Assembly: GCA_028865305.1 (NCBI GenBank)
Contig: JAGWKM010000001.1
Location: 1 to 64,000 of the forward strand
From: Patescibacteria group bacterium
Lineage (GTDB): Bacteria > Patescibacteriota > Minisyncoccia > UBA6257 > 2-01-FULL-56-20
DNA: 64,000 nt
Direction of reading: 5' to 3'
In this document: positions 1-64,000 of the stretch, one piece after another
How the letters are laid out: each line of letters starts with the position of its first letter
Numbering within the stretch: position 1 is the first letter of the stretch
The notes under the pieces: generated by a model
The model's database searches: none
Told to the model about the DNA's origin: nothing
What the model saw: only the letters and a program-made list of their open reading frames with translations
Translations under genes and position numbers: made by a program

Positions 1-230
1 ATGTTTGCCGCCAAACATCCATATTTCTTCAGGCTATTACGAATTATATTGTTTGCCGCCAAACATCATTTTTTTGCAATTTCAAGTGTTTGCCGCCAAA
101 CATCTCCTTTCTTATATTTATATGTTTGCCGCCAAACATCCATATTTCTTCAGGCTATTACGAATTATATTGTTTGCCGCCAAACATCCGTTTATTTTTT
201 TCTTAAATATATTGTTTGCCGCCAAACATC
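1..230. repeat. Array of six 18-bp palindromic repeats (TGTTTGCCGCCAAACATC) separated by AT-rich 18-30 bp spacers; may continue upstream of the window
   Basis: Identical copies at 2-19, 50-67, 87-104, 123-140, 171-188, 213-230; arms ATGTTTG/CAAACAT; segment 1-67 is duplicated at 122-188. Confidence 0.95.
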
Positions 231-266
231 GTCCTTAATTATTAATATGAAATTCTAAACAAATCG

Positions 267-650
267 ATGAATTCTAATTTAGAGGTTGGTAATATCGGTG
301 AAGATTTGGCTTGTAAATATCTGATTAGCCATAAGTTTAAAATTCTTTTTAGAAATTTTAAGGAGAAATTTGATGAAATTGATATAATTTCTAAATCTTC
401 TGATAGAACACTTGTTTTCGTTGAGGTAAAAACTCTGCGTGGATTTCAAGATGGTTCTCTTGGTCTTATTCCTGAAGACCAATTAACTTTTCAAAAATTT
501 CATAAAATCAGTCGTGCTTGCGCATTGTTTGCCGCCAAACATTCTAATTTGATAAATCCGAAAAAAGGCTGGCGCATAGACCTCATAGCAATCAATCTAG
601 GGGAAGATAGAACCAATTTTCAAATCAGACATTATGAGAATGTTTTGTAA
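267..650 (+). CDS. YraN/UPF0102-family endonuclease-like protein
   Basis: GEDLACKYL...FDEIDII...LVFVEVKT...GWRIDLIAI matches the YraN motif pattern. Confidence 0.85.
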   Translation: MNSNLEVGNIGEDLACKYLISHKFKILFRNFKEKFDEIDIISKSSDRTLVFVEVKTLRGFQDGSLGLIPEDQLTFQKFHKISRACALFAAKHSNLINPKKGWRIDLIAINLGEDRTNFQIRHYENVL

Positions 651-709
651 TATTATTCATATTCTTGGTATATTTGACAAAATAACTATATTATGCTAAT
701 GTAAGATCA

Positions 710-1687
710 ATGTCAGAATCAACTTCAAAACCATGGAAGATCGTACTTCTCCCGCGCCTGCAAATGGATGCTATTGTTTCCTGTTTTTTTCTGAAATACT
801 TCGGGGTTGAAAAATTTCCCGGCATTGAATATGCCGAATATCTTTTTTGGAATAGTATTCCGGAAGGGAAAGATGCGGAAGTTCTTGAGGAAGAGGGTTA
901 TATTCTTATCGATCTCGGCGGTGGCAGGTTCGATCATCATGGTTCCATTGGCAGTGCCAATGAGAAATGCGTCTCAGAATTGGTTGCCGAATATCTTGGA
1001 ATTGAAAACGATAAGGCACTAAAAAAAATACTCGCCTTTATTCGTCGCGATGATTTGACGGGGAGGGGAATTATCTCGGAAGATCCGCTTGATCGCGCAT
1101 TCGGATTGCCTGGTTTAGTTACTAGCTTGAGCCGGATGCTTCCCGATGATCAAGAAGCTGTGCTTCGTATGGTCATGCCCTTTTTTCTCGCCCATTACTA
1201 CGAACAGAAGAAACGTACAGAGGATTTTCCCGAAGAGTACGAAACGAAATTGAAGAACGGGCAAGCGCGTCGCTCAAGGATCCCTTCAATGCGCGGTCCG
1301 ATCAATTTGGTCGTAATCGAAACGGATGAAATTGGAATGGCGGGTTTTCTTCGCAATTATCCCAAGATCAATGCGCACATTGTAATTCAAAAAGCTATTT
1401 CCGGGCACGTTAATATTATCACCCGTCGCGGCAATGATATTGATTTGTCGGAAATTGCAAGACTCTTAAGAAAGGCCGAGCTCCGTACTAAAGACAATCC
1501 TCCATTTATTACTGAAGCTGATTTGTCGAAACCGGGCAAAATTCCTGGAGTTGAAGAATGGTTCTTTGACAACAAAGCCATTACGCTTCAAAATGGCGGT
1601 GTCCGACCGCAAGGAGTTCCGGCAACAAGTCTCTCTCTCGATGAAATCGAAAAAATTGTGAAGGAGGCAGTTCTGATCAAGCTGTAA
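710..1687 (+). CDS. DHH-type (MYG1-like) putative phosphoesterase/nuclease
   Basis: ILIDLGGGRFDHHGS motif; full-length ORF. Confidence 0.5.
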   Translation: MSESTSKPWKIVLLPRLQMDAIVSCFFLKYFGVEKFPGIEYAEYLFWNSIPEGKDAEVLEEEGYILIDLGGGRFDHHGSIGSANEKCVSELVAEYLGIENDKALKKILAFIRRDDLTGRGIISEDPLDRAFGLPGLVTSLSRMLPDDQEAVLRMVMPFFLAHYYEQKKRTEDFPEEYETKLKNGQARRSRIPSMRGPINLVVIETDEIGMAGFLRNYPKINAHIVIQKAISGHVNIITRRGNDIDLSEIARLLRKAELRTKDNPPFITEADLSKPGKIPGVEEWFFDNKAITLQNGGVRPQGVPATSLSLDEIEKIVKEAVLIKL

Positions 1688-1834
1688 CGCCCATCGATAC
1701 GAAACGTCGCGTCATTTCGCATTGATAGGCGTGGCAGGTTGGCTGTCACCAGTTCTTTCCGGAAGGAAAGAGAGCCGCAACTTAACAGAGCCGTACTTTC
1801 GCGGAAGCGAGAGAACTTCAAATAAGGAGAGAAG

Positions 1835-2908
1835 ATGTCCGCACCGACGTTGAAGCCTGTAAAGGCCGTGGTTTTGCCAAATCATCCTACGATCGACAAG
1901 CTGATTGCGCTCTGGCGCGTCAAGCACGATCTACAGAAGAATTACCGTTTCCGCCTCGCTTTTTGCGATGTGAATGTCCCTACCCCGGAGCACTACCGGC
2001 AATGGAACGCACTCTGCAGTCCGGGCGTGGACGGACCCTATCTCCTTGATGTGGGAGAGAAGAAGTATCACATCACCGCTGGATCTGCTTCGGCAGTCGA
2101 GAAGATGGCCTCGCCGACCCAGCAGGCGCGTACCTGGAATATGCTGGCCGAGTTGGCCAGCAAGAACAACCAGAACGCGTTTCTGAAAAGCCTCCCGAAT
2201 TCTATCGTGAAGGTGTTGCGTGAACTCTACGAAGTGGCATCTTCGCAGGAGGTGGTGATAGATCACGCTATGGAGGTGATAGATGGATTCTTCCTTCGGC
2301 GGAACGGCCGAAACTGGGAGGATCTGTTCATCAATCCGGAGTTCGAGGAAATCCGCAAACTGTGGGAAGGTTTCAATATCGACGAATGCGAGGTGAAACC
2401 ATTCACATTGCAGTTGTACTTTCGCCAGCTTTTCTTGGCTGGTAGAAGCCCGAACGAAATCAGCGAAAAAATCGGATGGTGGCTCCGGAAGCGGGATCAG
2501 GTCAGGGCTGCACGCGTTAAGGCCGAAAAGAAGGCGTATAAGACGACACTCTTCTCGGTAGACAATAGGCCCTGCATTCTCGCAGAAGTCAAAGATGTGT
2601 TCGAGGGCCAGGCTGCCTTCAGGCGTTTTGTCGGTTCCGGTAAATTTGCCATCGGAATCGTTCGGAACACTCGATTGGGGCATGTTACAATCCAGGCTTC
2701 GGCACGGCATTACTACGGTGTTAACTTCGACGCCTTGGCTAATGCGCTTGCCGTTTTGGAACCCGGGCTCTGGTATTACGAGACCCGGTTCGCGTCTGGG
2801 CCGATCCTGATGAACGGATCTCCGCAGTATACCGGCGTCCGGCGTACATCACTTTCCGACGATATGCTCATTTATCAAATATCCCATCTCGTTGATTTTT
2901 CCAAGTAG
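1835..2908 (+). CDS. Divergent tandem paralog of the upstream DHH-like protein, without the DHH motif
   Basis: KPVKAVVLPNHPTIDKL / LLDVGEKKYHITAG aligns with KPWKIVLLPRLQMDAIV / LIDLGGGRFDHHG; aaggagag RBS at 1822-1829. Confidence 0.55.
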   Translation: MSAPTLKPVKAVVLPNHPTIDKLIALWRVKHDLQKNYRFRLAFCDVNVPTPEHYRQWNALCSPGVDGPYLLDVGEKKYHITAGSASAVEKMASPTQQARTWNMLAELASKNNQNAFLKSLPNSIVKVLRELYEVASSQEVVIDHAMEVIDGFFLRRNGRNWEDLFINPEFEEIRKLWEGFNIDECEVKPFTLQLYFRQLFLAGRSPNEISEKIGWWLRKRDQVRAARVKAEKKAYKTTLFSVDNRPCILAEVKDVFEGQAAFRRFVGSGKFAIGIVRNTRLGHVTIQASARHYYGVNFDALANALAVLEPGLWYYETRFASGPILMNGSPQYTGVRRTSLSDDMLIYQISHLVDFSK

Positions 2909-2930
2909 TTCCTTGCCTTTAGCGGCTTTC

Positions 2931-2959
2931 GCCCGGGTTTCGCCCCGGGCTTCTTTTTA
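2931..2959 (+). terminator. Rho-independent terminator
   Basis: GCCCGGG-TTTCGC-CCCGGGC followed by TTCTTTTT. Confidence 0.85.
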
Positions 2960-2966
2960 TCGTCTT

Positions 2967-3887
2967 CTAGCCAATAGCTTGGAATCGCTTTGAAACAATT
3001 TGTATCGGCGTCCGCAAAGCAATGCCCAGGTGAAGCCGTTCGTGATTGTAGTATCGCAGATATTTCCGGAGGGCGCAATTGATCTTCCGGACATCGGCGG
3101 GCATGGCATCAACGCACTCTTCTTGAAGCGTGCGGTTGAACCGTTCGATGTGTGCGTTGTCGTTGGGTTTCCCGATCAGTGTATAGCGGTGCTTCTTTCG
3201 TACCTGGGCCACGAACCATCGCCCGAACTCCGGACCATGGTCCGATTGAAGCATGACGAAATGGAATGGCGCGTTGCGCTGCGCTTCCGCAATGAACCGC
3301 AGCGTCGTCCTGCCGTTCATCCGGGCATATGCCCTAGCGTATGCCCATCGCGAGCAGACATCGAGGAGCACGAAAATGTACAGCCTCTTTTTATCATCGA
3401 TCATCCGGTGGATGGTATCAATTTGCACGAGATCGCCTGGTTTTTCAACGATTGGCCGCGGTACCGGCGGATGATACCGCTTCCACGGGCTGCGCTTTTT
3501 CATGAGCCCCGCCCGGTCGATCGTGCGGCGCACCGAGTTCAACGAGACCGTGATCTCTTGGTTCGCCAGCTCTTGATACACGACTTCGCTCGTGCGTTTC
3601 GTCCGTTCCCGGATCGCAATGATCTTCTCAATGATGCCCCGCTGCAATTGTTTCGGATGATGGTGCGGGCGGGAGGATCGGGTCGGGATGCGCCACCAAC
3701 CGCCCGTTGGGTCCTTGGCACACCATTTCACGATGGCGCTCTGGGTGAAGCCGAAGTGGCGCGCGACCTTTCTAGTGCTCCATCCCCGATACTTCACGAG
3801 CCGTACCGCCTCCATGCGGATCTTCGGCATCTGAGGGTTATTGGTGTACCTGGCTTGGATTGTCCCTTTTTCGGGAGGTGATTCCAA
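2967..3887 (-). CDS. IS481-like DDE (rve) transposase
   Basis: N-terminal HTH, QIDTIHRMIDDKKRLYIFVLLDVCSRWAYA and QSDHGPEF ... NDNAHIERFNRTLQEE catalytic regions. Confidence 0.9.
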   Translation of the reverse strand: MESPPEKGTIQARYTNNPQMPKIRMEAVRLVKYRGWSTRKVARHFGFTQSAIVKWCAKDPTGGWWRIPTRSSRPHHHPKQLQRGIIEKIIAIRERTKRTSEVVYQELANQEITVSLNSVRRTIDRAGLMKKRSPWKRYHPPVPRPIVEKPGDLVQIDTIHRMIDDKKRLYIFVLLDVCSRWAYARAYARMNGRTTLRFIAEAQRNAPFHFVMLQSDHGPEFGRWFVAQVRKKHRYTLIGKPNDNAHIERFNRTLQEECVDAMPADVRKINCALRKYLRYYNHERLHLGIALRTPIQIVSKRFQAIG

Positions 3888-3895
3888 GCTATTGG
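2971..3895 (-). mobile_element. IS element (IS481-like) with perfect 16-bp terminal inverted repeats
   Basis: CCAATAGCTTGGAATC at 2971-2986 and GATTCCAAGCTATTGG at 3880-3895 flank a DDE transposase. Confidence 0.85.
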
Positions 3896-3994
3896 GATAT
3901 TACGTTTTATTTGACATTTAGAAATTCGGTGTTATTCTTTTGCTAGTCCGAATTCACGGTCTTCGTGAATCGAAATAATAAAAAAGGAGACGTT

Positions 3995-5005
3995 ATGTCC
4001 GCGATTACAAAGGATAACACTGATTTTGGGGAGAAGCTTTTTACGGCTACGGGCAATCTCGCAGTAATGTCGCGGCGGGAGGATGTCATCACAGAAGAAT
4101 CTCAGGAGGTTCTGCCGGATATCAGCGCCCTTCCATCTGCAAATCCGGAAATCCTGCGCAATGCCAAGAGCGAAGCCGAACGCAAGAAACAATGGGCTCA
4201 TGCGGCCGGTGCTCGACTCCTTGAGCTCGAGCAGGAATTCAATGCTCTGCAAAAGGCATCGGAGAACGACCCTGATATCGCCGATCTTGCGCCGGCCTTC
4301 AAACAGCGATTCGAGGAGCTGGAGAAGGCTATTGCTACGATCGGTTCAGTCGGGGAAGAGCTGCGGAAACACGTTCAATTTGCAAAACTTATCGAAGAAA
4401 TCCGTCGGTGTCCCAACACCCTCGCCGCACTCACCGAAGTTTTCGGCCGGGCTTTGGAAACGGGATGGTTGTATTTAGCAACAGAAAAAGAAATCGATGC
4501 TTCCCGCGCCGAGGGTAGGTGGCCGGGCGGGACGTTTGTTTTTCAGGGCAAGGTTTACTTTCGGGCGGTGCGCCCTGGCAAACCAATGATCTACCCTGCG
4601 CGCACGAGATTCGAAAAAGAAATGCGCCAACTGCAAAGCAGAGTCATTGCTTCTGCCTGGAAACAGAGGATAGCTTCCATGCGGGAGCAGGCTACTTGCG
4701 AGTGTTCCGATCTGATGAGGGGCAAGAAGGGGAAGTATTATTTCGTCGGCCCAAATCCGGATGATCACGTGCTCCTGGAGATCAGTGAGGAAAGCGACAA
4801 TTATCACCGGTTCGTTCGGGTGGTCGGTGTCGTTGACGCCCTTGGTTCGTTCGCCTGGATGAAAGCCGGTGGTTTGCGACAGTCCATTCCGCTTTCCTGG
4901 ATTCAAAACGGAAAGATTATTTCGGAGCGGCGCTTGGAAGAACGGGATTTTGCCAGAGCGTTGAGCCTGGTTCGTAAGATCCGTGATTTCGCGAAACTCC
5001 GGTAG
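3995..5005 (+). CDS. Hypothetical protein with coiled-coil-like N-terminal region
   Basis: ORF with RBS AAAAGGAGA before ATG at 3995; same-strand neighbour of the NYN gene. Confidence 0.7.
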   Translation: MSAITKDNTDFGEKLFTATGNLAVMSRREDVITEESQEVLPDISALPSANPEILRNAKSEAERKKQWAHAAGARLLELEQEFNALQKASENDPDIADLAPAFKQRFEELEKAIATIGSVGEELRKHVQFAKLIEEIRRCPNTLAALTEVFGRALETGWLYLATEKEIDASRAEGRWPGGTFVFQGKVYFRAVRPGKPMIYPARTRFEKEMRQLQSRVIASAWKQRIASMREQATCECSDLMRGKKGKYYFVGPNPDDHVLLEISEESDNYHRFVRVVGVVDALGSFAWMKAGGLRQSIPLSWIQNGKIISERRLEERDFARALSLVRKIRDFAKLR

Positions 5006-5019
5006 AAAGGTGAGCTGGT

Positions 5020-5508
5020 ATGCCCGATACTGACCAAATTCAACCGAGGCTGAAGGTAGTCGCCCAAATAGATTATGAGAACATCGTGCGGGATGCCTTG
5101 GTCCAGGGGTGCTTGGTTGATTTCGAAAAACTGGCACAGCTTTGCCGAGAGTTCGGCGATCTCCTGACCGCCTATCTCTACGTCCCCAAACATAATTCAT
5201 ATGACTCCTGGCTTGATAATGCCCATCAGCAGGGGTTCATCACGGTGGCAGTTCCTCTGCCCGCTAACCCGGCACGCCCGAAACAACATGAGAACGCTGA
5301 TTCTATCATGATCAGTCATGGCCGCAACCTGGTCGAGCAGGGATTGGATGTTCTAGTTATTGTGACGCATGATGCTGATTTCCTCGACCTCGCGAACTTC
5401 GCAAGGAATCATGGAAAGCAGGTGGTGCTGGTGGCGGGAGATAAGGTCTCTCGAGTACTGGTTCGCGCGGTTGACACAATCCTCTCGCTACCCACCAAAT
5501 CTCCTTAG
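5020..5508 (+). CDS. NYN-domain (PIN-like, LabA/DUF88-type) putative RNase
   Basis: QIDYENIVRDA...ENADSIMISHGRNLVEQGLDVLVIVTHDADFLDLANFARNHGKQVVLVAG. Confidence 0.85.
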   Translation: MPDTDQIQPRLKVVAQIDYENIVRDALVQGCLVDFEKLAQLCREFGDLLTAYLYVPKHNSYDSWLDNAHQQGFITVAVPLPANPARPKQHENADSIMISHGRNLVEQGLDVLVIVTHDADFLDLANFARNHGKQVVLVAGDKVSRVLVRAVDTILSLPTKSP

Positions 5509-5523
5509 CAGGTTCTTTGTCTT

Positions 5524-5550
5524 GCCCCGAATCCTTTCGGGGCCTTTTTT
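5524..5550 (+). terminator. Rho-independent terminator after the NYN gene
   Basis: GCCCCGAATCCTTTCGGGGC then CTTTTTT. Confidence 0.9.
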
Positions 5551-5606
5551 GTTCTCGGCTCATGACACTTTCATGAGTGCCGGTCGTATAATTGGAGTAT
5601 CGAGTT

Positions 5607-5641
5607 GCTTTATACTTTATACTTTATACCTTATACTTTTA
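5607..5641. repeat. Heptamer array (ACTTTAT)n upstream of ftsH
   Basis: gctttat|actttat|actttat|accttat|actttta. Confidence 0.9.
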
Positions 5642-5645
5642 ATCA

Positions 5646-7475
5646 ATGTCCAACTTTACTAAGAATATCGTCTGGGCGGTGGTGACCTTGATCGTCATCT
5701 CGCTTCTGTTTTCCTTATTTGTCGGTACAGGCAAGCAACCCGAAAACTTGAGCTTGAGCCAGTTGGCGACGGATATCAACGCGGGCCAGGTTTCTAAGAT
5801 CGTGGTAAACGGAAATGATCTCGCAATAACTTTGAAGGATGGCACGAACGCGGTTTCGCAAAAGGAAGCGGAGTCGGGACTTACGGATTCATTGAAAAAT
5901 TTTGGCGTAGATCCGACGCAGCTGCAGAACGTTAACGTGGAAATCCAGAGCCAGTCGGGGTGGCAGTTTTGGGCTGATCTCTTGGCGCCGTCGATTTTGA
6001 CGTTGCTCATCTTCGGCCTTTTCCTTTGGTATATGTTCCGCCAGGCGCGCACAGGCGTGAATCAAGCATTCAGTTTCGGCCGTTCGAATCTGCGGTTATC
6101 GACTTTCAAGGATAAGGTCATGTTTAAAGATGTCGCTGGGCTGCGGGAAGCAAAGGAAGAGCTGATTGAGGTCGTTGATTTTCTTAAAAATCCGAAGAAA
6201 TTTTTGGATCTCGGCGCCCGGATTCCGCGAGGCATTTTGTTAATGGGGCCGCCAGGGACCGGTAAAACCCTGGTTGCGCGGGCGATTGCGGGCGAGAGCA
6301 ATGTGCCGTTCTTCTATATTTCCGCTTCGGAATTCGTTGAAATGTTTGTCGGTGTTGGCGCGAGCCGGACGCGCGACGCTTTTATGACGGCGAAACGCGC
6401 GGCTCCTTCTATATTATTCGTTGATGAAATTGATGCGGTCGGACGCCAGCGCGGCGCGGGTCTCGGCGGCGGCAATGATGAACGGGAGCAGACCTTGAAT
6501 CAGATTTTGGTGGAAATGGATGGTTTTGACCGTGATACGCGCGTCATCGTCCTTGCGGCCACGAACCGGCCGGACATTTTGGATCCCGCCTTGATGCGCC
6601 CGGGCCGTTTCGACCGGCGCGTGGTGCTTGATTTGCCCGATTTGAGCGACCGGGAGGCAATATTGAAGATTCATGCCCAGGGGAAAATTTTAGACAAGAA
6701 TATCGATTTGCATCGGGTGGCAATGCGTACGCCGGGTTTTTCGGGCGCCGATTTGGCAAATCTCATGAATGAGGCGGCGCTTATTACCGCACGGCGGGAT
6801 AAATCGAGTATTGGCCAAGCAGAACTCTTTGAGGCCGCGGAGAAGGTTATTCTGGGCCCGGAACGCAAGAGCCGCGTCATTTCCCAAAAGGAAAAGGAGA
6901 TTACGGCTTATCATGAGGGCGGGCATGCGCTTGTTGCGGCGTCAGTGAAGGATGCGGACCAGGTTCATAAGGTTTCTATCATAAGCCGCGGGTTTGTCGG
7001 CGGATATACTATGAAACTGCCAGCCGAGGATCAGCACCTAAAGACTAAGCATCAATTTTTGGCCGATTTGGCCATGATGATGGGCGGCTATGCCGCGGAA
7101 AAATTGATTTTCGGCGATGTTTCAACCGGTGCTTCCAACGATTTGCGCGAAGCTTCGGAGTTGGCTCGCCGGCTGGTTACGAAATACGGTATGAGCGATT
7201 TGGGGCCGGTAACATTCGGCAAAACCGAGGAAATGCTGTTTCTTGGCCGCGAGATTTCAACCGAGAAGAATTATTCAGAGCGGGTTGCTTCGGAAATCGA
7301 TGATCAGGTGAAAAAATTTGTGGCGCATGCGTATGAGATTGCCGAAAAAATATTGAAAACTCATAAATCTGCGCTCAAAAAAGTGGCGGAAACCCTCATG
7401 CAGAAGGAAACATTGGAACAAGAAGAATTCTATGGGCTCTTGAAGCCGTTCAAAATCCGCCCGATTCCGGCATAG
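5646..7475 (+). CDS. ftsH: ATP-dependent zinc metalloprotease FtsH
   Basis: Two N-terminal TM segments, [11 protein letters not shown] region, HEGGH zinc motif. Confidence 0.98.
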
Positions 7476-7551
7476 GGAGAAGTGGGCGCCTGCTTCTTGG
7501 AAGTAGTTTGGTTGGTATATTTTCCGAAGCGGCGCCTGTTTTTATTCTAAA

Positions 7552-8079
7552 TTAAAATTCGACGGTGAATTTTGCTTTTTTGCCTTGTTGGAACGGGTGT
7601 TTTATTTCCCTCATTTCGGTTGCCAAATCAGCGGCATCGATGAATTCTTGGGGAGCTCCGCGGCCGCTCAGGATCAGAATCCGATTTTCCGGGAAATCTT
7701 TTACTGCTTCCAGAACTTCGGCCGGCCTCAAGAGCCCAAGCGAAACGGCTACATTAATTTCGTCCAGGATTATAAGGTGCCATTTCCCGGAATTTTTTTC
7801 TTCAATAAACCCATCCAATGCTTTCCTGGCCGCTTTTTTGTGTTCTTCGAGCGGTATTCGATCGCCCAGAATACCGACAAAACCAAGTCCCATTTTACGG
7901 ATTTGGAATTTATCACTCGAAATTTGAAATTTGCCCGCCAATTCATCCTCGCCGGAGATCCATGGCCCTTTGATAAATTGGATCATTAAAGCCGTTTTGC
8001 CGCGCCCTAAGACCCGGACCATTTGGCCTAGGGAAGCCGTCGTTTTTCCTTTGCCGTTGCCGGTAAAGAGAAGGATCAT
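7552..8079 (-). CDS. cobO: Cob(I)yrinic acid a,c-diamide adenosyltransferase (CobO/BtuR family)
   Basis: FTGNGKGKTTASLGQMVRVLGRGKTALMIQFIKG...ILDEINVAVSLGLL. Confidence 0.88.
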   Translation of the reverse strand: MILLFTGNGKGKTTASLGQMVRVLGRGKTALMIQFIKGPWISGEDELAGKFQISSDKFQIRKMGLGFVGILGDRIPLEEHKKAARKALDGFIEEKNSGKWHLIILDEINVAVSLGLLRPAEVLEAVKDFPENRILILSGRGAPQEFIDAADLATEMREIKHPFQQGKKAKFTVEF

Positions 8080-8082
8080 GAG

Positions 8083-8156
8083 TGGGCATGCCTGGACTCG
8101 AACCAGGAACCGCTAAGGTATAAGCTTAGTGCTCTAACCAATTGAGCTACATGCCC
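8083..8156 (-). tRNA. tRNA-Ile, anticodon UAU
   Basis: GGGCATG acceptor pairs CATGCCC; anticodon arm CTAAG-CTTATAC-CTTAG; T arm CCTGG-TTCGAGT-CCAGG; no encoded CCA. Confidence 0.95.
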
Positions 8157-8187
8157 GTGGCTCCCGGGTTCAGCCTGGGATACGGAA

Positions 8188-8781
8188 TTACTGGTTCATC
8201 AACTTATCAAATGTATCCATGGAACGGTTAGCTTGCGTGTTGAAATTATTAATGGCATTCACGTCGGTATTTATTTGATTGATAGCCGCCTGAACTTCCG
8301 CGTTGTTGTAGAGATGGGTGGTAAAATGTTTTTGGAGAATGTCGAGCAGTTTTCCGAGGTCGCCGCTGTAGTTCACAAGTTGGTTAATGAGCGCAAGGCG
8401 GCTTGATATCGATTCGAGTGCAGCTTGCTGCGCGCCAAAGGACGAGATATCGGAAAGTGATTTTGTCATGGCGCCTATTTGGTTTGAAAGGTCTACGGCT
8501 TTATTTCGGAGATCTGTGCTTTGTTGGACCATTTGGGTCGTGAGTGCCAGTGCGTCGGTATAATCGCCTTGTTTATCGTATTGGTTCACCTGTGAAAGTT
8601 CGGCGGTGGATTGGTTTGATAAATCCACGATTTGCTGGGCTATTTGCGCTCCTTGCTGCCGGGCATCCGTAAAATCTTGCGGAATATCATTCCGGTGCAG
8701 CCAAAAGGAAGTAACGCCATAGCCGACAGCTACAATAGCAAGGAAACCTGTGGCAATTCTGATGCGTCGCGACAAAGCCAT
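8188..8781 (-). CDS. Hypothetical protein with N-terminal TM segment and helical ectodomain
   Basis: ORF with signal-anchor-like N-terminus. Confidence 0.65.
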   Translation of the reverse strand: MALSRRIRIATGFLAIVAVGYGVTSFWLHRNDIPQDFTDARQQGAQIAQQIVDLSNQSTAELSQVNQYDKQGDYTDALALTTQMVQQSTDLRNKAVDLSNQIGAMTKSLSDISSFGAQQAALESISSRLALINQLVNYSGDLGKLLDILQKHFTTHLYNNAEVQAAINQINTDVNAINNFNTQANRSMDTFDKLMNQ

Positions 8782-8825
8782 TGCTTATTTCTAGCAAAAC
8801 GGAATAAAATAATCAAACTGCAACA

Positions 8826-8896
8826 GCGGGTATCGTATAACGGCATTACCTCAGCTTTCCAAGCTGATGACACGGGTCCGACTCCCGTTACCCGCT
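8826..8896 (+). tRNA. tRNA-Gly, anticodon UCC
   Basis: GCGGGTA/TACCCGC acceptor; TCAGC-TTTCCAA-GCTGA; T arm ACGGG-TCCGACT-CCCGT; resembles E. coli glyT. Confidence 0.93.
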
Positions 8897-8963
8897 CACC
8901 GAAAACAAAAACCTTTGATTGTTTCAGAAGTTTTTGTTTATTTGAACGAATGCGAGCAATGCG

Positions 8964-9428
8964 CTACCCGTTCAACTCCTCTTTCCTTATTTCTCTTAAG
9001 TGCGCCTGTTTTTTGAGCGCCTCGCGTTTGTCTGATTTTTTCTTGCCGCGGCCAAGGCCGAGTTTTATTTTTATGAAATGATTTTTTAGGTGTGCTTCGA
9101 GCGGCACGAGCACACTGCCTTTTTCCTGAAGCGCTCCGGTCAGTTCCTTTATTTCATTTTTAGTCAGCAAAAGCCGGCGGGACCGATCTTCTTCATAGTT
9201 GCTTGGCGTGTTTTTGGGTTGGTATGGCGGGATGTGCGAGTTTACCAAGAATGCTTCACCCCCGCGGATCAAAATCCGCGCGCCGGCGATCTGAAATTTT
9301 CCTTCTTTCACGCTTTTTACTTCGTACCCGTAGAGTTCGATGCCGGCTTCATATGTCTCAATTATCGAATAATCGAATTGCGCGCGCCGGTTTTCGGCGA
9401 GGATTTTCGATTCCGTTATTTTTTTCAT
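8964..9428 (-). CDS. smpB: SsrA-binding protein SmpB
   Basis: AENRRAQFDYSIIETYEAGIELYGYEVKSVKEGK...; GLGRGKKKSDKRE tail. Confidence 0.97.
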   Translation of the reverse strand: MKKITESKILAENRRAQFDYSIIETYEAGIELYGYEVKSVKEGKFQIAGARILIRGGEAFLVNSHIPPYQPKNTPSNYEEDRSRRLLLTKNEIKELTGALQEKGSVLVPLEAHLKNHFIKIKLGLGRGKKKSDKREALKKQAHLREIRKEELNG

Positions 9429-10087
9429 GCCGTTGCTTTTCCTTCTGACAGGGCAAAGTCATTTGGGAATAGCAGCTGCGTTATTCGCCAGATGCCGTAA
9501 ACAATGAACGGGGCCGCGAACACGTCGATTGAATAGTGTACGTGCGCGAGCAAAACAACAGCTCCGAAGAATATCGTGAGTCCAATAAATATCCGTCTCC
9601 ATGCTTTATTATTCCAGAAAATGAGGGCCGTAAGAAACGGGAGACTGGTGTGGCCAGAGAAGAAAAAGTTGCCCTGGAATGTAAGCAGGTGGTACAAGCT
9701 CCAGCCGGGGTTTTCGGGACCCGGATTTAAACTCGTGGGATAAAGTCCGATGTGGGTCAAACTTGTAAAAAACGCCCGAATAATTATGAAGAGTGCGGCG
9801 GCTTTGATGCCAAAAAGTAGGTGGTTTGGATATAAAATCAAAAGGAGCCAGAAAAGCACCCAAATCAATATGCCTCCCGAAACCACCAAAAAATCAAGAT
9901 TAACGACTGGCAGATGGTCTAAAAAGAGATCTCCGGCGGGTGCTGCTCCTGCTGATTGGACGGAAGAATAATGGCCAACGTTTATTTGGATAAAAAGCGC
10001 TAGGACGATCAGAAAAATTCCCATGTAAAGCGATTGTTTTCTCGCTTGAGTCCAAAATCCGGCCTGGCCGCTTTTGAAAATATTCAT
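9425..10087 (-). CDS. PAP2-like membrane phosphatase
   Basis: FFSGHTSLPFL ... HVHYSIDVFAAP motifs in a polytopic protein. Confidence 0.75.
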   Translation of the reverse strand: MNIFKSGQAGFWTQARKQSLYMGIFLIVLALFIQINVGHYSSVQSAGAAPAGDLFLDHLPVVNLDFLVVSGGILIWVLFWLLLILYPNHLLFGIKAAALFIIIRAFFTSLTHIGLYPTSLNPGPENPGWSLYHLLTFQGNFFFSGHTSLPFLTALIFWNNKAWRRIFIGLTIFFGAVVLLAHVHYSIDVFAAPFIVYGIWRITQLLFPNDFALSEGKATA

Positions 10088-10295
10088 AAAAAGAATTATA
10101 GCAAGAATTTCCGTTTTTTGCCGTCATCTTCGCGGGATAGGATCTGTGCCTCCAAAAATTAAAATTTGCATTAGCTTTTAATAATTTTTTAATCCTTCAA
10201 AATTTGCGCCCCCGGTCATATTTTATCGGATCGAGTTAAATTTTATTTAACAAAGTTCTAAACAAATTATGAACGAAGAATTAAATAAAGATTAA

Positions 10296-11567
10296 TCATT
10301 TCAGCCAGCCGAGATTTTTCATTTTCCGATAAATCCCGGCGTAACCGGCAAGGGTGCCCATAAAATGCTGCGGAATTTTATAGAAACGGGTTCGGGGCGG
10401 TTCGGGGCGGTCGGGGTGAAGGATTTCATGCGCTCCGCCGGCTGTTTTGAATATTTTTGATATTTGAATGATATCGGCGATTGCTTCCGTTTTATATTTT
10501 TCACGAACGGCATCGTTTGGGTGTTCTTGTGCTATTTTTATTTTGACGTAGATGTTTTGCAGAGTGACCCAGGGCCAAATGTAGTGGTTGTGGTATTCAC
10601 CTTGCGGGAAGAGGAAGCGATGAGACCAGTAGATTTGTTTTCGATGGTATGGTGGGTCGAAATTTGCATAGCCTGTTGGCCGTAAAACACGCCTGGCGAG
10701 CGTTTCCTCGACTCTAGCGGCCTCTTTGGCGTCCAAGAGATAAAGAGCGCCAAAAATGGAAGCGACGGTATCCAATCGGCCATCATGTTCTTCGGCTTTG
10801 AAATATCCTTCGGGTGCGTAGAGCTTTTTCAGGATATTGCGGTTAACGGTTTCATATTCTTTTCGGTATTGTTTTGCTTCCTCAATCTGTTTTAATTCCT
10901 CGGCAATATCCGCCATACTTCGCAAACATTCCGCCCACCAGATGTTGATGCCGCCCAACTTACCGTGGCGTTTGATGGTGTCCGCCCAATCAGCATTGTT
11001 TTTGGTGATGATGGCGAGATCGTCCGCCGGATCGGTTTTGGCGCGGAAAAAGTCGACGGCTTTTTGCAATTGGACAAAGTGTTCCTCCGCGAATTTTTTC
11101 CCCTCCGCCGATGATCTGAAAAATTCGCCGACGGCAATCAAAACGACCGGTATGGTGTCCTCTCCGCCGCCGGCATCCTGGCCTTCATAGACCGGCCGTT
11201 CGGTCCGGCTTTTAATTTTGTTAACGAGGACGAAAGCGTGTTTTGCAAGGTGTCGGAATCCTGGCACGAGCTTCAGTTTTTGATATTCGCGCTCGACGCG
11301 GTATGGCAGCATTCCGTTCGGGCGCTGATAGCGGAATATCAGAGCGAGCGATTGTTCAACCGCCTCAGGCCGGACATGTGCGAAGTAATTCCCGGCGGCA
11401 TGAGCCAGGTCGCGTGCCCAGATTTGGTCGTAATAATTGCTTTTCGGATGGGCGGTCGGCGTAATGCCGAATCCCGGTTTGTAGTGCAGGGCAAGCCGGC
11501 CTTCGATTTCGTCGATTAGTTGAAAAACCAATGTTTGGTCGTCGGGCGAAAGCATAAATGTCGTCAC
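10296..11567 (-). CDS. Six-hairpin/GH-type glycosidase-like protein (amylo-alpha-1,6-glucosidase-like)
   Basis: YYDQIWARDLAHAAGNYF, NADWADTIKRHG, YHNHYIWPWVTLQNIY. Confidence 0.65.
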   Translation of the reverse strand: MTTFMLSPDDQTLVFQLIDEIEGRLALHYKPGFGITPTAHPKSNYYDQIWARDLAHAAGNYFAHVRPEAVEQSLALIFRYQRPNGMLPYRVEREYQKLKLVPGFRHLAKHAFVLVNKIKSRTERPVYEGQDAGGGEDTIPVVLIAVGEFFRSSAEGKKFAEEHFVQLQKAVDFFRAKTDPADDLAIITKNNADWADTIKRHGKLGGINIWWAECLRSMADIAEELKQIEEAKQYRKEYETVNRNILKKLYAPEGYFKAEEHDGRLDTVASIFGALYLLDAKEAARVEETLARRVLRPTGYANFDPPYHRKQIYWSHRFLFPQGEYHNHYIWPWVTLQNIYVKIKIAQEHPNDAVREKYKTEAIADIIQISKIFKTAGGAHEILHPDRPEPPRTRFYKIPQHFMGTLAGYAGIYRKMKNLGWLK

Positions 11568-11569
11568 TC

Positions 11570-11785
11570 CTGCCTCCGAGCCTGCCTACCAGCAGGCAGG
11601 CCGGAATCCAGTTTTAGAATATCTAATGTCTAATTAATAATTAATAACGAATGCCCAATGAGAAATGTCCATTGGACATTCTGGCATTAGGCATTCGTTA
11701 TTAATCAGACATTATTAATTAGAAATTTCTCAAACTCTGGATCCCGGGTCAAGCTTGTCTACCGGCAGGCAGCCCCGGGATGACA
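11570..11785. repeat. Dispersed intergenic element, copy 1: GC-rich palindrome caps around an AT-rich heptad-phased hairpin
   Basis: Shares CGAGCCTGCCT...CAGTTTTAGAATATCTAATGTCTAATTAATAATTAATAACGAATG and ATTATTAATTAGAAATTTCTCAAACTCTGGATC with 40730-40955. Confidence 0.9.
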
Positions 11786-11789
11786 GAAT

Positions 11790-12524
11790 TTAAATCACCT
11801 CCAATCTCATGGACAGCTTGGCGGCGATTTTTTTATACGCGTAAAACACGGCTATGACCACGACGATGGCAAACAAAATGAAATACTGGCCGTTTTCGAG
11901 ATAATGCGAGATGGAATCGTACGCGCGGCCGAAGTAATAGCCGAGCGCCATGAAGAGCAGGGTTTTAGGGAGCGCCACGATGAAAGTCATCCAGGTGTAA
12001 TCGCTGACCGGCATTTTGGCTGCGCCGACCATCATCAGGCCGGGCGCGGGTAAGAGCGGCGAAAGCTTGATTGCGGCGAGCGTTTTCTTCGGATGATTCC
12101 TGAGGAGGTGTTCCATTTTTTTCATCCGTTCCCGCGTCAGGCCGATCTTATGGCCGTATTTTTCAACAAAATGCACGCGGCCGAGGTAGCCGATCGCGTA
12201 ATAGATATAGTCGCCGACGAGGTCGCCGAGCACAGAAAGGATGAAGATGATAAAAATATTAAAATAGCCGAGTGCGGCGGCGAAAGCGGCGGCCGAGGTG
12301 ATTACCGGGCCTTCGACCACCATGGCGACGAACATCAAAAGATAACCGGCGGATTTGACCCAGGTAAGCGCGCCGTTGAAAGAGGCGAGATCGGCCGGGA
12401 TGGCGGATTGGACTGCGGCCATACTTTGGGTTGAGGCGTAGTGATAAACATTGAACTGGAGCCCGAAAACGGTTATAAAGCCGACAATAAGCAGAAGAAT
12501 GATGAATTGCGGGCGAAATGTCAT
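11790..12524 (-). CDS. DedA/VTT-domain family membrane protein
   Basis: VEGPVITSAAAFAAALG...GRVHFVEKYGHKIGLTRERMKK; paralog of the divergent neighbour. Confidence 0.85.
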   Translation of the reverse strand: MTFRPQFIILLLIVGFITVFGLQFNVYHYASTQSMAAVQSAIPADLASFNGALTWVKSAGYLLMFVAMVVEGPVITSAAAFAAALGYFNIFIIFILSVLGDLVGDYIYYAIGYLGRVHFVEKYGHKIGLTRERMKKMEHLLRNHPKKTLAAIKLSPLLPAPGLMMVGAAKMPVSDYTWMTFIVALPKTLLFMALGYYFGRAYDSISHYLENGQYFILFAIVVVIAVFYAYKKIAAKLSMRLEVI

Positions 12525-12556
12525 TTTTCATGAGTATAACATGGTAAAATGTAAAA

Positions 12557-13159
12557 ATGCCCGTAATTGATTTCGGCGTGCTCGGCCATTGGGTTATTGG
12601 CAACAGTTATACGCTCCTTTTCATCGCCATGCTTATTGAGGGGCCTGTCGTCACGGCGGCCGGTGCTTTCGGTGCGGCCTTGGGCGCATTAAACCTCTGG
12701 ATTGTTTTCATTCTGTCCATCATTGGCAATCTTCTGCCGGATTTTATGTATTATTTCATCGGTTATTGGGGCCGCGAACAATTTGCCGACAAATACGGCC
12801 ATTATATCGGTCTCACGAAGGATCGGCTGCAGAAAGCGGAAAAAGCGATTTCAAAGCACTCCGGCAAATCGCTTATCGCGATCAAGATGGTTCCGCTTTT
12901 GGCAACGCCGGGCTTGGTTGCTGCCGGGATCACAAAAATGGATTTCCGCAGGTTCACCTGGTGGAGCATCGTGATTACCGTGCCAAGCTCGCTGCTTTAT
13001 CTCGTGATTGGATATTACTTCGGTGCCGCTTACGATCGTTTGGTGCATTATTTAAATATAGGCGGCTATATTATCGCGGCGGCTATCGGCGTGGTGCTTT
13101 TGACGCTGTATTTCCAGAGAAGATTTATGGAGCGTTTTACGAAGGATTTCGAGGAATGA
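12557..13159 (+). CDS. DedA/VTT-domain family membrane protein
   Basis: IEGPVVTAAGAFGAALG...GREQFADKYGHYIGLTKDRLQKAE. Confidence 0.87.
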   Translation: MPVIDFGVLGHWVIGNSYTLLFIAMLIEGPVVTAAGAFGAALGALNLWIVFILSIIGNLLPDFMYYFIGYWGREQFADKYGHYIGLTKDRLQKAEKAISKHSGKSLIAIKMVPLLATPGLVAAGITKMDFRRFTWWSIVITVPSSLLYLVIGYYFGAAYDRLVHYLNIGGYIIAAAIGVVLLTLYFQRRFMERFTKDFEE

Positions 13160-13162
13160 TTT

Positions 13163-13236
13163 ATTTGTCATCCCGCACTTGGTGCGGGATCCACGCTTGG
13201 AAGCATGGATCCCGGTCCGGCGGCCGGGATGACAGA
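13163..13236. repeat. TGTCATCCCG...CGGGATGACA-type intergenic palindrome
   Basis: tgtcatcccgcacttggtgcgggatcc...ggatcccggtccggcggccgggatgacaga; partial relatives near 11750-11785 and 61143-61163. Confidence 0.75.
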
Positions 13237-13243
13237 AAACTCC

Positions 13244-14431
13244 ATGCGCATAGCTTTATTCTCAGATAATTTTTACCCCGAGCTTTCCGGGATTTCCGAT
13301 TCTCTGATTTCTCTCGCGGAGGAGCTCGCTGCGCGCGGGCATCAGATTCATTTTTATGTGCCGAAATATGCACCGGAAGATTACTCCAAGGCGCGCCAGC
13401 CCTATCGCGAACTGGATTTGGGCCCAAACGTGGCGTTTACGCGTTTTGCCGGGATTCCCTTTAAGACCGGCACCGGGCAGGCGCACGGCGTAATTCCCGA
13501 CGGCCTGCGCCATGCCGCCGTCTGTGATTTCAACCCCGACGTGATCCATACGCAAACCTTTTACGGCCTCGGCGTGGAAGCTCTCATCGAAAGCCGCCGG
13601 CTTCGCGTGCCGCTTGTCGGGACCAACCATACCGCCGTCCGGGAATTTCTGCGCTATATGCCAGTGAAGAGCGAGTGGACCGACAACTTGGTTTTGAAGT
13701 ATGTCAATTGGTATTACAGCCAATGTGTTACGGTCACCGCGCCATCGCAGTCGGTGTTCAGGGAAATGAAAGAGAGCGGCTTCAAAAAAGAGGGTATAGC
13801 GCTCTCAAATCCAATCGCAACCGAAGTTTTCAAACCGCTGCGGGACAAGGCCGCCTTGCGGAAGAAATGGCGGGTTGGCAATTCGGCGATTATCCATGCT
13901 GGCCGTTTGGCGAATGAACGCAGTATCGACGTAATGATCCGGGCGCTGCCGCTGGTGCAAAAAGAAATTCCGGAGGCCGAACTGGTTTTGGCTGGTCGCG
14001 GAGCCGATGAGCAGGAATTGCGGGGGCTTGCCGAATCTCTGAAGGTGGGCGGTTCGGTAAAATTCTTGGGATTCATCGACCAGCCGCATTTGGTTGAAGT
14101 CATGAATGTCGGAAAGGTTTTTGCAATTACGAGTACGGCGGACACGCAGAGCATGGTCATGATGCAGGCAATGGCTTGCGGCATCCCGATTGTTGGCGTG
14201 AACGCCCGGGCATTGCCGGAATACATTAATGCTTCCAATGGTTTTGTAGTCGAGCCGGGGGACGCCGCCGCGCTTGCCCGGAAATTGATCGAGGTCTTGC
14301 GAAATCCTGCATTACGGAAAAAATTGGGAGCCGGAGGAAGGAAAATGGCGGTGCAATTTTCCCCGCCGGCAATTGCCGAACGGTGGGAAGAGATCTATAA
14401 AGGCGCAATCCGCAAATTCAAAGAGCGATGA
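13244..14431 (+). CDS. GT4-family glycosyltransferase
   Basis: MRIALFSDNFYPELSGISDSLISLAEELAARGHQ...; STADTQSMVMMQAMACGIPIVG. Confidence 0.9.
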   Translation: MRIALFSDNFYPELSGISDSLISLAEELAARGHQIHFYVPKYAPEDYSKARQPYRELDLGPNVAFTRFAGIPFKTGTGQAHGVIPDGLRHAAVCDFNPDVIHTQTFYGLGVEALIESRRLRVPLVGTNHTAVREFLRYMPVKSEWTDNLVLKYVNWYYSQCVTVTAPSQSVFREMKESGFKKEGIALSNPIATEVFKPLRDKAALRKKWRVGNSAIIHAGRLANERSIDVMIRALPLVQKEIPEAELVLAGRGADEQELRGLAESLKVGGSVKFLGFIDQPHLVEVMNVGKVFAITSTADTQSMVMMQAMACGIPIVGVNARALPEYINASNGFVVEPGDAAALARKLIEVLRNPALRKKLGAGGRKMAVQFSPPAIAERWEEIYKGAIRKFKER

Positions 14432-14577
14432 AAATGAAGATACCCCGCCCTCACGGACGGGGTATCTTCTCCCTCTTCGCCGCCCCGGAGGGGCGGCGTC
14501 CCACCGGCCAAAGCGCCGGCGGGACCAAACTTCATCCGCACCCTTATGGGTGCGGTTTTAAGTTTGGAGAGTGATAA
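14429..14577 (+). ncRNA. Multi-hairpin 3'-UTR/convergent-gene element, copy 1
   Basis: Four stems: AAGATACCCCG../..CGGGGTATCTT; CGCCGCCCC/GGGGCGGCG; GTCCCACCGGC/GCCGGCGGGAC; CCAAACTT..CCGCACCC/GGGTGCGG..AAGTTTGG; near-identical inverted copy at 40082-40228. Confidence 0.85.
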
Positions 14578-14601
14578 AAAAAACGCCCACGCGGGGCGTC
14601 G
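14573..14601 (-). terminator. Terminator for the minus-strand gene 14606-15226
   Basis: Minus strand: ACGCCCCGCGTGGGCGT followed by TTTTTTT. Confidence 0.8.
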
Positions 14602-14605
14602 GAAC

Positions 14606-15226
14606 TCAACCGATCCAGAAATGATTTGCGATTTGCGAGGTAAGGAGCACGCAGCAGATCATGGTTCCCCAGGCGACTGCCCAGAGTCCTGCCGCTTCGC
14701 GGATTATCAGCCGGAATCGGCCTTTTTTTCTGCGAAGCCGGACGCTCAATATCGCGATGCCGAAACTGGCAAAGAACGCTTCCCAGTATTGCGACGGGAC
14801 GCCGAGGAACCAGGCCTGATACATCCAGTGCGGCAAATTTTCCGGACGGAACCGGTGTAATCCCCATGCCGGACTGACCGCATACCAAGCGAGATCTTCG
14901 ATGACGGCAATCCCGATGAAATACACAAGGGATTCGGCGAACTTCCAAAGCGGAATCGGTTCGCGATCGATGAGTCGGAGGAGGGGAATAAGGATAAATC
15001 CCACAAATCCAAACAGCGATAATCCTATGGTGTCGAGTAGGTCGACCGGCCGCCCGAAGTTTGGGAAATAATAAAGGAATTTCACGAAGGGCTTATCGGG
15101 ATTCGGGCGCCAAACCATGGGGAGATCGGTTACGTATGGCGCCTGGCTTACTGCGGCGAACCAGGATGCGAAAAGGAGCGCGAATAAGAACCAAACTGCG
15201 GCTTTCAGTACTGGTTGTATTTTCAA
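14606..15226 (-). CDS. Polytopic membrane protein, function unknown
   Basis: ORF with several hydrophobic segments. Confidence 0.7.
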   Translation of the reverse strand: MKIQPVLKAAVWFLFALLFASWFAAVSQAPYVTDLPMVWRPNPDKPFVKFLYYFPNFGRPVDLLDTIGLSLFGFVGFILIPLLRLIDREPIPLWKFAESLVYFIGIAVIEDLAWYAVSPAWGLHRFRPENLPHWMYQAWFLGVPSQYWEAFFASFGIAILSVRLRRKKGRFRLIIREAAGLWAVAWGTMICCVLLTSQIANHFWIG

Positions 15227-15337
15227 TCACCATGCCTCCATCTTTCCGCAAAATAACCTAAATTCGGATTTTAAGTCAAGTCGGGATGCTTTGACGCATA
15301 TTCTCAAACTGTTAAAAACGTGGTAAAATCAATGCTG

Positions 15338-16219
15338 ATGAAGATCAGCTTTGTTATCCCGGCCCATAACGAAGAAAATTACATCGGTGATTGCTTGGAT
15401 TCGATTTTGCGGGAAAAAAAGGATGCTCCGTGCGATGTCGAGGTGATCGTGGTGGATAACGCTTCAATCGACAGCACGGCGGCGGTTGTTGAAAAATATG
15501 GCTGGGTACGGCTCGTGCGCGAGCCGGAAAAGGGCATTGTGAAGGCCCGCAGGGCCGGGTTTGCGGTTTCGACGGGCGACCTCATTGCGAACGTCGACTC
15601 TGATTCACGGCTCACGCCGGGATGGATCAAAACGGTTTGCGATGAATTTTCGAAAGATCCGAAATTGGTTGGACTATCGGGACCATTCAGATATTACGAT
15701 TTACCTGAGAAGATGGCGCGGTCGATCCGGCGGTTCTATTACATTGCGTTTTGTTTTTACCTCATCAACCGTTTTATCCTGCACATCGGCTCGATGCTGC
15801 AGGGCGGCAATTTTGTCGTGCGGCGCGATGCCTTGGAAAAGATCGGCGGCTATGATACGAACGTTGAATTTTACGGCGAGGATACGAATATCGCCCGGCG
15901 GCTTTACCGCGTAGGCCGCGTGAAATTCACCTTCAAGCTGCCGATGTATTCCTCCGGCCGCCGTTTGGCGCAGGAAGGCGCATGGACGATGGCCTGGCGC
16001 TACGGGATCAATTATTTTTGGATGACGTTTTTCGGCCGGCCGTTCACGAAATCCTCCACTGACATCCGGCTGCAAAACAAAAATAATCCGTATTACGCTC
16101 CAACAAACCGCGCAAAAGAACTAGGCATCAAAACTGCGGCAATCATTTTCTTCTTCGCGGTCGTTTGTGCTCTTTGTTATGGAGTGTACGCGCTTGCGCT
16201 GGTTTTGATGAGCAAATAA
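15338..16219 (+). CDS. GT2-family glycosyltransferase with C-terminal TM segments
   Basis: MKISFVIPAHNEENYIGDCLDSIL...VDNASIDST...ANVDSDSRLTPGW. Confidence 0.92.
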   Translation: MKISFVIPAHNEENYIGDCLDSILREKKDAPCDVEVIVVDNASIDSTAAVVEKYGWVRLVREPEKGIVKARRAGFAVSTGDLIANVDSDSRLTPGWIKTVCDEFSKDPKLVGLSGPFRYYDLPEKMARSIRRFYYIAFCFYLINRFILHIGSMLQGGNFVVRRDALEKIGGYDTNVEFYGEDTNIARRLYRVGRVKFTFKLPMYSSGRRLAQEGAWTMAWRYGINYFWMTFFGRPFTKSSTDIRLQNKNNPYYAPTNRAKELGIKTAAIIFFFAVVCALCYGVYALALVLMSK

Positions 16220-16230
16220 CTACTGCAAAA

Positions 16231-17574
16231 ATGGCCAATAAACTAAAAATATTTTTCCTGCTGCTCGGCGACATTATTGTCCTGTATATTTCGCTTTTCG
16301 CTACGCTCATCATCCGCTACGGCAACGGTTATTACGAAGAGCTTTTAGACCGGCACCTCCTGCCGTTCACCATCGTCTTTATCCCGTGGATCCTTATCTT
16401 TTATATCGCCGGCCTTTATGACCTCCGCCGCCTGCGGAACAATATTGATTTCGTGAAAATGCTCGCGGTCTCGATTTTCGTAAGCGCATTTGTTGCCGTA
16501 TCGCTTTTCTATCTGATACCGGCGTTCGGCATTGCGCCGAAAACGAACCTTTTCATTTTCTTCGTCGTTTTTGCCGTTCTCGAATTGCTCTGGCGGCGGT
16601 TCTTTAACGCAGTCGCTTCGGGTGGCGAAGCGCCTAATCGCGTTTTTCTGGTCGGCAATGGCGCCGCGGCAGAGATCGAGGCGGCCATAAACGCAAACCG
16701 GCAGCTTGGCTATTCGATTGAAGTCCGCATGGACGAAGCGGCGGCGCATCGGGATCCGGCTGCGTTTGAGCGGGCCGTTGCCGATGGCGGCGTCAACCTC
16801 GTCGTCGTGCCGAACCATCTGAAACGCGACGAGCGGCTGGGGGCTGCGCTTTATAAATTGTTTGGGCGCGGTATTTTGGTGACCGACCTCGCCGGTTTTT
16901 ATGAGGCCATCATGCGCAAGGTGCCGCTCGTTGACCTGGAGGAGGCCTGGTTTTTGGAAAATATCGAGGCCACGGCGCGGTTTTATGATCCGCTGAAGCG
17001 GGCTGCTGAGTTCCTGTTTGCGCTTGTTGTCGGTATCGTGCTGTTGCCTGTCGAACTTCTGATCGCGCTTCTCGTAAAGGTCACTTCACGCGGACCGGTT
17101 CTGATCAGGCAGGAACGCGCGGGAAGGCTTGGGAAGGTCTTCAAATTGTACAAATTCCGCAGCATGGTGGCATTATCGCCGAGCGGCATGGCTGAAGTGA
17201 ACGGCGCCCAATGGGCGGCAAAAGACGACAAACGGGTGACACCGCTCGGCAAATTTTTGCGGGCGAGCCATCTCGATGAGCTGCCGCAATTGATCAATAT
17301 CATCCGCGGCGATATTTCCTTCGTCGGCCCTCGCCCCGAGCGTCCGGAAATTGTGGCAAAATTAAAGGAGCAGATTCCGTATTACGAAGTGCGCTTGCTG
17401 GTTGCGCCGGGCGTCACCGGCTGGGCGCAGATCAACCACCGCGCCGATCTCGGTCTCGACGACGTCCGGGAGAAATTACAATACGATATCTATTATCTGA
17501 AGAACCGGTCGGTGTTCCTCGATTGGGCGATCATCTTGCGGACGCTAAAGTCGTTGTTCGTAAACCCGAAGTAA
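16231..17574 (+). CDS. Polyprenyl glycosylphosphotransferase (WbaP/WcaJ-like sugar transferase)
   Basis: KVTSRGPVLIRQERAGRLGKVFKLYKFRSM...LDELPQLINIIRGDISFVGPRPERPE. Confidence 0.95.
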   Translation: MANKLKIFFLLLGDIIVLYISLFATLIIRYGNGYYEELLDRHLLPFTIVFIPWILIFYIAGLYDLRRLRNNIDFVKMLAVSIFVSAFVAVSLFYLIPAFGIAPKTNLFIFFVVFAVLELLWRRFFNAVASGGEAPNRVFLVGNGAAAEIEAAINANRQLGYSIEVRMDEAAAHRDPAAFERAVADGGVNLVVVPNHLKRDERLGAALYKLFGRGILVTDLAGFYEAIMRKVPLVDLEEAWFLENIEATARFYDPLKRAAEFLFALVVGIVLLPVELLIALLVKVTSRGPVLIRQERAGRLGKVFKLYKFRSMVALSPSGMAEVNGAQWAAKDDKRVTPLGKFLRASHLDELPQLINIIRGDISFVGPRPERPEIVAKLKEQIPYYEVRLLVAPGVTGWAQINHRADLGLDDVREKLQYDIYYLKNRSVFLDWAIILRTLKSLFVNPK

Positions 17575-17644
17575 GAGAGGAGAAAGGATAAGGAAGAAGG
17601 AAGAAAGAATGTTTCCCTACTCCTTATACCCTTTTCATTATTCA

Positions 17645-18610
17645 ATGAAAATAATTCTAACGGGCGGAGCGGGCTTCATCGCATCACATGTAGCCGATGC
17701 CTACATCAAAGCCGGCCATACGGTAGTCATTGTCGATAACCTCTCCTCTGGTTCGCGAAGAAATTTGAATGCGAAGGCCAGGTTTTATAAAGCGGATATT
17801 CGTAATTTGCCGGCGCTCCTGCGGATTTTCAAAAAAGAAAAACCGGACGCGGTAAACCATCATGCGGCATTCATCAGCGTGACGGATTCGGTGAAAAAGC
17901 CGGCGGAAACGTTCAATATCAACGCAACGGGAACGCTGAATGTGCTTTTGGCGATGATTGAAGCGCAGCGCCGTCCATCCGCCGGCCGTCGGGCGTTATT
18001 GCGATCCAAATTTATCTTTTCCTCCACCGGTGGCGCAATTTACGGCGATCCCAAGAAATTGCCGGCGACCGAAGCCACGCCAGCCAGCCCGCTTTCGCCT
18101 TACGCGCTCACTAAATTGGTTGATGAAGAATTGGTCAAATATTTTTGTCCGGTGAATGGCATAAGTTATACCATTCTCCGCTATGCGAACGTTTTCGGCC
18201 CGCGGCAAAAAGCGCAGGCGGGCGCGGGTATTTTCCCGATCTTCATGGGCGAAATGCGGCGGGACAGGGCGCCGTATATTTTCGGCAACGGCGGCAAGAC
18301 CCGTGACTATGTCTATGTAGGCGACGTCGCGCGGGCCAACGTGCTTGCACTCGCCCGCGGGGACAACCAAATCATTAACATCGCAACCAACCATCAAGTT
18401 TCCGACCGGGCCGTGTTCGACGCTCTCGCAAATGCATTGCAGTTCAATCAAAACCCTATTTTCAGGCCGAAACGGAAGGGCGAGGTGGAACATATGGCCA
18501 TGAGTTACGCGAAAGCGGAAAAGATGCTCAAATGGAAACCAATGGTATCATTCGAAAATGGCGTCCAAAAAACCGTCCATGCTCCAGAAAATAAAAAACT
18601 TCCTCTTTAG
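17645..18610 (+). CDS. NAD-dependent epimerase (UDP-glucose 4-epimerase-like)
   Basis: MKIILTGGAGFIASHVADAYIKAGHTVVIVDNLSSG; SSTGGAIYG; YALTK. Confidence 0.92.
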   Translation: MKIILTGGAGFIASHVADAYIKAGHTVVIVDNLSSGSRRNLNAKARFYKADIRNLPALLRIFKKEKPDAVNHHAAFISVTDSVKKPAETFNINATGTLNVLLAMIEAQRRPSAGRRALLRSKFIFSSTGGAIYGDPKKLPATEATPASPLSPYALTKLVDEELVKYFCPVNGISYTILRYANVFGPRQKAQAGAGIFPIFMGEMRRDRAPYIFGNGGKTRDYVYVGDVARANVLALARGDNQIINIATNHQVSDRAVFDALANALQFNQNPIFRPKRKGEVEHMAMSYAKAEKMLKWKPMVSFENGVQKTVHAPENKKLPL

Positions 18611-20060
18611 GAATACCACCGCAAAGCAAACTGTTGCCAAGAATACCGTTTGGCTCGCCATATCGAATTTCGGCGGGAAGTTGATTAAGGCTATAGTCAT
18701 CATTTATGCCGCCCGCATCCTCGGAACGGCGGATTACGGCGTTTTTTCTTATGCACTGACACTTGCCGGTTTCTTCACATTATTCATCGATCCGGGCTTA
18801 AATGGCATCGTGTTGCGCGATGCTTCTCAGGGAGAACAGGAAAGCAAGTTTCGCATACTTTCCACCACCTTTTACATTAAACTGGTTCTTGTCACCGCCG
18901 GTATCTTCACCGTGCTTTTTATTGCCCCTTATTTTAGCGTCCTGCCGGGCGCAAAGGCATTGCTGCCGGTGGTCGCCTTCATCCTCTTTTTCGACAATCT
19001 CCGTGAATTTCTGTTCTCATTTGTCCGAACGATGGAAAAAATGGAATGGGAAGCTGGAGTTTTTCTCCTATTAAACGTCGCCATAGTAATTTTTGGTTTC
19101 ATCGCTTTGAGATTTTCCCCGACGTCGCTTGCGCTCGGTTGGGCTTATGCCGCCGGCACGGCTATTGGTTTGATAGGGGTTCTTTTCCTGCTCCGGCGCT
19201 ACCTGAAGCCGATGATTTCCCACTTTTCTTCGCGCCTTGTTCCTAAAATATTCCAAGCCGCCTGGCCGTTTGCCGTTACCGGTGCACTGGGAATATTACT
19301 CACAAATACCGATATCCTAATCATCAGTTGGATGCGCACAGCTTCGGATGTCGGCGTCTATTCAGCTGCCATCCGCATTATTCAAACCCTTTATCTCATC
19401 CCGGTGATTATTCAGTTCTCCACGCTACCATTATTCGCCCGGCTTGCTAACAAAGATAATCCGCGATTTCGGGCAGCGCTTGAACGAATCGTGGGTACTA
19501 TTTTCCTTATTTCAGTCCCGCTTGCAATCGGCAGTGCCGTCCTCGGAACCCAGATTATGAGCTTCGTTTTCGGTTCTGCTTATGCCGGTGGCGGACTGGC
19601 CTTCAAGATCCTCATGGCTACCATGCTGGTTGATTTTCCCGCAGCAGTGATCAGTAATGCCATCTTTGCCTATAACCACCAAAAAAGCCTCATCGTAACA
19701 TCCGCCATCGGCAGTATTTCCAATGTGGTTTTTGATATCATATTGATCCCGTTCTTTGGAATTGCGGGATCCGCGGTCGCAACCTTGCTTGCGCAGGCTG
19801 CCAGCAACTGGTACCTGTGGCACATGATGAAAAAAATCAATTATTTCGAAATAATCCCTCGCCTTTTGAAGGTTGTGTCGGCTGGAATCCTGATGGGAAT
19901 TGGAGCATTCCTGCTTTCAGAAATCAGTATCCCTGTTCTCTTAAATATCGCTCTTTGCGCCCTGTTCTATTTCGGCTTACTTTATGTAATTCGCGAGCCA
20001 TTGCTGCTTGAGGCCAAACAAATCATATCGCCACCAGTTTCCGCAGCTACACCTCTCTGA
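18558..20060 (+). CDS. Wzx-like polysaccharide flippase
   Basis: Polytopic MOP-type protein; AKNTVWLAISNFGGKLIKAIVIIYAARILGTADYGVFSYALTLAGFF; start uncertain. Confidence 0.9.
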   Translation: MASKKPSMLQKIKNFLFRNTTAKQTVAKNTVWLAISNFGGKLIKAIVIIYAARILGTADYGVFSYALTLAGFFTLFIDPGLNGIVLRDASQGEQESKFRILSTTFYIKLVLVTAGIFTVLFIAPYFSVLPGAKALLPVVAFILFFDNLREFLFSFVRTMEKMEWEAGVFLLLNVAIVIFGFIALRFSPTSLALGWAYAAGTAIGLIGVLFLLRRYLKPMISHFSSRLVPKIFQAAWPFAVTGALGILLTNTDILIISWMRTASDVGVYSAAIRIIQTLYLIPVIIQFSTLPLFARLANKDNPRFRAALERIVGTIFLISVPLAIGSAVLGTQIMSFVFGSAYAGGGLAFKILMATMLVDFPAAVISNAIFAYNHQKSLIVTSAIGSISNVVFDIILIPFFGIAGSAVATLLAQAASNWYLWHMMKKINYFEIIPRLLKVVSAGILMGIGAFLLSEISIPVLLNIALCALFYFGLLYVIREPLLLEAKQIISPPVSAATPL

Positions 20061-20781
20061 TCGCCTTTTCCCATCGTTCAAAGGTGCCACAGTCGAATAC
20101 CTTGCCTCGTTCATCCACAAAGCCAGCAAGCTTTTGCGATTTGGCAAGTGCGGGAAACAGATCGGTTTCAAACATGAGAGATACTTTACCAGTCGGAAAA
20201 TTCACGGCCATGGCCTCAAAAACCGTAGGGGAAAGCGCATACAAACCTGCGGACATCAGGTTGGACGGCGGTAAAAGCTGCTTTTCTAAAAATTCAACTA
20301 TCCGTCCTTCCTTGACCACTACGAAACCACAATCCTTGCGTTCGTTTTCGACCACAAGTGAAACAGTCGCCGGTACGTTGGCGGTTTGATGAAACAGGAC
20401 CATCTTCCGGAGGTCGATGGTTTTTATCTCATCGCCATTGCTCACGAAAAAATCCTGATCTCCGGCCCAGCCGCGCAACCGATGGAAGATGAACCCGAAT
20501 GTACCCATCGGCTCCGGTTCTTCGAAAAATTGGATGCCCATGCCTAATCGGGTGAATTCAGAGCCCCACTCCCGCGCCCATCGTTCGTAATCCGGCTTAT
20601 CCTCAGGACGGATGATGACTACCACATCGGTTGCGCCGGCGCAGGCGAATAGATTTAAATTATAATTAATAAGCGGCTGTTTCCGGATGGGAATCAGCGG
20701 CTTCGGTATCTCGAGGGTTACTGGGTGTAAGCGGGAACCTTTGCCCCCGGCGAGGATAATCGCCTTCGTGATGGTTGGCAT
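20047..20781 (-). CDS. Sugar-phosphate nucleotidyltransferase
   Basis: AIILAGGKGSRLHPVTLEIPKPLIPI. Confidence 0.93.
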   Translation of the reverse strand: MPTITKAIILAGGKGSRLHPVTLEIPKPLIPIRKQPLINYNLNLFACAGATDVVVIIRPEDKPDYERWAREWGSEFTRLGMGIQFFEEPEPMGTFGFIFHRLRGWAGDQDFFVSNGDEIKTIDLRKMVLFHQTANVPATVSLVVENERKDCGFVVVKEGRIVEFLEKQLLPPSNLMSAGLYALSPTVFEAMAVNFPTGKVSLMFETDLFPALAKSQKLAGFVDERGKVFDCGTFERWEKAIREV

Positions 20782-20847
20782 GTCCCCAAACATACACCAA
20801 GAAATCAGATCCTGTCGATATTGACAGGGTTCGGAAAAAATTTTGGC

Positions 20848-21681
20848 TTATTTCCCAAACGCGCTTCGTTTTGCTCTTGAAAGTGTTTCATAAAACATCC
20901 GGCGGATGCCAAGCGGCAACCAACTGTAGCAATATTGCGCAAAATTGACGGCGAATGCTTTCGTAAAATGGGGATATTCGCGGCGATGCGCCGAGATAAG
21001 GCGGAGTATTTCTTTTGACTGCGAACGTTTGAACACAAATGTCTTGCTTTGGTCATTCATGAGGTATCGGACGAAGTAATCCTGGAAATTATAAAAGCCG
21101 CCGCGCGTTCCCAGGCGCAGCCAAAGGTCCCAGTCCTCCGCATTTTTGAAATCGCCGTAGCCGCCGGCTTCGAGCGCCTGGTTCCGCCGGAACATGACGG
21201 TCGAATGGGTGAACGGGTTCGAGATGAGCGCCACATTGCGGATCGCGCGGTCGGTTTCCGGTTTCGAATAGCGGAATTTTTCTTTGTCATTTTCGTCGAT
21301 TACGATTGTGCCGCCGCCCGCGATCATTATTTCGGGATGCGAGTCCAGGAAGGACGCCTGTTTTTCCAGTTTGCGGTCGTCGCACCAATAATCGTCATCA
21401 TCCAGGCGCGCAATATATTCGCCGCGAGCCAATGCCAGCCCTTCGTTCAGCGTCCGTGAAATATCGGGATAGTAATTTTTTTCATGGTGAACCGGGCGGA
21501 TGCGCGGATCTTGTTCCGCCAGTTTGTCCAGGAAGTTTCTGGTGTTATCGCTCGAAGCGTCATTGATAGCGATCAGTTCCCAATTTCGGAACGACTGCGC
21601 CAAAATGCTTTTCACAGCACGGTCCAAAAGGCCTGCCCGATTATAGGTTGGTAGAAGGATGGATATTTTGGGACTCTCCAT
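20848..21681 (-). CDS. GT2-family glycosyltransferase
   Basis: ISILLPTYNRAGLLDRAVKSILAQSFRNWELIAINDASSDNT; RLDDDDYW. Confidence 0.93.
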   Translation of the reverse strand: MESPKISILLPTYNRAGLLDRAVKSILAQSFRNWELIAINDASSDNTRNFLDKLAEQDPRIRPVHHEKNYYPDISRTLNEGLALARGEYIARLDDDDYWCDDRKLEKQASFLDSHPEIMIAGGGTIVIDENDKEKFRYSKPETDRAIRNVALISNPFTHSTVMFRRNQALEAGGYGDFKNAEDWDLWLRLGTRGGFYNFQDYFVRYLMNDQSKTFVFKRSQSKEILRLISAHRREYPHFTKAFAVNFAQYCYSWLPLGIRRMFYETLSRAKRSAFGK

Positions 21682-21685
21682 ATTT

Positions 21686-22411
21686 TTATTCTAACCGATT
21701 TTGCTTTCGTAGGTACTCTTCGACCTCCTTCCATTTTTCCATGGTATCTATTCCTTTTGAGTAATCGTCGCATAAATAGCCGTAACAAGATTCCCCGGCT
21801 GCAATAAGGGCGGGCAGCAACTCCGTTCCGACCTGGGAAGGCGCATCGGAAGGAATATACGATAGAACTTTCTTTTTAAAAATGAACGACCCGCGTTGCC
21901 GATAGGCGCCGGGGTGATTTTGCCCCGAATGCTTGCCGTAAATTTTGAGGAAACGCATTTCCTGATCGGTTTCGACCGTATCGGAATCGGTGTGGGTTCC
22001 CGGGTTGCCGATCCGTTCCATGGCCGCGGCATCCGGCTTGGATCGCCAGTATGCTTCCATTTTTGCATAATCTATCAAGCTGAACGTATCGCCATAAATA
22101 TAGAAAAAATCGCCATCCAGTTGCTTTTCGAATGGTTTTATGCAGCCGGCAGTTCCGAGCGGCGCTTCTTCGACGTGGTAATTTATTTTCACTCCGAATC
22201 CTGAGCCATTTTTGAAGTAGTTCCTGATGACGTTTGGGAGATATTGCAGTGCAAAAAAGAATTCCGTCACGCCGGCTTTTCTAAATTGATCAATGTGCCA
22301 CTGGAGCAATGGTTTGCCGAGAATCGGAATCATCGGTTTTGGAATGGTGTCGGTGATCGGCCGCAATCGTGTTCCGAATCCTCCTGCGGATATGACTGCC
22401 TGCTTAATCAT
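21686..22411 (-). CDS. Sugar-phosphate nucleotidyltransferase (HddC-like candidate)
   Basis: AVISAGGFGTRLRPITDTIPKPMIPILGKPLL. Confidence 0.9.
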   Translation of the reverse strand: MIKQAVISAGGFGTRLRPITDTIPKPMIPILGKPLLQWHIDQFRKAGVTEFFFALQYLPNVIRNYFKNGSGFGVKINYHVEEAPLGTAGCIKPFEKQLDGDFFYIYGDTFSLIDYAKMEAYWRSKPDAAAMERIGNPGTHTDSDTVETDQEMRFLKIYGKHSGQNHPGAYRQRGSFIFKKKVLSYIPSDAPSQVGTELLPALIAAGESCYGYLCDDYSKGIDTMEKWKEVEEYLRKQNRLE

Positions 22412-22977
22412 GGCGATGGTGTGATGATTTTCACCGCCGCTTTTAAATCTGCCGCCTCAAAATCCGGATGGGTTTCGGCAAAGAACCCATCGTCGTCGTT
22501 ATCGCCGCCGGTCGCAAGCAGGATAGTTTTCATGCCGGCGCGCTTGCCCGTTTCAATGTCCCTTAAACGATCTCCGACAAACCAACTTTCCGGAACGCTG
22601 ATGGGGAAATCGGTTTTAGCGTCCCGTACCATTTTGATGCCGGGTTTGCGGCACTCGCACTGGCCGGATGGGCGAAATTGGTGGGGGCATACGTAAATAC
22701 CGTCGAGATGCGCCCCGTTCGCCGCCAGTTGTTTCCGCAGGGCATCATGTATTTCCTCAAGATTTGAGGGCGTTAACATTTTCTTTTCGATCATCGGTTG
22801 GTTGGTTGCAATAAAAACCAAAAATCCACGGTGGTTCAAATCAGCTATCGCCTCCGCGGCGTGCGGCAAAAGTTCGACCTGGCGAGGATCAACCAGATTT
22901 TCGACGTAGCGTATAACGGTTCCATCGCGGTCAAGGAAAACCGCCGGCCTCAGCCCTTCTATTTGACGCTTTCCCAT
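22408..22977 (-). CDS. HAD phosphatase, GmhB-like (heptose bisphosphate phosphatase)
   Basis: PAVFLDRDGTVI...FIATNQP...CPHQFRPSGQCECRKPGIKM...FVGDRLRDIETGKRAG. Confidence 0.88.
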   Translation of the reverse strand: MGKRQIEGLRPAVFLDRDGTVIRYVENLVDPRQVELLPHAAEAIADLNHRGFLVFIATNQPMIEKKMLTPSNLEEIHDALRKQLAANGAHLDGIYVCPHQFRPSGQCECRKPGIKMVRDAKTDFPISVPESWFVGDRLRDIETGKRAGMKTILLATGGDNDDDGFFAETHPDFEAADLKAAVKIITPSP

Positions 22978-23561
22978 TTTCCTTTTTGCGCCGCAAATTC
23001 CGGGTGTGAAACGATGCAATGCCAGACGACTGCCTGGAATGCTTCCGTGTGCGGCGTCACCGTTTCCGGATCGAGCGGCGGCACGACGACGCATGCATCC
23101 GCAACTGATTTCGTATAACCTCCGTCCCGGCCGACGACGCCGACAATTTTCGCGCCCACGTTTTTCGCAAGTTTCAGCGACTCGATAATATTTACGCTGA
23201 TATTTTTTTCAAGATTGCCTCCGCCGACCGAAAAAATCATTACGGCATCTTTCGCATTCATGCGGCTTACCTTTAGCCAATTCGCGAATGCCGTGTTCCA
23301 GCCGTCATCGTTTGTCCGGGCCGTAAGTTCGGAAACGTTATCGGTCGGAGCGTAGGTTTCAATGTCTGCGAGTTTCCGAAAGTCGTTTACGGCATGTCCG
23401 GCGTGTCCTGCTCCGCCACCGACACCAAGAATGAAAAGCCGGCCGCTGTTTTTGCGGACTTCGGCAAGGATCTTGATAATGTCAGCAATGGCATCCTGGT
23501 CGATTTTTCCGGCGATTTCCGATACTTCGGCGAAATATTTCTTTATATAATCCTGGTACAT
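22959..23561 (-). CDS. SIS-domain isomerase, GmhA-like
   Basis: GRLFILGVGGGAGHAGHAVNDFRKLADIETYAPTDNVSELTARTND; VVGRDGG. Confidence 0.88.
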   Translation of the reverse strand: MYQDYIKKYFAEVSEIAGKIDQDAIADIIKILAEVRKNSGRLFILGVGGGAGHAGHAVNDFRKLADIETYAPTDNVSELTARTNDDGWNTAFANWLKVSRMNAKDAVMIFSVGGGNLEKNISVNIIESLKLAKNVGAKIVGVVGRDGGYTKSVADACVVVPPLDPETVTPHTEAFQAVVWHCIVSHPEFAAQKGKWESVK

Positions 23562-23591
23562 GCCTTTATTAAACTCTAATTTCAGGAAAAT

Positions 23592-23621
23592 AAAAAGCGG
23601 GCCGGTTGAAGCCGAACCCGC
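23592..23621 (-). terminator. Terminator after the transaldolase gene
   Basis: Minus strand: GCGGGTTCGGCTTCAACCGGCCCGC followed by TTTTT. Confidence 0.75.
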
Positions 23622-23626
23622 GAACG

Positions 23627-24340
23627 TTACAGGCGGTATCCCGCCGCCCTGCTGTCCTTATAAAACATCCCGACGGTTTCAAGCGAATATTCCGCCAGGT
23701 CCCTGCCGACGAGGGACATCTTTTTAAGAATGTCCGGCGTGGCGGTAATGATGTGGCAGCCGATTGCATCAGCTTGGAAAATGTTCAAGAGTTCCCGCGG
23801 GCTTGCCCAGATCAATTCGACCTGGGGCTGGTCAATGAGCATCTGCAAAACGCTTCGCATGATCGGCAGCGGATCAACGCCGGTATCCGCAATCCGTCCG
23901 GCGAAAATGCTGATGTTCGCAGGAGCCCCTTCGATAAGCGCAGAGATTATGGACGAAGCCTGCATTACGGTGAGGATCGCGGTGACATTCACCTTTACCC
24001 CGTCTTTCGACAACCTCTTTACCAGGGCACACATGGAATCGCCGCGCGTGTTCGTGACTGGAATTTTCACGTAAACATTCGGCCCCCATGAGTGGATCAG
24101 GCGCGCTTGGCGCTCCATTTCCCGCGGCTCATCCGCAAAAACCTCGAATGAAATCGGCCGGTCGGGGATGGCCTCCAGGATGTCGCGCGCGAAAGACTCA
24201 TAATCGGTTATTTTCGCCTTGCGCATCAAGGTCGGGTTCGTCGTGAACCCTTTGATGAATGGGTTCGCGTAAAGCTCGAGCATGTTGCCTTTTTCGGCTC
24301 CGTCGGCGTAAATTTTTACCCGCAGATTCAGGGCTTCCAT
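23627..24340 (-). CDS. tal: Transaldolase
   Basis: LYANPFIKGFTTNPTLMRKA...VYVKIPVTN...NVTAILTVMQA...SIFAGRIADTG. Confidence 0.92.
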   Translation of the reverse strand: MEALNLRVKIYADGAEKGNMLELYANPFIKGFTTNPTLMRKAKITDYESFARDILEAIPDRPISFEVFADEPREMERQARLIHSWGPNVYVKIPVTNTRGDSMCALVKRLSKDGVKVNVTAILTVMQASSIISALIEGAPANISIFAGRIADTGVDPLPIMRSVLQMLIDQPQVELIWASPRELLNIFQADAIGCHIITATPDILKKMSLVGRDLAEYSLETVGMFYKDSRAAGYRL

Positions 24341-24395
24341 CGGTTTCCCTCCCTCAAAAGAACCATGCCTAATGTAATCCCTTTTATATTTCCGG

Positions 24396-25418
24396 TCAAT
24401 ATTTTATTTTAACCTCGCGCATTTTCCGTGAGGAATCGTAAATTGCTTCTACGATCTGATTTGCGCGCAGACCATCCAGCGCGTTGCCATCGATCGGTTT
24501 CTTTTTGGCGATCGCTTCAATGAAATTTTTCCATTCATTAACCCAGCTGTTGTCTTTTTTGCCGAAATTAAAGTTTTGCAAGTCAGAAAGCCCAACCACG
24601 GGCGCTTTAATGCCGTAGGTGAGCATTTGGTCTCCGTACCGTCCGCCCCGGCCCTCTATCCGCAAGAATCCCTTATCGCCAAAAACCTCAAAGGAAAATA
24701 TATTTTCCCATTGCGTAGTACTTACATGAAACGAACACGTTGTTTGGTGGTTGGATATAATGGCAAAGGCATTGTCGTCCAATTTTCTTTTGTTGTGCCA
24801 ATATTTGACTTGGGTTTTCCCGTAGGCGCGATCGAATTCGCCGCCGAATAGCCGGGCGAGGTCGACGACATGCACTCCTTGATCCAAGAGTTCTCCGCCG
24901 CCGGAAATCTTTTTGTCCAAACGCCATTCTTTGTCCATTCCTTTGCGTCCTCCGTGGCCGTAGCGGGCGCGAATAAAAAGAGGATTGCCGATGCCGCCGT
25001 CCGCGAAAATCTTGCGAGCTTTGATGACATGGTCCAAAAACCGGTGGTTAAATCCGACTTTTATCATTTTTTTCGCCCGTTGTGCGGCCTTCAGCATCTT
25101 CTTTGATTCTTTCGAGTCAATACCGAACGGTTTTTCGCAAAGCACATGCTTTCCGGCTTTGACTGCAGCAAGGACGATGGGGTATATGAATGCGTTGGTT
25201 ACGGCGACAATGACCGCATCAATATCCTTTGACCGGATGATTTCCTTCCATTCTGCCGTTGCTTCGGCGCTATATTTTTCGGCCAAAACGACGGCTTTCT
25301 TCAGGTCGGAATCCGCTATCATCGCTATAGTTCCTAACTTTGTTTCAGCGATGGCTTCTGCCCGTTTTCCTCCAATCAGTCCGGCGCCAATGATGCCGAT
25401 GTTTACATTTTTCTTCAT
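24396..25418 (-). CDS. Gfo/Idh/MocA-family oxidoreductase
   Basis: IGIIGAGLIGGKRAEAI...GKHVLCEKPFGID...NHRFLDH. Confidence 0.93.
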   Translation of the reverse strand: MKKNVNIGIIGAGLIGGKRAEAIAETKLGTIAMIADSDLKKAVVLAEKYSAEATAEWKEIIRSKDIDAVIVAVTNAFIYPIVLAAVKAGKHVLCEKPFGIDSKESKKMLKAAQRAKKMIKVGFNHRFLDHVIKARKIFADGGIGNPLFIRARYGHGGRKGMDKEWRLDKKISGGGELLDQGVHVVDLARLFGGEFDRAYGKTQVKYWHNKRKLDDNAFAIISNHQTTCSFHVSTTQWENIFSFEVFGDKGFLRIEGRGGRYGDQMLTYGIKAPVVGLSDLQNFNFGKKDNSWVNEWKNFIEAIAKKKPIDGNALDGLRANQIVEAIYDSSRKMREVKIKY

Positions 25419-26245
25419 GGTATTCTCCTTAGGGTGAATTTTTCCGAAGCCATTATCTTTTTAATATCCCGCTTTTTCCATTTTTGCCAACCATCCCACG
25501 GTGCGCTGATCAGTTTTCCGGTAAGTCCGTGCGAGTCGCTTGAAGCAAGAAATACTGCGAGTGTTGCGGCAAGATTGGGGGACGCGCCTCCATCCCTGCT
25601 TCTTTTTCGGGCGGCTTCTATTTCTTTGCTGCCGGCAAGTTTTCCAGCTTTTAAAACTTCGGCAAGCATTCCGGTATTCACGGCGCCCGGCGCAATGGCG
25701 TTTACGCGGATGCGGTACGGCTTCAATTCATCCGCGAGTATTTCCGTGAAACGGACCACTCCGGTCTTCGCCGCGGCATAAGCGGAAAAATTCGGCCGAG
25801 GACTGGTAGCGCCGCCTCCGGAAAAATTGATGACAGATCCCGATTTCTGTTTTTTAAAAAATGAAATCGCTGCTTTGCACGCATAAACAGTGCCGAGCAA
25901 ATTCACCTCGATATTTTTTCTCCAAAGATTGATGTCATTCGATTCAAAAGGGCCGATTGGCTGCTGGATACCGGCACAGTTTACGAGAATGTCCAACCGA
26001 TGAAATTTTTTTACGGCGTTTCCTATCGCGCGCCGGACAGCCGCATAATTCGCTATATCCGCGGAGATGGCGATGGGCTTTTTTCCGGTCACTTGTTCTA
26101 CGAATTGCACAGCACTGCGAAGCTTCTCTGAATTTTTTCCAATAATTACCACCCTGGCCTCCGCCCGGCAGAAATGTTCCGCAATATGGATGCCGATTCC
26201 TCCTGACCCGCCGAAAATGACAGCGACTTTATTTTTTAATTTCAT
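25415..26245 (-). CDS. Short-chain dehydrogenase/reductase
   Basis: VAVIFGGSGGIGIHIAEHF; VNCAGIQQP; YAAAKTGV; INVNAIAPGAVNT-type region. Confidence 0.93.
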   Translation of the reverse strand: MKLKNKVAVIFGGSGGIGIHIAEHFCRAEARVVIIGKNSEKLRSAVQFVEQVTGKKPIAISADIANYAAVRRAIGNAVKKFHRLDILVNCAGIQQPIGPFESNDINLWRKNIEVNLLGTVYACKAAISFFKKQKSGSVINFSGGGATSPRPNFSAYAAAKTGVVRFTEILADELKPYRIRVNAIAPGAVNTGMLAEVLKAGKLAGSKEIEAARKRSRDGGASPNLAATLAVFLASSDSHGLTGKLISAPWDGWQKWKKRDIKKIMASEKFTLRRIP

Positions 26246-26246
26246 C

Positions 26247-27236
26247 TCAGGAAAAATGGGTGAGCACTTTGGAGCCTTCGAAGTCGAAACGATAGCGGAG
26301 CTCCCGTAATCCTTCCTGTTTCATCGCTTCCCTGAATTCTTGATGGCCGTCCGGCACGTAAAAAGTGAAAAAACCGCCGCCGCCGGCGCCGGAAATTTTC
26401 CCTCCGAGCGCTCCTTTCGCAAGGGCTACGTCGTAAATTTTATCAAACTGTGGGTTCGTCATTTTGGTGGAAATCTTTTTCTTGTGCTGCCAGTGGTCGT
26501 GAAATTTTTTTCCGATTTCATCTATGTTTCCGCGCTCTGCCGATTCGAGAATCTGATAGCCGAGATCTTTGATATAATGCATGTTTTCAACGATCTCTTT
26601 TTTCTCTTTCCGCGCGCCGACAGACTGTTCCACTAAAATGCCATCCGCGCTGCGCGTTTCTCCGGTGAAAAATACCAGCAAATTGCGGTTCAGTTCGTCC
26701 GCTACCTCAATTGGCATATTTGCCTCGCGCACGGCAACCGTGCCATCCTTGCTGATATCCAGAACGCGCAATCCGCCGAGCGCGGCCAGATAAGGGTCCT
26801 GTTTGCCGATCGGACGTCCCAGGATATTGGCTTCGATATTGAAATCTTCTTCGGCGAGCTGCGCAAGCGGCACATAATCCTGTTTCAGCGCGTGGAGCGC
26901 TTGCAATAATCCCACCGCATAGCAGCTTGATGAGCCGAGTCCGGTTTTTGCCGGAATGTCAGCCATCGAGCTTATTTCAATATTCTTATCGATGCCGGTG
27001 AAATTCAGAATTTCGCGCGCCACGGCGTGCTGCACCTGGTCCACCCGATCCACCGTTTCCGCCTCCGAATATTTGATCCGGATCAAGTCGTCCGCGGCGG
27101 GCCGGTTCACGCTCACGAACATATATTTATCAATGCCGACGGAAAAAATAAAACCGCCGTATTTTTCATAATACGCCGGCAAGTCGGTGCCTCCGCCGCC
27201 GAGCGTAATGCGGAAGGGGGTTCGCGTGACAATCAT
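26247..27236 (-). CDS. GHMP-family kinase, HddA-like
   Basis: RTPFRITLGGGGTDLPAYYEKYGG; AKTGLGSSSCYAVGLLQAL; GKISGAGGGGFFTFYV. Confidence 0.92.
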   Translation of the reverse strand: MIVTRTPFRITLGGGGTDLPAYYEKYGGFIFSVGIDKYMFVSVNRPAADDLIRIKYSEAETVDRVDQVQHAVAREILNFTGIDKNIEISSMADIPAKTGLGSSSCYAVGLLQALHALKQDYVPLAQLAEEDFNIEANILGRPIGKQDPYLAALGGLRVLDISKDGTVAVREANMPIEVADELNRNLLVFFTGETRSADGILVEQSVGARKEKKEIVENMHYIKDLGYQILESAERGNIDEIGKKFHDHWQHKKKISTKMTNPQFDKIYDVALAKGALGGKISGAGGGGFFTFYVPDGHQEFREAMKQEGLRELRYRFDFEGSKVLTHFS

Positions 27237-27263
27237 TCGATTACCGTAACACCAAACTCTATT

Positions 27264-28184
27264 TTAGACAATGTTTCCCTTCTCTTTTTCATTCCTTAAA
27301 TAATCGACGAGTTTTCTGAGGCCATCCTCCAGATTTGTTTTTGGCGACCAGCCGAGCGCTTGAGCAGCCGATATATCCGCCAAGGTCACGGCTTTCTGGA
27401 AATCCGAATTGTCGGGACGCCGTTCAATTATCGGTTCAAGCGGCGAACCCGAAACTTTTTTAAGGCATGCAAAAACTTCCTTCACCGAGGTGCTTTTTCC
27501 GCTGCCCAACCGGAACATGCGGTTGTCGACGCGATCATCCTGGAGGCACTGCAAATGGAAATCGTTCAGATCGTCCACAAAAATAAAATCGCGCGCGTTC
27601 CGGTCATCGTCTTCAAAAAGCCGCGGCCGTTCGCCTTTGAGGAGCTGCAGGGCGAATTTGGTCATGATGGGCGGCGGGTTCCGGCGGTAATCCTGGCGCG
27701 GGCCATAGACATTGAAATAGCGCAAAGCGATCGTCGTAAGGCCGAACGCGGCTTTGTATCCTTCGTCGATCATCTGGTCCGCTACCTTGCTGATTGCGTA
27801 AAATCCCTTCAGCCGTTCATCGCCTTCTTCCACGGCGGAAGATTGGGCGTACATCACTTTCTTTACGCCGGCTCGCCGGGCAGCTTCAAAAACATTGGCA
27901 GTACCCGTCGCGTTAATGTCTAAGGTTTCCACCGGGTCGCGCTGGCAATCGGGCAAAGAATTTTTGGCAGCCAGGTGGAATACGGCATCAACGCCTTCAA
28001 ATAGAGGATAAATTTCTTTGGAGCGTATATCGATTTGATGGAATTGAACCGCTTGCGGAACCTGTTCGCGTAAGCCGTAGGCAAGATTATCAATGCCGAT
28101 CACCTCGTAGCCCGCGGCTACCAGCCGGTCAGCCAGATTGCTGCCGATAAAACCCGCGATGCCCGTAATTAATATTTTTTTCAT
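27264..28184 (-). CDS. NAD-dependent epimerase/dehydratase
   Basis: KILITGIAGFIGSNLADRLVAAGYEVIGIDNLAYG; YAISK. Confidence 0.92.
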   Translation of the reverse strand: MKKILITGIAGFIGSNLADRLVAAGYEVIGIDNLAYGLREQVPQAVQFHQIDIRSKEIYPLFEGVDAVFHLAAKNSLPDCQRDPVETLDINATGTANVFEAARRAGVKKVMYAQSSAVEEGDERLKGFYAISKVADQMIDEGYKAAFGLTTIALRYFNVYGPRQDYRRNPPPIMTKFALQLLKGERPRLFEDDDRNARDFIFVDDLNDFHLQCLQDDRVDNRMFRLGSGKSTSVKEVFACLKKVSGSPLEPIIERRPDNSDFQKAVTLADISAAQALGWSPKTNLEDGLRKLVDYLRNEKEKGNIV

Positions 28185-29161
28185 GCCGGGACGAATAAAT
28201 GTTTTTTCCGGCGGTTCCAGGCGTATTCAATGCCTGTCCGCAAAATCGCGGCAGGACAATATTGCAGAACCGAAAACGCCAGGTGCCGTTTGAAGCTCAT
28301 ATTCCGTTTTATCTCCGCAAATATTTCTTTCGCTTCGGTGCTTTTTCCCGCCGCAAGGAGCGTGAAAATCAGATTCGATTTCCGCTGGTCGATCCAATAG
28401 TCAATGTGCCATTTTTCCCGTTCATCAGGCGTCATTTGCTGTTTCAGGTTTTCAAAAATCTTCACCTGTGATTTTTTGACATCAACCTGGCGTGCAAAAT
28501 TGGTGTGACTGTCGAAACGCAGGCGGTATTTAATGAGGTCTTTATCCAGAAAACCGATCTGCATGCCGTTATGCGCCATGCGCAGGAAATATTCCCAATC
28601 TTCAACCATGCCGGTTGCGGGATTGAATCCGCCGAGTTTTTCGTATGCGCTCCGGCGCATCATGAATGCCGAGTTCGTGATGAACATTTTCTTGAGCAGC
28701 TCGCCGAAAATGTCGCCGCTCCAATGCTCGTAAATATGCCGATAAAATTTGACGGGCGCCCTGCCCCGAGCAGAGTCGAGGGGGCCGTCGAAAAAATAAA
28801 GGATGTTCGAATAAACGCCGGCGAACTCCGGGTGTGCCTCCAAAAATTCAACCTCGGCCTGCACGCGATCTGGCAGATAAATATCATCCGCATCGAGCCA
28901 AGTGAAAAATTCCCCCTTGGCTTCTTTTAATAATTGGTTCCGGCTGCCGACGATGCCCTGATTGTGGTCGTTGTGGAAATAGCGGATTCGAGGGTCGTTG
29001 TAGCTTTTGATGATTTCAGCCGTTCGATCCGTCGAAGCGTCTTCCACGATGACAATCTCGAAATTCGGCCAGGTTTGCGCGAGCGCCGAGTCAATAGCTT
29101 CGCCGATGTAGCGTTCGGAATTATGCGCGTTGATGAGGATGGAAACAAGAGCCTTGTCCAT
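28181..29161 (-). CDS. GT2-family glycosyltransferase
   Basis: VSILINAHNSERYIGEAIDSALAQTWPNFEIVIVEDASTDRT; WLDADDIYLPDR. Confidence 0.92.
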   Translation of the reverse strand: MDKALVSILINAHNSERYIGEAIDSALAQTWPNFEIVIVEDASTDRTAEIIKSYNDPRIRYFHNDHNQGIVGSRNQLLKEAKGEFFTWLDADDIYLPDRVQAEVEFLEAHPEFAGVYSNILYFFDGPLDSARGRAPVKFYRHIYEHWSGDIFGELLKKMFITNSAFMMRRSAYEKLGGFNPATGMVEDWEYFLRMAHNGMQIGFLDKDLIKYRLRFDSHTNFARQVDVKKSQVKIFENLKQQMTPDEREKWHIDYWIDQRKSNLIFTLLAAGKSTEAKEIFAEIKRNMSFKRHLAFSVLQYCPAAILRTGIEYAWNRRKKHLFVPA

Positions 29162-29176
29162 TTAGTTATCATAAAT

Positions 29177-29998
29177 TTATTTCAAAAATTGCTCAATCCA
29201 TTGCTGTTTAGCGTCAAGAATCCCAATTCTCCATGACGCACCCGTTAAATGGACGAATTTCCCATAAGAGTAAATGGGGAAAGTAGAATCTTTAAAATCA
29301 GCTATCGGCACGCGATCCCGGTGTAAATCATAGACTTCGGGTAATTGTTTGACTTCGGCTCCGTTTACTAAAATGCGCCCGCCGGTATCAACGCCCCAGC
29401 CAGGCAGGAAATTTGGCTCTCCATTATTGAATTTTTCGAAGCGAAAGAAGGCAAATCCTGCCCAAAGATACCAAATCCGGCGTTTTAGTTCGGCAACAGG
29501 CCGCCGTTCCGTGATAATTCCCCAGGCAGTGCTTTTGTGCAAATAGGGGACGATCTCAAATGGTTTGGTCGGAAATAAATCACTGTCAACTATGCCGAAT
29601 ATCTTGGGCTGGTATTTCAAAATTAAGTTGTGATAAGCCCAGTTTAGCGCGAATCCGTGGGAAAGGCTCCCGTCTAAACCCGGATTTTCAGGCAAGCGGA
29701 CATAATTGATGTGGTTTTGGAGGCAGAAGCGCCGGATATTTTCCGAAGCATCCGGTCTGTTTGAATTATCAATAACAAAATATTCATGGGCATCCCGGGA
29801 AAATCGTTCGAATATTTTCCAATGCAGTGATATCAATTTTGGCTCGTTGAATGCTGTAACGAAAACAAAAAGTTTTCGGGGATCGGCTGAGGTGATAGAT
29901 TCGAAAAGGGCTGGCGTGCGGATGAATTTTGTATTTACGGGCGGCCACAAGAAAATTTTGAAGCAAAATTTATGGAGTTTACGAAAAAATGGTTTCAT
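29177..29998 (-). CDS. Glycosyltransferase-like hypothetical protein
   Basis: Full-length ORF in the glycan operon; FGIVDSDLFPTKPF resembles a DXD region. Confidence 0.6.
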   Translation of the reverse strand: MKPFFRKLHKFCFKIFLWPPVNTKFIRTPALFESITSADPRKLFVFVTAFNEPKLISLHWKIFERFSRDAHEYFVIDNSNRPDASENIRRFCLQNHINYVRLPENPGLDGSLSHGFALNWAYHNLILKYQPKIFGIVDSDLFPTKPFEIVPYLHKSTAWGIITERRPVAELKRRIWYLWAGFAFFRFEKFNNGEPNFLPGWGVDTGGRILVNGAEVKQLPEVYDLHRDRVPIADFKDSTFPIYSYGKFVHLTGASWRIGILDAKQQWIEQFLK

Positions 29999-30017
29999 TA
30001 TCCCACTCTTTAATTAA

Positions 30018-30806
30018 TTACGAAAGAACTGCTATATAATTAGTCGTTCTGAAGCATTCAAGTATTTCAGAATAGCGTTGAACCGCAACAACTTTACCGG
30101 TTGGTAAGATGCGAAAAATTTGATATCCAAACGATTTTAAAAAATACCAAAAATCTTGGAAATAAGTCCGGCTGTCGATGTTGCAGCCGCCAAATTCAAA
30201 GGACAGGGCCCGGATGACCCCATTCTTCAGCGCGCGTTCTGCCCCGTGCATGGCTTTCAGTTCGTGTCCCTCGATATCCATCTTCATGAAATCAATGCGA
30301 TAGATTTTTCTCTCTTCGATGAGAGAATCAATTGTGATGGCTTTGACGAAGACGGATTTTTCTGCGGTCGTACCGAAATGTTCCAAGCGTCTTTTGTAAA
30401 CTGCCGCGTTTCCTGATCCTGGCTTATCAAAGAAGAGCGTCAGCTCTTCGGCTCGGTCGCTGACAGCGAGTGGTACTACCGTTACGGGATCGTTCGAAAA
30501 TCTTTTTCGGAGCAGATTGACATTAAATGGCGACGGTTCGAATTGGTATATATGTGAAATTTTTTCTGGAAGGCGCCGGAGTATTTCCGAAGTCCAGTCG
30601 CCCTGGTTTGCGCCGACATCGAGAAGGATTACGTTGTTGCCCTTAATAAATCGGCATGCGGCAACTGCTTCGCTCGCCATAAAATCGCTTCCTGACCCCT
30701 TGCCTTGAAAATAGGCACTCTTATCCTCGACGAATTCCCAAAATCTCGTCGATAGTATTCGTGAAAGCCATGTGATTATCTTTTTAATCACTTGTTTCAT
30801 ATACAT
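30018..30806 (-). CDS. FkbM-family methyltransferase
   Basis: VILLDVGANQGDWTSEI...IDFMKMDIEGHELKAMHGAERAL. Confidence 0.9.
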   Translation of the reverse strand: MYMKQVIKKIITWLSRILSTRFWEFVEDKSAYFQGKGSGSDFMASEAVAACRFIKGNNVILLDVGANQGDWTSEILRRLPEKISHIYQFEPSPFNVNLLRKRFSNDPVTVVPLAVSDRAEELTLFFDKPGSGNAAVYKRRLEHFGTTAEKSVFVKAITIDSLIEERKIYRIDFMKMDIEGHELKAMHGAERALKNGVIRALSFEFGGCNIDSRTYFQDFWYFLKSFGYQIFRILPTGKVVAVQRYSEILECFRTTNYIAVLS

Positions 30807-30884
30807 TCACTGTACTACCAATTATTTGTTCTATCCAATACTTATCCTGTTTGTCGCCATCCTGCGACGATATATAATGTGCAT

Positions 30885-31820
30885 ATGCAGCCTAAGACGA
30901 TTGTCGTCATTATAGCGTTCAATTCCGACCTGGATCGCGTGCGTGCATCGCTCAAGATTTTCCGCGCGCAACTGGATGGTGTCGTCATCTCTGATAACAG
31001 CACAAAACTCGAAATACGCAAGGAGCTCAAGACGCTTGCCGCTGAATATCCGGGTTTCGTGACATATATTGGCAATAAGGAAAACATGGGTATTGGTGCT
31101 GCCTTGAATGTTGGCGTGCGTGAAGCTATTGGGCGTGGTGCCGAGTGGGTGATGACGATTGAAGACGACAATGCGCCCGAATCGGATATGGTAAAGATTA
31201 TGTTCGCTGCTTACTATGCTCTTCCGCCCGAGCAACAAACTAAAATCGGCTCAATTGCACCCAACTATACCCGTTTGAATGGGTTTGCCTTTCCCGATGG
31301 AGAGCCACAAATCAATTACGACGGCGCCATTACGTCGGGCGAAGTTGTCAAGGCATCAATCTATCCGATTGTTGGTTGGTACGATGAGAATCTTTTTATT
31401 GATTTTGTTGACGGAGAATTTTCATGCCGCGTCCAACAGCACGGCTTTGCGACCCTCCTGGTTCCCCGCGCTATTTTGAAACACCGGCTTGGTTTTCCCA
31501 CCCTTAAGAAATTATTCGGGAGAACGATATATGTGCCGAATTATCCGCCGTTCCGATACTATTTTATGATGCGAAATGCCATATATCTTTATGTTCGTCA
31601 TTTTAATACCTATATTATCCACAATAATCATCGTAAAGATGCCATTTGGTCGGTTCTCGTTCCGCGTTTTTTAATCAAGGCAGTTTTATTGGAAGAGCAC
31701 AAGGGATTGAAACTCAAAATGGCCTGCAAGGGTTGGTGGGATGGCATTCGCGGAAAAATGGATAGGGCTTATGCGCGTACGCGGGCAGGATTGCCGGATG
31801 TTCCCACAGAAGTTTTGTAA
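30885..31820 (+). CDS. GT2-family glycosyltransferase (rhamnosyltransferase-like)
   Basis: IVVIIAFNSDLDRVRASLKIFRAQLDGVVISDNST...NMGIGAALNVGV...EDDNAPESD. Confidence 0.88.
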   Translation: MQPKTIVVIIAFNSDLDRVRASLKIFRAQLDGVVISDNSTKLEIRKELKTLAAEYPGFVTYIGNKENMGIGAALNVGVREAIGRGAEWVMTIEDDNAPESDMVKIMFAAYYALPPEQQTKIGSIAPNYTRLNGFAFPDGEPQINYDGAITSGEVVKASIYPIVGWYDENLFIDFVDGEFSCRVQQHGFATLLVPRAILKHRLGFPTLKKLFGRTIYVPNYPPFRYYFMMRNAIYLYVRHFNTYIIHNNHRKDAIWSVLVPRFLIKAVLLEEHKGLKLKMACKGWWDGIRGKMDRAYARTRAGLPDVPTEVL

Positions 31821-31835
31821 AAAATATCAAAATTC

Positions 31836-32675
31836 ATGGAAAATCCCTTGGAACAAATTTTGATAACGGGTGCTTCGGGTATGGTTGGAAACTATATCGA
31901 TTTTGGCACATCCCTTGATCACCGGGCGTTAGATGTGACCAATTCTGAAGAGGTTGGGCGAGCAATTGAGTACTACAAGCCCAGGGTTATAGTCCATCTT
32001 GCCGCAGAAACGGACGTGGATCGATGTGAGCGCGAACCGGAACACGCTTTTTTTGTGAATGGCGTGGGTACTTGGAACATGGCATTAGCCGCGAAAAAAT
32101 CAGGTGCACGACTCATTTATGTTTCGACTGTGTATGTGTTCGATGGTTTAAAGCATTCTCCATATGAAGAAACAGATGTTCCTTCGCCTCTTAATTTTTA
32201 CGGGCAATCGAAATATATGGGAGAAATGTTAATTCAGGAATTGCTTCGGGATTACAGTATTTTACGTTCTGGCTGGATGTTCGGCGGCGGACCGGAAAGA
32301 GATCGGAAGTTTGTCGGCAAAATAATGCGGCAGCTCGACCAAGCTGAAATCAAGGCGGTTGATAATATTTTAGGTTCGCTGACATACGCGAAAGATCTTG
32401 CGGCTAAAATAAAAACAGTAGCCGTCATGGAGCACCCTCCGCGCATTATGCACGTCGGAAACGAAGGTTTTTGTTCGCGATATGACGTTGCTGTTGAAAT
32501 TGCAAAAGCGGCAGAAAAAATAATCAAAATTACGCCCGTGGATTCAAGTTATTTTAAGCTTGATGCTTCCCGAAGCCATTCCGATCGGATGATTTCAGCG
32601 TGTGGCGGTACGCTGCGTCCTTGGCGAGGGGCTTTGCAGGACTATATCCATAATGAATGGACAAAAAAGCATTAG
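31836..32675 (+). CDS. dTDP-4-dehydrorhamnose reductase-like (RmlD family)
   Basis: ILITGASGMVGNYIDF...VIVHLAAETDVDRCEREPEHAFFVNGVGTWNMA; YGQSKYMGE. Confidence 0.88.
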   Translation: MENPLEQILITGASGMVGNYIDFGTSLDHRALDVTNSEEVGRAIEYYKPRVIVHLAAETDVDRCEREPEHAFFVNGVGTWNMALAAKKSGARLIYVSTVYVFDGLKHSPYEETDVPSPLNFYGQSKYMGEMLIQELLRDYSILRSGWMFGGGPERDRKFVGKIMRQLDQAEIKAVDNILGSLTYAKDLAAKIKTVAVMEHPPRIMHVGNEGFCSRYDVAVEIAKAAEKIIKITPVDSSYFKLDASRSHSDRMISACGGTLRPWRGALQDYIHNEWTKKH

Positions 32676-32700
32676 CTCGATATACTGATCGCGGTACGTT

Positions 32701-34002
32701 ATGAAAACTGAACATCCGAAAACGAGAATTCCCCGGAGCATCGAGGATTATCGAGTTCCGTACGCCACCGCCGTTTACGGCAAAGAAGAGGCGGACGCGG
32801 TCATGGCGGTTCTCAAAACGCCGTGGCTCGGACCTGCCGGCAAAACAACAGAGTTTGAAGCGAAGATGGCGCAATTGTTTGGCAAGAAACACGCCCTATT
32901 CGTCAACTCAGGCTCTTCGGCGAATTTGCTTGCCCTCTTGGTGAACAAATTTCCCAAGGGCGGCGAAGTGATTACTCCGGCATGCACCTTTGGTACGACC
33001 ATCGCACCAATCGTATATGCGGGATTGATTCCTTATCTTGTGGATTCCCGACCGGGAACTTACAACGCTGATCCCGATGAAATCGAAGCGGCGATCAATC
33101 ACCAGACAGTGGCGATAATGCTGCCTGACGCAGTCGGTATGCTGAATGACTGGCCGCGCCTTGCGCAAATCGCGCATCGGGCCGGTATTACGGTTATCCA
33201 AGACAGCTGTGATACGCAGGGGGCCATGATTAATGGCAAACCTTCCGGCAGTTGGGCGGATATTGTAACGACCAGCAGTTACTACACGCACACCATCACC
33301 ACCGCCGGCTGCGGAGGTACGGTTATGATGGACGATTCCAAGCTGCGGCGCCTCGCCGAAGTCTTTGCCCTATGGGGCCGTCGCCAGGTCGGTTACGACG
33401 AAGATCTGCGAATCCGATTCGCGGCAACAGTCAGCCATCCGGAGTATGATAATGGGAAGGAGCAGGATTACGACGGCAAGTTTGTCTTTGATGAAATCGG
33501 TTTCAATCTGCGTGCGACCGATTTGCAAGCGGCCTTCGGCTTGGTGCAACTGGCCCGGTTGAAGGAATTTAACAGGCGACGTGCCGAGGTAACCGAAGCG
33601 CTGATGGAATTTTTCAGGCAGTACGAAGATGATTTTATGCTGCCGGAATTCCTGTCGGACTGTAAACACAGTCTTCTCGCCTTTCCGCTTTCCATTCGGA
33701 CAGGATCTACCGTCAACCGCAAGCAGTTGATGACCTATCTTGAAATGAATGGGATCATGACGCGCCTGCTCTTTGCTGGAAACATCCTGTTTCATCCGGC
33801 CTATCAGAAAGTTGGGCATCGCAAGATGAACGCTCTCCCCGGGGCAACTTTTATTATGAAGAATACGTTCCTCTTGCCAAACCATCACGCCCTGACGGAT
33901 GTTCAGCTTGAGTACATTTTTGAAACCTTCAGCGCGTTTATGAAGCAGGTCAAGCTGCAGCGACCGGTACGCCAAACCGAGTCTGCGGTGGTAAATAGGT
34001 AA
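32701..34002 (+). CDS. DegT/DnrJ/EryC1/StrS family PLP/PMP enzyme, RfbH-like 3-dehydrase candidate
   Basis: FVNSGSSANLLALL; QDSCDTQGAMINGKPSGSWADIVTTSSYYTHTITTAGCGGTVM with His and no Lys in the PLP-lysine region. Confidence 0.85.
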   Translation: MKTEHPKTRIPRSIEDYRVPYATAVYGKEEADAVMAVLKTPWLGPAGKTTEFEAKMAQLFGKKHALFVNSGSSANLLALLVNKFPKGGEVITPACTFGTTIAPIVYAGLIPYLVDSRPGTYNADPDEIEAAINHQTVAIMLPDAVGMLNDWPRLAQIAHRAGITVIQDSCDTQGAMINGKPSGSWADIVTTSSYYTHTITTAGCGGTVMMDDSKLRRLAEVFALWGRRQVGYDEDLRIRFAATVSHPEYDNGKEQDYDGKFVFDEIGFNLRATDLQAAFGLVQLARLKEFNRRRAEVTEALMEFFRQYEDDFMLPEFLSDCKHSLLAFPLSIRTGSTVNRKQLMTYLEMNGIMTRLLFAGNILFHPAYQKVGHRKMNALPGATFIMKNTFLLPNHHALTDVQLEYIFETFSAFMKQVKLQRPVRQTESAVVNR

Positions 34003-34541
34003 TGAATTTCACTGTTGAAAAGACCTCGTTTACGGATGCCTTGCTCATTATCCCCAGGGTGTTTTTGGACCCCAGGGGATTTTTTATGGAAATCTATCAG
34101 GAAGCGGCATTCATGGAGATTGGCATCGCGGATCATTTCGTCCAGGATAATCACTCGCATTCCGCGCGCAATGTTTTGCGGGGCATGCATTTTCAATCGC
34201 CGCCGCATGAAACGGTGAAGTTGGTCAGATGTATTTCCGGCGAAATTTTCGACGTACTTGTGGATTTGCGGCCTAATTCACCGACATTCAAGAAATGGGA
34301 AGGATTTGTGCTTTCTGGTGAAAATAAGAAAATGCTCTATGTGCCTGTTGGTTTCGCTCATGGTTTTTACGTAACTGGCGAGGCGGCTGACGTAGTATAT
34401 AAAGTCACCGATTATTATTACAAAGAATGCGATGCGGGATTTCGATGGAATGATCCCGAAATCGGAATCAGGTGGCCTGGTATGCAGCCAATCATTTCAG
34501 AGAAAGACAGCAACCTTCCTTTGTTTAAAGAAATTTTATAA
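34002..34541 (+). CDS. dTDP-4-dehydrorhamnose 3,5-epimerase-like (RmlC family)
   Basis: PRVFLDPRGFFMEIYQEAAF...VLRGMHFQSPPHETVKLVRCISGEIFDVLVDLR...VPVGFAHGFYV. Confidence 0.92.
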   Translation: MNFTVEKTSFTDALLIIPRVFLDPRGFFMEIYQEAAFMEIGIADHFVQDNHSHSARNVLRGMHFQSPPHETVKLVRCISGEIFDVLVDLRPNSPTFKKWEGFVLSGENKKMLYVPVGFAHGFYVTGEAADVVYKVTDYYYKECDAGFRWNDPEIGIRWPGMQPIISEKDSNLPLFKEIL

Positions 34542-35150
34542 TTCCTTTACGGCCAACAGTCGAAACGCCGTGCGCGGCATAAGATATGACAGCGGATAAG
34601 ACAATTTATAAAGCATTTGCCATATCTTGCCTTCCTTGTTCCGCCACCATTTGAACCCTTCGAGCCCGCGCACTTGATAGCCCATTTTTTTTAAATCGGA
34701 AACAGTCCAACCAGATTTATGTATCTGCAGGTGATCGAGTTGCGGGTCGCTCCGGCGATGGCATTCAAGCGTTGGTACAAATCCGTTCGGCGTCGCCACG
34801 ATGATTTTTTTCTCCGCCCAACGCTCTAAATTATTCAAAAAACGCAGAGCATCCGGACGTTCAAGGTGTTCTACAACGTCGAACGCTATCACGGCGTCGT
34901 ACGATTTTTCTGGCAAGTCAGCCGTCAGGAGGTTGGCGCAGATATACTCGTCATGGATGCCCTTTTGCCGACTCTCTTCAAGATAAGGCTCATACGCGTC
35001 GAGTCCCGTCGAATGGAAATCGCCCGGAATGCGCTCAATGATCGAGGAATTTCCACAACCCACATCAAGGACTGTTTTGCAGCCCGCAAGTTCTCTGGCG
35101 AGTTTCTTGTAGTAGAGTTTTTTGAGAAAAGCGATCATATCCTCATCCAT
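34536..35150 (-). CDS. Class I SAM-dependent methyltransferase
   Basis: KTVLDVGCGNSSIIERIPGDF...YDAVIAFDVVEHLERPDAL. Confidence 0.9.
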   Translation of the reverse strand: MDEDMIAFLKKLYYKKLARELAGCKTVLDVGCGNSSIIERIPGDFHSTGLDAYEPYLEESRQKGIHDEYICANLLTADLPEKSYDAVIAFDVVEHLERPDALRFLNNLERWAEKKIIVATPNGFVPTLECHRRSDPQLDHLQIHKSGWTVSDLKKMGYQVRGLEGFKWWRNKEGKIWQMLYKLSYPLSYLMPRTAFRLLAVKEL

Positions 35151-36115
35151 CCTTCCGGGATCATGTCCTGCGTTTCTATGGTTTTATCCTTGAACATTTC
35201 ATCCGGCGCGATGACAATTTTTCCGAGCCCCTCGACCCCCCTCGACTCCGCTCGGGGCAAGTTGCTCGGGGCAAGCCATGCGGCCCACCAGGAGAAGGTG
35301 CTTTCAGGGATGATGAAATGCTTGCAAAGCGACATGAGCTGGAGATGGCCGCCGTCCTGGATGCCTTTGTGCTCGTCGCCGACGAAGGTGAGCGGCGCAT
35401 CGAACTTCATGTTCGTCCGGCACCATTCGATATCGTCGGAAAAAACATAAATTCCGATGTCCTTGCCGGCCCTCTCTTTTATTATAGCCACCGCTTTTTC
35501 ATAATAGCTCATTGGGATGACGAGATGCGTTTTTTGTGAGGCGGGATTCCAGACATTGTCGCCGCGGCGCACATGGAGGCAGACTGAATTTGATTCGGCG
35601 ATTTCCTTTCCGAGCCGCGCCGAATCGTCTTCAAGCGGGTGGCGGAACGTGAAATCTTTACGGATGGTATCGGCGTAATCCTTGAAATATTTTTCTGACC
35701 GGAAATAGCCCTCAAGGTAGACGTTTCCTTTCAGGTTGAAATAAGCCGGATCAAAACGCATTCCCTTCTCTTTTATATATTTCCAAACGCCGAGCTTTCC
35801 GAATACGCGCGGATAATACTTATTGACAATAGTCGCAACATACGGAATTTTTACCACGCTTTCAATCCGCGCAACCCAATTAAACGCCGGATTGATTGCG
35901 AAAACATCAGCCAGGCCGTAGCTGCGGTACTTCACGTCTTTCCGCCAGGTCTTGTCGTATTTCTTGCGATAGCGGTCCGGTTCACGCGGCGTGATGTCGT
36001 AGAGCGAAGAAGGGTCGACCCGTAAAGAATCGTGGTTTTTAAGGGAAAGCGCCCGCGCAAAGGCGTATTCGAACATTTGGTTGCCCAATCCGCCGTGGAT
36101 TTTGACCGTGATCAT
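35135..36115 (-). CDS. GT11 fucosyltransferase-like
   Basis: VKIHGGLGNQMFEYAFARAL...VCLHVRRGDN...IPESTFSWWAAWLAP. Confidence 0.93.
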   Translation of the reverse strand: MITVKIHGGLGNQMFEYAFARALSLKNHDSLRVDPSSLYDITPREPDRYRKKYDKTWRKDVKYRSYGLADVFAINPAFNWVARIESVVKIPYVATIVNKYYPRVFGKLGVWKYIKEKGMRFDPAYFNLKGNVYLEGYFRSEKYFKDYADTIRKDFTFRHPLEDDSARLGKEIAESNSVCLHVRRGDNVWNPASQKTHLVIPMSYYEKAVAIIKERAGKDIGIYVFSDDIEWCRTNMKFDAPLTFVGDEHKGIQDGGHLQLMSLCKHFIIPESTFSWWAAWLAPSNLPRAESRGVEGLGKIVIAPDEMFKDKTIETQDMIPEGWMRI

Positions 36116-36155
36116 AGCTATCAGGATACAAAAAAAGCTGCCTCTTGCGAAGCAG

Positions 36156-37553
36156 CTAGCTGTTTAACTCGTCGAGCAGAGTGCCGCACCCGTCGCAGGC
36201 GGCAGTGTGTTCTTTGAGCCATACCGACTCTTGGTCGGCGATGCGTTTTCCGCGAATTCGCTCGTTGATCAGATGGCGGGCGCGCAAGCACCGATTTTTT
36301 TTGACGATCCTCCAGCAGTCGATAATGGTTTTGCCGCCAAGCATCGCGGGATCAATGTTCGCAAGTTCCGGATATGGATTTGCTACCACGATCACGCTTG
36401 CCTTCTTCAGGCACTCCTCAAGGGAAGAAGCGAATGAAACGGCGCCGTCCAAAATCTTCTTTGCGGATTTCTCCGCGAGCGGATCATAGGCGATGACGGG
36501 AATTCTGTTCGCCGCAAGCATTTGCGCCAGTCGCGTTCCCATGGCTTCTTCGACCACGTCGGTGTCCAACTTGTAGGCGAGGCCGATTACGCCGACTGAG
36601 TGGCTGCGCGTCGGCAAACACTCCTCAATCTCCCAGTAGAGATTTTGGATGAGCTGGGTGTTGGTGCGGTCGGTCGCTTGCGGAAGGAAGGTCTCCATAT
36701 GCAGCCGTTCAGCAGCTCGCGCAAGCGCCCGGTTGTCCCTCGGAAAGCAAGGGCCGCCGTAGCTGCCGCCGGCCTTCAGGTATTTCGAGCCGACGCGCGA
36801 ATCACTGCCGATGATCTTCGTGACATTATCGACGTTGATGCCGAGTTTGTCCGAAAGCATGCCGAGCATGTTCGCGAACGAGATCTTCGTCGTAATGAAC
36901 GTGTTCAGCGCGATTTTCGCGAGTTCCGCTTCGGCCAGGCCGACGCGATGGATGGCCGGTTTTTGGCCGACTACGGCGCGGTAGAACATTTCAAGGTCCT
37001 GCCCGCTCCGTTTGTCGCTTTCGCCGATCATGACGAGATCGGGATTCAGGAAATTGCGGATGACGCTGCCGAGCGCGATCAACGCCGGACTGTAACAGTA
37101 TCCGAAATCGATGCCTGCCCGCTTGCCCGAAAATGCTTCGAGTATCGGGATGATTTCGTCCTCTGATGATTCCGGCATTATGGTGCTCACGACGGCAACG
37201 ATGTGAAATTCCTTCTTGGCCCTCAGTGCCATCCCGATCTTTTCGCAAGCATCCACGACGAACTTATTGCTGAAGCTGCCGTCCGGATTGCTTGGGGTTG
37301 GTACGACTATGAAAGAGGCGTCGCTTTTCATGACGGCCTCTTCCCAATCGGACGTCGCCGAGATAACCCAGTGGTATTGGTCGATATATTTTTGCAGGTC
37401 GGTTTCCTGAACCGGCGCCCTGCCTTCTTGGAGGGCTTTCACATATTCGGAATTAATGTCGAGGCCAATGGTCGGAATGCCGTGCGAAGCAAAACTGGCA
37501 ACGAGCGGCGATCCAAGTTTTCCAAGGCCTATAACCGAAGCGCGTTTGATCAT
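36156..37553 (-). CDS. UDP-glucose/GDP-mannose dehydrogenase-like, with C-terminal extension carrying EHTAACDGCGTLL
   Basis: ASVIGLGKLGSPLVASFASHGIPTIGLDIN; GGSYGGPCFPRDNRAL; zf-HC2-like H-x3-C-x2-C at C-terminus. Confidence 0.9.
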   Translation of the reverse strand: MIKRASVIGLGKLGSPLVASFASHGIPTIGLDINSEYVKALQEGRAPVQETDLQKYIDQYHWVISATSDWEEAVMKSDASFIVVPTPSNPDGSFSNKFVVDACEKIGMALRAKKEFHIVAVVSTIMPESSEDEIIPILEAFSGKRAGIDFGYCYSPALIALGSVIRNFLNPDLVMIGESDKRSGQDLEMFYRAVVGQKPAIHRVGLAEAELAKIALNTFITTKISFANMLGMLSDKLGINVDNVTKIIGSDSRVGSKYLKAGGSYGGPCFPRDNRALARAAERLHMETFLPQATDRTNTQLIQNLYWEIEECLPTRSHSVGVIGLAYKLDTDVVEEAMGTRLAQMLAANRIPVIAYDPLAEKSAKKILDGAVSFASSLEECLKKASVIVVANPYPELANIDPAMLGGKTIIDCWRIVKKNRCLRARHLINERIRGKRIADQESVWLKEHTAACDGCGTLLDELNS

Positions 37554-37584
37554 CTTTTTCCTCCCAAAAAGAGCTAGGTTTTTC

Positions 37585-38574
37585 CTAGCCCGTTACTGCG
37601 GTCGTTGCGATCTGCTTCGTTATCCACTCGTAGGTGCGCGCCATGCCGTTGTAAAGGCTGGCTGACGGCGTCCAACCGAGTTTCTCCTTGATGAGTGCGT
37701 TGTGGGAATTTCTGCCGCGGACGCCGAGAGGTCCCGGAACGTGCCTGATCGAAAGTTTCTTACCGGCGATCTTCATGGCCATCCGCGCCAGTTGGTTGAT
37801 GCTTACCATTTCCTCCGAGCCGATGTTCACCGGTCCGGAAAAATCGGACTGCATCAGTCGCCGAACACCTTCAAGGCATTCATCGATGTAAAGAAACGAA
37901 CGGGTCTGTTTTCCGTCGCCCCAAATCTCGATCGTTCCGTCGTCGACGGCTTCCGCAACCTTCCGGCAAATCGCCGCAGGCGCCTTTTCCCGTCCGCCGG
38001 TCCACGTACCTTCCGGTCCGAAAATGTTATGGAACCGCGCGATGTGGACTTTAATCCCGTAATTCCGGGCAAAAGAGAAATAGAGCCGTTCGCTGAACAG
38101 TTTCTCCCAGCCGTATTCGCTGTCGGGAGCCGCCGGATAGGCCAGATGTTCGGCCAGTCCAGGGTTTGCCGGATCTTGTTGAATGTGTTCTGGATAGACG
38201 CAGGCCGAGGAAGAGTAGAAAATCTTTTTCAGATTCCCGCTCTTTTGGCCGTAGTGGAGGATGTTCAGGTTGATCGTTGCCGAATTGTGCATGACTTCGG
38301 CATCGTGTTCGCCGGTGAAGATGTATCCCGCGCCGCCCATGTCGGCGGCGAGCTGATACGCCTCATCATAGCTATCGGAAAAAAGGTCTGACACGATCAG
38401 TTGGTTGCGCAAATCCTCTTTCCAGAAATCATCTGCCGCGGTCGGAGCGAATTCGGGATATTTAAGGTCGATGCCCCGCACCCAATATCCCTCTTGCTTT
38501 AGGCGTTTTACGAGATGCGAGCCGATAAAACCACCGGCACCGCATACCAGTGCTTTTAATTTGTTAAGTCCCAT
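37585..38574 (-). CDS. NAD-dependent epimerase (GDP-mannose 3,5-epimerase-like)
   Basis: ALVCGAGGFIGSHLVKRLKQEGYWVRGIDLKYPEF; DMGGAGYIFTGEHDAEVMHNSATIN; YGWEK. Confidence 0.9.
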   Translation of the reverse strand: MGLNKLKALVCGAGGFIGSHLVKRLKQEGYWVRGIDLKYPEFAPTAADDFWKEDLRNQLIVSDLFSDSYDEAYQLAADMGGAGYIFTGEHDAEVMHNSATINLNILHYGQKSGNLKKIFYSSSACVYPEHIQQDPANPGLAEHLAYPAAPDSEYGWEKLFSERLYFSFARNYGIKVHIARFHNIFGPEGTWTGGREKAPAAICRKVAEAVDDGTIEIWGDGKQTRSFLYIDECLEGVRRLMQSDFSGPVNIGSEEMVSINQLARMAMKIAGKKLSIRHVPGPLGVRGRNSHNALIKEKLGWTPSASLYNGMARTYEWITKQIATTAVTG

Positions 38575-38616
38575 GGCTGCCTACAGTTTTGGGCAGCAGG
38601 GCTGAAAAGTCAAGAT

Positions 38617-39606
38617 TCAGAACATCCGTTCTTGGATATTTTTCGGTTTTTCGGGATTTGATTTTTTCTTAGTCGCTCCAGTTCCATTCTCCATTCTCCC
38701 TTCTCTATTCTCCTCATTTTTCTCCATTCTCTTCAGCAGCGTCGCGAATCCTTTCTTCTGGAAATAATCTATGGTTTCGAGGGGGATTGCTTCGGGGGTT
38801 GCGAGACCCTCGAGCGGGGGAATTTCGATGGGAACATGTTTTTCGAGGAGGACGAGTTCTTTTGAGAGCTCGGCTTCCTTTTTGAATGGCGCGAGGCGGG
38901 ATTGGACGTTTGCGGGCTCGCCGGGGAGTTTGGCGTAAAGGTTTTCTATGGTGCCGAATTTTTCGATGAGTTCGAGCGCGCGCTTGGGGCCGATGCCGGG
39001 GACGCCCTTGATATTGTCTGACGAGTCGCCGACAAGGGCTTTATAGTCGATCAACTGCTTTGGCTTCAGGGAATATTTTTCAAAAACGGCTGCTTCGTCG
39101 TAGGTCGTCGTGTCGCTGATGCCCTTGTTGAACGTGCGGACATAAATTTTTTCGTCTTCGACGAGCTGCAAGGTGTCGCGATCCCCGGTCAGAATAATTA
39201 TTTTGAGTTCCTTTCCTTGTTCCTTGTTCCTTGTTCCTTGTTCCTTAAAACACTCCGCGAACGTCGCAATCAAATCATCCGCTTCGAAACCGGCCATTTC
39301 GAACGTTTTGACGCCGAATGTTTGGAAAAGATTTTTTGCTTCCTTCAGCTGTATGACCAATGCATCGGCGGTCGCGGGCCGCTGAGCTTTATATGCCGCG
39401 TATTTTTTGTCGCGGAAGGTGGGCTCGGGCCGGTCGAAAAGCGCGGCGGCGTAATCGGGCCGGTCTTCGCGCCAGAGTTTGAGAAGGATGCTCGCGAGGC
39501 CGTAGATCGCGCCCGTGGGTTCTCCGGCAGGATCGGTGAACGGCGGCAGGGCGTGGAACGAGCGGTGGATGATGGAATTGGCGTCGATGAGGAGCAGGGT
39601 TTTCAT
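38617..39606 (-). CDS. 5'-3' exonuclease (PolI N-terminal-domain type)
   Basis: LLLIDANSIIHRSFHALPP...FEADDLIATFA...TGDRDTLQLV...GDSSDNIKGVPGIGPKRALELI. Confidence 0.94.
   Translation of the reverse strand: MKTLLLIDANSIIHRSFHALPPFTDPAGEPTGAIYGLASILLKLWREDRPDYAAALFDRPEPTFRDKKYAAYKAQRPATADALVIQLKEAKNLFQTFGVKTFEMAGFEADDLIATFAECFKEQGTRNKEQGKELKIIILTGDRDTLQLVEDEKIYVRTFNKGISDTTTYDEAAVFEKYSLKPKQLIDYKALVGDSSDNIKGVPGIGPKRALELIEKFGTIENLYAKLPGEPANVQSRLAPFKKEAELSKELVLLEKHVPIEIPPLEGLATPEAIPLETIDYFQKKGFATLLKRMEKNEENREGRMENGTGATKKKSNPEKPKNIQERMF
39205..39246. repeat. Heptamer array (GTTCCTT)n inside the exonuclease gene
   Basis: gttcctt x4 tandem plus degenerate units; encodes KEQGTRNKEQGK on minus. Confidence 0.95.
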
Positions 39607-39690
39607 GGAATTTATCATACGTTTACTTGACTTATTTTTCAAAAAAATTACCATTTCCTTTGGCACATTCAGCTTTTTCAGGAGGAAGCT

Positions 39691-40050
39691 TTGTCTTTGA
39701 GGGAACTGCCGTTGGTATTAATTGCAAGCCACCTTGAGCCTGCCTGGTCCGATAAAAGGGTGATCATATTGGCGCAGGTTTGGGACAAGGAACGGAGGGA
39801 TTCGGTTCTCGTGCTCCGGGGTACGGTGCGCGGCGATTCGGATGACAATCTTTTGGCTTTGCAGAACGAGGTGAAGCCGCACCGTTACCGGATTTTTTAC
39901 CGGGGGCACGGTGAAATCAAAACTTTTGATGCCGAGGAGCGGCGGCTCGTAATACAAAGCCGGTATCCGGCCGTGAGGGAGCACGCCCTGCCTCTCTTAA
40001 GGCGGGCATATCCCCGGTTTGAGATCAGATTAATGCATGGCCATCCGTAA
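39691..40050 (+). CDS. Hypothetical protein (119 aa)
   Basis: ORF followed directly by a terminator. Confidence 0.55.
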   Translation: MSLRELPLVLIASHLEPAWSDKRVIILAQVWDKERRDSVLVLRGTVRGDSDDNLLALQNEVKPHRYRIFYRGHGEIKTFDAEERRLVIQSRYPAVREHALPLLRRAYPRFEIRLMHGHP

Positions 40051-40060
40051 GCCGGATTTG

Positions 40061-40085
40061 GCCGGTCGAAAGACCGGCTTTTTTA
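40061..40085 (+). terminator. Rho-independent terminator
   Basis: GCCGGTCGAAAGACCGGC followed by TTTTTT. Confidence 0.88.
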
Positions 40086-40228
40086 TCACTTTCCAAACTT
40101 AAAACCGCACCCATAAGGGTGCGGATGAAGTTTTGTCCCACCGGCGCTTTGGCCGGTGGGACGCCGCCCCTCCGGGGCGGCGAAGAGGGAGAAGATACCC
40201 CGTCCGTGAGGGCGGGGTATCTTCATTT
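40082..40228 (-). ncRNA. Multi-hairpin 3'-UTR/convergent-gene element, copy 2
   Basis: Near-identical inverted copy of 14429-14577; supplies the tsaE stop codon. Confidence 0.85.
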
Positions 40229-40714
40229 CATCGCTATCCTGCGTTCGTTCTCTTTTTTGCCGTGCGTGAATTTCAGCCAAATGGTTCCTTTCGGCAAAAT
40301 TTTCCTGATCCGCTCCGGCCATTCGATGAGAATAAGATTTTCCGGGTTGGAGAGAATAAGTTTGAATTCCAGTGCTTCCAGGTTTTCGGCTTTTTTCAAC
40401 CGGTAAGCGTCAAAGTGGTAAAGGTTTTTAAAGTGCGGCCCCGTTCTCCGTTCTCCATTCTCCATTCTCCGTCTTCGGCTGATTTCATATCTTCGCATGA
40501 TAATGAAGGTCGGGCTTACGGCGCGGCGCTTGATGCCAAAGCCGCGGAGGAACCCCTGGGTAAAGGTGGTTTTCCCGGCGCCGAGGTCGCCCTGGAGCGC
40601 GATGACAGTGGCGCCCGAAATTGCCAATGGCCGATTGCGAATGGCTAATTCGCGCGCCAGTTCCTCGCCTAATTTCTGCGTTTCTTCGGCGGAACGGGTT
40701 TTGTTGGTTTTCAT
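40223..40714 (-). CDS. tsaE: tRNA t6A biosynthesis ATPase TsaE
   Basis: VIALQGDLGAGKTTFTQGFLRGFGI...VSPTFIIMRRYE...NLYHFDAYRL. Confidence 0.93.
   Translation of the reverse strand: MKTNKTRSAEETQKLGEELARELAIRNRPLAISGATVIALQGDLGAGKTTFTQGFLRGFGIKRRAVSPTFIIMRRYEISRRRRMENGERRTGPHFKNLYHFDAYRLKKAENLEALEFKLILSNPENLILIEWPERIRKILPKGTIWLKFTHGKKENERRIAMK
40440..40474. repeat. Heptamer array (TCCATTC)n inside tsaE
   Basis: cccgttc|tccgttc|tccattc|tccattc|tccgtct; encodes RMENGERRTG between conserved TsaE motifs. Confidence 0.9.
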
Positions 40715-40729
40715 AATAATTGTCATTCC

Positions 40730-40955
40730 GGCCACCGAGCCTGCCTGCCGGCAGGCAGACCGGAATTCAGTTTTAGAATATCTAATGTCTAATTAATAAT
40801 TAATAACGAATGTCCAATATTAAATTTCCAACGGACATCCGGACATTATCCATTCGTTATTAATTAGATATTATTAATTAGACATTGTCCCAATAATGCA
40901 TTCGTTATTAATTAGTCATTATTAATTAGAAATTTCTCAAACTCTGGATCTCGGG
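40730..40955. repeat. Dispersed intergenic element, copy 2 (see 11570-11785), with an extra internal unit
   Basis: Long near-identical ends with copy 1; internal CATTCGTTATTAATTAG unit repeated. Confidence 0.9.
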
Positions 40956-41008
40956 TCTTGCTGTCGTCGAGCTATAATTGGGCGCAGCAATCCTGGGGCG
41001 GCAGAAAA

Positions 41009-42007
41009 TTACAACAGCTCTTCTTTTCCTTTTATCTTCAAATGCCGGTACGCCGCGGGCAAAACGATGCGGCCGGCGGATGAGCGCTGGAGGAAGCCGA
41101 GCGTCATTAAATATGGCTCATAAATATCTTCGATGACGCCGCGATCTTCGGAAAGCGCTGCGGCGAGGGTATTCACGCCGACGGGGCCGCCGTTGAATTT
41201 TTCAATTATGGTCATCAAAAGCCGCCGATCCTGCGGTTCGAGGCCGGCCTCATCCATATCGAGCATTTCCAAGGTTTTCCGCGCCGCTTCGGCGTCGACG
41301 GTTTCCGCGCCATGGACTTCGGCGAAATCGCGCGCGCGTTTCAGCAAGCGGTTCGCGATGCGCGGCGTGCCGCGGGAAGCGCGGGCGAGGATCGCGATGG
41401 CTTCGGGTGCGACCGTGACGCCAAGGATCCGCGCCGATCGGTCGATGATTTTCTTGATGTCTTCCGCATCGTAATATCCCAACCGCAGTGTGGCGCCGAA
41501 CCGGGAGCGCAGCGGATTTGAAAGCAGGTTCTCGCGCGTAGTGGCGGCGACGAGCGTAAAGGGCGGCAGGTCCAGGCTGAGCGTTCGGGCGCTTGGTCCC
41601 TTGCCGACCACCAAGTGCAGTTTTCGCGATTCCATTGCCGGGTAGAGCACTTCTTCAATCATCGGATTGATGCGGTGCGCCTCGTCGATGAACAGGATTT
41701 CGCCGGGATTCAGGTTGGTCAAGACCGCCGCGAGGTCGCCGGCCTTTTCGAGTGCCGGGCCGGAAGTCGTTTTTACCATGCCGCCAAGTTCGCGGGCGAC
41801 CAAATAGGCGAGCGTTGTCTTGCCGAGCCCCGCCGGGCCGGAAAACAGAAGGTGGTCGGCGCTTTCGCCGCGCTTTTTCGCCGCTTCAAGAATAATCTTC
41901 AAATTTCCCTTTATTTTTTCCTGGCCGACGTATTCGTCCCAGGTCGTGGGGCGGAGCGTGAGGTCGATAGCGCGGTCGTCTTTGGATTGGTTTGATGGTT
42001 TGTTCAT
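41009..42007 (-). CDS. ruvB: Holliday junction helicase RuvB
   Basis: LRPTTWDEYVGQEKIKGNLKIILEAAKKRGESADHLLFSGPAGLGKTTLAYLVARELG...IDEAHRIN. Confidence 0.98.
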   Translation of the reverse strand: MNKPSNQSKDDRAIDLTLRPTTWDEYVGQEKIKGNLKIILEAAKKRGESADHLLFSGPAGLGKTTLAYLVARELGGMVKTTSGPALEKAGDLAAVLTNLNPGEILFIDEAHRINPMIEEVLYPAMESRKLHLVVGKGPSARTLSLDLPPFTLVAATTRENLLSNPLRSRFGATLRLGYYDAEDIKKIIDRSARILGVTVAPEAIAILARASRGTPRIANRLLKRARDFAEVHGAETVDAEAARKTLEMLDMDEAGLEPQDRRLLMTIIEKFNGGPVGVNTLAAALSEDRGVIEDIYEPYLMTLGFLQRSSAGRIVLPAAYRHLKIKGKEELL

Positions 42008-42157
42008 GGATTTCCCGGGAATATAACCTACTTATTTACGAAATGTACGAAATTACGAATATACCAATAGAATTCCTTAACCGCTCAAGGGAGATTAGTG
42101 CATTCGTAATTTCGTATTATTCGTAAATTGGCAGGTTTTGGGGCCTGCGACCGCCAC

Positions 42158-42186
42158 TTGACAAACAGAAATTGCCATGCTAGAAT
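42158..42186 (+). promoter_or_regulatory. Sigma70-type promoter
   Basis: TTGACA - 17 bp - TAGAAT. Confidence 0.85.
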
Positions 42187-42192
42187 GCACCT

Positions 42193-42375
42193 TGGAATGC
42201 TTGGATATCGAGAAAGCTCGTTCAAATCTGGGGGCGGGAATATTTTCTAATATTTTCAGGACGGCTTGGTTCCGGCTGGGCCTATCCTTTGAAATATTCT
42301 AACCTCTTTCAATTTTATTGAAAGAGCCGCAATCCTCTCCCGAGGAATTGCCCCCAGGTTTGAGCGAGTTTTTTA
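42193..42375 (+). ncRNA. 6S RNA-like candidate (end-to-end pairing, large internal region, terminator)
   Basis: CTCGTTCAAATCTGGGGGC pairs GCCCCCAGGTTTGAGCGAG followed by TTTTTTATTT; internal hairpin CTCTTTCAAT/ATTGAAAGAG. Confidence 0.6.
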
Positions 42376-42389
42376 TTTGAACCCGTTCT

Positions 42390-42484
42390 TGGGTTAATAG
42401 GTTATTTATGGTTATCGATAGGCTTTCTTTCTTAATAACAGATTACTTCATAACTATCAATAACCAATAACTATTGATAACGGT
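42390..42484. repeat. Heptad-phased AT-rich inverted arrays
   Basis: ggttaat|aggttat|ttatggt|tatcgat and cataact|atcaata|accaata|actattg|ataacgg. Confidence 0.65.
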
Positions 42485-43020
42485 TTATTTATCCATCCGG
42501 AATCCGATCGGATTCTTTTTCTCTTCCGGTTCCAGCGGCGGTTCAAAGAGTTCTTTCAGGATCGTCGAAATTTTCTTTATACTGATCCGATGCGAGACGG
42601 TTTGTTTTTCGAGGTTTCGAACTTTTTTCGCCAGTTCTTGATGAGTTACAAGAACCTGCCGGAGCCGGACAAAAGTTCGCATGATAGCGATATTCACGGT
42701 AATAGCACGCTTGCTATTTAAGACAGTTGAAAGCATTGCGACACCCTGTTCCGTAAAAACATAGGGAAGGGTGCGTCTGCCGCCACGACCAGTCGGTTTT
42801 GACATTCCAATTTGGAATGTCAAAGATTCAACTTCTTCGTCGGTAAGTTGGAACATAAAATCGACGGGAAACCGTTCGCTATTGCGTTTGCCTGCTTTAT
42901 TGAGGTAAAAGTTTCAACTTGATACAACTCCGCCAAATGGCTGTCGAGCATGATTTTCTGTCCACGGATTATAAAAATGCGCCTCTCAATCGTTTCGATG
43001 GGAATGAGAGATATTTTCAT
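42485..43020 (-). pseudogene. ORF6N-domain protein, frameshifted
   Basis: Upstream ORF IERRIFIIRGQKIMLDSHLAELYQVET; next frame gives LNKAGKRNSERFPVDFMFQLTDEEVE...GGRRTLPYVFTEQGVAMLSTVLNSKRAITVNIAIMRTFVRLRQ. Confidence 0.85.
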
Positions 43021-43129
43021 GGTCTTTACTTTAGAAGTTCAGTTTTATGATACAAGTTTTATTTAATGATTTTTTAATAAGAAACCGGAGCTCTGCGAGC
43101 TCCGGCTATTTTTTCCGCACGGCGGCGGG

Positions 43130-43408
43130 TTAAATAATTTTTTTTCGGACGGCGGTCCGGATCCCCCGGCTCACGACGGCAACAAGATGCCGTTCGCGCC
43201 GGATCTCTTTCAGGCCCGCGACGCCGATCGAGGCGAGGCAAAGTCCCCACCCGAAGCGGACGCTTACGTCCAGGGCATATGCCTGGATATTCGGCGCCGC
43301 CGAACCGTCTGCGATCCTCGCGAGTCCGCTTACAAGGAGAGCCGTCCCGACCAGGGCGAGCCCTCCGCAAACGACCGATCCGATGCTTCTCATGAATTCA
43401 TCTTTCAT
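43130..43408 (-). CDS. Small membrane protein, unknown
   Basis: Two hydrophobic segments; downstream hairpin CCGGAGCTCGCAGAGCTCCGG. Confidence 0.55.
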   Translation of the reverse strand: MKDEFMRSIGSVVCGGLALVGTALLVSGLARIADGSAAPNIQAYALDVSVRFGWGLCLASIGVAGLKEIRRERHLVAVVSRGIRTAVRKKII

Positions 43409-43462
43409 ACTTTCTTCCTTCCTTTCGACGCGCCAAATGTTCTGTTTAATAGCATAGCATAT

Positions 43463-44998
43463 CTATATTAATCCGTCAAGTAAGCTGCGGCCGGTCATTT
43501 CCGGCGGTTTTTGAAGGCCCATTAATTCAAGCAGGGTCGGGGCGATGTCGGCGAGCGAGCCAAGCGTTTCCTCGCCGAGGCGTTCTTGATTGATGAACCT
43601 GCGGTCTTTACATTGCGGAGCCATGATATAGAGCGGCACGGGGCTCGGGTCGTGCTGGCTTTCCGGCTGGCCGGACGGGCTTATCATTTCCTCCGCGTTG
43701 CCGTGATCGGCGGTGACCATGAGGATGACATTCGGATCGTCTTTTACGACTTCGAGGACTCGCTGCAGTTCGGTATCGATGACCCGCACGGCCTCGAGGC
43801 CGGCGTCGTAATTTGCCGTGTGGGCAATGGTATCCGGATTCGCGTAATTGACGAGAATAAAATCGAACGCGCGGCTGCGGAGCGCTTCGACGAGGCGGTC
43901 GGTGACTTCCTTTGCCATCATCTCGGGATGTTCGTCCGGATGGATCCCTTCACGCGACGGAACGAGGGTGCGGTATTCATTGGGATAGGGTTCTTCGCGG
44001 AGGCCGTTGAAAAAATAGGTGACATGCGCGTATTTATAGGTTTCCGCCAGGCGCAATTGCGAAAGCCCGCGGTCGCTCAGGATTTTGCCGAGCGGATTTT
44101 CCACGGTGTCGGCAGCAAAGGCGACCGGCACGTCGAAAGCGTCATCGTAATGCGTCATTGTCACGACATGCAGGTTTTGAAATGAGGAAACCGGGAACTC
44201 ATTGAAATTTTCCAGGATGAATGCCGAGGCAAGCTGCCGGATACTGTCTTCGCGGTAATTGAAAAAAATGAGCGAATCCCCGTCCTGCACTTTTTTATCA
44301 GCCGAGAAGCGCATGGGCGGGAGGAATTCTTCCGTGGGGCTTTCTTTATAAGTCCGTTCGATGATCGCCGCGGGATCCGTTACGAGCGGACCCGATAAGC
44401 CGAGCATGGTGCGGTATGCGGTTTCGGTGAGCCGCCAGTTGCCGGTGCGGTCCATGGCGTAATAGCGGCCCATCAGGGTGGCGATTTTTTCTTTCGGCAC
44501 TTCAGCGAGGAATGATTCAAGCGAGTGCGGCGGGCTGTCCTTGCCGTCTGAAAAAAGATGGAGGTTGATTTTGGCGCATCCTTCCTGCGCTGCCATTTTA
44601 AGGAGCGCCTGGAGATGTTCCAGTGATGCGTGGACGTTTGCCTTGGTAAGAAGGCCGGCGAAATTTACGGCGCCGCCGGTTTCTCGCGCGTGGGCAAAGG
44701 CGTCTTTGAGGGCTTTGTTTTCAAAAAAACTGCCGTCATGGATGGCCATGATTATTTTGGGGTAATACTGGTAAAGCACTTCGCCGGCGCCGATAGTGAG
44801 GTGGCCGACTTCGCTGTTGCCGACTTCGCCCCAAGGGAGGCCGACCGAGATGCCGGAGGCCTGCAAGCTGGTGACGGGATAGTGGGCGGTGAGTTGGCCG
44901 GCGAACTTCGGTTTTACGACGTAAATCGGGTTGGAGTCGTCATTTTTACCGATGCCCCAGCCGTCGAGGATTATCATGAGTGCTATTTTTTTGGCCAT
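43463..44998 (-). CDS. gpmI: 2,3-bisphosphoglycerate-independent phosphoglycerate mutase
   Basis: LMIILDGWGIG...GNSEVGHLTIGAG...HLFSDGKDSPPHS...TADHGNAEEM. Confidence 0.98.
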   Translation of the reverse strand: MAKKIALMIILDGWGIGKNDDSNPIYVVKPKFAGQLTAHYPVTSLQASGISVGLPWGEVGNSEVGHLTIGAGEVLYQYYPKIIMAIHDGSFFENKALKDAFAHARETGGAVNFAGLLTKANVHASLEHLQALLKMAAQEGCAKINLHLFSDGKDSPPHSLESFLAEVPKEKIATLMGRYYAMDRTGNWRLTETAYRTMLGLSGPLVTDPAAIIERTYKESPTEEFLPPMRFSADKKVQDGDSLIFFNYREDSIRQLASAFILENFNEFPVSSFQNLHVVTMTHYDDAFDVPVAFAADTVENPLGKILSDRGLSQLRLAETYKYAHVTYFFNGLREEPYPNEYRTLVPSREGIHPDEHPEMMAKEVTDRLVEALRSRAFDFILVNYANPDTIAHTANYDAGLEAVRVIDTELQRVLEVVKDDPNVILMVTADHGNAEEMISPSGQPESQHDPSPVPLYIMAPQCKDRRFINQERLGEETLGSLADIAPTLLELMGLQKPPEMTGRSLLDGLI

Positions 44999-45195
44999 GG
45001 GATTATTTTAAGCCATTTAAACCGAAACTTGAACCGACATCCGATGCCGGCGAAATCAAGTGTCGGCTTGCTTCAGATTCCTTTTCGTGGTATCTTAGGA
45101 ACATTATAAAAGAGTCCATTTTAACTAACCCATGTCCCTTCCTATTCATATTTTCTTTCCCATAACCATGAACAGTGCGGGGATTTTCGATTATC

Positions 45196-46713
45196 ATGAC
45201 TATCGTTTTAGCGGTGGTTTTTCTGGCCATCGGCGCGGCGGCGGGCTACTTTGCCCGGCGGTACTCGGCGGCTAAAAAATTCGGCGAAGTCGAGGAGCGG
45301 ATCAAGAAGCAGCTTTCAGACGCGGAAACGAAAGCGAAGGAAATCGTTGTCGAGGCGAAGGAGAAGTCCGCCTCGATTTTGGTCGATCTGAAGAACGAGG
45401 AAAAAGAACGGCGCAAGGAAATCGACGCCCACGAACAGCGGTTATTGAACAAAGAGGAGCAGCTCGATAAACGGTCGGAGACGTTGTCAGTAGAGGAGGC
45501 CAAGATACGGTCACGGGAAGACCAATTGAGGAACAAGGAACAGGAAACAAGGAACAGGGAAGAGGAAATCCAGAGCAAATTGGAAAAGATCGCTCAGCTT
45601 TCCGTGAAGGATGCGCGCGAAGAGATTGTCCGGCAGGCGAAGGAGGATCGGGCGCAGGATTTGGCCGCTTTGGTCCAAAAGATCGACCGCGAGAACCACG
45701 AAGAAGTGGAGAAGCGGGCTTCGGAAATCATCACGACGGCGCTCCAGCGTTACGCGCGGTCGCATGTCTCGGAAATCACGACGACCGTTTTTCCGCTGGG
45801 TGACGAGGAGTTGAAGGGAAAAATCATCGGCCGCGAGGGGCGGAATATCCGTGCGCTCGAACGCGCGACCGGCGTCGAGTTCCTCATTGATGAGGTGCCG
45901 GAGGGCATCATTATTTCCTCGTGGGATCCGTTCCGGCGCGAAGTGGCTCGGGTTGCGCTTGAAAAATTGCTGAAGGACGGCCGTATGCAGCCGGCGAAAA
46001 TCGAGGAGAAGGTTGAGGAGGCGAAAGCGGAGCTCACGAAGCGGATGCAGCAGATCGGCGAAGCGACGGCGCAGGACCTTGGGATTTTCGACCTGCCGAA
46101 AGAATTATTGCAGCTTATCGGGCGGCTTCATTTCCGTACGAGTTTCGGCCAGAACGTGCTGATACATTCGACCGAGATGGCTTATCTTGCCGAGATGATG
46201 GCACGGGAGCTTGGCTTGAACGCCGACGTGGCGAAGCGGGGAGCGTTATTGCACGACATCGGCAAAGCGATCGACCAGGAAGTGGAGGGAACGCACGTGG
46301 AGCTTGGCATCAAGCTGCTCCAGAAATTCGGCGTGAATGAGGCGGTCGTGAATGCGATGCGGTCGCACCATGAGGATTATCCGTACGCGAGTCCGGAAGC
46401 ATACGTGGTAACGGCGGCGGATGTTTTGTCCGCGGCGCGGCCGGGAGCGCGGCGCGGGACGCTCGAGAATTACATCAAGCGGCTTGGAGATTTGGAAAAG
46501 ATAGCAATGGATTTTCCCGGAGTGAAGCAGGCATATGCGATTTCGGCGGGCCGCGAGTTGCGCGTGTTCGTGGTTCCGGAGAAAGTTGATGATTTCAGGG
46601 CACTCGAATTGGCGCGGGAAATCGCGAACAAGATCCAGTCGGAGTTGAAGTATCCGGGCGAGATCAAAGTAAATGTGATCCGCGAAATCAGGGCGGTAGA
46701 ATATGCGAGATAG
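45196..46713 (+). CDS. rny: Ribonuclease Y
   Basis: N-terminal TM, coiled coil, KH domain IIGREGRNIRALERATGVE, HD domain LLHDIGKAID. Confidence 0.98.
   Translation: MTIVLAVVFLAIGAAAGYFARRYSAAKKFGEVEERIKKQLSDAETKAKEIVVEAKEKSASILVDLKNEEKERRKEIDAHEQRLLNKEEQLDKRSETLSVEEAKIRSREDQLRNKEQETRNREEEIQSKLEKIAQLSVKDAREEIVRQAKEDRAQDLAALVQKIDRENHEEVEKRASEIITTALQRYARSHVSEITTTVFPLGDEELKGKIIGREGRNIRALERATGVEFLIDEVPEGIIISSWDPFRREVARVALEKLLKDGRMQPAKIEEKVEEAKAELTKRMQQIGEATAQDLGIFDLPKELLQLIGRLHFRTSFGQNVLIHSTEMAYLAEMMARELGLNADVAKRGALLHDIGKAIDQEVEGTHVELGIKLLQKFGVNEAVVNAMRSHHEDYPYASPEAYVVTAADVLSAARPGARRGTLENYIKRLGDLEKIAMDFPGVKQAYAISAGRELRVFVVPEKVDDFRALELAREIANKIQSELKYPGEIKVNVIREIRAVEYAR
45528..45569. repeat. Heptamer array (AAGGAAC)n inside rny
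   Basis: gaggaac|aaggaac|aggaaac|aaggaac|agggaag; encodes RNKEQETRNREEE. Confidence 0.9.
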
Positions 46714-46884
46714 GGAAAATGACGCAACGACTATTGACGCAACGAATGATTGAATGACCAATGAACGGCCGACTCATTCCCTCATTTCACCATTGGTTCA
46801 TCAGTCATTTTCATTCAGGCGATTTATCTTTTGCCGCCGGCCGTGAATCTGTCTGTTAGAGGTAAAATGAGGATCGGTTATCCG

Positions 46885-47378
46885 CGACCAAAAACTGCGC
46901 TTGCGCGCAGTTTTTGGTCTGATGCCAACGGCATCGTCGGGTAGCCACCTTGATATCCATAATACCCGGGTTTTTATGGATGTCAAACAATTCAGGAGCC
47001 AGCAACAATCACGCGGACCGCTGGGGAGTCGAACCCCAAACTGTCAGGTGGCTACCCAACCGTGATACCGTTTCACCAGCGGCCCGTGAGCCCCCATCTC
47101 CAAAATCCTCCAGCCCGCGTTGCGCGAGAATTTGCGCAGCCGCTAGGCGGGGCAAGGAGACAATAGTTCCACCATGGCTCCGCAGCCCCAACAACGCGGC
47201 TGCGCAAATTATCCGCAACCCAAGGGCTTCGGCCAAATGCCGCAAGGGCTGTGTTCCAGGGAATCCGCGGTGCGTCCAGCACGGCGGATTCCCTGCGCCT
47301 TGCCCTTGCGGCATCTGGCCGAAGCGCGGGCGGAGGATTTTGGAGATGGGGGCTCGCCACTGGCATCGGGATCGTATC
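46885..47378 (-). ncRNA. Structured RNA candidate, copy A: 3-way-junction domain, tRNA-like domain, conserved hairpin, anti-anticodon arm, terminator
   Basis: Collinear with 56054-56499; tRNA-like GGGCCGC..GTGA/TCAC..TGGGG-TTCGACT-CCCCA-GCGGTCC; terminal hairpin GACCAAAAACTGCGC/GCGCAGTTTTTGGTC. Confidence 0.75.
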
Positions 47379-47524
47379 ATAATCGAGTTAAATTTTTCCT
47401 AAACTAAAAATGAACATTTTTTAATGAAATTCCGTATTTTTACAGCAAAATTGGCACTTTTTTGATTTTCCCGCCTCGATTAAATAAAAAAGTAAACGAT
47501 TTCTCGTTTACTTTTTTAAAGTAT

Positions 47525-47887
47525 TCATTTCGATGTTGTCGATGAGGATACCGAAGGGTTTTGCCAAATGTAGAAATACCAATAGATTGGCATTGCGATA
47601 ATACTCCCAAAGAATAGGATGACTGCCCAAAGAGTTCTTTTATCTTGCGGAACATCCTTATTTTTGAATACGTTGCGTATATAAATTACGAGCAGTACGA
47701 TAATTTCCAGCATGGTAACAATATGGAACGTGAAAAGTACGGCAAAGGAACCGAAAATTGGGAATGATGGAGGGTTTGTGGCCGTTGTGTTATGCCAAGC
47801 AAAAAGAAAACTGATGAAGAAAAGTATCGTATAAACAATGGGCCAGATGCTTGCAATAAACAATACAATTTTGCCTGCTTTTCCCAT
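47525..47887 (-). CDS. Small membrane protein, unknown
   Basis: ORF with TM segments. Confidence 0.6.
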   Translation of the reverse strand: MGKAGKIVLFIASIWPIVYTILFFISFLFAWHNTTATNPPSFPIFGSFAVLFTFHIVTMLEIIVLLVIYIRNVFKNKDVPQDKRTLWAVILFFGSIIAMPIYWYFYIWQNPSVSSSTTSK

Positions 47888-47981
47888 ATAGTAAGAATAC
47901 TAAATTCGAATGCACTTGTTTAGCTGTTGTGTTTGTGCACGCTGGCGTTCTATTTCGGATGGTGTATAATTGAATTCACAT

Positions 47982-49643
47982 ATGGATACCATATTTTTGC
48001 ATCCTGCGGCACTCTTCGTTGTCGTCGTTCTGCCCCTTTTCGGCATTGCCGCTAAAGTTTTCGGCGCCTCCTTCCAGAAAATCACCAAATGGTACCTTTA
48101 TATCGCTGTTTTTTGCGTCATTGTCGTTATGGACTCTATTTTCTTTCCCTTTATCGGCGGGAAGGATTGGTTTTTCCGGTTGGCGGTCGAACTTTCATTG
48201 ATCTCAGCGCTCTTGTGGTGGGCGTTTGAGGCGCGGCAGGGCGAGTTCGAAGAACGGATCAGGGCATTTTTTAAGAAACCGTTGGTCTTAGCCGTGAGCG
48301 CATTTGCTTTAATGGTGCTTTTGGCATCGCTTTTTGCATTTGACGCGCATGCGGGCTTTTGGTCAAACTTCGAGCGCGGCGAGGGCGGTTTCCAAATGAT
48401 CCATTATTGGCTGTTCTTCGTTTTGCTCGGGTTATTCCTTCGCGAAGAAAAAGAATGGAGGAGATTGCTCGGTTCTTCTTTGGTTGCGGCGGTTTTGATG
48501 ATATTTTATGGTTTGCTTTCGATATCGGGGGCGCCTGGTTTTATTAGTCCCTACGCCGGAGGCGGAGCACCGAGCGGTTGGTTTGCCCAGCTTATCCAGG
48601 GCCGCTTCGAAGGATCGCTTGGCAATCCGGCTTACGTAGCGCCATATTTAATGTTTGCGATGTTTTTCGCTGCCTATTTATGGATTACGGGAGGAAGAAA
48701 GGAGGAGGACGGAAGACGGAGGACGCTTCGGAATTGGGGATATGGGATCCTTATCGTGGCGTTCCTGCTCTTTTTCGCATTATCCCAGACCCGCGGCGCT
48801 TTTGTCGGTTTAGTGGCTGGTATTTATGCTTTGCTGGTTTATTTTGGATATCAACAGCCGCGTTATCGGAAACTGATCCTTGGTATTCTGGCCGTCCTAT
48901 TCCTGGTTGGCGGAATTATCGTCCATTATGTCCATCAGGAATTTTTGGTTAACCCGCAGAGCCTTTTGAGCGCAATCCCCGGCATCCGGCTTTTTGATTT
49001 GCCATTGAATAACAGCGTTCTTGCAATTGGGTGGATCGGCGCCATGCTGTTCGCGGCCATTGTTATGTTTGCCCGGGAAAGGAAATGGCTGTGGTGGGCA
49101 CTCGCCGCGCTGATCGTGGTTGCGGCCATTGGCAGCTTGTATGTAATATCCATCGGCCGTTTTCCTTCCTTTAAAGATCCGACAACTGTCACGCGATTCT
49201 GGGTCTGGGGCGAGGCCTGGCAGGCATTTTTGGCACGGCCGGTTCTTGGCTGGGGTCCCGAAAATTTCACGGCGCCTTTCGACAAATATTTCAATCCGAA
49301 TTTTTACGTCCCCGGCCAGAATACTGAAACCTGGTTCGACCGTGCCCACAGCGTATTCTTCGATTATCTTGCCGAAACCGGGATTCTTGGCCTCCTCGCT
49401 TATATCAGCATGTTTGTCCTGTTTTACATTGAATTTTTCAAACGGCGGGGACGAAGGACGGAGGGCGGAGAGCCGAGGGCGGACCATACGCTTGCCCAGA
49501 CGCTCGTGAATGGCATTTTCTTTACCATGCCGATCGCATATCTCGTTCAGGGCGTTGCCATTTTCGATGTGCTGCCGATGTACATTCCGTTATTCATGTT
49601 CTTGGCGTTCAGCAATTTCTATTTCAGGGAACATAAAGCATAA
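47982..49643 (+). CDS. O-antigen ligase/polymerase family (Wzy/WaaL-like)
   Basis: Polytopic; ALSQTRGAFVGLVAGIYALL; RPVLGWGPENFTAPFDKYFNP; WFDRAHSVFFDYLAETGILGLLAY. Confidence 0.92.
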   Translation: MDTIFLHPAALFVVVVLPLFGIAAKVFGASFQKITKWYLYIAVFCVIVVMDSIFFPFIGGKDWFFRLAVELSLISALLWWAFEARQGEFEERIRAFFKKPLVLAVSAFALMVLLASLFAFDAHAGFWSNFERGEGGFQMIHYWLFFVLLGLFLREEKEWRRLLGSSLVAAVLMIFYGLLSISGAPGFISPYAGGGAPSGWFAQLIQGRFEGSLGNPAYVAPYLMFAMFFAAYLWITGGRKEEDGRRRTLRNWGYGILIVAFLLFFALSQTRGAFVGLVAGIYALLVYFGYQQPRYRKLILGILAVLFLVGGIIVHYVHQEFLVNPQSLLSAIPGIRLFDLPLNNSVLAIGWIGAMLFAAIVMFARERKWLWWALAALIVVAAIGSLYVISIGRFPSFKDPTTVTRFWVWGEAWQAFLARPVLGWGPENFTAPFDKYFNPNFYVPGQNTETWFDRAHSVFFDYLAETGILGLLAYISMFVLFYIEFFKRRGRRTEGGEPRADHTLAQTLVNGIFFTMPIAYLVQGVAIFDVLPMYIPLFMFLAFSNFYFREHKA

Positions 49644-49646
49644 CCC

Positions 49647-50291
49647 ATGAACCGCACCGCAAAACAAGTCATTGCCGTCATAGCTTCACTTTTTCTCGCC
49701 TTTTTGGCGGTTTACGGTTCCTATCTTCCGATGCGGAAGGCGGAGATCTTTATCGGCACTTTGCAGAGTTTCCAGACGCAGCCGGTAAGCTCCCTGCAGG
49801 AACTTGAAACCCGCCTTGAAGTGCCGCTCAACTATCCTTCGCCAATCGGCCAGGAAGAATTGGTGCGGAATACGGCGAACAGCGTCTTGAGTTTCATCCA
49901 ACAGGGTACGGATGCGACGACAACAGCCCAGCTGATTTCGTTCCTGAACCAGTATTACGATCCGATTATCGTGCGGGGGAAGGGCATGAGTTTCGAGCAG
50001 GATCTTTACCTTCTTGGCGCAATCAATGAAATTGCCTTCACGCGGACCGGAAATCCGATTTACCTGCAATCGTCCCTGCGGTACTATGGCGAGGGCGTGC
50101 AGCTTGGGCCGAATCGGCCGCAACCGCTCTACGGGCTCTATGATGTTTACCGGTTTGCGGGCGATGCTACGGATACGATTGCGGTTGCCGAGCGGATCCT
50201 GCAGCTTTGGCCGAATGACCCGAATATAAAGAACGGTTTGGCGCAATTCCTCCAATCAGTGGAGAAACCGACGACATCCGGTAAAAAATAG
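49647..50291 (+). CDS. Hypothetical TPR-like membrane-anchored protein
   Basis: Adjacent to the Wzy-like gene; N-terminal TM, helical C-terminus. Confidence 0.65.
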   Translation: MNRTAKQVIAVIASLFLAFLAVYGSYLPMRKAEIFIGTLQSFQTQPVSSLQELETRLEVPLNYPSPIGQEELVRNTANSVLSFIQQGTDATTTAQLISFLNQYYDPIIVRGKGMSFEQDLYLLGAINEIAFTRTGNPIYLQSSLRYYGEGVQLGPNRPQPLYGLYDVYRFAGDATDTIAVAERILQLWPNDPNIKNGLAQFLQSVEKPTTSGKK

Positions 50292-50332
50292 GGTAATGGA
50301 AAGGCCGTCGTATTCGTGATAACCTTCTTCGT

Positions 50333-51421
50333 ATGAAGAAGGTTTTTGTTTCCGGGACGTATGATATCCTGCATGCCGGCCACGTTCAATTTTTCGAGGA
50401 TGCGAAACGGCTCGGCGGCCATCTTACCGTTTGTTTCGCGAGCGATGAGGTCCTTAAAATGTATAAAGGAAGGGAACCTTCACTGCCGGCGGACAATAAA
50501 AAGGTCCTGATCGGTTCGTTGTCATGCGTCGATAAGGTGGTATCAAGTTCCGACCTCCATCCGATTTTTGATTTCATAACCCACCTTAAAAACGAGAAAC
50601 CGGATATTCTTGCGGTCACCGAAGACGATAAGTTTAAGGACAAAAAAAAGGACCTTTGCGCGCAATTGGGGATTGAATTTGCGGTCTTGCCCAAACGGAA
50701 CCTGGCGACTCCCGTTTCGACTACCAGGATATTGCAGCATCTGGCCGGAAAGGAAAGAGTTCCTCTGCGGGTTGACTTTGCCGGAGGATGGCTGGATGTT
50801 CCGCGGTTTGCAAGGCCGGGCTCCTTTATCGTAAACTGCGCTATTTCGCCATTGGTTTCAAGCGATTCCTGGCCGTATGAATTAAGCGGCGGATTGGGGG
50901 GGTCGGCGGCCCATGCGTTGCTTGCCATTAAGAATGGCGTATCTTCCGAACTCAATTTGGGCGTTGGCTGGCAGGATCCTGCCGTCATTGAGGAGACGGG
51001 CCTTTGCGTGTGGCGTTCCGGGAAAAAACCCGTGCTTGATTTCAAAATGAACCCGGATATTTTGCTTGGCGGCAGGATGTTGATTTTTTATACCGGCAAA
51101 GGGCATTATACGCCGGATCTTGCCAAGCTGAAGCGTGACTTCGACCTTATTTGCCGGGCGGGGAAAACGGCGCGGGACGCAGTTATCAAATCAGACCTTT
51201 CTCTTTTAGCGCGCGCGATTTCCATGAGCTATCGTGCGCAGCTTGGTGAAGGCATGGAAAAACTTCCTGATTTCGAACATTGTTTGGCGAAGAAATATTT
51301 GGGCGGCGGCCATGGCGGATACGCGTTGTATCTTTTTGCCGATAAGGCGCACCGTGACCGTGCCTCAAAACGGAAAGGGACGAAGAAAATCGAGCCGTAT
51401 TTGAAGGGCGAAACCATATGA
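50333..51421 (+). CDS. Fusion: cytidylyltransferase-like domain plus GHMP-kinase-like domain
   Basis: VSGTYDILHAGHVQFFEDAKRLGGHLTV then RVPLRVDFAGGWLDVPRFA ... GGLGGSAAHALL ... GGGHGGYALYLF. Confidence 0.85.
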   Translation: MKKVFVSGTYDILHAGHVQFFEDAKRLGGHLTVCFASDEVLKMYKGREPSLPADNKKVLIGSLSCVDKVVSSSDLHPIFDFITHLKNEKPDILAVTEDDKFKDKKKDLCAQLGIEFAVLPKRNLATPVSTTRILQHLAGKERVPLRVDFAGGWLDVPRFARPGSFIVNCAISPLVSSDSWPYELSGGLGGSAAHALLAIKNGVSSELNLGVGWQDPAVIEETGLCVWRSGKKPVLDFKMNPDILLGGRMLIFYTGKGHYTPDLAKLKRDFDLICRAGKTARDAVIKSDLSLLARAISMSYRAQLGEGMEKLPDFEHCLAKKYLGGGHGGYALYLFADKAHRDRASKRKGTKKIEPYLKGETI

Positions 51422-52308
51422 TTACGGTTTTTTTGCGGGGCGGATTGGGCAACCAAATGTTCCAGTACGCGCTCGGCTTGCATTTGGCAAAACGCAACCG
51501 AACGGAGCTTCGCCTTGATGCTTCTTTCCTGAACGACCGTTTTCCGCGGCGGCAGTTTACCTATCGCGCGTACGATTTGGATGTTTTTGATATCAACCCG
51601 GCGTTTACCCGGTTGTCGAAAATCTCAGGCAGGATTCCGGTTCCCGGCTTGTGGCTCGGCGCGGATCTCGCGCTCGCCCGTATTGAAAATGCCTTGGGCG
51701 TCCGGAAAATCATCAAAGAAAAAAAGGATGGCGCTTTTGATCCCTCCGTTTTCCTCACTCCGCCCTCCGCTTTCCTTTATGGCTTTTGGCAAAGCGAGAA
51801 ATATTTTATCGATATTGCCGAAGACGTCCGCAGGGCGTTCCGGTTCCGTTATTCGATCGAAGGGGAGGCGGTCCGCATTGCCGAACAGATTGCTGCAACC
51901 GATTCGGTTTCCGTGAATGTCCGCCGCGGCGATTATCTTTTATCGGCGAACCTCAAGCGGCTTGGTGAAACCACGCTTTCCTATTACGGGCGTGCGGCGG
52001 CGCACATAGCTGATCGCGTCCGCAGCCCTCATTTTTTCGTCATTTCGGACGATATTGCCTGGTGCCGCGAGCATCTTCGGCTTGGATTTCCGACGACCTA
52101 CGTGAGCGCTACGTCCGGCGGATATAAGCAAAATTTTCATTTGCAGCTTATAGCGCAATGCAAACATAACATTATCGCGAATAGCACCTTTGGCTGGTGG
52201 GGCGCCTGGCTGAACCAAAATCCCGGCAAGATCGTGGTTGCGCCGAAAATTTGGCATCCGGGGTTGGAGCGGGATGATATCGTGCCGGAGAGGTGGATTA
52301 GATTATAG
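51418..52308 (+). CDS. GT11 fucosyltransferase-like
   Basis: VFLRGGLGNQMFQYALGLHLAKRN...VSVNVRRGDYL...NSTFGWWGAWLN. Confidence 0.93.
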   Translation: MITVFLRGGLGNQMFQYALGLHLAKRNRTELRLDASFLNDRFPRRQFTYRAYDLDVFDINPAFTRLSKISGRIPVPGLWLGADLALARIENALGVRKIIKEKKDGAFDPSVFLTPPSAFLYGFWQSEKYFIDIAEDVRRAFRFRYSIEGEAVRIAEQIAATDSVSVNVRRGDYLLSANLKRLGETTLSYYGRAAAHIADRVRSPHFFVISDDIAWCREHLRLGFPTTYVSATSGGYKQNFHLQLIAQCKHNIIANSTFGWWGAWLNQNPGKIVVAPKIWHPGLERDDIVPERWIRL

Positions 52309-52352
52309 CTGACAACTAATAACTGCCAACTGACAACTGCCGACTGGCAACG
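52308..52352. repeat. Heptamer array (CTGACAA)n
   Basis: ctgacaa|ctaataa|ctgccaa|ctgacaa|ctgccga|ctggcaa. Confidence 0.92.
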
Positions 52353-52385
52353 GATAACGGATATCATCAGTGTTATAATCAAATT

Positions 52386-53714
52386 ATGAGCGAACGGCTG
52401 AGGAATGTTTTCCAGTGGCCTGAGTTTCGGCCGGCGTGGTACCTTTTGGTTGCCGCGATTGCGGTGTTTTTGGTGGGCGTTTTTGAGTTGCCGGCGCTTT
52501 GGGTTTTAACTCAGACCATTTTGCTCGCTCTCATTGTCGCCTTCACCTTTTTGGGGATTTATAAGGGCGCCACGGCGGAGCGGGCTGCCGCAGTGGAGCA
52601 CGGCGAATTGGAAGGGATATTGGCGAGTACGGTTGACGCTTTGGTTTTATATGACAGCCGTTTCCGGATCGTTTTTTGGAATCCCGCCGCCGAACGGCTT
52701 TTTAAAATTTCCGCGAGGGATGCCCTCGGGCACGTGATTTCGCCGCAGGATATGCAGCGGCCGGCGTGGTGCGCATTGGCTCAAGTCGTTTTTCCCACTC
52801 TCGCGCCGCGCATTGTTTTCCAGTCGAAAGAAGGTGAATTTCCGCAGACCATCGACCTTTCTCTTGCCGATCCTCCGTTGGAGCTTCGCGTCATTACGGC
52901 TCCGGTGCAGGACGCGCAGGGGCGCGCAGCGGTGTTCATTAAAGTAGTCCACGATCGTACGCCGCAAATCGCCGCGCTCCGTTCGAATATAGAATTCATC
53001 ACTGTTGCGTCCCACCAGCTCCGTGGGCCGATCACCGATATTTCTTGGGCCCTCCAAGTGGCGAGCGAAGACCGGCAGCTGGACGATTCGATCAGGCCCG
53101 TCATTGATAATGCCTACGCGGCAAGTAAAAATCTCATCAAGCGGATTGAGGATCTTTTGGATGTTGCCCGCATAGAAGAGGGCAAGGTCGGGTATATTTT
53201 CAACGAATCCGATATCGCCGATTTCGTCGGCGGCGTGCTGGCGGGCGTGCTTCCGCAGGCGCGGAAGACCGGCATTAAATTATATTTTGACAGGCCATCG
53301 GAACCGTTGCCGCATGTTTTCATTGATGAAAAGCGTCTTTCGGCTGCAGTGACCAATCTGCTTGAAAATGCCATCCGCTATAACGTTGAGAACGGCGAGG
53401 TTGTGGTGCGAGTGGATCAAGTGCCGGGGCAGCCATTTGTGGAGGTGAGCATTAAGGACACCGGCATCGGGATTCCTCCCGGAGCTATTCCAAACCTGTT
53501 TGTAAAATTCTATCGGGCGGAAAATGCGGTACAGGCGCAGACAGAGGGGACGGGCATCGGTTTGTTTATTGCGAAAAATGTTATTGCGGCGCATGGTGGC
53601 GAGATTAAAGTTGTATCGGAGCTGAACCGCGGGACGACGATGACGTTTACGCTGCCGACGGATCGCGCGCTTGTGCCGCAAGGGGAGATAGGGCCGGAAG
53701 GATTCCTCCTGTAG
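52386..53714 (+). CDS. PAS-containing sensor histidine kinase (orphan in this window)
   Basis: EFITVASHQLRGPITDISWAL H-box; LLENAIRYNVENGEVV; DTGIGIPPGAIPNLFVKFYRAENA; GTGIGLFIAKNVIAAHGG. Confidence 0.95.
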   Translation: MSERLRNVFQWPEFRPAWYLLVAAIAVFLVGVFELPALWVLTQTILLALIVAFTFLGIYKGATAERAAAVEHGELEGILASTVDALVLYDSRFRIVFWNPAAERLFKISARDALGHVISPQDMQRPAWCALAQVVFPTLAPRIVFQSKEGEFPQTIDLSLADPPLELRVITAPVQDAQGRAAVFIKVVHDRTPQIAALRSNIEFITVASHQLRGPITDISWALQVASEDRQLDDSIRPVIDNAYAASKNLIKRIEDLLDVARIEEGKVGYIFNESDIADFVGGVLAGVLPQARKTGIKLYFDRPSEPLPHVFIDEKRLSAAVTNLLENAIRYNVENGEVVVRVDQVPGQPFVEVSIKDTGIGIPPGAIPNLFVKFYRAENAVQAQTEGTGIGLFIAKNVIAAHGGEIKVVSELNRGTTMTFTLPTDRALVPQGEIGPEGFLL

Positions 53715-53719
53715 GCATT

Positions 53720-53964
53720 CCGCAAATCGATATAAGGTTGCGGCTGAAAGCTGGCGCGGCATTTTGAAACTGCTGTCATCCGCGCGCAAACCATGGTCCG
53801 CAGCCGTCCAATTCGGCTGCAAAAATTCGGGTCCCCCGCGGCAAGCACGACCCCAAATTTTTGCTAGCCGAATTGTTCCGGTTGCGTCCTTGGTTTGCAG
53901 CGCGTCCGCCAGAAGGTTTCAAAACGCCGCGCCAGCTTTCAGCCGTCACGTATCGGATTTACGG
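53720..53964. other. ~245-bp long imperfect hairpin, non-coding
   Basis: CGGCTGAAAGCTGGCGCGGC..TTTGAAAC / GTTTCAAA..GCCGCGCCAGCTTTCAGCCG, with nested CGCGCGCAAACCA, CAATTCGGCT and GCAAAAATT stems. Confidence 0.88.
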
Positions 53965-53972
53965 ATGCCTGC

Positions 53973-54024
53973 GCTCGTCATTTTCAAGGAAAGGTAGCGG
54001 CCGGAACGATTTTCCGGCCGTCCA
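53973..54024. repeat. Dispersed repeat F copy 1, ending in a hairpin
   Basis: CTCGTCATTTTCA..GGTAGCGGCCGGA..TCCGGCCGTC also at 55350-55405. Confidence 0.85.
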
Positions 54025-54064
54025 TAATTGAACTGCTATTTTCTGCATTTCGCGAAGACGGAGA

Positions 54065-55291
54065 TTAAAGCGGCGAAGAAGAAGCCGCTGTTTGAATGTC
54101 TTGGATAATCTGATTCGGATCGGTATTGAGCGCATAGCTAGCCCAAGCTCGGACCAGCGGGCTTTCGCTGTGCTGGTATCGCTGTAAAATTTGCATCGCT
54201 ATCGAATGTTCGGGCTCTGGGCCGTTGATCCTCAAAAGCATCAGTCCACCATGCAGCGCGTCGCTTTGGAGTATTGGCTCATCGGTATTGATAGCATTGA
54301 GCATAAAGTTATAATCATCTGTCGTCATGAACGATTCTATTGTCGTTTTTACAAAGGCCGAATCATTTAACTGAGGGTTTTTCAAGGACGCTAGTGCTGC
54401 GTTCGCGCTCGTAAACGCAATATCTAGGCTGCTAAACTTATTCGCATTTTGTTTTATTGCGGTTATTTCTTGTTGATATTTCAAAAAAACATCTTTTTGG
54501 CTGATATTACCATGACCATCGTAAAATGAAATCAGGGCTGGAACAGCCGACTCTTCCACTTTTTCACCGATGAGCCATTGAATCATCGTAGCATCTTTTG
54601 CTTCTTCCATTTTCCTTCCCCAAACGATCAAGGCTTGTAACAAAAGTTCTGCTCTTCTGGGATTGCTCGAGCTACTATAAGTGTTGGCAAGAATAATCAT
54701 TCGTCTGGTAAATCGCAGGGTGTTCGCCGGACTGAATGGTGATGGTACATCTGAAATTGGTGTCTTCGGAATAGGAAAATGTTCAGGGGAAAAAGAGAAA
54801 TTCTGTTTAGCAGCCATTGTCATCAAAAATTGCTCATCTTGCGTTCCAAGATTAATCTTATTTTCATCAGACCCGCCATAAACGTTATCCCATGTGCCGC
54901 TCACGTGATGAAAAATTGGGGTGGGCGTATCGTAGCCGAAATACATTATATAGTCGTCAGCTCCATTTCCGGGTTGGTTTGGAATTTTAATTCCGAGATC
55001 AGCAAGAGAAGTTTGGTGTTGTAAACCGAAACTCGGAGTTGTTGTCGCACTAAAATTAGCAAGGTTAACTGCCGAAGTCGCATTCCTTTCCTGAACATAT
55101 GTGTACATAAATTCTCCTAAAAAGCGAACTTCTCCGCCAGTTATGATGTCCGTTATTGCCAGGAGGGCAATTATTAAAATAATTGGCAGAATAAGGAAAT
55201 TAAAAAGTCGCCGCTTAAAAAAGCTCGGCTTGTTTGCCGGACTGGGAGGGGCGGGAACAATCGCTGGCGGATCTTGCGGAGGCAAATCCAT
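54065..55291 (-). CDS. Hypothetical membrane-anchored protein
   Basis: Long ORF; single N-terminal TM, Pro-rich N-terminus. Confidence 0.75.
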   Translation of the reverse strand: MDLPPQDPPAIVPAPPSPANKPSFFKRRLFNFLILPIILIIALLAITDIITGGEVRFLGEFMYTYVQERNATSAVNLANFSATTTPSFGLQHQTSLADLGIKIPNQPGNGADDYIMYFGYDTPTPIFHHVSGTWDNVYGGSDENKINLGTQDEQFLMTMAAKQNFSFSPEHFPIPKTPISDVPSPFSPANTLRFTRRMIILANTYSSSSNPRRAELLLQALIVWGRKMEEAKDATMIQWLIGEKVEESAVPALISFYDGHGNISQKDVFLKYQQEITAIKQNANKFSSLDIAFTSANAALASLKNPQLNDSAFVKTTIESFMTTDDYNFMLNAINTDEPILQSDALHGGLMLLRINGPEPEHSIAMQILQRYQHSESPLVRAWASYALNTDPNQIIQDIQTAASSSPL

Positions 55292-55349
55292 AAAGGTATT
55301 TTAACACTTTCTGCTTTTTGATTTCTTGGTAGTGCCGGAGTGCACGCGC

Positions 55350-55405
55350 CTACACTCGTCATTTTCAGTTGAAAAGGTAGCGGCCGGAGCAATGCTCCGG
55401 CCGTC
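55350..55405. repeat. Dispersed repeat F copy 2
   Basis: See 53973-54024. Confidence 0.85.
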
Positions 55406-55962
55406 TATTTATCATCTCGGCCTTTGAGCCGGGATCCTTGCTTCCCAAATTTTATCGTCATCCCGAGGCATTCGTCACCATGTTCGCTCACTTGATAGGC
55501 AATGTTAATTATTTTTCCCTTTCGGGCTATTCCTTTTAATAGTAATTGGTAATCGATTTTATCCCTAAAAAGAAGATTAATAATAACCAAGTATTTGGTT
55601 TTTATGGAAAAAAGTGAAGCCAATATGTCCGCGAATTTGTTTTTCCCGAATTTTTCGGCTTCGCCGAGGAAAAGATGTGCGAGGACAAGATCAACTTTCC
55701 GGTTCCTGAAGTTTTTGATGTCGCTTTCGATGATTTTGTAGTTCTTTTCCGGCACGCACTCCAAAATCGGCTGGATTTTCCGCTCGTCGCCGGGGTAGAC
55801 GACGGCCTGAACTATATTTTTGGGAAATCGATGCGCTAAATAATGGATGCTTGTCCGTCCGGCACCCATATCAATAACCTTCTTTATTTCAGGATTCCTG
55901 ATGTCCGCGAAGAGGGTATCCAGGAGTTTTTTCTGTGATTTGCTGATTTTCCATGCCGACAT
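55405..55962 (-). CDS. Hypothetical protein (methyltransferase-like fold possible)
   Basis: EIKKVIDMGAGRTSIHYLAHRF resembles motif I. Confidence 0.6.
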   Translation of the reverse strand: MSAWKISKSQKKLLDTLFADIRNPEIKKVIDMGAGRTSIHYLAHRFPKNIVQAVVYPGDERKIQPILECVPEKNYKIIESDIKNFRNRKVDLVLAHLFLGEAEKFGKNKFADILASLFSIKTKYLVIINLLFRDKIDYQLLLKGIARKGKIINIAYQVSEHGDECLGMTIKFGKQGSRLKGRDDK

Positions 55963-56053
55963 GGCCTCATAATAGCACTGTTTTCGGTTTAATTTTGTAA
56001 TTCTGTCGCAAAAGGAATTATTAAATAATCTTTATTTTTTCTTTAGAAAAAAT

Positions 56054-56499
56054 TAGCCCCCATCCCGAAACTACGCCGCCCGCGCTCCTGGCCAAATGCC
56101 GCAAGGGCTAGGCGCAAGAAAATGTCGTACTCTCCGTACGGCATTTTTGCGGCAACAACGGCCTTGCGGCATTTGGCCGGAGCCCTCCGGGTCGCGGCTG
56201 ATGTGCGTGAGGGCGTCGTTATTCCTCGGAGCCAGGGCCCGCTCTTGTCTCCGAGGAAAGCCTAGCCCTCGCGTACATCAGCCCGCAACGCGGGCTGGAT
56301 TATTTTGGAGATGGGGGCTGATATCACAGCCAGCCTACCACCTGGCAATTCGGAGTCCGAATCTCCGCCGCTCCACAATTGGTGGATGCCGGATGGCCTG
56401 ACATCCATAGCACGGCGCATACTATGGATATCAAGATAGTAGGCTGGTGTGGCGCCTTAACGCACCACTTTCAAGAGCCGGGTTTCCGCCCGGTTTTTG
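56054..56499 (+). ncRNA. Structured RNA candidate, copy B (tRNA-like domain 5'-truncated)
   Basis: Collinear with copy A; conserved GCCAAATGCCGCAAGGGC, CGGAGCCA, TTGTCTCC, GCCTAGC, TTTTGGAGATGGGGGCT, TGACATCCATA..TATGGATATCAAG; ends CCGGGTTTCCGCCCGGTTTTT. Confidence 0.78.
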
Positions 56500-56539
56500 A
56501 GTTGCATCCCAAACCGCTTAGAGTATAATTGAGAACGAA

Positions 56540-58276
56540 ATGGCACGCCGACCGAAGAAAACCGCACAGGGCCGGAGGACGAAATATATTTTCATCTCCG
56601 GAGGTGTGATGTCGTCGGTTGGGAAAGGCATTGCGGCGGCCTCTATCGGTAAAATTCTCCAGGCACGCGGCTTTGAGGTCACCGCCATCAAAATCGATCC
56701 CTATGTGAATGTCGACGCGGGCACCATGAACCCCACCGAACACGGTGAGGTTTTTGTTTTGGACGACGGCATGGAATGCGATCAGGATATGGGCAATTAC
56801 GAGCGGTTTCTCGACCGGGATTTGAGCCGGGCGAATTATATGACGACCGGCAGCGTTTATTTGGACCTTATCACGCGCGAACGGAATCTTGAGTTCCGCG
56901 GCCGCTGCGTGAATGTGGTGCCCGATGTGCCGCTTGAGGTTATCCGCAAAATTGAGCTTGCCGCAAAGAAAACGAAGGCGGATATCGTGCTCGTCGAGAT
57001 CGGCGGCACGGTCGGCGATTATCAGAACCTACTCTTCCTCGAAGCGGTCCGATTGCTGAAATTCAAGCAGCCGCACGACGTGCTCTTGGCGCTCGTGAGC
57101 TACATCCCGTCGCTTTCCGGCGGCGGCAACGAATTAAAGACGAAACCGACGCAGCATGCGGTGCGCAACCTGAATTCCGCCGGTTTGCTGCCGGACCTCG
57201 TCATAGCCCGCGCCGCGGTTGCCCTCGACAAGAAGCGCAAGGAAAAACTGGAATTCATGTGCGGCCTCGAAAAGGGGTCGGTGATTTCCGCGCCGGATGT
57301 TTCAAGCGTTTACGACGTGCCGCTCAATTTTGAAAAAGATAAGATCAGCGACCAGATTTTGGAAAAACTGGATTTGATTTCCCGGAAGCGCGACCTGAAG
57401 GAATGGCGGCGGCTGTCGTCCGTGGTGCACAACGCGAAGCAAACGGTGCGCATCGGCATTGTCGGAAAATATTTCGGCACCGGCAGGTTTATTCTGACGG
57501 ATTCGTACATTTCCGTGATCGAGGCGGTGAAGCACGCGGCCTATGCTGTGAAGCGCAAACCGATATTGGAATGGGTTGATGCGGAGGAATTCGAAAAACG
57601 TCCGCAGAAGGTACAGGAGCTTTCGAAGTATGGTGGTATTATTGTGCCGGGCGGATTCGGATCGCGCGGCGTGGAGGGAATCATCAATGCCATCCGCTAT
57701 TGCCGCGAGAAAAAGATCCCATATTTCGGTTTGTGCTACGGCATGCAGCTCGCGGTCGTCGAATTCGCGCGGCACGTGGCCGGTCTGAAGCGGGCGCATA
57801 CGACGGAGATCGACAAAAAGACGCCGGAGCCGGTGATTGACATCATGGCGGACCAGAAGGAAAAGCTCGCGGTCAAAAATTATGGCGGTACCATGCGCCT
57901 TGGCGCCTATCCGGCCATTCTGAAGAAGGGCAGTATTGCTTTCAGAGCGTATGGCGGCAAGCGGCAGATTTCGGAGCGGCATCGGCACCGGTACGAGGTC
58001 AATCCGCAGTATATTGACCGGATAGAAAAGAAGGGCTTGGTTTTTTCCGGCACATCGCCCGACCGCCGCCTGATGGAAATCGCCGAATTGCCGGCCGATA
58101 AGCATCCATTCTTCTTGGGCACCCAGTTCCATCCTGAATTGAAAACCCGCCCCATCGGCGGCCATCCCTTATTCAAAGAATTCATGAAAGCGGCGGCGAA
58201 GCGGAGCGCATTGATCGTGCCGGCATCATTTTCAAGACTTCCCTTGCGGGCGCGGGTTCTGGCGAAAAAGAAATAA
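56540..58276 (+). CDS. pyrG: CTP synthase
   Basis: KYIFISGGVMSSVGKGIAAASIGKIL...DPYVNVDAGTMNPTEHGEVFVLDDG; GAT GLCYGMQLAVVEFAR. Confidence 0.98.
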   Translation: MARRPKKTAQGRRTKYIFISGGVMSSVGKGIAAASIGKILQARGFEVTAIKIDPYVNVDAGTMNPTEHGEVFVLDDGMECDQDMGNYERFLDRDLSRANYMTTGSVYLDLITRERNLEFRGRCVNVVPDVPLEVIRKIELAAKKTKADIVLVEIGGTVGDYQNLLFLEAVRLLKFKQPHDVLLALVSYIPSLSGGGNELKTKPTQHAVRNLNSAGLLPDLVIARAAVALDKKRKEKLEFMCGLEKGSVISAPDVSSVYDVPLNFEKDKISDQILEKLDLISRKRDLKEWRRLSSVVHNAKQTVRIGIVGKYFGTGRFILTDSYISVIEAVKHAAYAVKRKPILEWVDAEEFEKRPQKVQELSKYGGIIVPGGFGSRGVEGIINAIRYCREKKIPYFGLCYGMQLAVVEFARHVAGLKRAHTTEIDKKTPEPVIDIMADQKEKLAVKNYGGTMRLGAYPAILKKGSIAFRAYGGKRQISERHRHRYEVNPQYIDRIEKKGLVFSGTSPDRRLMEIAELPADKHPFFLGTQFHPELKTRPIGGHPLFKEFMKAAAKRSALIVPASFSRLPLRARVLAKKK

Positions 58277-58358
58277 CGGAGAATGGAGTACGGAGTATGG
58301 AGAATGAATGTCCCATTCTCCATTCTCCATTCTCCATTCTCCATTCTCCATTCTCCAT
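58276..58358. repeat. Heptamer array forming a hairpin upstream of holA: (GGAGAATn)-type left arm, (CATTCTC)x6 right arm
   Basis: acggaga|atggagt|acggagt|atggaga|atgaatg|tcccatt|ctccatt x4. Confidence 0.95.
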
Positions 58359-59139
58359 GATCATCTTCCTCTATGGTTCCGACGACTATCGCCGGATCCA
58401 AAAGAAACGCGAATTGATTGCCGAGTTCGAGAAGAAGCATTCCGGTTTGGGTATCGGCAATTTTGATTTTGCGGCCAAGGAGGGGATTGATGCCTTCGAG
58501 GGGTTCATGCGCAACCAGTCCATTTTTGAAACCGCGAAGCTTGCAGCCATAGACAATGCTTTTGAAGCCGATGCGAAACAGCTTGCAAAATTGCTTCAGC
58601 CGTTTCTGAACGATAAAGCGGCCAGCATTTTACTCGCGGAGCGGGAAAAACCGGTGAAGGCGCTCGGATTCCTCATCGAGAAGCCGGCATTTTTCCAAAA
58701 ATTTGAGAATTTGGAAGGCGCCGCGTGGGAACAGTTCATCAATGCGGAAGCAAAAGATTCGGGCTTGCATCTCGCTTCCGATGCCGTCCGTTTTCTCGCT
58801 GCCGTTTACCAAGGCAATTCCTGGGCGCTTGCGACTGAACTCCGAAAATTGAGCGCGTGGGGCATGGGGCGGCCTATCAGTAAAAAGGATTTGGACATGC
58901 TGGATCTCGAAGCGGCGCCAAACTATTGGATGCTGTTGAATGGCATGAAAGCGCCCGATGTCCGGACGCGTTTGTACGCATTTGAAAAATTGATGGCGTT
59001 GAACGATCCGCCGGCGAAATTATTCAACATTCTGGCTTCGCAATGGAATGCAAAACTTGCGCAGTTCGCCGAGTATGATTTTGCGGTTAAATCCGGGAAA
59101 CTGGAATACGACGATGCATTGCTGGATGCCATTTTGTAA
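58357..59139 (+). CDS. holA: DNA polymerase III subunit delta
   Basis: MIIFLYGSDDYRRIQKKRELIAEF...; length and context. Confidence 0.8.
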   Translation: MIIFLYGSDDYRRIQKKRELIAEFEKKHSGLGIGNFDFAAKEGIDAFEGFMRNQSIFETAKLAAIDNAFEADAKQLAKLLQPFLNDKAASILLAEREKPVKALGFLIEKPAFFQKFENLEGAAWEQFINAEAKDSGLHLASDAVRFLAAVYQGNSWALATELRKLSAWGMGRPISKKDLDMLDLEAAPNYWMLLNGMKAPDVRTRLYAFEKLMALNDPPAKLFNILASQWNAKLAQFAEYDFAVKSGKLEYDDALLDAIL

Positions 59140-59264
59140 ATGTTAAAATCTGGTTAAAATTTTCGAGGCGCATAACTTGCGGCCGTGAATGGGTTGCGCG
59201 CGCGGATCAAAAAGAACAAAACCGGCTGTAAGCCGGTCTTTTCCTCTTTTCCTGTTTTTTTATT

Positions 59265-59522
59265 TTATCTTGCCAGTTTTAACGCGAGGCGGGATTTGAG
59301 GCGGGCGGCTTTATTTTTGGCGATGACATTCGTTTTTGCCGCTTTGTCGAGCGCCTTAAAGATCGCCGGAAGTTTGGCCTTGGCATCGTCTGTCTTTTTC
59401 CCCGCGATCATTTTGCGGTACGAAACGATGAGCTTCTTATAAGCTTCTTTTTTCAGGATATTGCGCGACCGGCGGGTGCGGTTTTGTCGGAGCGCTTTTT
59501 TAGCGGAAGAAGTGATAGGCAT
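59265..59522 (-). CDS. rpsT: 30S ribosomal protein S20
   Basis: MPITSSAKKALRQNRTRRSRN...KKLIVSYRKMI...NVIAKNKAARLKSRL. Confidence 0.96.
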   Translation of the reverse strand: MPITSSAKKALRQNRTRRSRNILKKEAYKKLIVSYRKMIAGKKTDDAKAKLPAIFKALDKAAKTNVIAKNKAARLKSRLALKLAR

Positions 59523-59663
59523 GGAATGAAACAAGGAGTAAGGAACCAAGAACAAGGAACCTGCTCCGAATACGAAGTAAGAATACAGGAAAGCTGGAAG
59601 AATGGCAAGTGAGTTGACGGAAGACTGGTAATTATGTAATTTTTTCGGCAGGAGTTTGACCTT

Positions 59664-60041
59664 ATGCATATTCAGTTTCGGGTGGACAAATCTTTCTTTT
59701 TTATTTCACCCCGAATCCCCAAAGCCGATATTTTGGCTTTTGTGAACAGTCTGTTAGGTTCACTGCGGCATAGGTTAGCTGAAGGATTCGATGTTGGGTA
59801 CGACGTTAATTTTGGCGGTGTCGATAATTTCGGCGTTGATATATTGCTTTCCGTTGACGACAACCAGAATTTGTCCAACGAGGAAGTCGCCGCAATAATC
59901 ACCGGATTCGAGAGAAACATTTCGCCACGTTTGGAAGTTGGTAAGCGATACCGTATCAAAATCCAGCGCGAGGGGAAGGTTTTTACCGGTATGGCGGGTA
60001 CTCAAATCGGTCTGCCGGCCGGTCTCCGGCGCGATGCCTGA
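59664..60041 (+). CDS. Hypothetical protein
   Basis: ORF with downstream terminator-like hairpin at 60064-60086. Confidence 0.5.
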   Translation: MHIQFRVDKSFFFISPRIPKADILAFVNSLLGSLRHRLAEGFDVGYDVNFGGVDNFGVDILLSVDDNQNLSNEEVAAIITGFERNISPRLEVGKRYRIKIQREGKVFTGMAGTQIGLPAGLRRDA

Positions 60042-60088
60042 TTTCTTTGTATTCATTTTTAAGTTGCCGAAAGGCGGCTCTTTTTTGT

Positions 60089-60303
60089 CCGCGCTCAAAT
60101 CGGGCGATGGCGCAACGGCGGGATGCGCCTTTCGAGACAACCTCGGAGGCAGGTTGGCTTGGTCCGCGCGTTATCCGCGCGAAGCGCGACGCGCGGCAAC
60201 CTGCCGAGAGCTTACGCGCGGCACCGCTGGAGTGCCGCGACGCCGTGTCTTGAAAGGCGCATCCCGCCGTTGCGCCATTCATTTATGTATGATTTGAGCG
60301 CGG
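60089..60303. other. ~215-bp long GC-rich hairpin with two inner hairpins
   Basis: CCGCGCTCAAATC/GATTTGAGCGCGG (13 bp) and ATGGCGCAACGGCGGGATGCGCCTTTC/GAAAGGCGCATCCCGCCGTTGCGCCAT (27 bp perfect). Confidence 0.93.
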
Positions 60304-60364
60304 AGCGTGGGGAGCGTGGTTCCCGGCCTTCGCTGAGATGACAGAACGGGCGTATAATACAGGT

Positions 60365-60943
60365 ATGCTCTACGGCGTTTTCGGGAAAATAGCTCTGAAA
60401 TCCGACAAATTTGCCGTCATCGAAACCGGCGGGCTGGGCCTTAAGCTTTTTATGGCCGCGCGGACGATTGCCGCGCTTCCGCGCGAAGGAAGCGACGTGA
60501 GGGTATTTTCCTATTTGCATATGCGTGAAGACGGTCTGGAACTTTATGGTTTTGGTTCCGAAAAAGAGCTGACGTATTTTGAAATGCTTATTTCCGTCTC
60601 CGGCGTCGGGCCGAAATCCGCGCTTGCCATTCTGGATATCGCAAACCTCGACGAGCTTGCAGCAGCCATCAAAGAAGGCCGGCCGGACCTTTTGACGCGC
60701 GCCTCGGGCATCGGCCGCAAAACGGCGGAGCGCATCATTTTGGAACTGAAGTCGAAAGTGCAGTCGGCAAAATCCGGTTTGGTCGTCGAAAAAATGGAAG
60801 GAGACGCGGATTTGATAGAGGCGCTTTCGAATCTGGGCTATCGGCGCGAGGAAGCGCGGGCGGCACTCGGGAAGGTGGATGTGAAAGTTGCCGGAATTGA
60901 GGAGCGGCTGAAAGAAGCCTTGAAAATCTTAGGAAGGAAATAG
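60365..60943 (+). CDS. ruvA: Holliday junction protein RuvA
   Basis: MLYGVFGKIALKSDKFAVIETGGLGLKLF...FEMLISVSGVGPKSALAIL...ASGIGRKTAERIILELK. Confidence 0.97.
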   Translation: MLYGVFGKIALKSDKFAVIETGGLGLKLFMAARTIAALPREGSDVRVFSYLHMREDGLELYGFGSEKELTYFEMLISVSGVGPKSALAILDIANLDELAAAIKEGRPDLLTRASGIGRKTAERIILELKSKVQSAKSGLVVEKMEGDADLIEALSNLGYRREEARAALGKVDVKVAGIEERLKEALKILGRK

Positions 60944-61014
60944 TTTTCAATTTGCAATTTTCAGTTTTTTTTTCAATCAATAAACCTCCAATATTAAATT
61001 TTTATTAAATAAAT

Positions 61015-61048
61015 AGGATTAGATTCGACGATCGTCGAATCTAATCCT
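61015..61048. other. Perfect 34-bp palindrome
   Basis: AGGATTAGATTCGACGA|TCGTCGAATCTAATCCT. Confidence 0.97.
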
Positions 61049-61160
61049 GTGCCAAAAGAATCAATGTTTCCATTGAAAAATGAACCCTCGAAAATTTATT
61101 GAAAACTGAAAATTATAAATTAAAAACTAATCAACCCCTGATTCCGGCTCGGAGGCCGGG

Positions 61161-62453
61161 ATGACAAAAAAACCGATGTCCAGACTAAAAAAAATTTTCT
61201 ACAACTTTCCCGGTCTCTTTTCGACTTACCATTTCCTCTGGGCGTGGGCGGGCGCAAGGTTGCACGGTCATCCAAGCGGGAAAATTTTTGTCATCGGTGT
61301 TACCGGTACGAAGGGCAAGACGACGACCTTGGAGCTCGTGAATGCGGTACTTGAAGCCGCTGGCAAAAAGACCGCGCTCCTTTCCTCGCTCCGCGAAAAG
61401 ATCGGTGATGAAAGCCGCAAAAACACGGCAGGCAATTCCATGCCCGGCCGCGGTTATATCCAAAAGTTTTTGGATCGCGCCGTCCGGGCCGGCTGCAGCT
61501 ACGCGCTCGTTGAAGTTACCTCGCAAGGCGTCGTTGCTCATCGGCATCGCTTCGTCGATTGGAATATGGGAGTTTTCACGAACATCCATCCCGAGCACAT
61601 TGAATCGCATGGCTCGTTCGAGAATTACCGCAAGGCGAAATTGGATTTTTTAAAATACGTCCTCAAAAAAGGCGGTATGGTTTTCATCAACCGCGACGAT
61701 CCGTCTTATGCCTTCATGAAACTGGCGCTCGAAGGCAGGGCGATGGAATTCACAAAAGAAGACGATTGGCTCAAAAATTATTTGCCAAAACTGCAAACGC
61801 CGGTCCGGTCGGCGGCGGGATCCGCGCGGAAATTCTGGCTGAGCGGTTTCAACGAAGAAAACATTGCCGTTGCGGCTGCGATCGCGCACGAATTGGGCAT
61901 CAATGACCGCATTGTCGAACAGGGGATTATGGGCTTCCAGGGCGTGCCGGGCCGGATGGAATTCGTATCGGCGGGCGGTTATACGGCAATCGTCGATTAT
62001 GCCCACACGCCGGAGTCGCTCGAGGCGGCGTATGGTGCGGCGCGGAGCGTTATGGAAGACAGGGGGCAGGGCGCATCCTCTAAGCTTATCTGCGTTCTCG
62101 GTGCGGCGGGCGGCGGGCGCGACAAATGGAAGCGGCCCGAATTCGGTAAAATCGCGGCGCATTATTGCGACCGGATCATTTTGACGGACGAAGATCCGTA
62201 CGATGAGGATCCGGAAAAGATTTTAGATGAAGTGGAGGAAGGCATCAAATCGGTGCCTTACCCGCGCCCCGAGGTGCTGCGGATCCTGGACCGCCGGAAA
62301 GCGATCGAGCGAGCGGTGTGGTTTATGAATGAAGGCGATCTCGTGATCGGCACGGGCAAAGGCAGTGAAGATTGGATTCATGTGGCGAAAGGGAGGAAAA
62401 TCCCGTGGAGCGAGCGGCGCGCGTTCGAAGACGCGCTCTTGGGTAAAAAATGA
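61161..62453 (+). CDS. Mur ligase family protein (MurE-like)
   Basis: VIGVTGTKGKTTTLELVNAVLEAAGKKTALLSS...NIHPEHIESHGSFENYRKAK...DYAHTPESLEAAY. Confidence 0.93.
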   Translation: MTKKPMSRLKKIFYNFPGLFSTYHFLWAWAGARLHGHPSGKIFVIGVTGTKGKTTTLELVNAVLEAAGKKTALLSSLREKIGDESRKNTAGNSMPGRGYIQKFLDRAVRAGCSYALVEVTSQGVVAHRHRFVDWNMGVFTNIHPEHIESHGSFENYRKAKLDFLKYVLKKGGMVFINRDDPSYAFMKLALEGRAMEFTKEDDWLKNYLPKLQTPVRSAAGSARKFWLSGFNEENIAVAAAIAHELGINDRIVEQGIMGFQGVPGRMEFVSAGGYTAIVDYAHTPESLEAAYGAARSVMEDRGQGASSKLICVLGAAGGGRDKWKRPEFGKIAAHYCDRIILTDEDPYDEDPEKILDEVEEGIKSVPYPRPEVLRILDRRKAIERAVWFMNEGDLVIGTGKGSEDWIHVAKGRKIPWSERRAFEDALLGKK

Positions 62454-62569
62454 AGATACTTTTTTCGCCGCTCCGCGGAGCGGCGTCCCATTGGCACGGG
62501 CGTCGATGGGATTAAGCTCCATTCTCTTCCTCGTGGAGTGGAGTTTTAGTCCGGAGAGAGATAAAAAAA
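62448..62569 (+). ncRNA. Multi-hairpin 3'-UTR/convergent-gene element, divergent copy 3
   Basis: AAATGAAGATAC start overlapping the stop codon; CGCCGCTCC/GGAGCGGCG; GTCCCATTGGC/GTCGATGGGAT; AAGCTCCATTCT/GGAGTGGAGTTTT. Confidence 0.75.
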
Positions 62570-62614
62570 GCGCACCCGGAGGCGCGCGCGAAACGTTTTT
62601 TGAAAAATGGTTGT

Positions 62615-62821
62615 TCAATTCACCCTCCTTTGCGGAGGCGTGAATCCCGGCGGGCAGAGCGGTTCCCGCCGCGGGTAATTGGGGCACCGCAGGATTGCCT
62701 GGGGATTTTTAGCTGCCGTTTGTTTGGGTGAGGCGGATGGGGAGGGGGGCGTGGTCGGGTTCGGTTTTTTGATCCCCCATTCGCGAGCGAGTCGGGCTAC
62801 TTCTTGGTTCATATCGCTCAT
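62615..62821 (-). CDS. Short hypothetical protein
   Basis: 68-aa ORF, convergent with the Mur ligase gene. Confidence 0.35.
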   Translation of the reverse strand: MSDMNQEVARLAREWGIKKPNPTTPPSPSASPKQTAAKNPQAILRCPNYPRREPLCPPGFTPPQRRVN

Positions 62822-63157
62822 TCACCACCTCGGTCATCGTCCGAAGGCGAACCGGTAATTCACATACTGGCCGCGGTGATTCCCGCGCCGCGGGCAGAGC
62901 CGCCGCGCGAGAAAAGCCATCATCGGCCGGATCCTTCTCGGCGTTGCCACCTCCCTGAATTGACAGCGGAGGAATCTCCGCATGGCGTTTATTCGCACCC
63001 TCAGATACCTCGCGTTTCGAGGTGCTGCCATTTTCTCTTTCTCCTTGGTTTTTCTCCACCAAAGTTGGGGCTTTGATTATCCTATAGTGATCCCAACTTC
63101 ATGTCAAATTCATTCAATTCTTAGGCCGATCCCTAAAATCCATGTTAAAATACATTC

Positions 63158-64000
63158 ATGGAACTTACTTTTTACGGCGGCGTCGGGGAGGCGACCGGGG
63201 CGAATTATCTTTTGGAACAAGGGACAAGGGACAAGGAGCAGGGAAACTCCCGAATCATGATCGATTGCGGATTGCACCAGGGCAGCCACTATGCCGAAAA
63301 GGAAAATTTCGAACCGTTCCCGTACGATCCCAAAACCGTCGCCGCGGTTTTCATCACGCACGCGCACTTGGACCATATCGGCCGTTTGCCGAGCTTAGTG
63401 AAGGCGGGATTCACGGGCAAGATTTATTCAACGTCCGCAACGAAGGATTTTGCGGAGCTTATGCTCCTGGATTCCGAGCACATCCTGGCAAAGGAGGCCG
63501 AGCGCGAACATAAGGCGCCGCTCTATACGACTGAAGATGTCCATCGGGTTATGGCTTTATGGCACCGGTTGGGCTATCACCAGGCGGTTTCCATCGGCGA
63601 ATTTTCCGTTGAGGCGTTCGACGCGGGCCATATTCTCGGGTCTGCGAGCTACCGGGTCAAGGCCGGCGGGAAATCGGTCGTCTTTTCCGGCGACCTCGGC
63701 AATTTTCCGGCGCTCATCATCAGACCCACGGAGCCGGTCGATGCCGCTGACTATTGCGTAGTCGAATCCACCTACGGCGATCGGATGCACGAATTCGTTG
63801 ACCGGCGCCGCGAAATGCTGGAGCGCGCCGTTGAGGACACGGTGAAATCCGGCGGGACCTTGATGATTCCCACGTTCGCGCTCGAGCGTACGCAGGAAAT
63901 GCTTTACCATTTGCACCAGCTGTTTGAAGAAGGCCGCATTCCGCGCGTGCCGGTGTTCATCGATAGCCCTTTGGCGATCAAATTGACTTCGATTTACAAA
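63158..64000 (+). CDS. MBL-fold beta-CASP RNA-processing nuclease, partial (runs off the window)
   Basis: MELTFYGGVGEATGANYLLEQ...FITHAHLDHIGRLPSLVKAG...ESTYGDRMHE; missing from the ORF track because it is open at the 3' end. Confidence 0.93.
   Translation, partial: MELTFYGGVGEATGANYLLEQGTRDKEQGNSRIMIDCGLHQGSHYAEKENFEPFPYDPKTVAAVFITHAHLDHIGRLPSLVKAGFTGKIYSTSATKDFAELMLLDSEHILAKEAEREHKAPLYTTEDVHRVMALWHRLGYHQAVSIGEFSVEAFDAGHILGSASYRVKAGGKSVVFSGDLGNFPALIIRPTEPVDAADYCVVESTYGDRMHEFVDRRREMLERAVEDTVKSGGTLMIPTFALERTQEMLYHLHQLFEEGRIPRVPVFIDSPLAIKLTSIYK
63211..63249. repeat. Heptamer array (AAGGGAC)n inside the beta-CASP gene
   Basis: ttggaac|aagggac|aagggac|aaggagc|agggaaa; encodes LEQGTRDKEQGN. Confidence 0.93.

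Follow-up and report, generated by a model that had tools for sequence, protein, structure and literature searches.

A probable lineage-specific parS cluster beside yraN at the predicted replication origin of a Patescibacteria group bacterium

The window analysed here, a stretch of 64,000 nucleotides from a Patescibacteria group bacterium, has its first position at an end of contig C379 and opens with an array of short repeats that lies upstream of a yraN gene. Exact copies of TGTTTGCCGCCAAACA(T) occur seven times, six upstream of yraN and a seventh inside it, and on recount all copies that the sequence-only reading had described there proved exact; its 17-bp unit did not hold up, as the repeat is a 16-bp near-perfect dyad (7/8 pairs) and thus not fully symmetric. 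Spacers between the units measure 20 to 32 bp, and two of them are duplicated. The features are the following, with no strand assigned to the sites or to the duplication:

2..17: parS-like site 1, TGTTTGCCGCCAAACA; the array runs on leftward into contig C261
50..65: parS-like site 2, exact copy
87..102: parS-like site 3, exact copy
123..138: parS-like site 4, exact copy
171..186: parS-like site 5, exact copy
213..228: parS-like site 6, exact copy
526..541: parS-like site 7, in yraN, codons for L-F-A-A-K-H; the same codons form a site in 5 other genomes
1..196: tandem duplication within the array, 1-75 again at 122-196, 96% identical
267..650, plus strand: yraN (UPF0102, predicted nuclease family), start codon at 267; origin neighbour

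Chance is excluded as a source of the repeat, given 14 strand matches to the 18-mer where shuffles predict 0.2 and 10 matches to the 16-bp frame in 81.5 kb where an order-2 Markov model predicts 0.03, and the internal duplication indicates that part of the array expanded in tandem. The earlier statement that the rest of the window holds no further copies was borne out by a window scan, and in the whole 2-Mb assembly there is a single other exact copy, right at the beginning of contig C261; the 10 exact matches to the wider pattern TGTTTNNCGNNAAACA in this assembly likewise all fall at the yraN/C261 array locus. Since the terminal 53 bp of reverse-complemented C261 are identical to the window start, the window opens partway through the array, where the repeat interrupted the assembly. 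Besides the overlap copy, C261 adds three degenerate upstream copies (two TGTTTGTCGCCAAACA, one TGTTTGCCACCAAACA), which would bring the full array to at least 9 upstream copies, provided that C261 joins at window position 1. The flank on C261 carries a traR/dksA-like gene and yifB, both pointing away from the array, and the order traR/yifB, array, yraN is common to most of the window's family. Within the presumed oriC, C261 (L038) also holds an inverted repeat of about 40 bp (CCGGCAAAAGTTTAGCAAGCCGAATTTGATGACCGTCTTC and its complement, at 302-345 and 405-445), in the stretch that separates the array from the traR-like gene; an Rfam search of C261 gave no match. Further into the window, a 306-aa ORF at 2967-3887 on the minus strand looks by eye like an integrase-core (IS481/IS3-like) transposase. 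The assembly (G000) comprises 388 contigs totalling 1.99 Mb, with contamination of 8%, and parAB, dnaA and the array each lie on a different contig of this bin. Given its fragmentation, its contamination and its size of 2.0 Mb, compared with mostly 0.4-1.2 Mb in relatives, the bin may combine two or more strains or organisms.

The repeat retains the frame of the chromosomal centromere site parS, TGTTT-NN-CG-NN-AAACA, with all seven window copies exact at the 12 frame positions, and departs from canonical parS only at positions 6, 7, 10 and 11, where CA..TG has become GC..CC. The chromosomal consensus TGTTNCACGTGAAACA (PMC7022226, PMC7333895) is a descriptive average rather than a functional definition of parS, and the window sites differ from it at 4/16 bases; this mismatch, together with the exact canonical sites that relatives carry in the same slot, leads us to call the window site a parS variant and not an ordinary member. 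Those relatives belong to the same order but to other families, and their clusters of canonical parS (TGTTTCACGTGAAACA) lie upstream of yraN like the array described here. Among 151 relatives, a search with TGTTTGNCGCCAAACA found sites just upstream of yraN in 3 genomes and inside yraN in a fourth, and the wider pattern TGTTTNNCGNNAAACA matched in 83, usually with several sites per cluster (0-1 for the reversed control). At least one frame match is present at 50 of 87 yraN loci (22/30 in the window's family, 28/57 in other families), and 17 of the 57 loci from other families have a canonical site. Against a parS identity, fifty-nine relatives with ParB lack an exact frame match, and four genomes in which no ParB was detected (G079, G089, G124, G148) nevertheless have at least two sites each, though among these G079 contains 72 kb of N, and two more are less than 85% complete. 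The array resembles known chromosomal parS in its dyad and frame, in the clustering of several copies at the origin, in its syntenic place and in belonging to a genome with a parAB operon, and differs in the four changed positions, its incomplete symmetry, the lack of the canonical half-site throughout the window's family and the location of one site within yraN codons.

The parA and parB genes of the window genome are adjacent, as an operon, on contig C244, and matches to this ParB were found in 138/151 genomes; its nearest solved structures are Spo0J and ParB proteins. Among the parS contacts known from Caulobacter ParB (PMC7383237), it retains Q162, G170, K171, S172, R173, N178 and R204, with G201 to S as the sole exception, and A184 is replaced by D, in a numbering carried over from Caulobacter by motif alignment and hence inferential. 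R173 reads the guanine at site position 2, and R201 of Noc reads the base equivalent to position 7 (PMC7383237); in the window's sites the former base is invariant and the latter is one of those changed. That a member of the ParB family can change its site by a few bases is known from the ParB/Noc specificity switch, which involves residues 173, 179, 184 and 201 (PMC7383237). In that case, however, the sites of Noc alter the outer G at position 2 as well as position 7, whereas the system described here keeps position 2 and R173, alters positions 6-7 and uses the parA-linked ParB rather than a Noc paralogue. Across the relatives, the variant family is marked by D184 combined with H or N at 202, and most canonical genomes by Q202. 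A simple code from ParB residue to half-site was rejected on account of its exceptions (GCCGGC occurs alongside canonical-type residues in G074 and G098, and H202 is found in several canonical genomes) and because the pattern is confounded with phylogeny.

The position of the replication origin is clearest in two relatives with single-contig assemblies. In G023 (840,672 bp) the circular GC-skew minimum at 9,269 lies about 0.5 kb from the array at 9,782-10,051, and in G079 (561,860 bp, 72 kb of N) the minimum at 124,771 falls between the two canonical parS sites. All seven genomes with array and dnaA on one contig have them no more than 44 kb apart, at distances of about 3.7 (G058), 5.7 (G079), 22 (G123), 28 (G021), 29 (G023, assuming a circular contig), 40 (G112) and 44 kb (G074). 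Reading away from the array, GC skew in the window is positive in 13/16 blocks, as expected if the window starts at an origin, and is mixed on C261. With the origin located in G023 and G079, oriC would also lie at the array in the window's own fragmented assembly.

The origin regions of these two relatives contain further sequence elements. Positions 9531-9770 of G023 (L236) hold six TTCGGCAA where 0.07 are expected, 3 of the genome's 36 TTATCCACA/TTATCCCCA and all 3 of its TGTTTGTCAG, and a TGTTTGTCAG-like sequence occurs twice on C261 near position 250; these are possible, so far undescribed origin motifs and do not generalise to all 87 loci. CGGCAA is strong in both G023 and G079 and was dropped as a general origin motif, being unenriched across 87 yraN-upstream stretches relative to yraN itself. 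In the yraN gene of G079 (L296, 5100-5300), an in-frame insertion contains the DnaA-box-like sequence TTATCCACA together with several copies of CGGCAA, which gives the impression that oriC extends into the gene; the same kind of split is seen in the yraN matches of G057, G060, G061, G110 and G115. In G004 (L071), an ORF in the origin region between yraN and the parS-like sites looks by eye like a LAGLIDADG-type endonuclease.

Canonical parS in the same slot, a parAB operon, the skew minimum and the proximity of dnaA together point to a ParABS centromere at oriC, and on this sequence evidence the array is very probably a chromosomal parS cluster in a diverged, lineage-specific version that would be bound by the predicted ParB. 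We infer that the array binds ParB and serves in chromosome segregation. In the proposed mechanism, it would lie at oriC between yraN and the divergent traR/dksA-like gene with yifB, and each 16-bp palindrome would act as a nucleation site for a dimer of ParB, the product of the parAB operon at another place in the genome. Once loaded there with CTP, ParB would slide onto the adjoining DNA and recruit SMC, and ParA would move ParB so that the origins separate first; the CTP, SMC and ParA steps are drawn from studied ParABS systems (PMC7333895). The in-gene copy would be one more parS-like site.

This copy bears on a different proposal of the sequence-only reading, namely that yraN is a target of the repeat or that the YraN protein recognises it, be it as operator or operator decoy, as hairpin or in self-recognition by the nuclease. 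The array does adjoin yraN in many relatives, and in six of 87 yraN genes, from three families (G000, G017, G021, G022, G064, G078), these codons match the frame exactly, compared with just one gene with a match elsewhere within yraN; in five of the six genomes the in-gene site shares its half-site with the genome's own array. Yet a conserved in-gene site in so few genes speaks against such a role, as do the canonical parS sites that occupy the slot in many relatives, the canonical parS elsewhere in the phylum that does not adjoin yraN, and arrays that occur although yraN is missing (G010), lies at a distance of 17 kb (G040) or is found on a different contig (G041, G069, G094). We therefore regard a functional link to YraN as very unlikely and attribute the neighbourhood to yraN sitting at the origin in this class. 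The same reading was right that the copy need not be an insertion: the FAAKH columns are ungapped when 87 YraN proteins are aligned, and similar residues stand there in relatives that lack the DNA repeat, so the copy is a product of point mutation in a favourable coding context and no insertion. The site probably formed because the YraN F-[AVS]-[AG]-K-H codons were already close to the parS frame, and a Rickettsia-type palindromic element inserted in yraN was rejected given that no residues are added relative to the homologues.

If the repeats were instead iterons, bound by a replication initiator or by some other factor acting at the origin, their likeness to parS would be secondary. The array at the GC-skew minimum in two relatives and the DnaA-box-like sequence beside it in G023 and G079 would fit such a role, but the DnaA-box-like sequences are separate elements, exact canonical parS fills the same slot in relatives, and we know of no initiator that binds canonical parS; we consider this explanation improbable, if slightly less so than a link to YraN. 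Least credible of all are a guide-RNA array of the CRISPR or TIGR kind and a mobile palindromic repeat of the REP/RAYT or Rickettsia type. Short near-palindromic units with differing spacers and one copy in a gene may recall such elements, but the spacers range from 20 to 32 bp with two of them duplicated, there are no copies elsewhere in 2 Mb, and the in-gene copy sits in ungapped alignment columns. No Nop-domain (Tas) protein was detected in the genome, with no match to PF01798 of TIGR-Tas in G000, and a CRISPR- or TIGR-type array was rejected on this ground and by the spacer pattern.

Returning to the array as a parS cluster, its divergence is a property of the whole family. The canonical CA is found in 172/236 upstream half-sites of other families versus 0/152 in the window's family, and a whole-genome search detected no canonical parS in any of the family's 38 genomes. 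With look-alike flanks removed, half-sites agree at 55% within genomes versus 23% between them, a level reached by 0/2000 permutations, and shared ancestry within arrays (duplication, conversion) could add to this agreement. In a ParB tree, the window's family forms one supported clade (98/96) with variant sites only, and the canonical/variant label requires at least three changes. The literature describes parS as strongly conserved among bacteria (PMC7022226). In a bacteria-wide contig scan for paired sites, whose pattern allowed any bases at the variable positions, 75/80 loci among the matches listed were purely canonical (CACGTG); these loci come mostly from other phyla, with one Parcubacteria contig, matching G094, among the matches listed. 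Within a sample of the phylum, canonical parS was present in 23/286 genomes, so parS may have diverged repeatedly beyond the window's family. A literature search, with subscription journals mostly outside it, found no paper describing parS in Patescibacteria or Parcubacteria.

What is new is that a family lacks the canonical half-site, that its sites are more alike within than between genomes, and that six genomes share a parS-like site at identical yraN codons. More tentatively, and at somewhat less than even chances, ParB and centromere may have co-evolved in this Parcubacteria-type family to a new and still shifting specificity, in which the canonical half-site was abandoned for half-sites of each lineage's own (mainly AG, GT, GC, CG and GG at positions 6-7), ParB residues 184, 201 and 202 moved along, and the protein-constrained parS in yraN may have helped to seed new half-sites. 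One origin slot with canonical parS in some families, derived versions in another and known ParB sequences for each would provide a natural series for following joint change in a centromere and the protein that reads it, and the array would mark both the replication origin and the centromere in a mostly uncultured group of bacteria.

Follow-up and report, generated by a model that had tools for sequence, protein, structure and literature searches.

A putative transposase-less IS200/IS605-type mini-element of Patescibacteria with co-varying guide and cleavage tetramers and a tendency to lie at gene ends

The PATEs are defined as transposase-free elements without terminal inverted repeats, which possess IS605-like palindromes close to their termini and generate no target duplication (PMC3119063). 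In IS608 the hairpins bound by the transposase TnpA are formed by one strand, and the guides situated just 5' of them pair with the cleavage tetramers, namely AAAG with TTAC and GAAT with TCAA (PMC5934647). Elements of a further type, bcr1 of the Bacillus cereus group, are about 150 bp long, structured and MITE-like with a mobility-linked TTTAT motif, and their mobility has been described as recombination-like (PMC6542083, PMC3446304). Here we describe an element found in three copies in the window, i.e. the whole stretch of 64,000 nt that was analyzed (positions 1 to 64,000 of contig JAGWKM010000001.1 in the Patescibacteria assembly GCA_028865305.1). Comparison of its copies and relatives indicates that it is very probably a mobile IS200/IS605-type element lacking a transposase, a PATE, belonging to a family scattered through the class. 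The family is new but its kind is already known, and the points of interest are its proposed stop-preserving insertion and its natural guide variants.

With the PATEs of Haloquadratum walsbyi the element shares the lack of a transposase gene and of terminal inverted repeats, the IS605-like near-terminal palindromes and the occurrence of near-identical dispersed copies, but it differs in host domain and sequence, and strain-specific empty sites are known for the H. walsbyi elements (PMC3119063). It resembles IS608 and ISDra2 in having left-end (LE) and right-end (RE) hairpins on the same strand, a probable insertion 3' of a short target and guides 5' of the hairpins, and the IS608 pair TTAC/AAAG also recurs in one relative (L254). 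Unlike these insertion sequences, however, it is a mini-element without tnpA or tnpB, its target is TTTAT and its right end terminates in TCAT instead of TCAA. The likeness to bcr1, compared by description, lies in the size, structure, MITE-like character and TTTAT motif. The REP/TnpA-REP systems have the Y1 enzyme family and palindromes in common with it, but REPs are single short palindromes, unlike the mini-element, and the resident enzymes in these genomes carry other palindromes.

The preliminary description of the window had noted a three-copy, multi-hairpin element of about 145 nt, beginning over or beside the TGA stop of an upstream gene and ending against the terminator of an opposing one. 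The three copies proved to be real and their ends could be refined. The shared sequence extends exactly from ATGAAGATAC to (GTG/GAG)ATAAA, with flanks that are unrelated from the first outside base, and measured from ATGAAG to ATAAA the copies span 14434-14578, 40082-40226 and 62450-62565 (Table 1). Over 150 nt, copies 1 and 2 share 98% identity, and copy 3, with 71% identity in the aligned part only, lacks the first hairpin except for its initial 10 nt. The four successive hairpins originally ascribed to the element are present in copies 1 and 2 (single-strand folds, z = -9.2 and -9.7 relative to shuffles) but not in copy 3, which folds into three (z = -4.7). Their placement was as first described: the stops of tsaE (copy 2) and the Mur ligase gene (copy 3) are the TGA within the ATGA of the element, the stop of the GT4 gene is located 2 nt ahead of copy 1, and in all three cases the 3' end adjoins a terminator-like hairpin of the opposing gene, the T-tract of which continues into TTTAT. 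Pfam searches confirmed the neighboring genes as GT4, TsaE and Mur ligase (M and C), and returned no match for the opposing 206-aa and 119-aa ORFs.

Table 1. Coordinates of the mini-element copies in the window and of their component parts
Feature	Position	Strand	Remarks
Copy 1 of the mini-element, LE to RE	14434..14573	-	Flank comparison, end geometry
Copy 1, target pentamer TTTAT in flank (ATAAA on +)	14574..14578	-	Left cleavage tetramer CL = TTAT
Copy 1, left-end hairpin	14536..14555	-	8 bp, 4-nt loop
Copy 1, left guide GL = AAAA (TTTT on +)	14556..14559	-	Scheme from PMC5934647
Copy 1, middle segment with two more hairpins	14470..14526	-	Length and sequence differ among family members
Copy 1, right guide GR = GATA	14463..14466	-	
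Copy 1, right-end hairpin	14443..14462	-	8 bp with one mismatch, 4-nt loop
Copy 1, right cleavage tetramer CR = TCAT (ATGA on +)	14434..14437	-	
Terminator-like hairpin of opposing gene beside copy 1	14582..14600	-	T-tract enters TTTAT target
Copy 2 of the mini-element, LE to RE	40087..40226	+	TTTAT target 40082-40086
Copy 2, CR providing tsaE stop TGA	40225-40223	-	
Opposing terminator-like hairpin beside copy 2	40060..40079	+	
Copy 3, divergent, without right-end hairpin	62450..62560	-	TTTAT target 62561-62565
Copy 3, CR providing Mur ligase stop TGA	62451-62453		
Opposing terminator-like hairpin beside copy 3	62570..62587	-	

A bin-wide search recovered 11 copies, eight of them beyond the three first noted in the window: nine are full-length and 98-100% alike, one is a partial copy at a contig edge and one is the 71% identical copy 3. 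These dispersed, near-identical copies have unrelated flanks directly outside ATGAAG...ATAAA, and such a loss of similarity right outside shared ends is a signature of dispersed mobile sequence. In four copies (L007 tsaE, L008, L009 and L011 Mur ligase) an ORF of 80 aa or more uses the TGA of ATGA as its stop, and in two others (L001 and L006) a stop codon finishes 2 nt ahead of the element. The remaining five lie 86 nt beyond a gene, in the gap separating other genes or a short distance ahead of a gene start. Across the class the stop is shared by seven of 33 readable members and directly precedes the element in four more; roughly two thirds of the copies are away from any stop, some being upstream of genes or between co-directional genes. 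Thus, the copies elsewhere largely go against the consistent placement at stops that had been proposed, and the stop/convergence rule is a tendency that is most marked in the three copies of the window.

As background for this tendency we used the ATAAA sites in the window at which an insertion would break no gene, 15% of which are TAA stops. Stop sharing is not clearly above this value either in the bin (p = 0.06) or in the class (p = 0.2), whereas the six of 11 bin copies at a stop or within 3 nt of one stand against 17% of the tolerated sites (p = 0.005). A terminator-like stem is located just past the 3' end of 11/34 copies, as opposed to 1/34 on the 5' side and 3/39 background sites (p = 0.008). 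The excess close to stops, the strong single-strand structure and the terminator-like form that one end hairpin takes on the gene strand all speak for a functional 3'-end RNA element or a bidirectional insulator selected at gene ends. We nevertheless consider this very unlikely, because copies also occur upstream of genes and between co-directional genes, family-wide stop sharing is not above expectation, near-identical copies in unrelated flanks point to mobility and the conservation of the ends follows the guide/cleavage rules set out below.

When read on the strand opposite to that of the preliminary description, the members with clear ends have the same layout: TTTAT, 16-18 nt, an 8-bp LE hairpin, a variable middle, an 8-bp RE hairpin, 8-9 nt and TTCAT. 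Both hairpins are on the same strand, have 4-nt loops and are at constant distances from the ends, and terminal inverted repeats are absent (TTTAT followed by CACTCTCC on the left versus TATCTTCAT on the right). The boundaries were set from paralogue flanks together with this end geometry; TTTAT is kept in nearly all flanks, and it can be assigned to either the flank or the element. The opposite reading, on the strand first described and with ATGA as target, was rejected in favor of this IS608-like layout, as the hairpin would touch the cleavage site and the guide would not fit.

The guide tetramer ahead of each hairpin co-varies with the cleavage tetramer of its own end. The usual pairs are TTAT/AAnA on the left and TCAT/GATA on the right, and natural variants include TTAC/AAAG in G511, TTAC/GAAG and TCAC/GATG in G678, TTAA/AATT in two elements, CTAT/AGTA in G671 and G691, and TCGT/GACA in a weaker member from G016. 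The fourth positions of left cleavage and guide tetramers (CL4-GL4) are complementary in 18/18 rows (permutation p = 3.5e-5) and in 8/8 distinct combinations (p = 0.006), the latter count removing shared descent only in part. Right-end pairing over the four positions jointly gives p = 5.5e-5 (17 rows), with one exception in L254 (TCAC/GAAA), and the signal is gone when the register is shifted by one; the register itself, guide i against cleavage i, was taken from the published tetramer order of IS608 rather than from a structure of this system. A swapped control, CR4-GL4, also gave p = 0.0065, since in two genera both ends had changed, and the permutation values therefore overstate the case for pairing somewhat. 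The preliminary description had listed a mobile element targeting stop codons among its three suggestions: the dispersed copies and the end geometry argue for the mobility, but the target appears to be TTTAT/TTAT, read by the guide tetramer, and not the stop codon.

These features suggest a mechanism in which a Y1 (HUH) TnpA, acting in trans, would cut a single strand after TTAT at the left end and after TCAT at the right end. The excised element would then move as a single-stranded circle and reinsert 3' of another TTTAT, leaving the target unduplicated. Such TTTAT sites would be offered by terminator T-tracts, placing the element between convergent genes, and the continuation of the opposing T-tract into TTTAT in the window copies would explain their convergent setting. 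As TTTAT corresponds to ATAAA on the gene strand, a TAA stop located there would be replaced by an in-frame TGA from the ATGA of the element. Rejoining the flanks illustrates this: the Mur ligase gene at copy 3 would have ended in GGT AAA AAA TAA and now reads GGT AAA AAA TGA, and the predicted GCG ATG AAA TAA of tsaE at copy 2 now ends in TGA. Such a swap leaves the protein unchanged and insertion at a stop would thus be tolerated; the association with stop codons is then probably a by-product of the TAA stop that ATAAA opposite TTTAT can contain. More tentatively, and with rather low probability, the likeness of TTCAT to TTTAT may have been kept for the harmless TAA-to-TGA swap, with some copies later serving as terminators or insulators. 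If so, gene ends and terminators would be safe landing sites in the compact genomes of Patescibacteria. The swap would allow a mobile element to land harmlessly on stop codons in a simple way, and the example warns that conserved multi-hairpin elements at 3' ends may turn out to be mobile DNA and not regulatory RNA.

A cognate transposase was not found in the bin, where the single Y1 gene detected is a REP-associated one whose hairpins differ, making present mobility of the element there doubtful. This gene (L028:1250-2100, on contig 158 of G000) is bordered and interrupted by copies of the palindrome GAAGACCGTCTTCGAAGACGGTCTTC. Its presence raises the alternative that the element is a REP or REPIN mobilized by a resident REP-associated tyrosine transposase, but we regard this as extremely improbable, given that the resident gene and its relatives bear different palindromes at their own borders and that the element, unlike a REP pair, has two distinct ends with separate guides. 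Y1 genes were detected in 12/17 element-bearing genomes, and were absent from the other five, versus 5/17 others searched, an uneven comparison to which we give no weight. Nearly all Y1 genes of these 34 genomes are REP-associated types bordered by other palindromes, and the exact autonomous partner of the window element was not found among them.

The exception is a complete IS200-type element in G691 (L274:1390-1960) with identical hairpins at both ends and a 147-aa TnpA, which matches PF01797 (5e-33) and the structures of the IS608 and ISDra2 TnpA (E 3e-9 to 2e-16). The right end of this element, GATA-hairpin-AGGGTCAT, has the guide and cleavage tetramer (GATA/TCAT) and the 8-nt stem spacing of the mini-elements, whereas its left pair, TTAA/AATT, and left stem differ from those of the window element. 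In G499 a second mini-element (L266, minus strand, about 2000-1710) lies beside the first in opposite orientation, with TTAA/AATT and GATA/TCAT, and its TTAA ends the T-tract of an intrinsic terminator. The L274 and L266 elements indicate both orientation and enzyme class, but neither represents the exact partner of the window element.

A covariance model derived from the bin copies and one relative matched 17 of the 383 genomes of the class, including the window's own, with at most four copies in each of the others and, in two (G669 and G500), an element without clear ends. The family members, about 116-255 nt long, are too small to code for a transposase, and none encloses a transposase gene. 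The near-identical elements of G486 and G502, which belong to different families, point to horizontal spread. Two-sided changes were seen in all seven helices of the model, and 91% of cells are paired, compared with 43-50% after sliding; as the alignment behind these values had been fitted to the structure and contains some partial matches on the reverse strand, it is supporting evidence only. Recognition of hairpin DNA ends by a transposase would account for this class-wide covariation, and a role as RNA or insulator is not needed. A transposase-less IS200/IS605-type family on this scale in the little-studied Patescibacteria would, through its natural guide and cleavage variants, extend the rules known from IS608. 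Termite-gut Treponema loci also matched the model (E about 1e-8), and hairpins with the same GATA/TCAT right end in Treponema bins (L024, L026 and L027), outside Patescibacteria, suggest a wider range for the family. Relatives were not found by blastn against plasmids and phages, and end-pattern searches of viral contigs gave chance matches only.

The 3' ATAAA of the element equals a published target-adjacent motif of IscB (PMC13180657), and its size and structure are similar in kind to those of IscB/HEARO transposons, so that it might be a derivative of these, the structured part being a guide RNA scaffold. This too seems most unlikely: Rfam searches yielded no match to HEARO (RF02033) at E up to 10, and whether run at gathering or at relaxed thresholds they gave nothing beyond weak sRNA matches that stayed under the gathering scores. 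No credible RRXRR domain was found in the bin, in those other element-bearing genomes that were searched or across 379 genomes of the phylum, which is weak evidence of absence as the control genomes of the RRXRR family were also silent; a single RRXRR match, in L168, was rejected as spurious.

The G000 bin, at 1.99 Mb with 8% contamination, may be a mixture of two organisms, family relatives being mostly 0.4-1.0 Mb. The window holds several other repeats. Positions 2-237 and 526-550 contain seven copies of TGTTTGCCGCCAAACAT, six spaced by 36-48 nt and one farther off, and an AT-rich dispersed repeat with many ATTCGTTATTAATTAG units occurs at 11553-11755 and 40712-40962 (85% identity over 175 nt). 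Two 36-nt hairpin copies, AAAGGTAGCGGCCGGA...CCGGCCGTC, that are 86% alike lie at 53990-54025 and 55373-55408. Short tandem repeats of the GGAGAATGGAGAATG type are present at 38681-38713, 40438-40470 and 58310-58370, one of them within the tsaE reading frame.

What the first reader, a model, noticed from the sequence alone, without database searches (positions are those of the whole stretch)
46885..47378. Candidate new ~450-nt structured RNA family (copy A, minus strand) built around a tRNA-like domain
On the minus strand the order is: (i) a 3-way junction closed by AGCCCCCATCTCCAAAATCC/GGATTTTGGAGATGGGGGCT, enclosing GCTTCGGCCAGATGCCGCAAGGGC/GCCCTTGCGGCATTTGGCCGAAGC and AATTTGCGCAGCCGC/GCGGCTGCGCAAATT; (ii) a tRNA-like domain with paired acceptor, a GTGA/TCAC D stem, a canonical T arm and exactly 23 nt from position 26 to 48; (iii) the hairpin TGACATCCATA..TATGGATATCA; (iv) GGTGGCTACCC, complementary to GGGTAGCCACC in the anticodon region of the tRNA-like domain; (v) a strong terminal hairpin. 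The anticodon stem is poorly paired as a tRNA, so the competing long-range helix is probably the real fold. I do not recognise this as tmRNA, RNase P, SRP, 6S, or a group I or II intron.
Basis: partly seen in the sequence, partly recalled or inferred. Interest (0 to 1): 0.92.

Follow-up and report, generated by a model that had tools for sequence, protein, structure and literature searches.

The report
tRNA-like gene with matching antisense RNA

Summary
The sequence features are real, but the finding joins two unrelated things. (1) The three-way-junction part (47089-47354) belongs to a palindromic MITE-like family (ends GAACCCATCTCAAAAAT, often flanked by TA) that also occurs alone in many genomes of the order, even inside tRNA and 23S rRNA genes. 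(2) The rest (about 46886-47085, minus strand) is a distinct module found without the MITE at five other loci: two more in this genome and one each in three other genomes. RNA1 is a tRNA-Ala-like cloverleaf. RNA2 follows it: a sigma-70-like promoter, then a roughly 70-nt RNA with hairpin and terminator whose 5' end pairs 14-15 bp with RNA1's anticodon loop and 5' anticodon strand. In four aligned copies 10 of these 14 pairs change compensatorily, and the anticodon stem itself is also kept by compensatory change, so both states appear selected. Cognate pairs in one genome are energetically orthogonal (-19 to -30 versus -6 to -15 kcal/mol). No Rfam, phage, plasmid or IMG/VR match; it is not tmRNA. 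Best reading: an antisense RNA controls a tRNA-like RNA by opening its anticodon arm, perhaps an RNA-only toxin-antitoxin pair. Function and expression are untested.

The parts
47376..47403 (-). Promoter P1 of RNA1 (TTTAGG-16-TATGAT)
   Evidence: read; same promoter upstream of the copies in C309 (TTTAGA-16-TATGAT, 9/12), C328 and G005; lies upstream of the mobile element, which was inserted between P1 and the tRNA-like body
47089..47354 (-). M1: MITE-like palindromic element (the 'three-way junction'), inserted in the RNA1 leader
   Evidence: family with ends GAACCCATCTCAAAAAT..ATTTTTGAGATGGGTTC, 94-275 bp, often flanked by TA, found alone elsewhere; common fold
47360..47364 (-). left arm of P0 helix GCCAG (leader)
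   Evidence: pairs with CTGGC 46998-47002; equivalents CCAAT/ATTGG, GCCGG/TTGGC, GCCAACG/CGTTGGC and GTCA/TGAC in C309, C328, G005 and G089 (read by eye; not counted by a tool)
47015..47085 (-). RNA1: tRNA-Ala-like cloverleaf, 8-nt anticodon loop GTAGCCAC, G3-U70
   Evidence: CM
46998..47002 (-). right arm of P0 helix CTGGC (trailer)
   Evidence: see left arm
46959..46986 (-). Promoter P2 of RNA2 (TTGACA-16-TATTAT, 11/12)
   Evidence: 16-nt spacing in all five G000/G005 copies, TTGACA-18-TATAAT (12/12) in G871
46950..46986 (-). inverted repeat TTGACATCCATA..TATGGATATCAA over P2
   Evidence: helix 5 (one-sided changes only); not significant in G871
46886..46953 (-). RNA2: ~65-70-nt antisense RNA (start inferred from P2)
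   Evidence: position after P2; folds
46936..46950 (-). RNA2 5' segment AGGTGGCTACCCGAC complementary to RNA1 anticodon loop and 5' stem strand
46921..46935 (-). RNA2 internal hairpin GATGCC-GTT-GGCATC
   Evidence: fold
46886..46919 (-). RNA2 terminal hairpin, terminator-like (T-run in its 3' arm)
   Evidence: fold; the terminator scan did not flag it
56055..56319 (+). M1 copy in locus B
   Evidence: 72% identical to copy A's M1
56320..56374 (+). RNA1 of locus B, 5' half missing (P1 -10, acceptor 5' strand and 5' D arm lost next to M1)
   Evidence: ARAGORN finds no tRNA here
56398..56425 (+). P2 of locus B (CTGACA-16-TACTAT)
56432..56500 (+). RNA2 of locus B; complement reduced to 10 bp (56439-56448)
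   Evidence: 30 of 5000 shuffles

Best explanation
A compact two-gene RNA module. RNA1 is a tRNA-Ala-derived cloverleaf expressed from its own promoter. RNA2 is a short antisense RNA made from a second promoter immediately downstream, on the same strand. RNA2's first 14-15 nucleotides are complementary to the whole anticodon loop plus the 5' strand of RNA1's anticodon stem, so RNA2 binding opens the anticodon arm and switches RNA1 off. Each locus has its own loop/antisense pair, so paralogs in one cell do not cross-react. Shown by sequence: anatomy, covariation of both alternative helices, promoter conservation, orthogonality of predicted energies. Inferred: expression, pairing in trans, and which RNA is the effector. 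My most likely reading of the purpose is that RNA1 is a harmful or inhibitory pseudo-tRNA (altered anticodon loop, often with the G3-U70 mark that alanyl-tRNA synthetase reads) and RNA2 its antidote, that is, an RNA-only toxin-antitoxin-like module; this last step is a hypothesis.
For: Helix anticodon:antisense: 14 pairs, 98% paired, 10 pairs changed on both sides in only 4 sequences; with all partners slid by 1-3 columns the whole structure falls from 96% to 32-46% paired. Anticodon stem: 100% paired, 4 of 5 pairs compensatory. Complement of 14-15 bp in six intact loci, 0 of 5000 shuffles each. Of 107 distinct tRNA genes in the loci, ordinary ones reach at most 9 nt of complement; the ones above that are these loci. 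Cognate duplex -19 to -30 kcal/mol within the genome versus -6 to -15 for non-cognate. P2 promoter directly 5' of the complement in all seven loci. Distant members G089 and G871 keep the layout with unrelated loop and antisense sequence. Neighbouring protein genes differ at every locus (comM-like ORF by eye), so these look like stand-alone RNA genes. Sporadic presence (3 of 245 genomes of the order) with four copies in one genome, and a copy that lost part of RNA1 but kept RNA2 (locus B), fit a toxin-antitoxin pattern.
Against: No expression data. Only seven loci in four genomes. The aminoacylation mark is not universal (C309 has G3-C70, C328 has C3/U70), which weakens a miscoding-tRNA toxin. 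No terminator separates RNA1 from RNA2, so a read-through transcript could form the helix in cis. The toxin role of RNA1 rests on analogy and distribution.
Confidence: 0.5

Rival explanations
1. One RNA: a single ~200-nt transcript from P1 in which the tRNA-like domain, the P2-region hairpin and the downstream strand form a pseudoknot (cis switch); the promoter-like P2 is secondary.
For: No terminator between RNA1 and RNA2; a leader/trailer helix (P0) appears compensated in several copies (by eye); the inverted repeat over P2 is stable in the G000/G005 copies (z -1.9 to -3.6).
Against: P2 resembles the promoter consensus in all seven loci, up to 12/12 in G871; the hairpin shows only one-sided changes and is not significant in G871; no downstream gene for a cis switch to control.
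Confidence: 0.25
2. RNA2 is the effector (a regulatory small RNA with a 5' seed acting on mRNAs) and RNA1 is a stable tRNA-shaped sponge that titrates it.
For: RNA2 has typical small-RNA anatomy (5' single-stranded seed, hairpin, terminal hairpin). tRNA-precursor spacers acting as sponges for RyhB/RybB are known in E. coli (own knowledge).
Against: The seed differs completely between paralogs and lineages, as expected of a self-contained pair rather than of a regulator of conserved mRNAs; targets could not be searched genome-wide. Conservation of the cloverleaf (elbow, acceptor) exceeds what a sponge needs.
Confidence: 0.15
3. RNA1 is a working specialised tRNA (missense or +1-frameshifting, with 8-nt anticodon loop) whose decoding is controlled by RNA2, used for regulated recoding rather than as a toxin.
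For: Loops keep C and A at the positions equivalent to 36 and 37 in all seven loci (read); the extra nucleotide in the loop resembles +1-frameshifting tRNAs such as SufB2 (PMC7803779, abstract); G3-U70 in four loci.
Against: U33 missing in three of seven loops; charging determinants inconsistent; C36 may be inherited from tRNA-Ala.
Confidence: 0.1
4. One ~450-nt structured RNA including the three-way junction.
For: The parts adjoin in loci A and B.
Against: Each part occurs without the other; the junction is a MITE-like element that also sits in 23S rRNA and tRNA genes; in A it separates P1 from the tRNA-like body, in B it replaces the 5' half.
Confidence: 0.02

Closest known systems
Pseudo-tRNA tRNA-Other of Bacillus cereus (PMC3399842)
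   Same: tRNA-shaped RNA that does not work in translation and has a regulatory role
   Different: I found no mention of a dedicated antisense partner in the passages read; Trp anticodon; different lineage; no paralog series with matched partners
RNA-only toxin-antitoxin modules, such as CreTA (PMC8501985)
   Same: both partners are RNAs encoded side by side; translation is the suspected target
   Different: CreT is a mini-ORF RNA that sequesters a tRNA and CreA is a CRISPR-like guide that needs Cas proteins; here the suspected toxin is itself tRNA-shaped and the antitoxin is directly complementary, with no Cas
Plasmid and type I antisense pairs (ColE1 RNAI/RNAII, CopA/CopT, hok/sok; own knowledge)
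   Same: antisense RNA opposing a structured loop, with locus-specific orthogonal pairs
   Different: antisense overlaps its target on the opposite strand there; here both genes lie in tandem on one strand and the complement is separate DNA that must co-evolve; no replicon or peptide found
tmRNA (RF00023)
   Same: alanine-type acceptor with G3-U70 in some copies
   Different: RNA1 is a full contiguous cloverleaf without a tag reading frame; a real tmRNA is elsewhere in this genome
T-box riboswitch
   Same: pairing to an anticodon loop
   Different: 14-15 bp that open the stem instead of a codon-like specifier contact; no downstream gene, no Rfam match
MITEs (for the three-way-junction part)
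   Same: terminal inverted repeats, TA on both sides of several copies, no transposase gene inside
   Different: unusually conserved internal fold (terminal stem, two long arms, mini-hairpin) with arms that differ in sequence but stay paired

Membership tests
tRNA (RF00005) | cloverleaf with acceptor, D, anticodon and T arms | tested here: met
   ARAGORN detects the four intact copies in G000/G005 and both distant ones; arms paired
tRNA (RF00005) | score above Rfam gathering threshold | tested here: inconclusive
   copy A not called; G089 RNA1 scores 47 bits against 29; G871 RNA1 not called
tRNA (RF00005) | 7-nt anticodon loop with U33 and a readable anticodon | tested here: not met
   8-nt loop in all five G000/G005 copies, U33 missing in three; met only in G089 and G871
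tRNA-Ala | G3-U70 | tested here: inconclusive
   present in A, G005, G089, G871; absent in C309 and C328
tmRNA | tRNA-like ends joined through a tag-coding region | tested here: not met
   contiguous cloverleaf; no RF00023 match in the window; the genome's tmRNA is at C242:56915
RNA-only (type VIII-like) toxin-antitoxin | antitoxin RNA encoded next to and neutralising the toxin RNA | tested here: inconclusive
   adjacent genes, specific complementarity and orthogonality shown; neutralisation untested
RNA-only (type VIII-like) toxin-antitoxin | toxin RNA inhibits growth | not testable with these tools
   needs expression experiment
T-box riboswitch | Rfam match and regulated downstream gene | tested here: not met
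   no match; neighbouring genes differ and are often convergent
MITE (part 47089-47354) | terminal inverted repeats, target duplication, several copies, no transposase gene inside | tested here: met
   as a family; TA flanks on both sides in L105, L113, L116, L128, L037. The copies in loci A and B themselves have variant ends (AGCCCCCATCTCC) and no visible TA duplication

The most novel reading that the evidence does not exclude
A natural RNA-only toxin-antitoxin class in which the toxin is a miscoding or frameshifting tRNA and the antitoxin is a dedicated antisense RNA that unzips its anticodon arm, diversified into mutually orthogonal pairs within one genome.
Probability: 0.25. Interest if true: 0.92.

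Novelty: categorically new. Interest (0 to 1): 0.75.

Why it matters
A tRNA-shaped RNA paired with its own anticodon-arm antisense RNA, with co-evolving orthogonal paralogs, matches no RNA family or toxin-antitoxin type that I could find. If the toxin reading holds, it would show that tRNA itself can serve as an addiction factor and give ready-made orthogonal tRNA/antisense switches. Even if not, it is a new covarying RNA family in bacteria whose non-coding RNAs are little known, and it makes a testable model from a short sequence. The attached MITE-like family, which sits inside a 23S rRNA gene and tRNA genes, is a caution for structured-RNA discovery in these genomes.

Tried and rejected
Rfam scans: only unrelated micro-RNA-like chance hits and sub-threshold tRNA-Sec. 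tmRNA: rejected. One-RNA model with the three-way junction: rejected. Inverted repeat as a protein operator: a Taylorbacteria locus has a similar palindrome in front of a winged-helix-like ORF (L056), but the repeat has a different sequence in G089 and is not significant in G871, so a conserved operator is unlikely; not pursued. Second-tier covariance hits (CM R1, at most 66 bits) were ordinary tRNA genes in the sequences read, except L090/G089, found by testing for the downstream complement. L148, L150, L151 and L152 are not members. No match in phages or plasmids, and none in the IMG/VR pattern scans. MAFFT could not align G089 and G871 correctly, so covariation counts use the four close copies only. 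Literature searches gave no description of this module.

Full report
Check of the observation. No Rfam family reaches its threshold there, and permissive scans give only chance hits. ARAGORN independently calls 47013-47085 a tRNA of unknown type with a four-base anticodon.

Two modules, not one RNA. DNA searches of the window's own genome and 60 relatives split the finding. The left part (three-way junction) and the right part (tRNA-like plus downstream strand) occur separately: the left part alone on contigs C244, C20, C219 and C243 and in other genomes; the right part alone on C328, C309 and in relative G005. The left part is a member of a palindromic element family with ends GAACCCATCTCAAAAAT, mostly 160-275 bp, frequently with TA on both sides, without room for a transposase gene; the end sequence occurs in 13 of 61 genomes of the order examined. 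That is MITE anatomy. Members share a fold of terminal stem, two long arms and a mini-hairpin. One sits inside a 23S rRNA gene and one inside a tRNA-Glu-like gene. In locus A it lies between promoter P1 and the tRNA-like body; in locus B it has replaced P1's -10 box and the 5' half of the tRNA-like body. The A and B copies have variant ends (AGCCCCCATCTCC) and no visible TA duplication, and are each other's closest relatives (72% identical), so one ancestral insertion followed by duplication is possible.

The RNA module. Five close copies (A, B, C309, C328 in this genome; G005) and two distant ones (G089 in another family of the same order, G871 in another family of the same phylum) share one layout: P1 promoter; tRNA-like RNA1; spacer; P2 promoter; complement; hairpin; terminal hairpin. 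RNA1 resembles tRNA-Ala: G1-C72 acceptor, intact D and T arms, T loop TTCGA in the intact copies, G3-U70 in A, G005, G089 and G871, but G3-C70 in C309 and C3/U70 in C328. The anticodon loop has 8 nt in the five close copies and 7 in the distant two. Ordinary tRNA-Ala genes and a real tmRNA are elsewhere in the genome.

Pairing evidence. In the four close copies that align well, the helix between the anticodon arm (5' strand plus loop) and the strand after P2 has 14 pairs, 98% formed, 10 with changes on both sides; sliding all partners by 1-3 columns drops the whole structure from 96% to 32-46% paired. The anticodon stem is itself 100% formed with 4 of 5 pairs compensated. These two helices exclude each other, so selection appears to keep two states. 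The complement is 14-15 bp in all six intact loci (0 of 5000 shuffles each); in damaged locus B it is 10 bp (30 of 5000). Among 107 distinct tRNA genes in the fetched loci, no ordinary tRNA exceeded 9 nt of downstream complement, and this test uncovered G089. Predicted duplex energies form a diagonal: within this genome cognate pairs are -19 to -30 kcal/mol and non-cognate -6 to -15.

Two promoters. P2 is TTGACA-16-TATTAT in A and C309 (11 of 12), 9 of 12 in the other close copies, weaker but present in G089 (9 of 12 in a shifted register), and a perfect TTGACA-18-TATAAT in G871; P1 is also visible, TTGACA-17-TATTGT in G871. The complement starts a few nucleotides after the -10 box in every locus, as expected if it is the 5' end of a small RNA. 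The inverted repeat that covers P2 is clear in the close copies, marginal in G089 and not significant in G871, so it is not a defining part.

Distribution and context. Covariance searches found the module in 3 of 245 genomes of the order, in one further genome among 384 sampled across the phylum, and in no additional genome in 387 of the class or 56 of G871's class. The distant members score near ordinary tRNAs, so more may be missed. There is no match in phage or plasmid collections and none in two IMG/VR pattern scans. Neighbours are different genes each time (RNase Y, CTP synthase, UvrB and FAD-linked oxidase, phosphoglycerate kinase, a methyltransferase, a glycosyltransferase with an IS1595 transposase nearby), so it is not a leader of one operon. 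The genome is a 388-contig assembly with 8% estimated contamination, so the count of four copies needs confirmation.

Mechanism. Shown at sequence level: tRNA-like RNA1, adjacent promoter-driven complement, two mutually exclusive conserved helices, orthogonality. Inferred: RNA2 binds RNA1 and opens its anticodon arm, switching it off. The purpose is open. I favour an RNA-only toxin-antitoxin-like pair because of sporadic distribution, several orthogonal paralogs, locus B (RNA1 broken, RNA2 kept), and because alanyl-tRNA synthetase reads G3-U70 and not the anticodon (own knowledge), so altered-loop tRNA-Ala would be charged and could misread or shift frame, as SufB2 with its enlarged loop does (PMC7803779). 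Against it: two copies lack G3-U70. Rivals are a cis switch in one transcript and a small RNA with a tRNA-shaped sponge.

Comparison. Pseudo-tRNA tRNA-Other (PMC3399842) is the nearest for RNA1; CreTA (PMC8501985) the nearest RNA-only toxin-antitoxin. Neither has, as far as I read, a tRNA-shaped partner with a dedicated anticodon-arm antisense. I file the MITE part as a new member of a known kind and the RNA module as new.

Noticed in passing
window 47089-47354 and 56055-56319; L105-L134: Order-wide MITE-like family (ends GAACCCATCTCAAAAAT, TA target) with a conserved fold whose arms differ in sequence but remain nearly perfect inverted repeats; no autonomous element identified.
   Followed up: partly
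L030:859-1125 (G011:C11): A copy of this MITE-like element lies inside a 23S rRNA gene (RF02541 match runs from 349 to 2001 across it), and a shorter relative lies just upstream of that gene.
   Followed up: partly
L015:719-906 (G000:C219) and L014 (G000:C20): Copies interrupt tRNA-like genes: a tRNA-Glu-like gene on C219 between D arm and anticodon arm, and apparent tRNA halves flanking a copy on C20.
   Followed up: partly
L056:792-827 (Candidatus Taylorbacteria JACPHR010000019.1): Near-perfect 36-bp palindrome TGACATTCATACATTCCTAGGAATGTATGAATGTCA directly before an ORF that looks like a winged-helix regulator; probably a self-regulating operator, similar by chance to the P2 repeat.
   Followed up: no
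G000 assembly: The window's genome is 2.0 Mb in 388 contigs with 8% contamination while its relatives are 0.4-1.4 Mb; it may be a mixed bin.
   Followed up: no
window 55405-55962 and 54065-55291, minus: Two ORFs of 185 and 408 aa next to locus B have no Pfam match.
   Followed up: no
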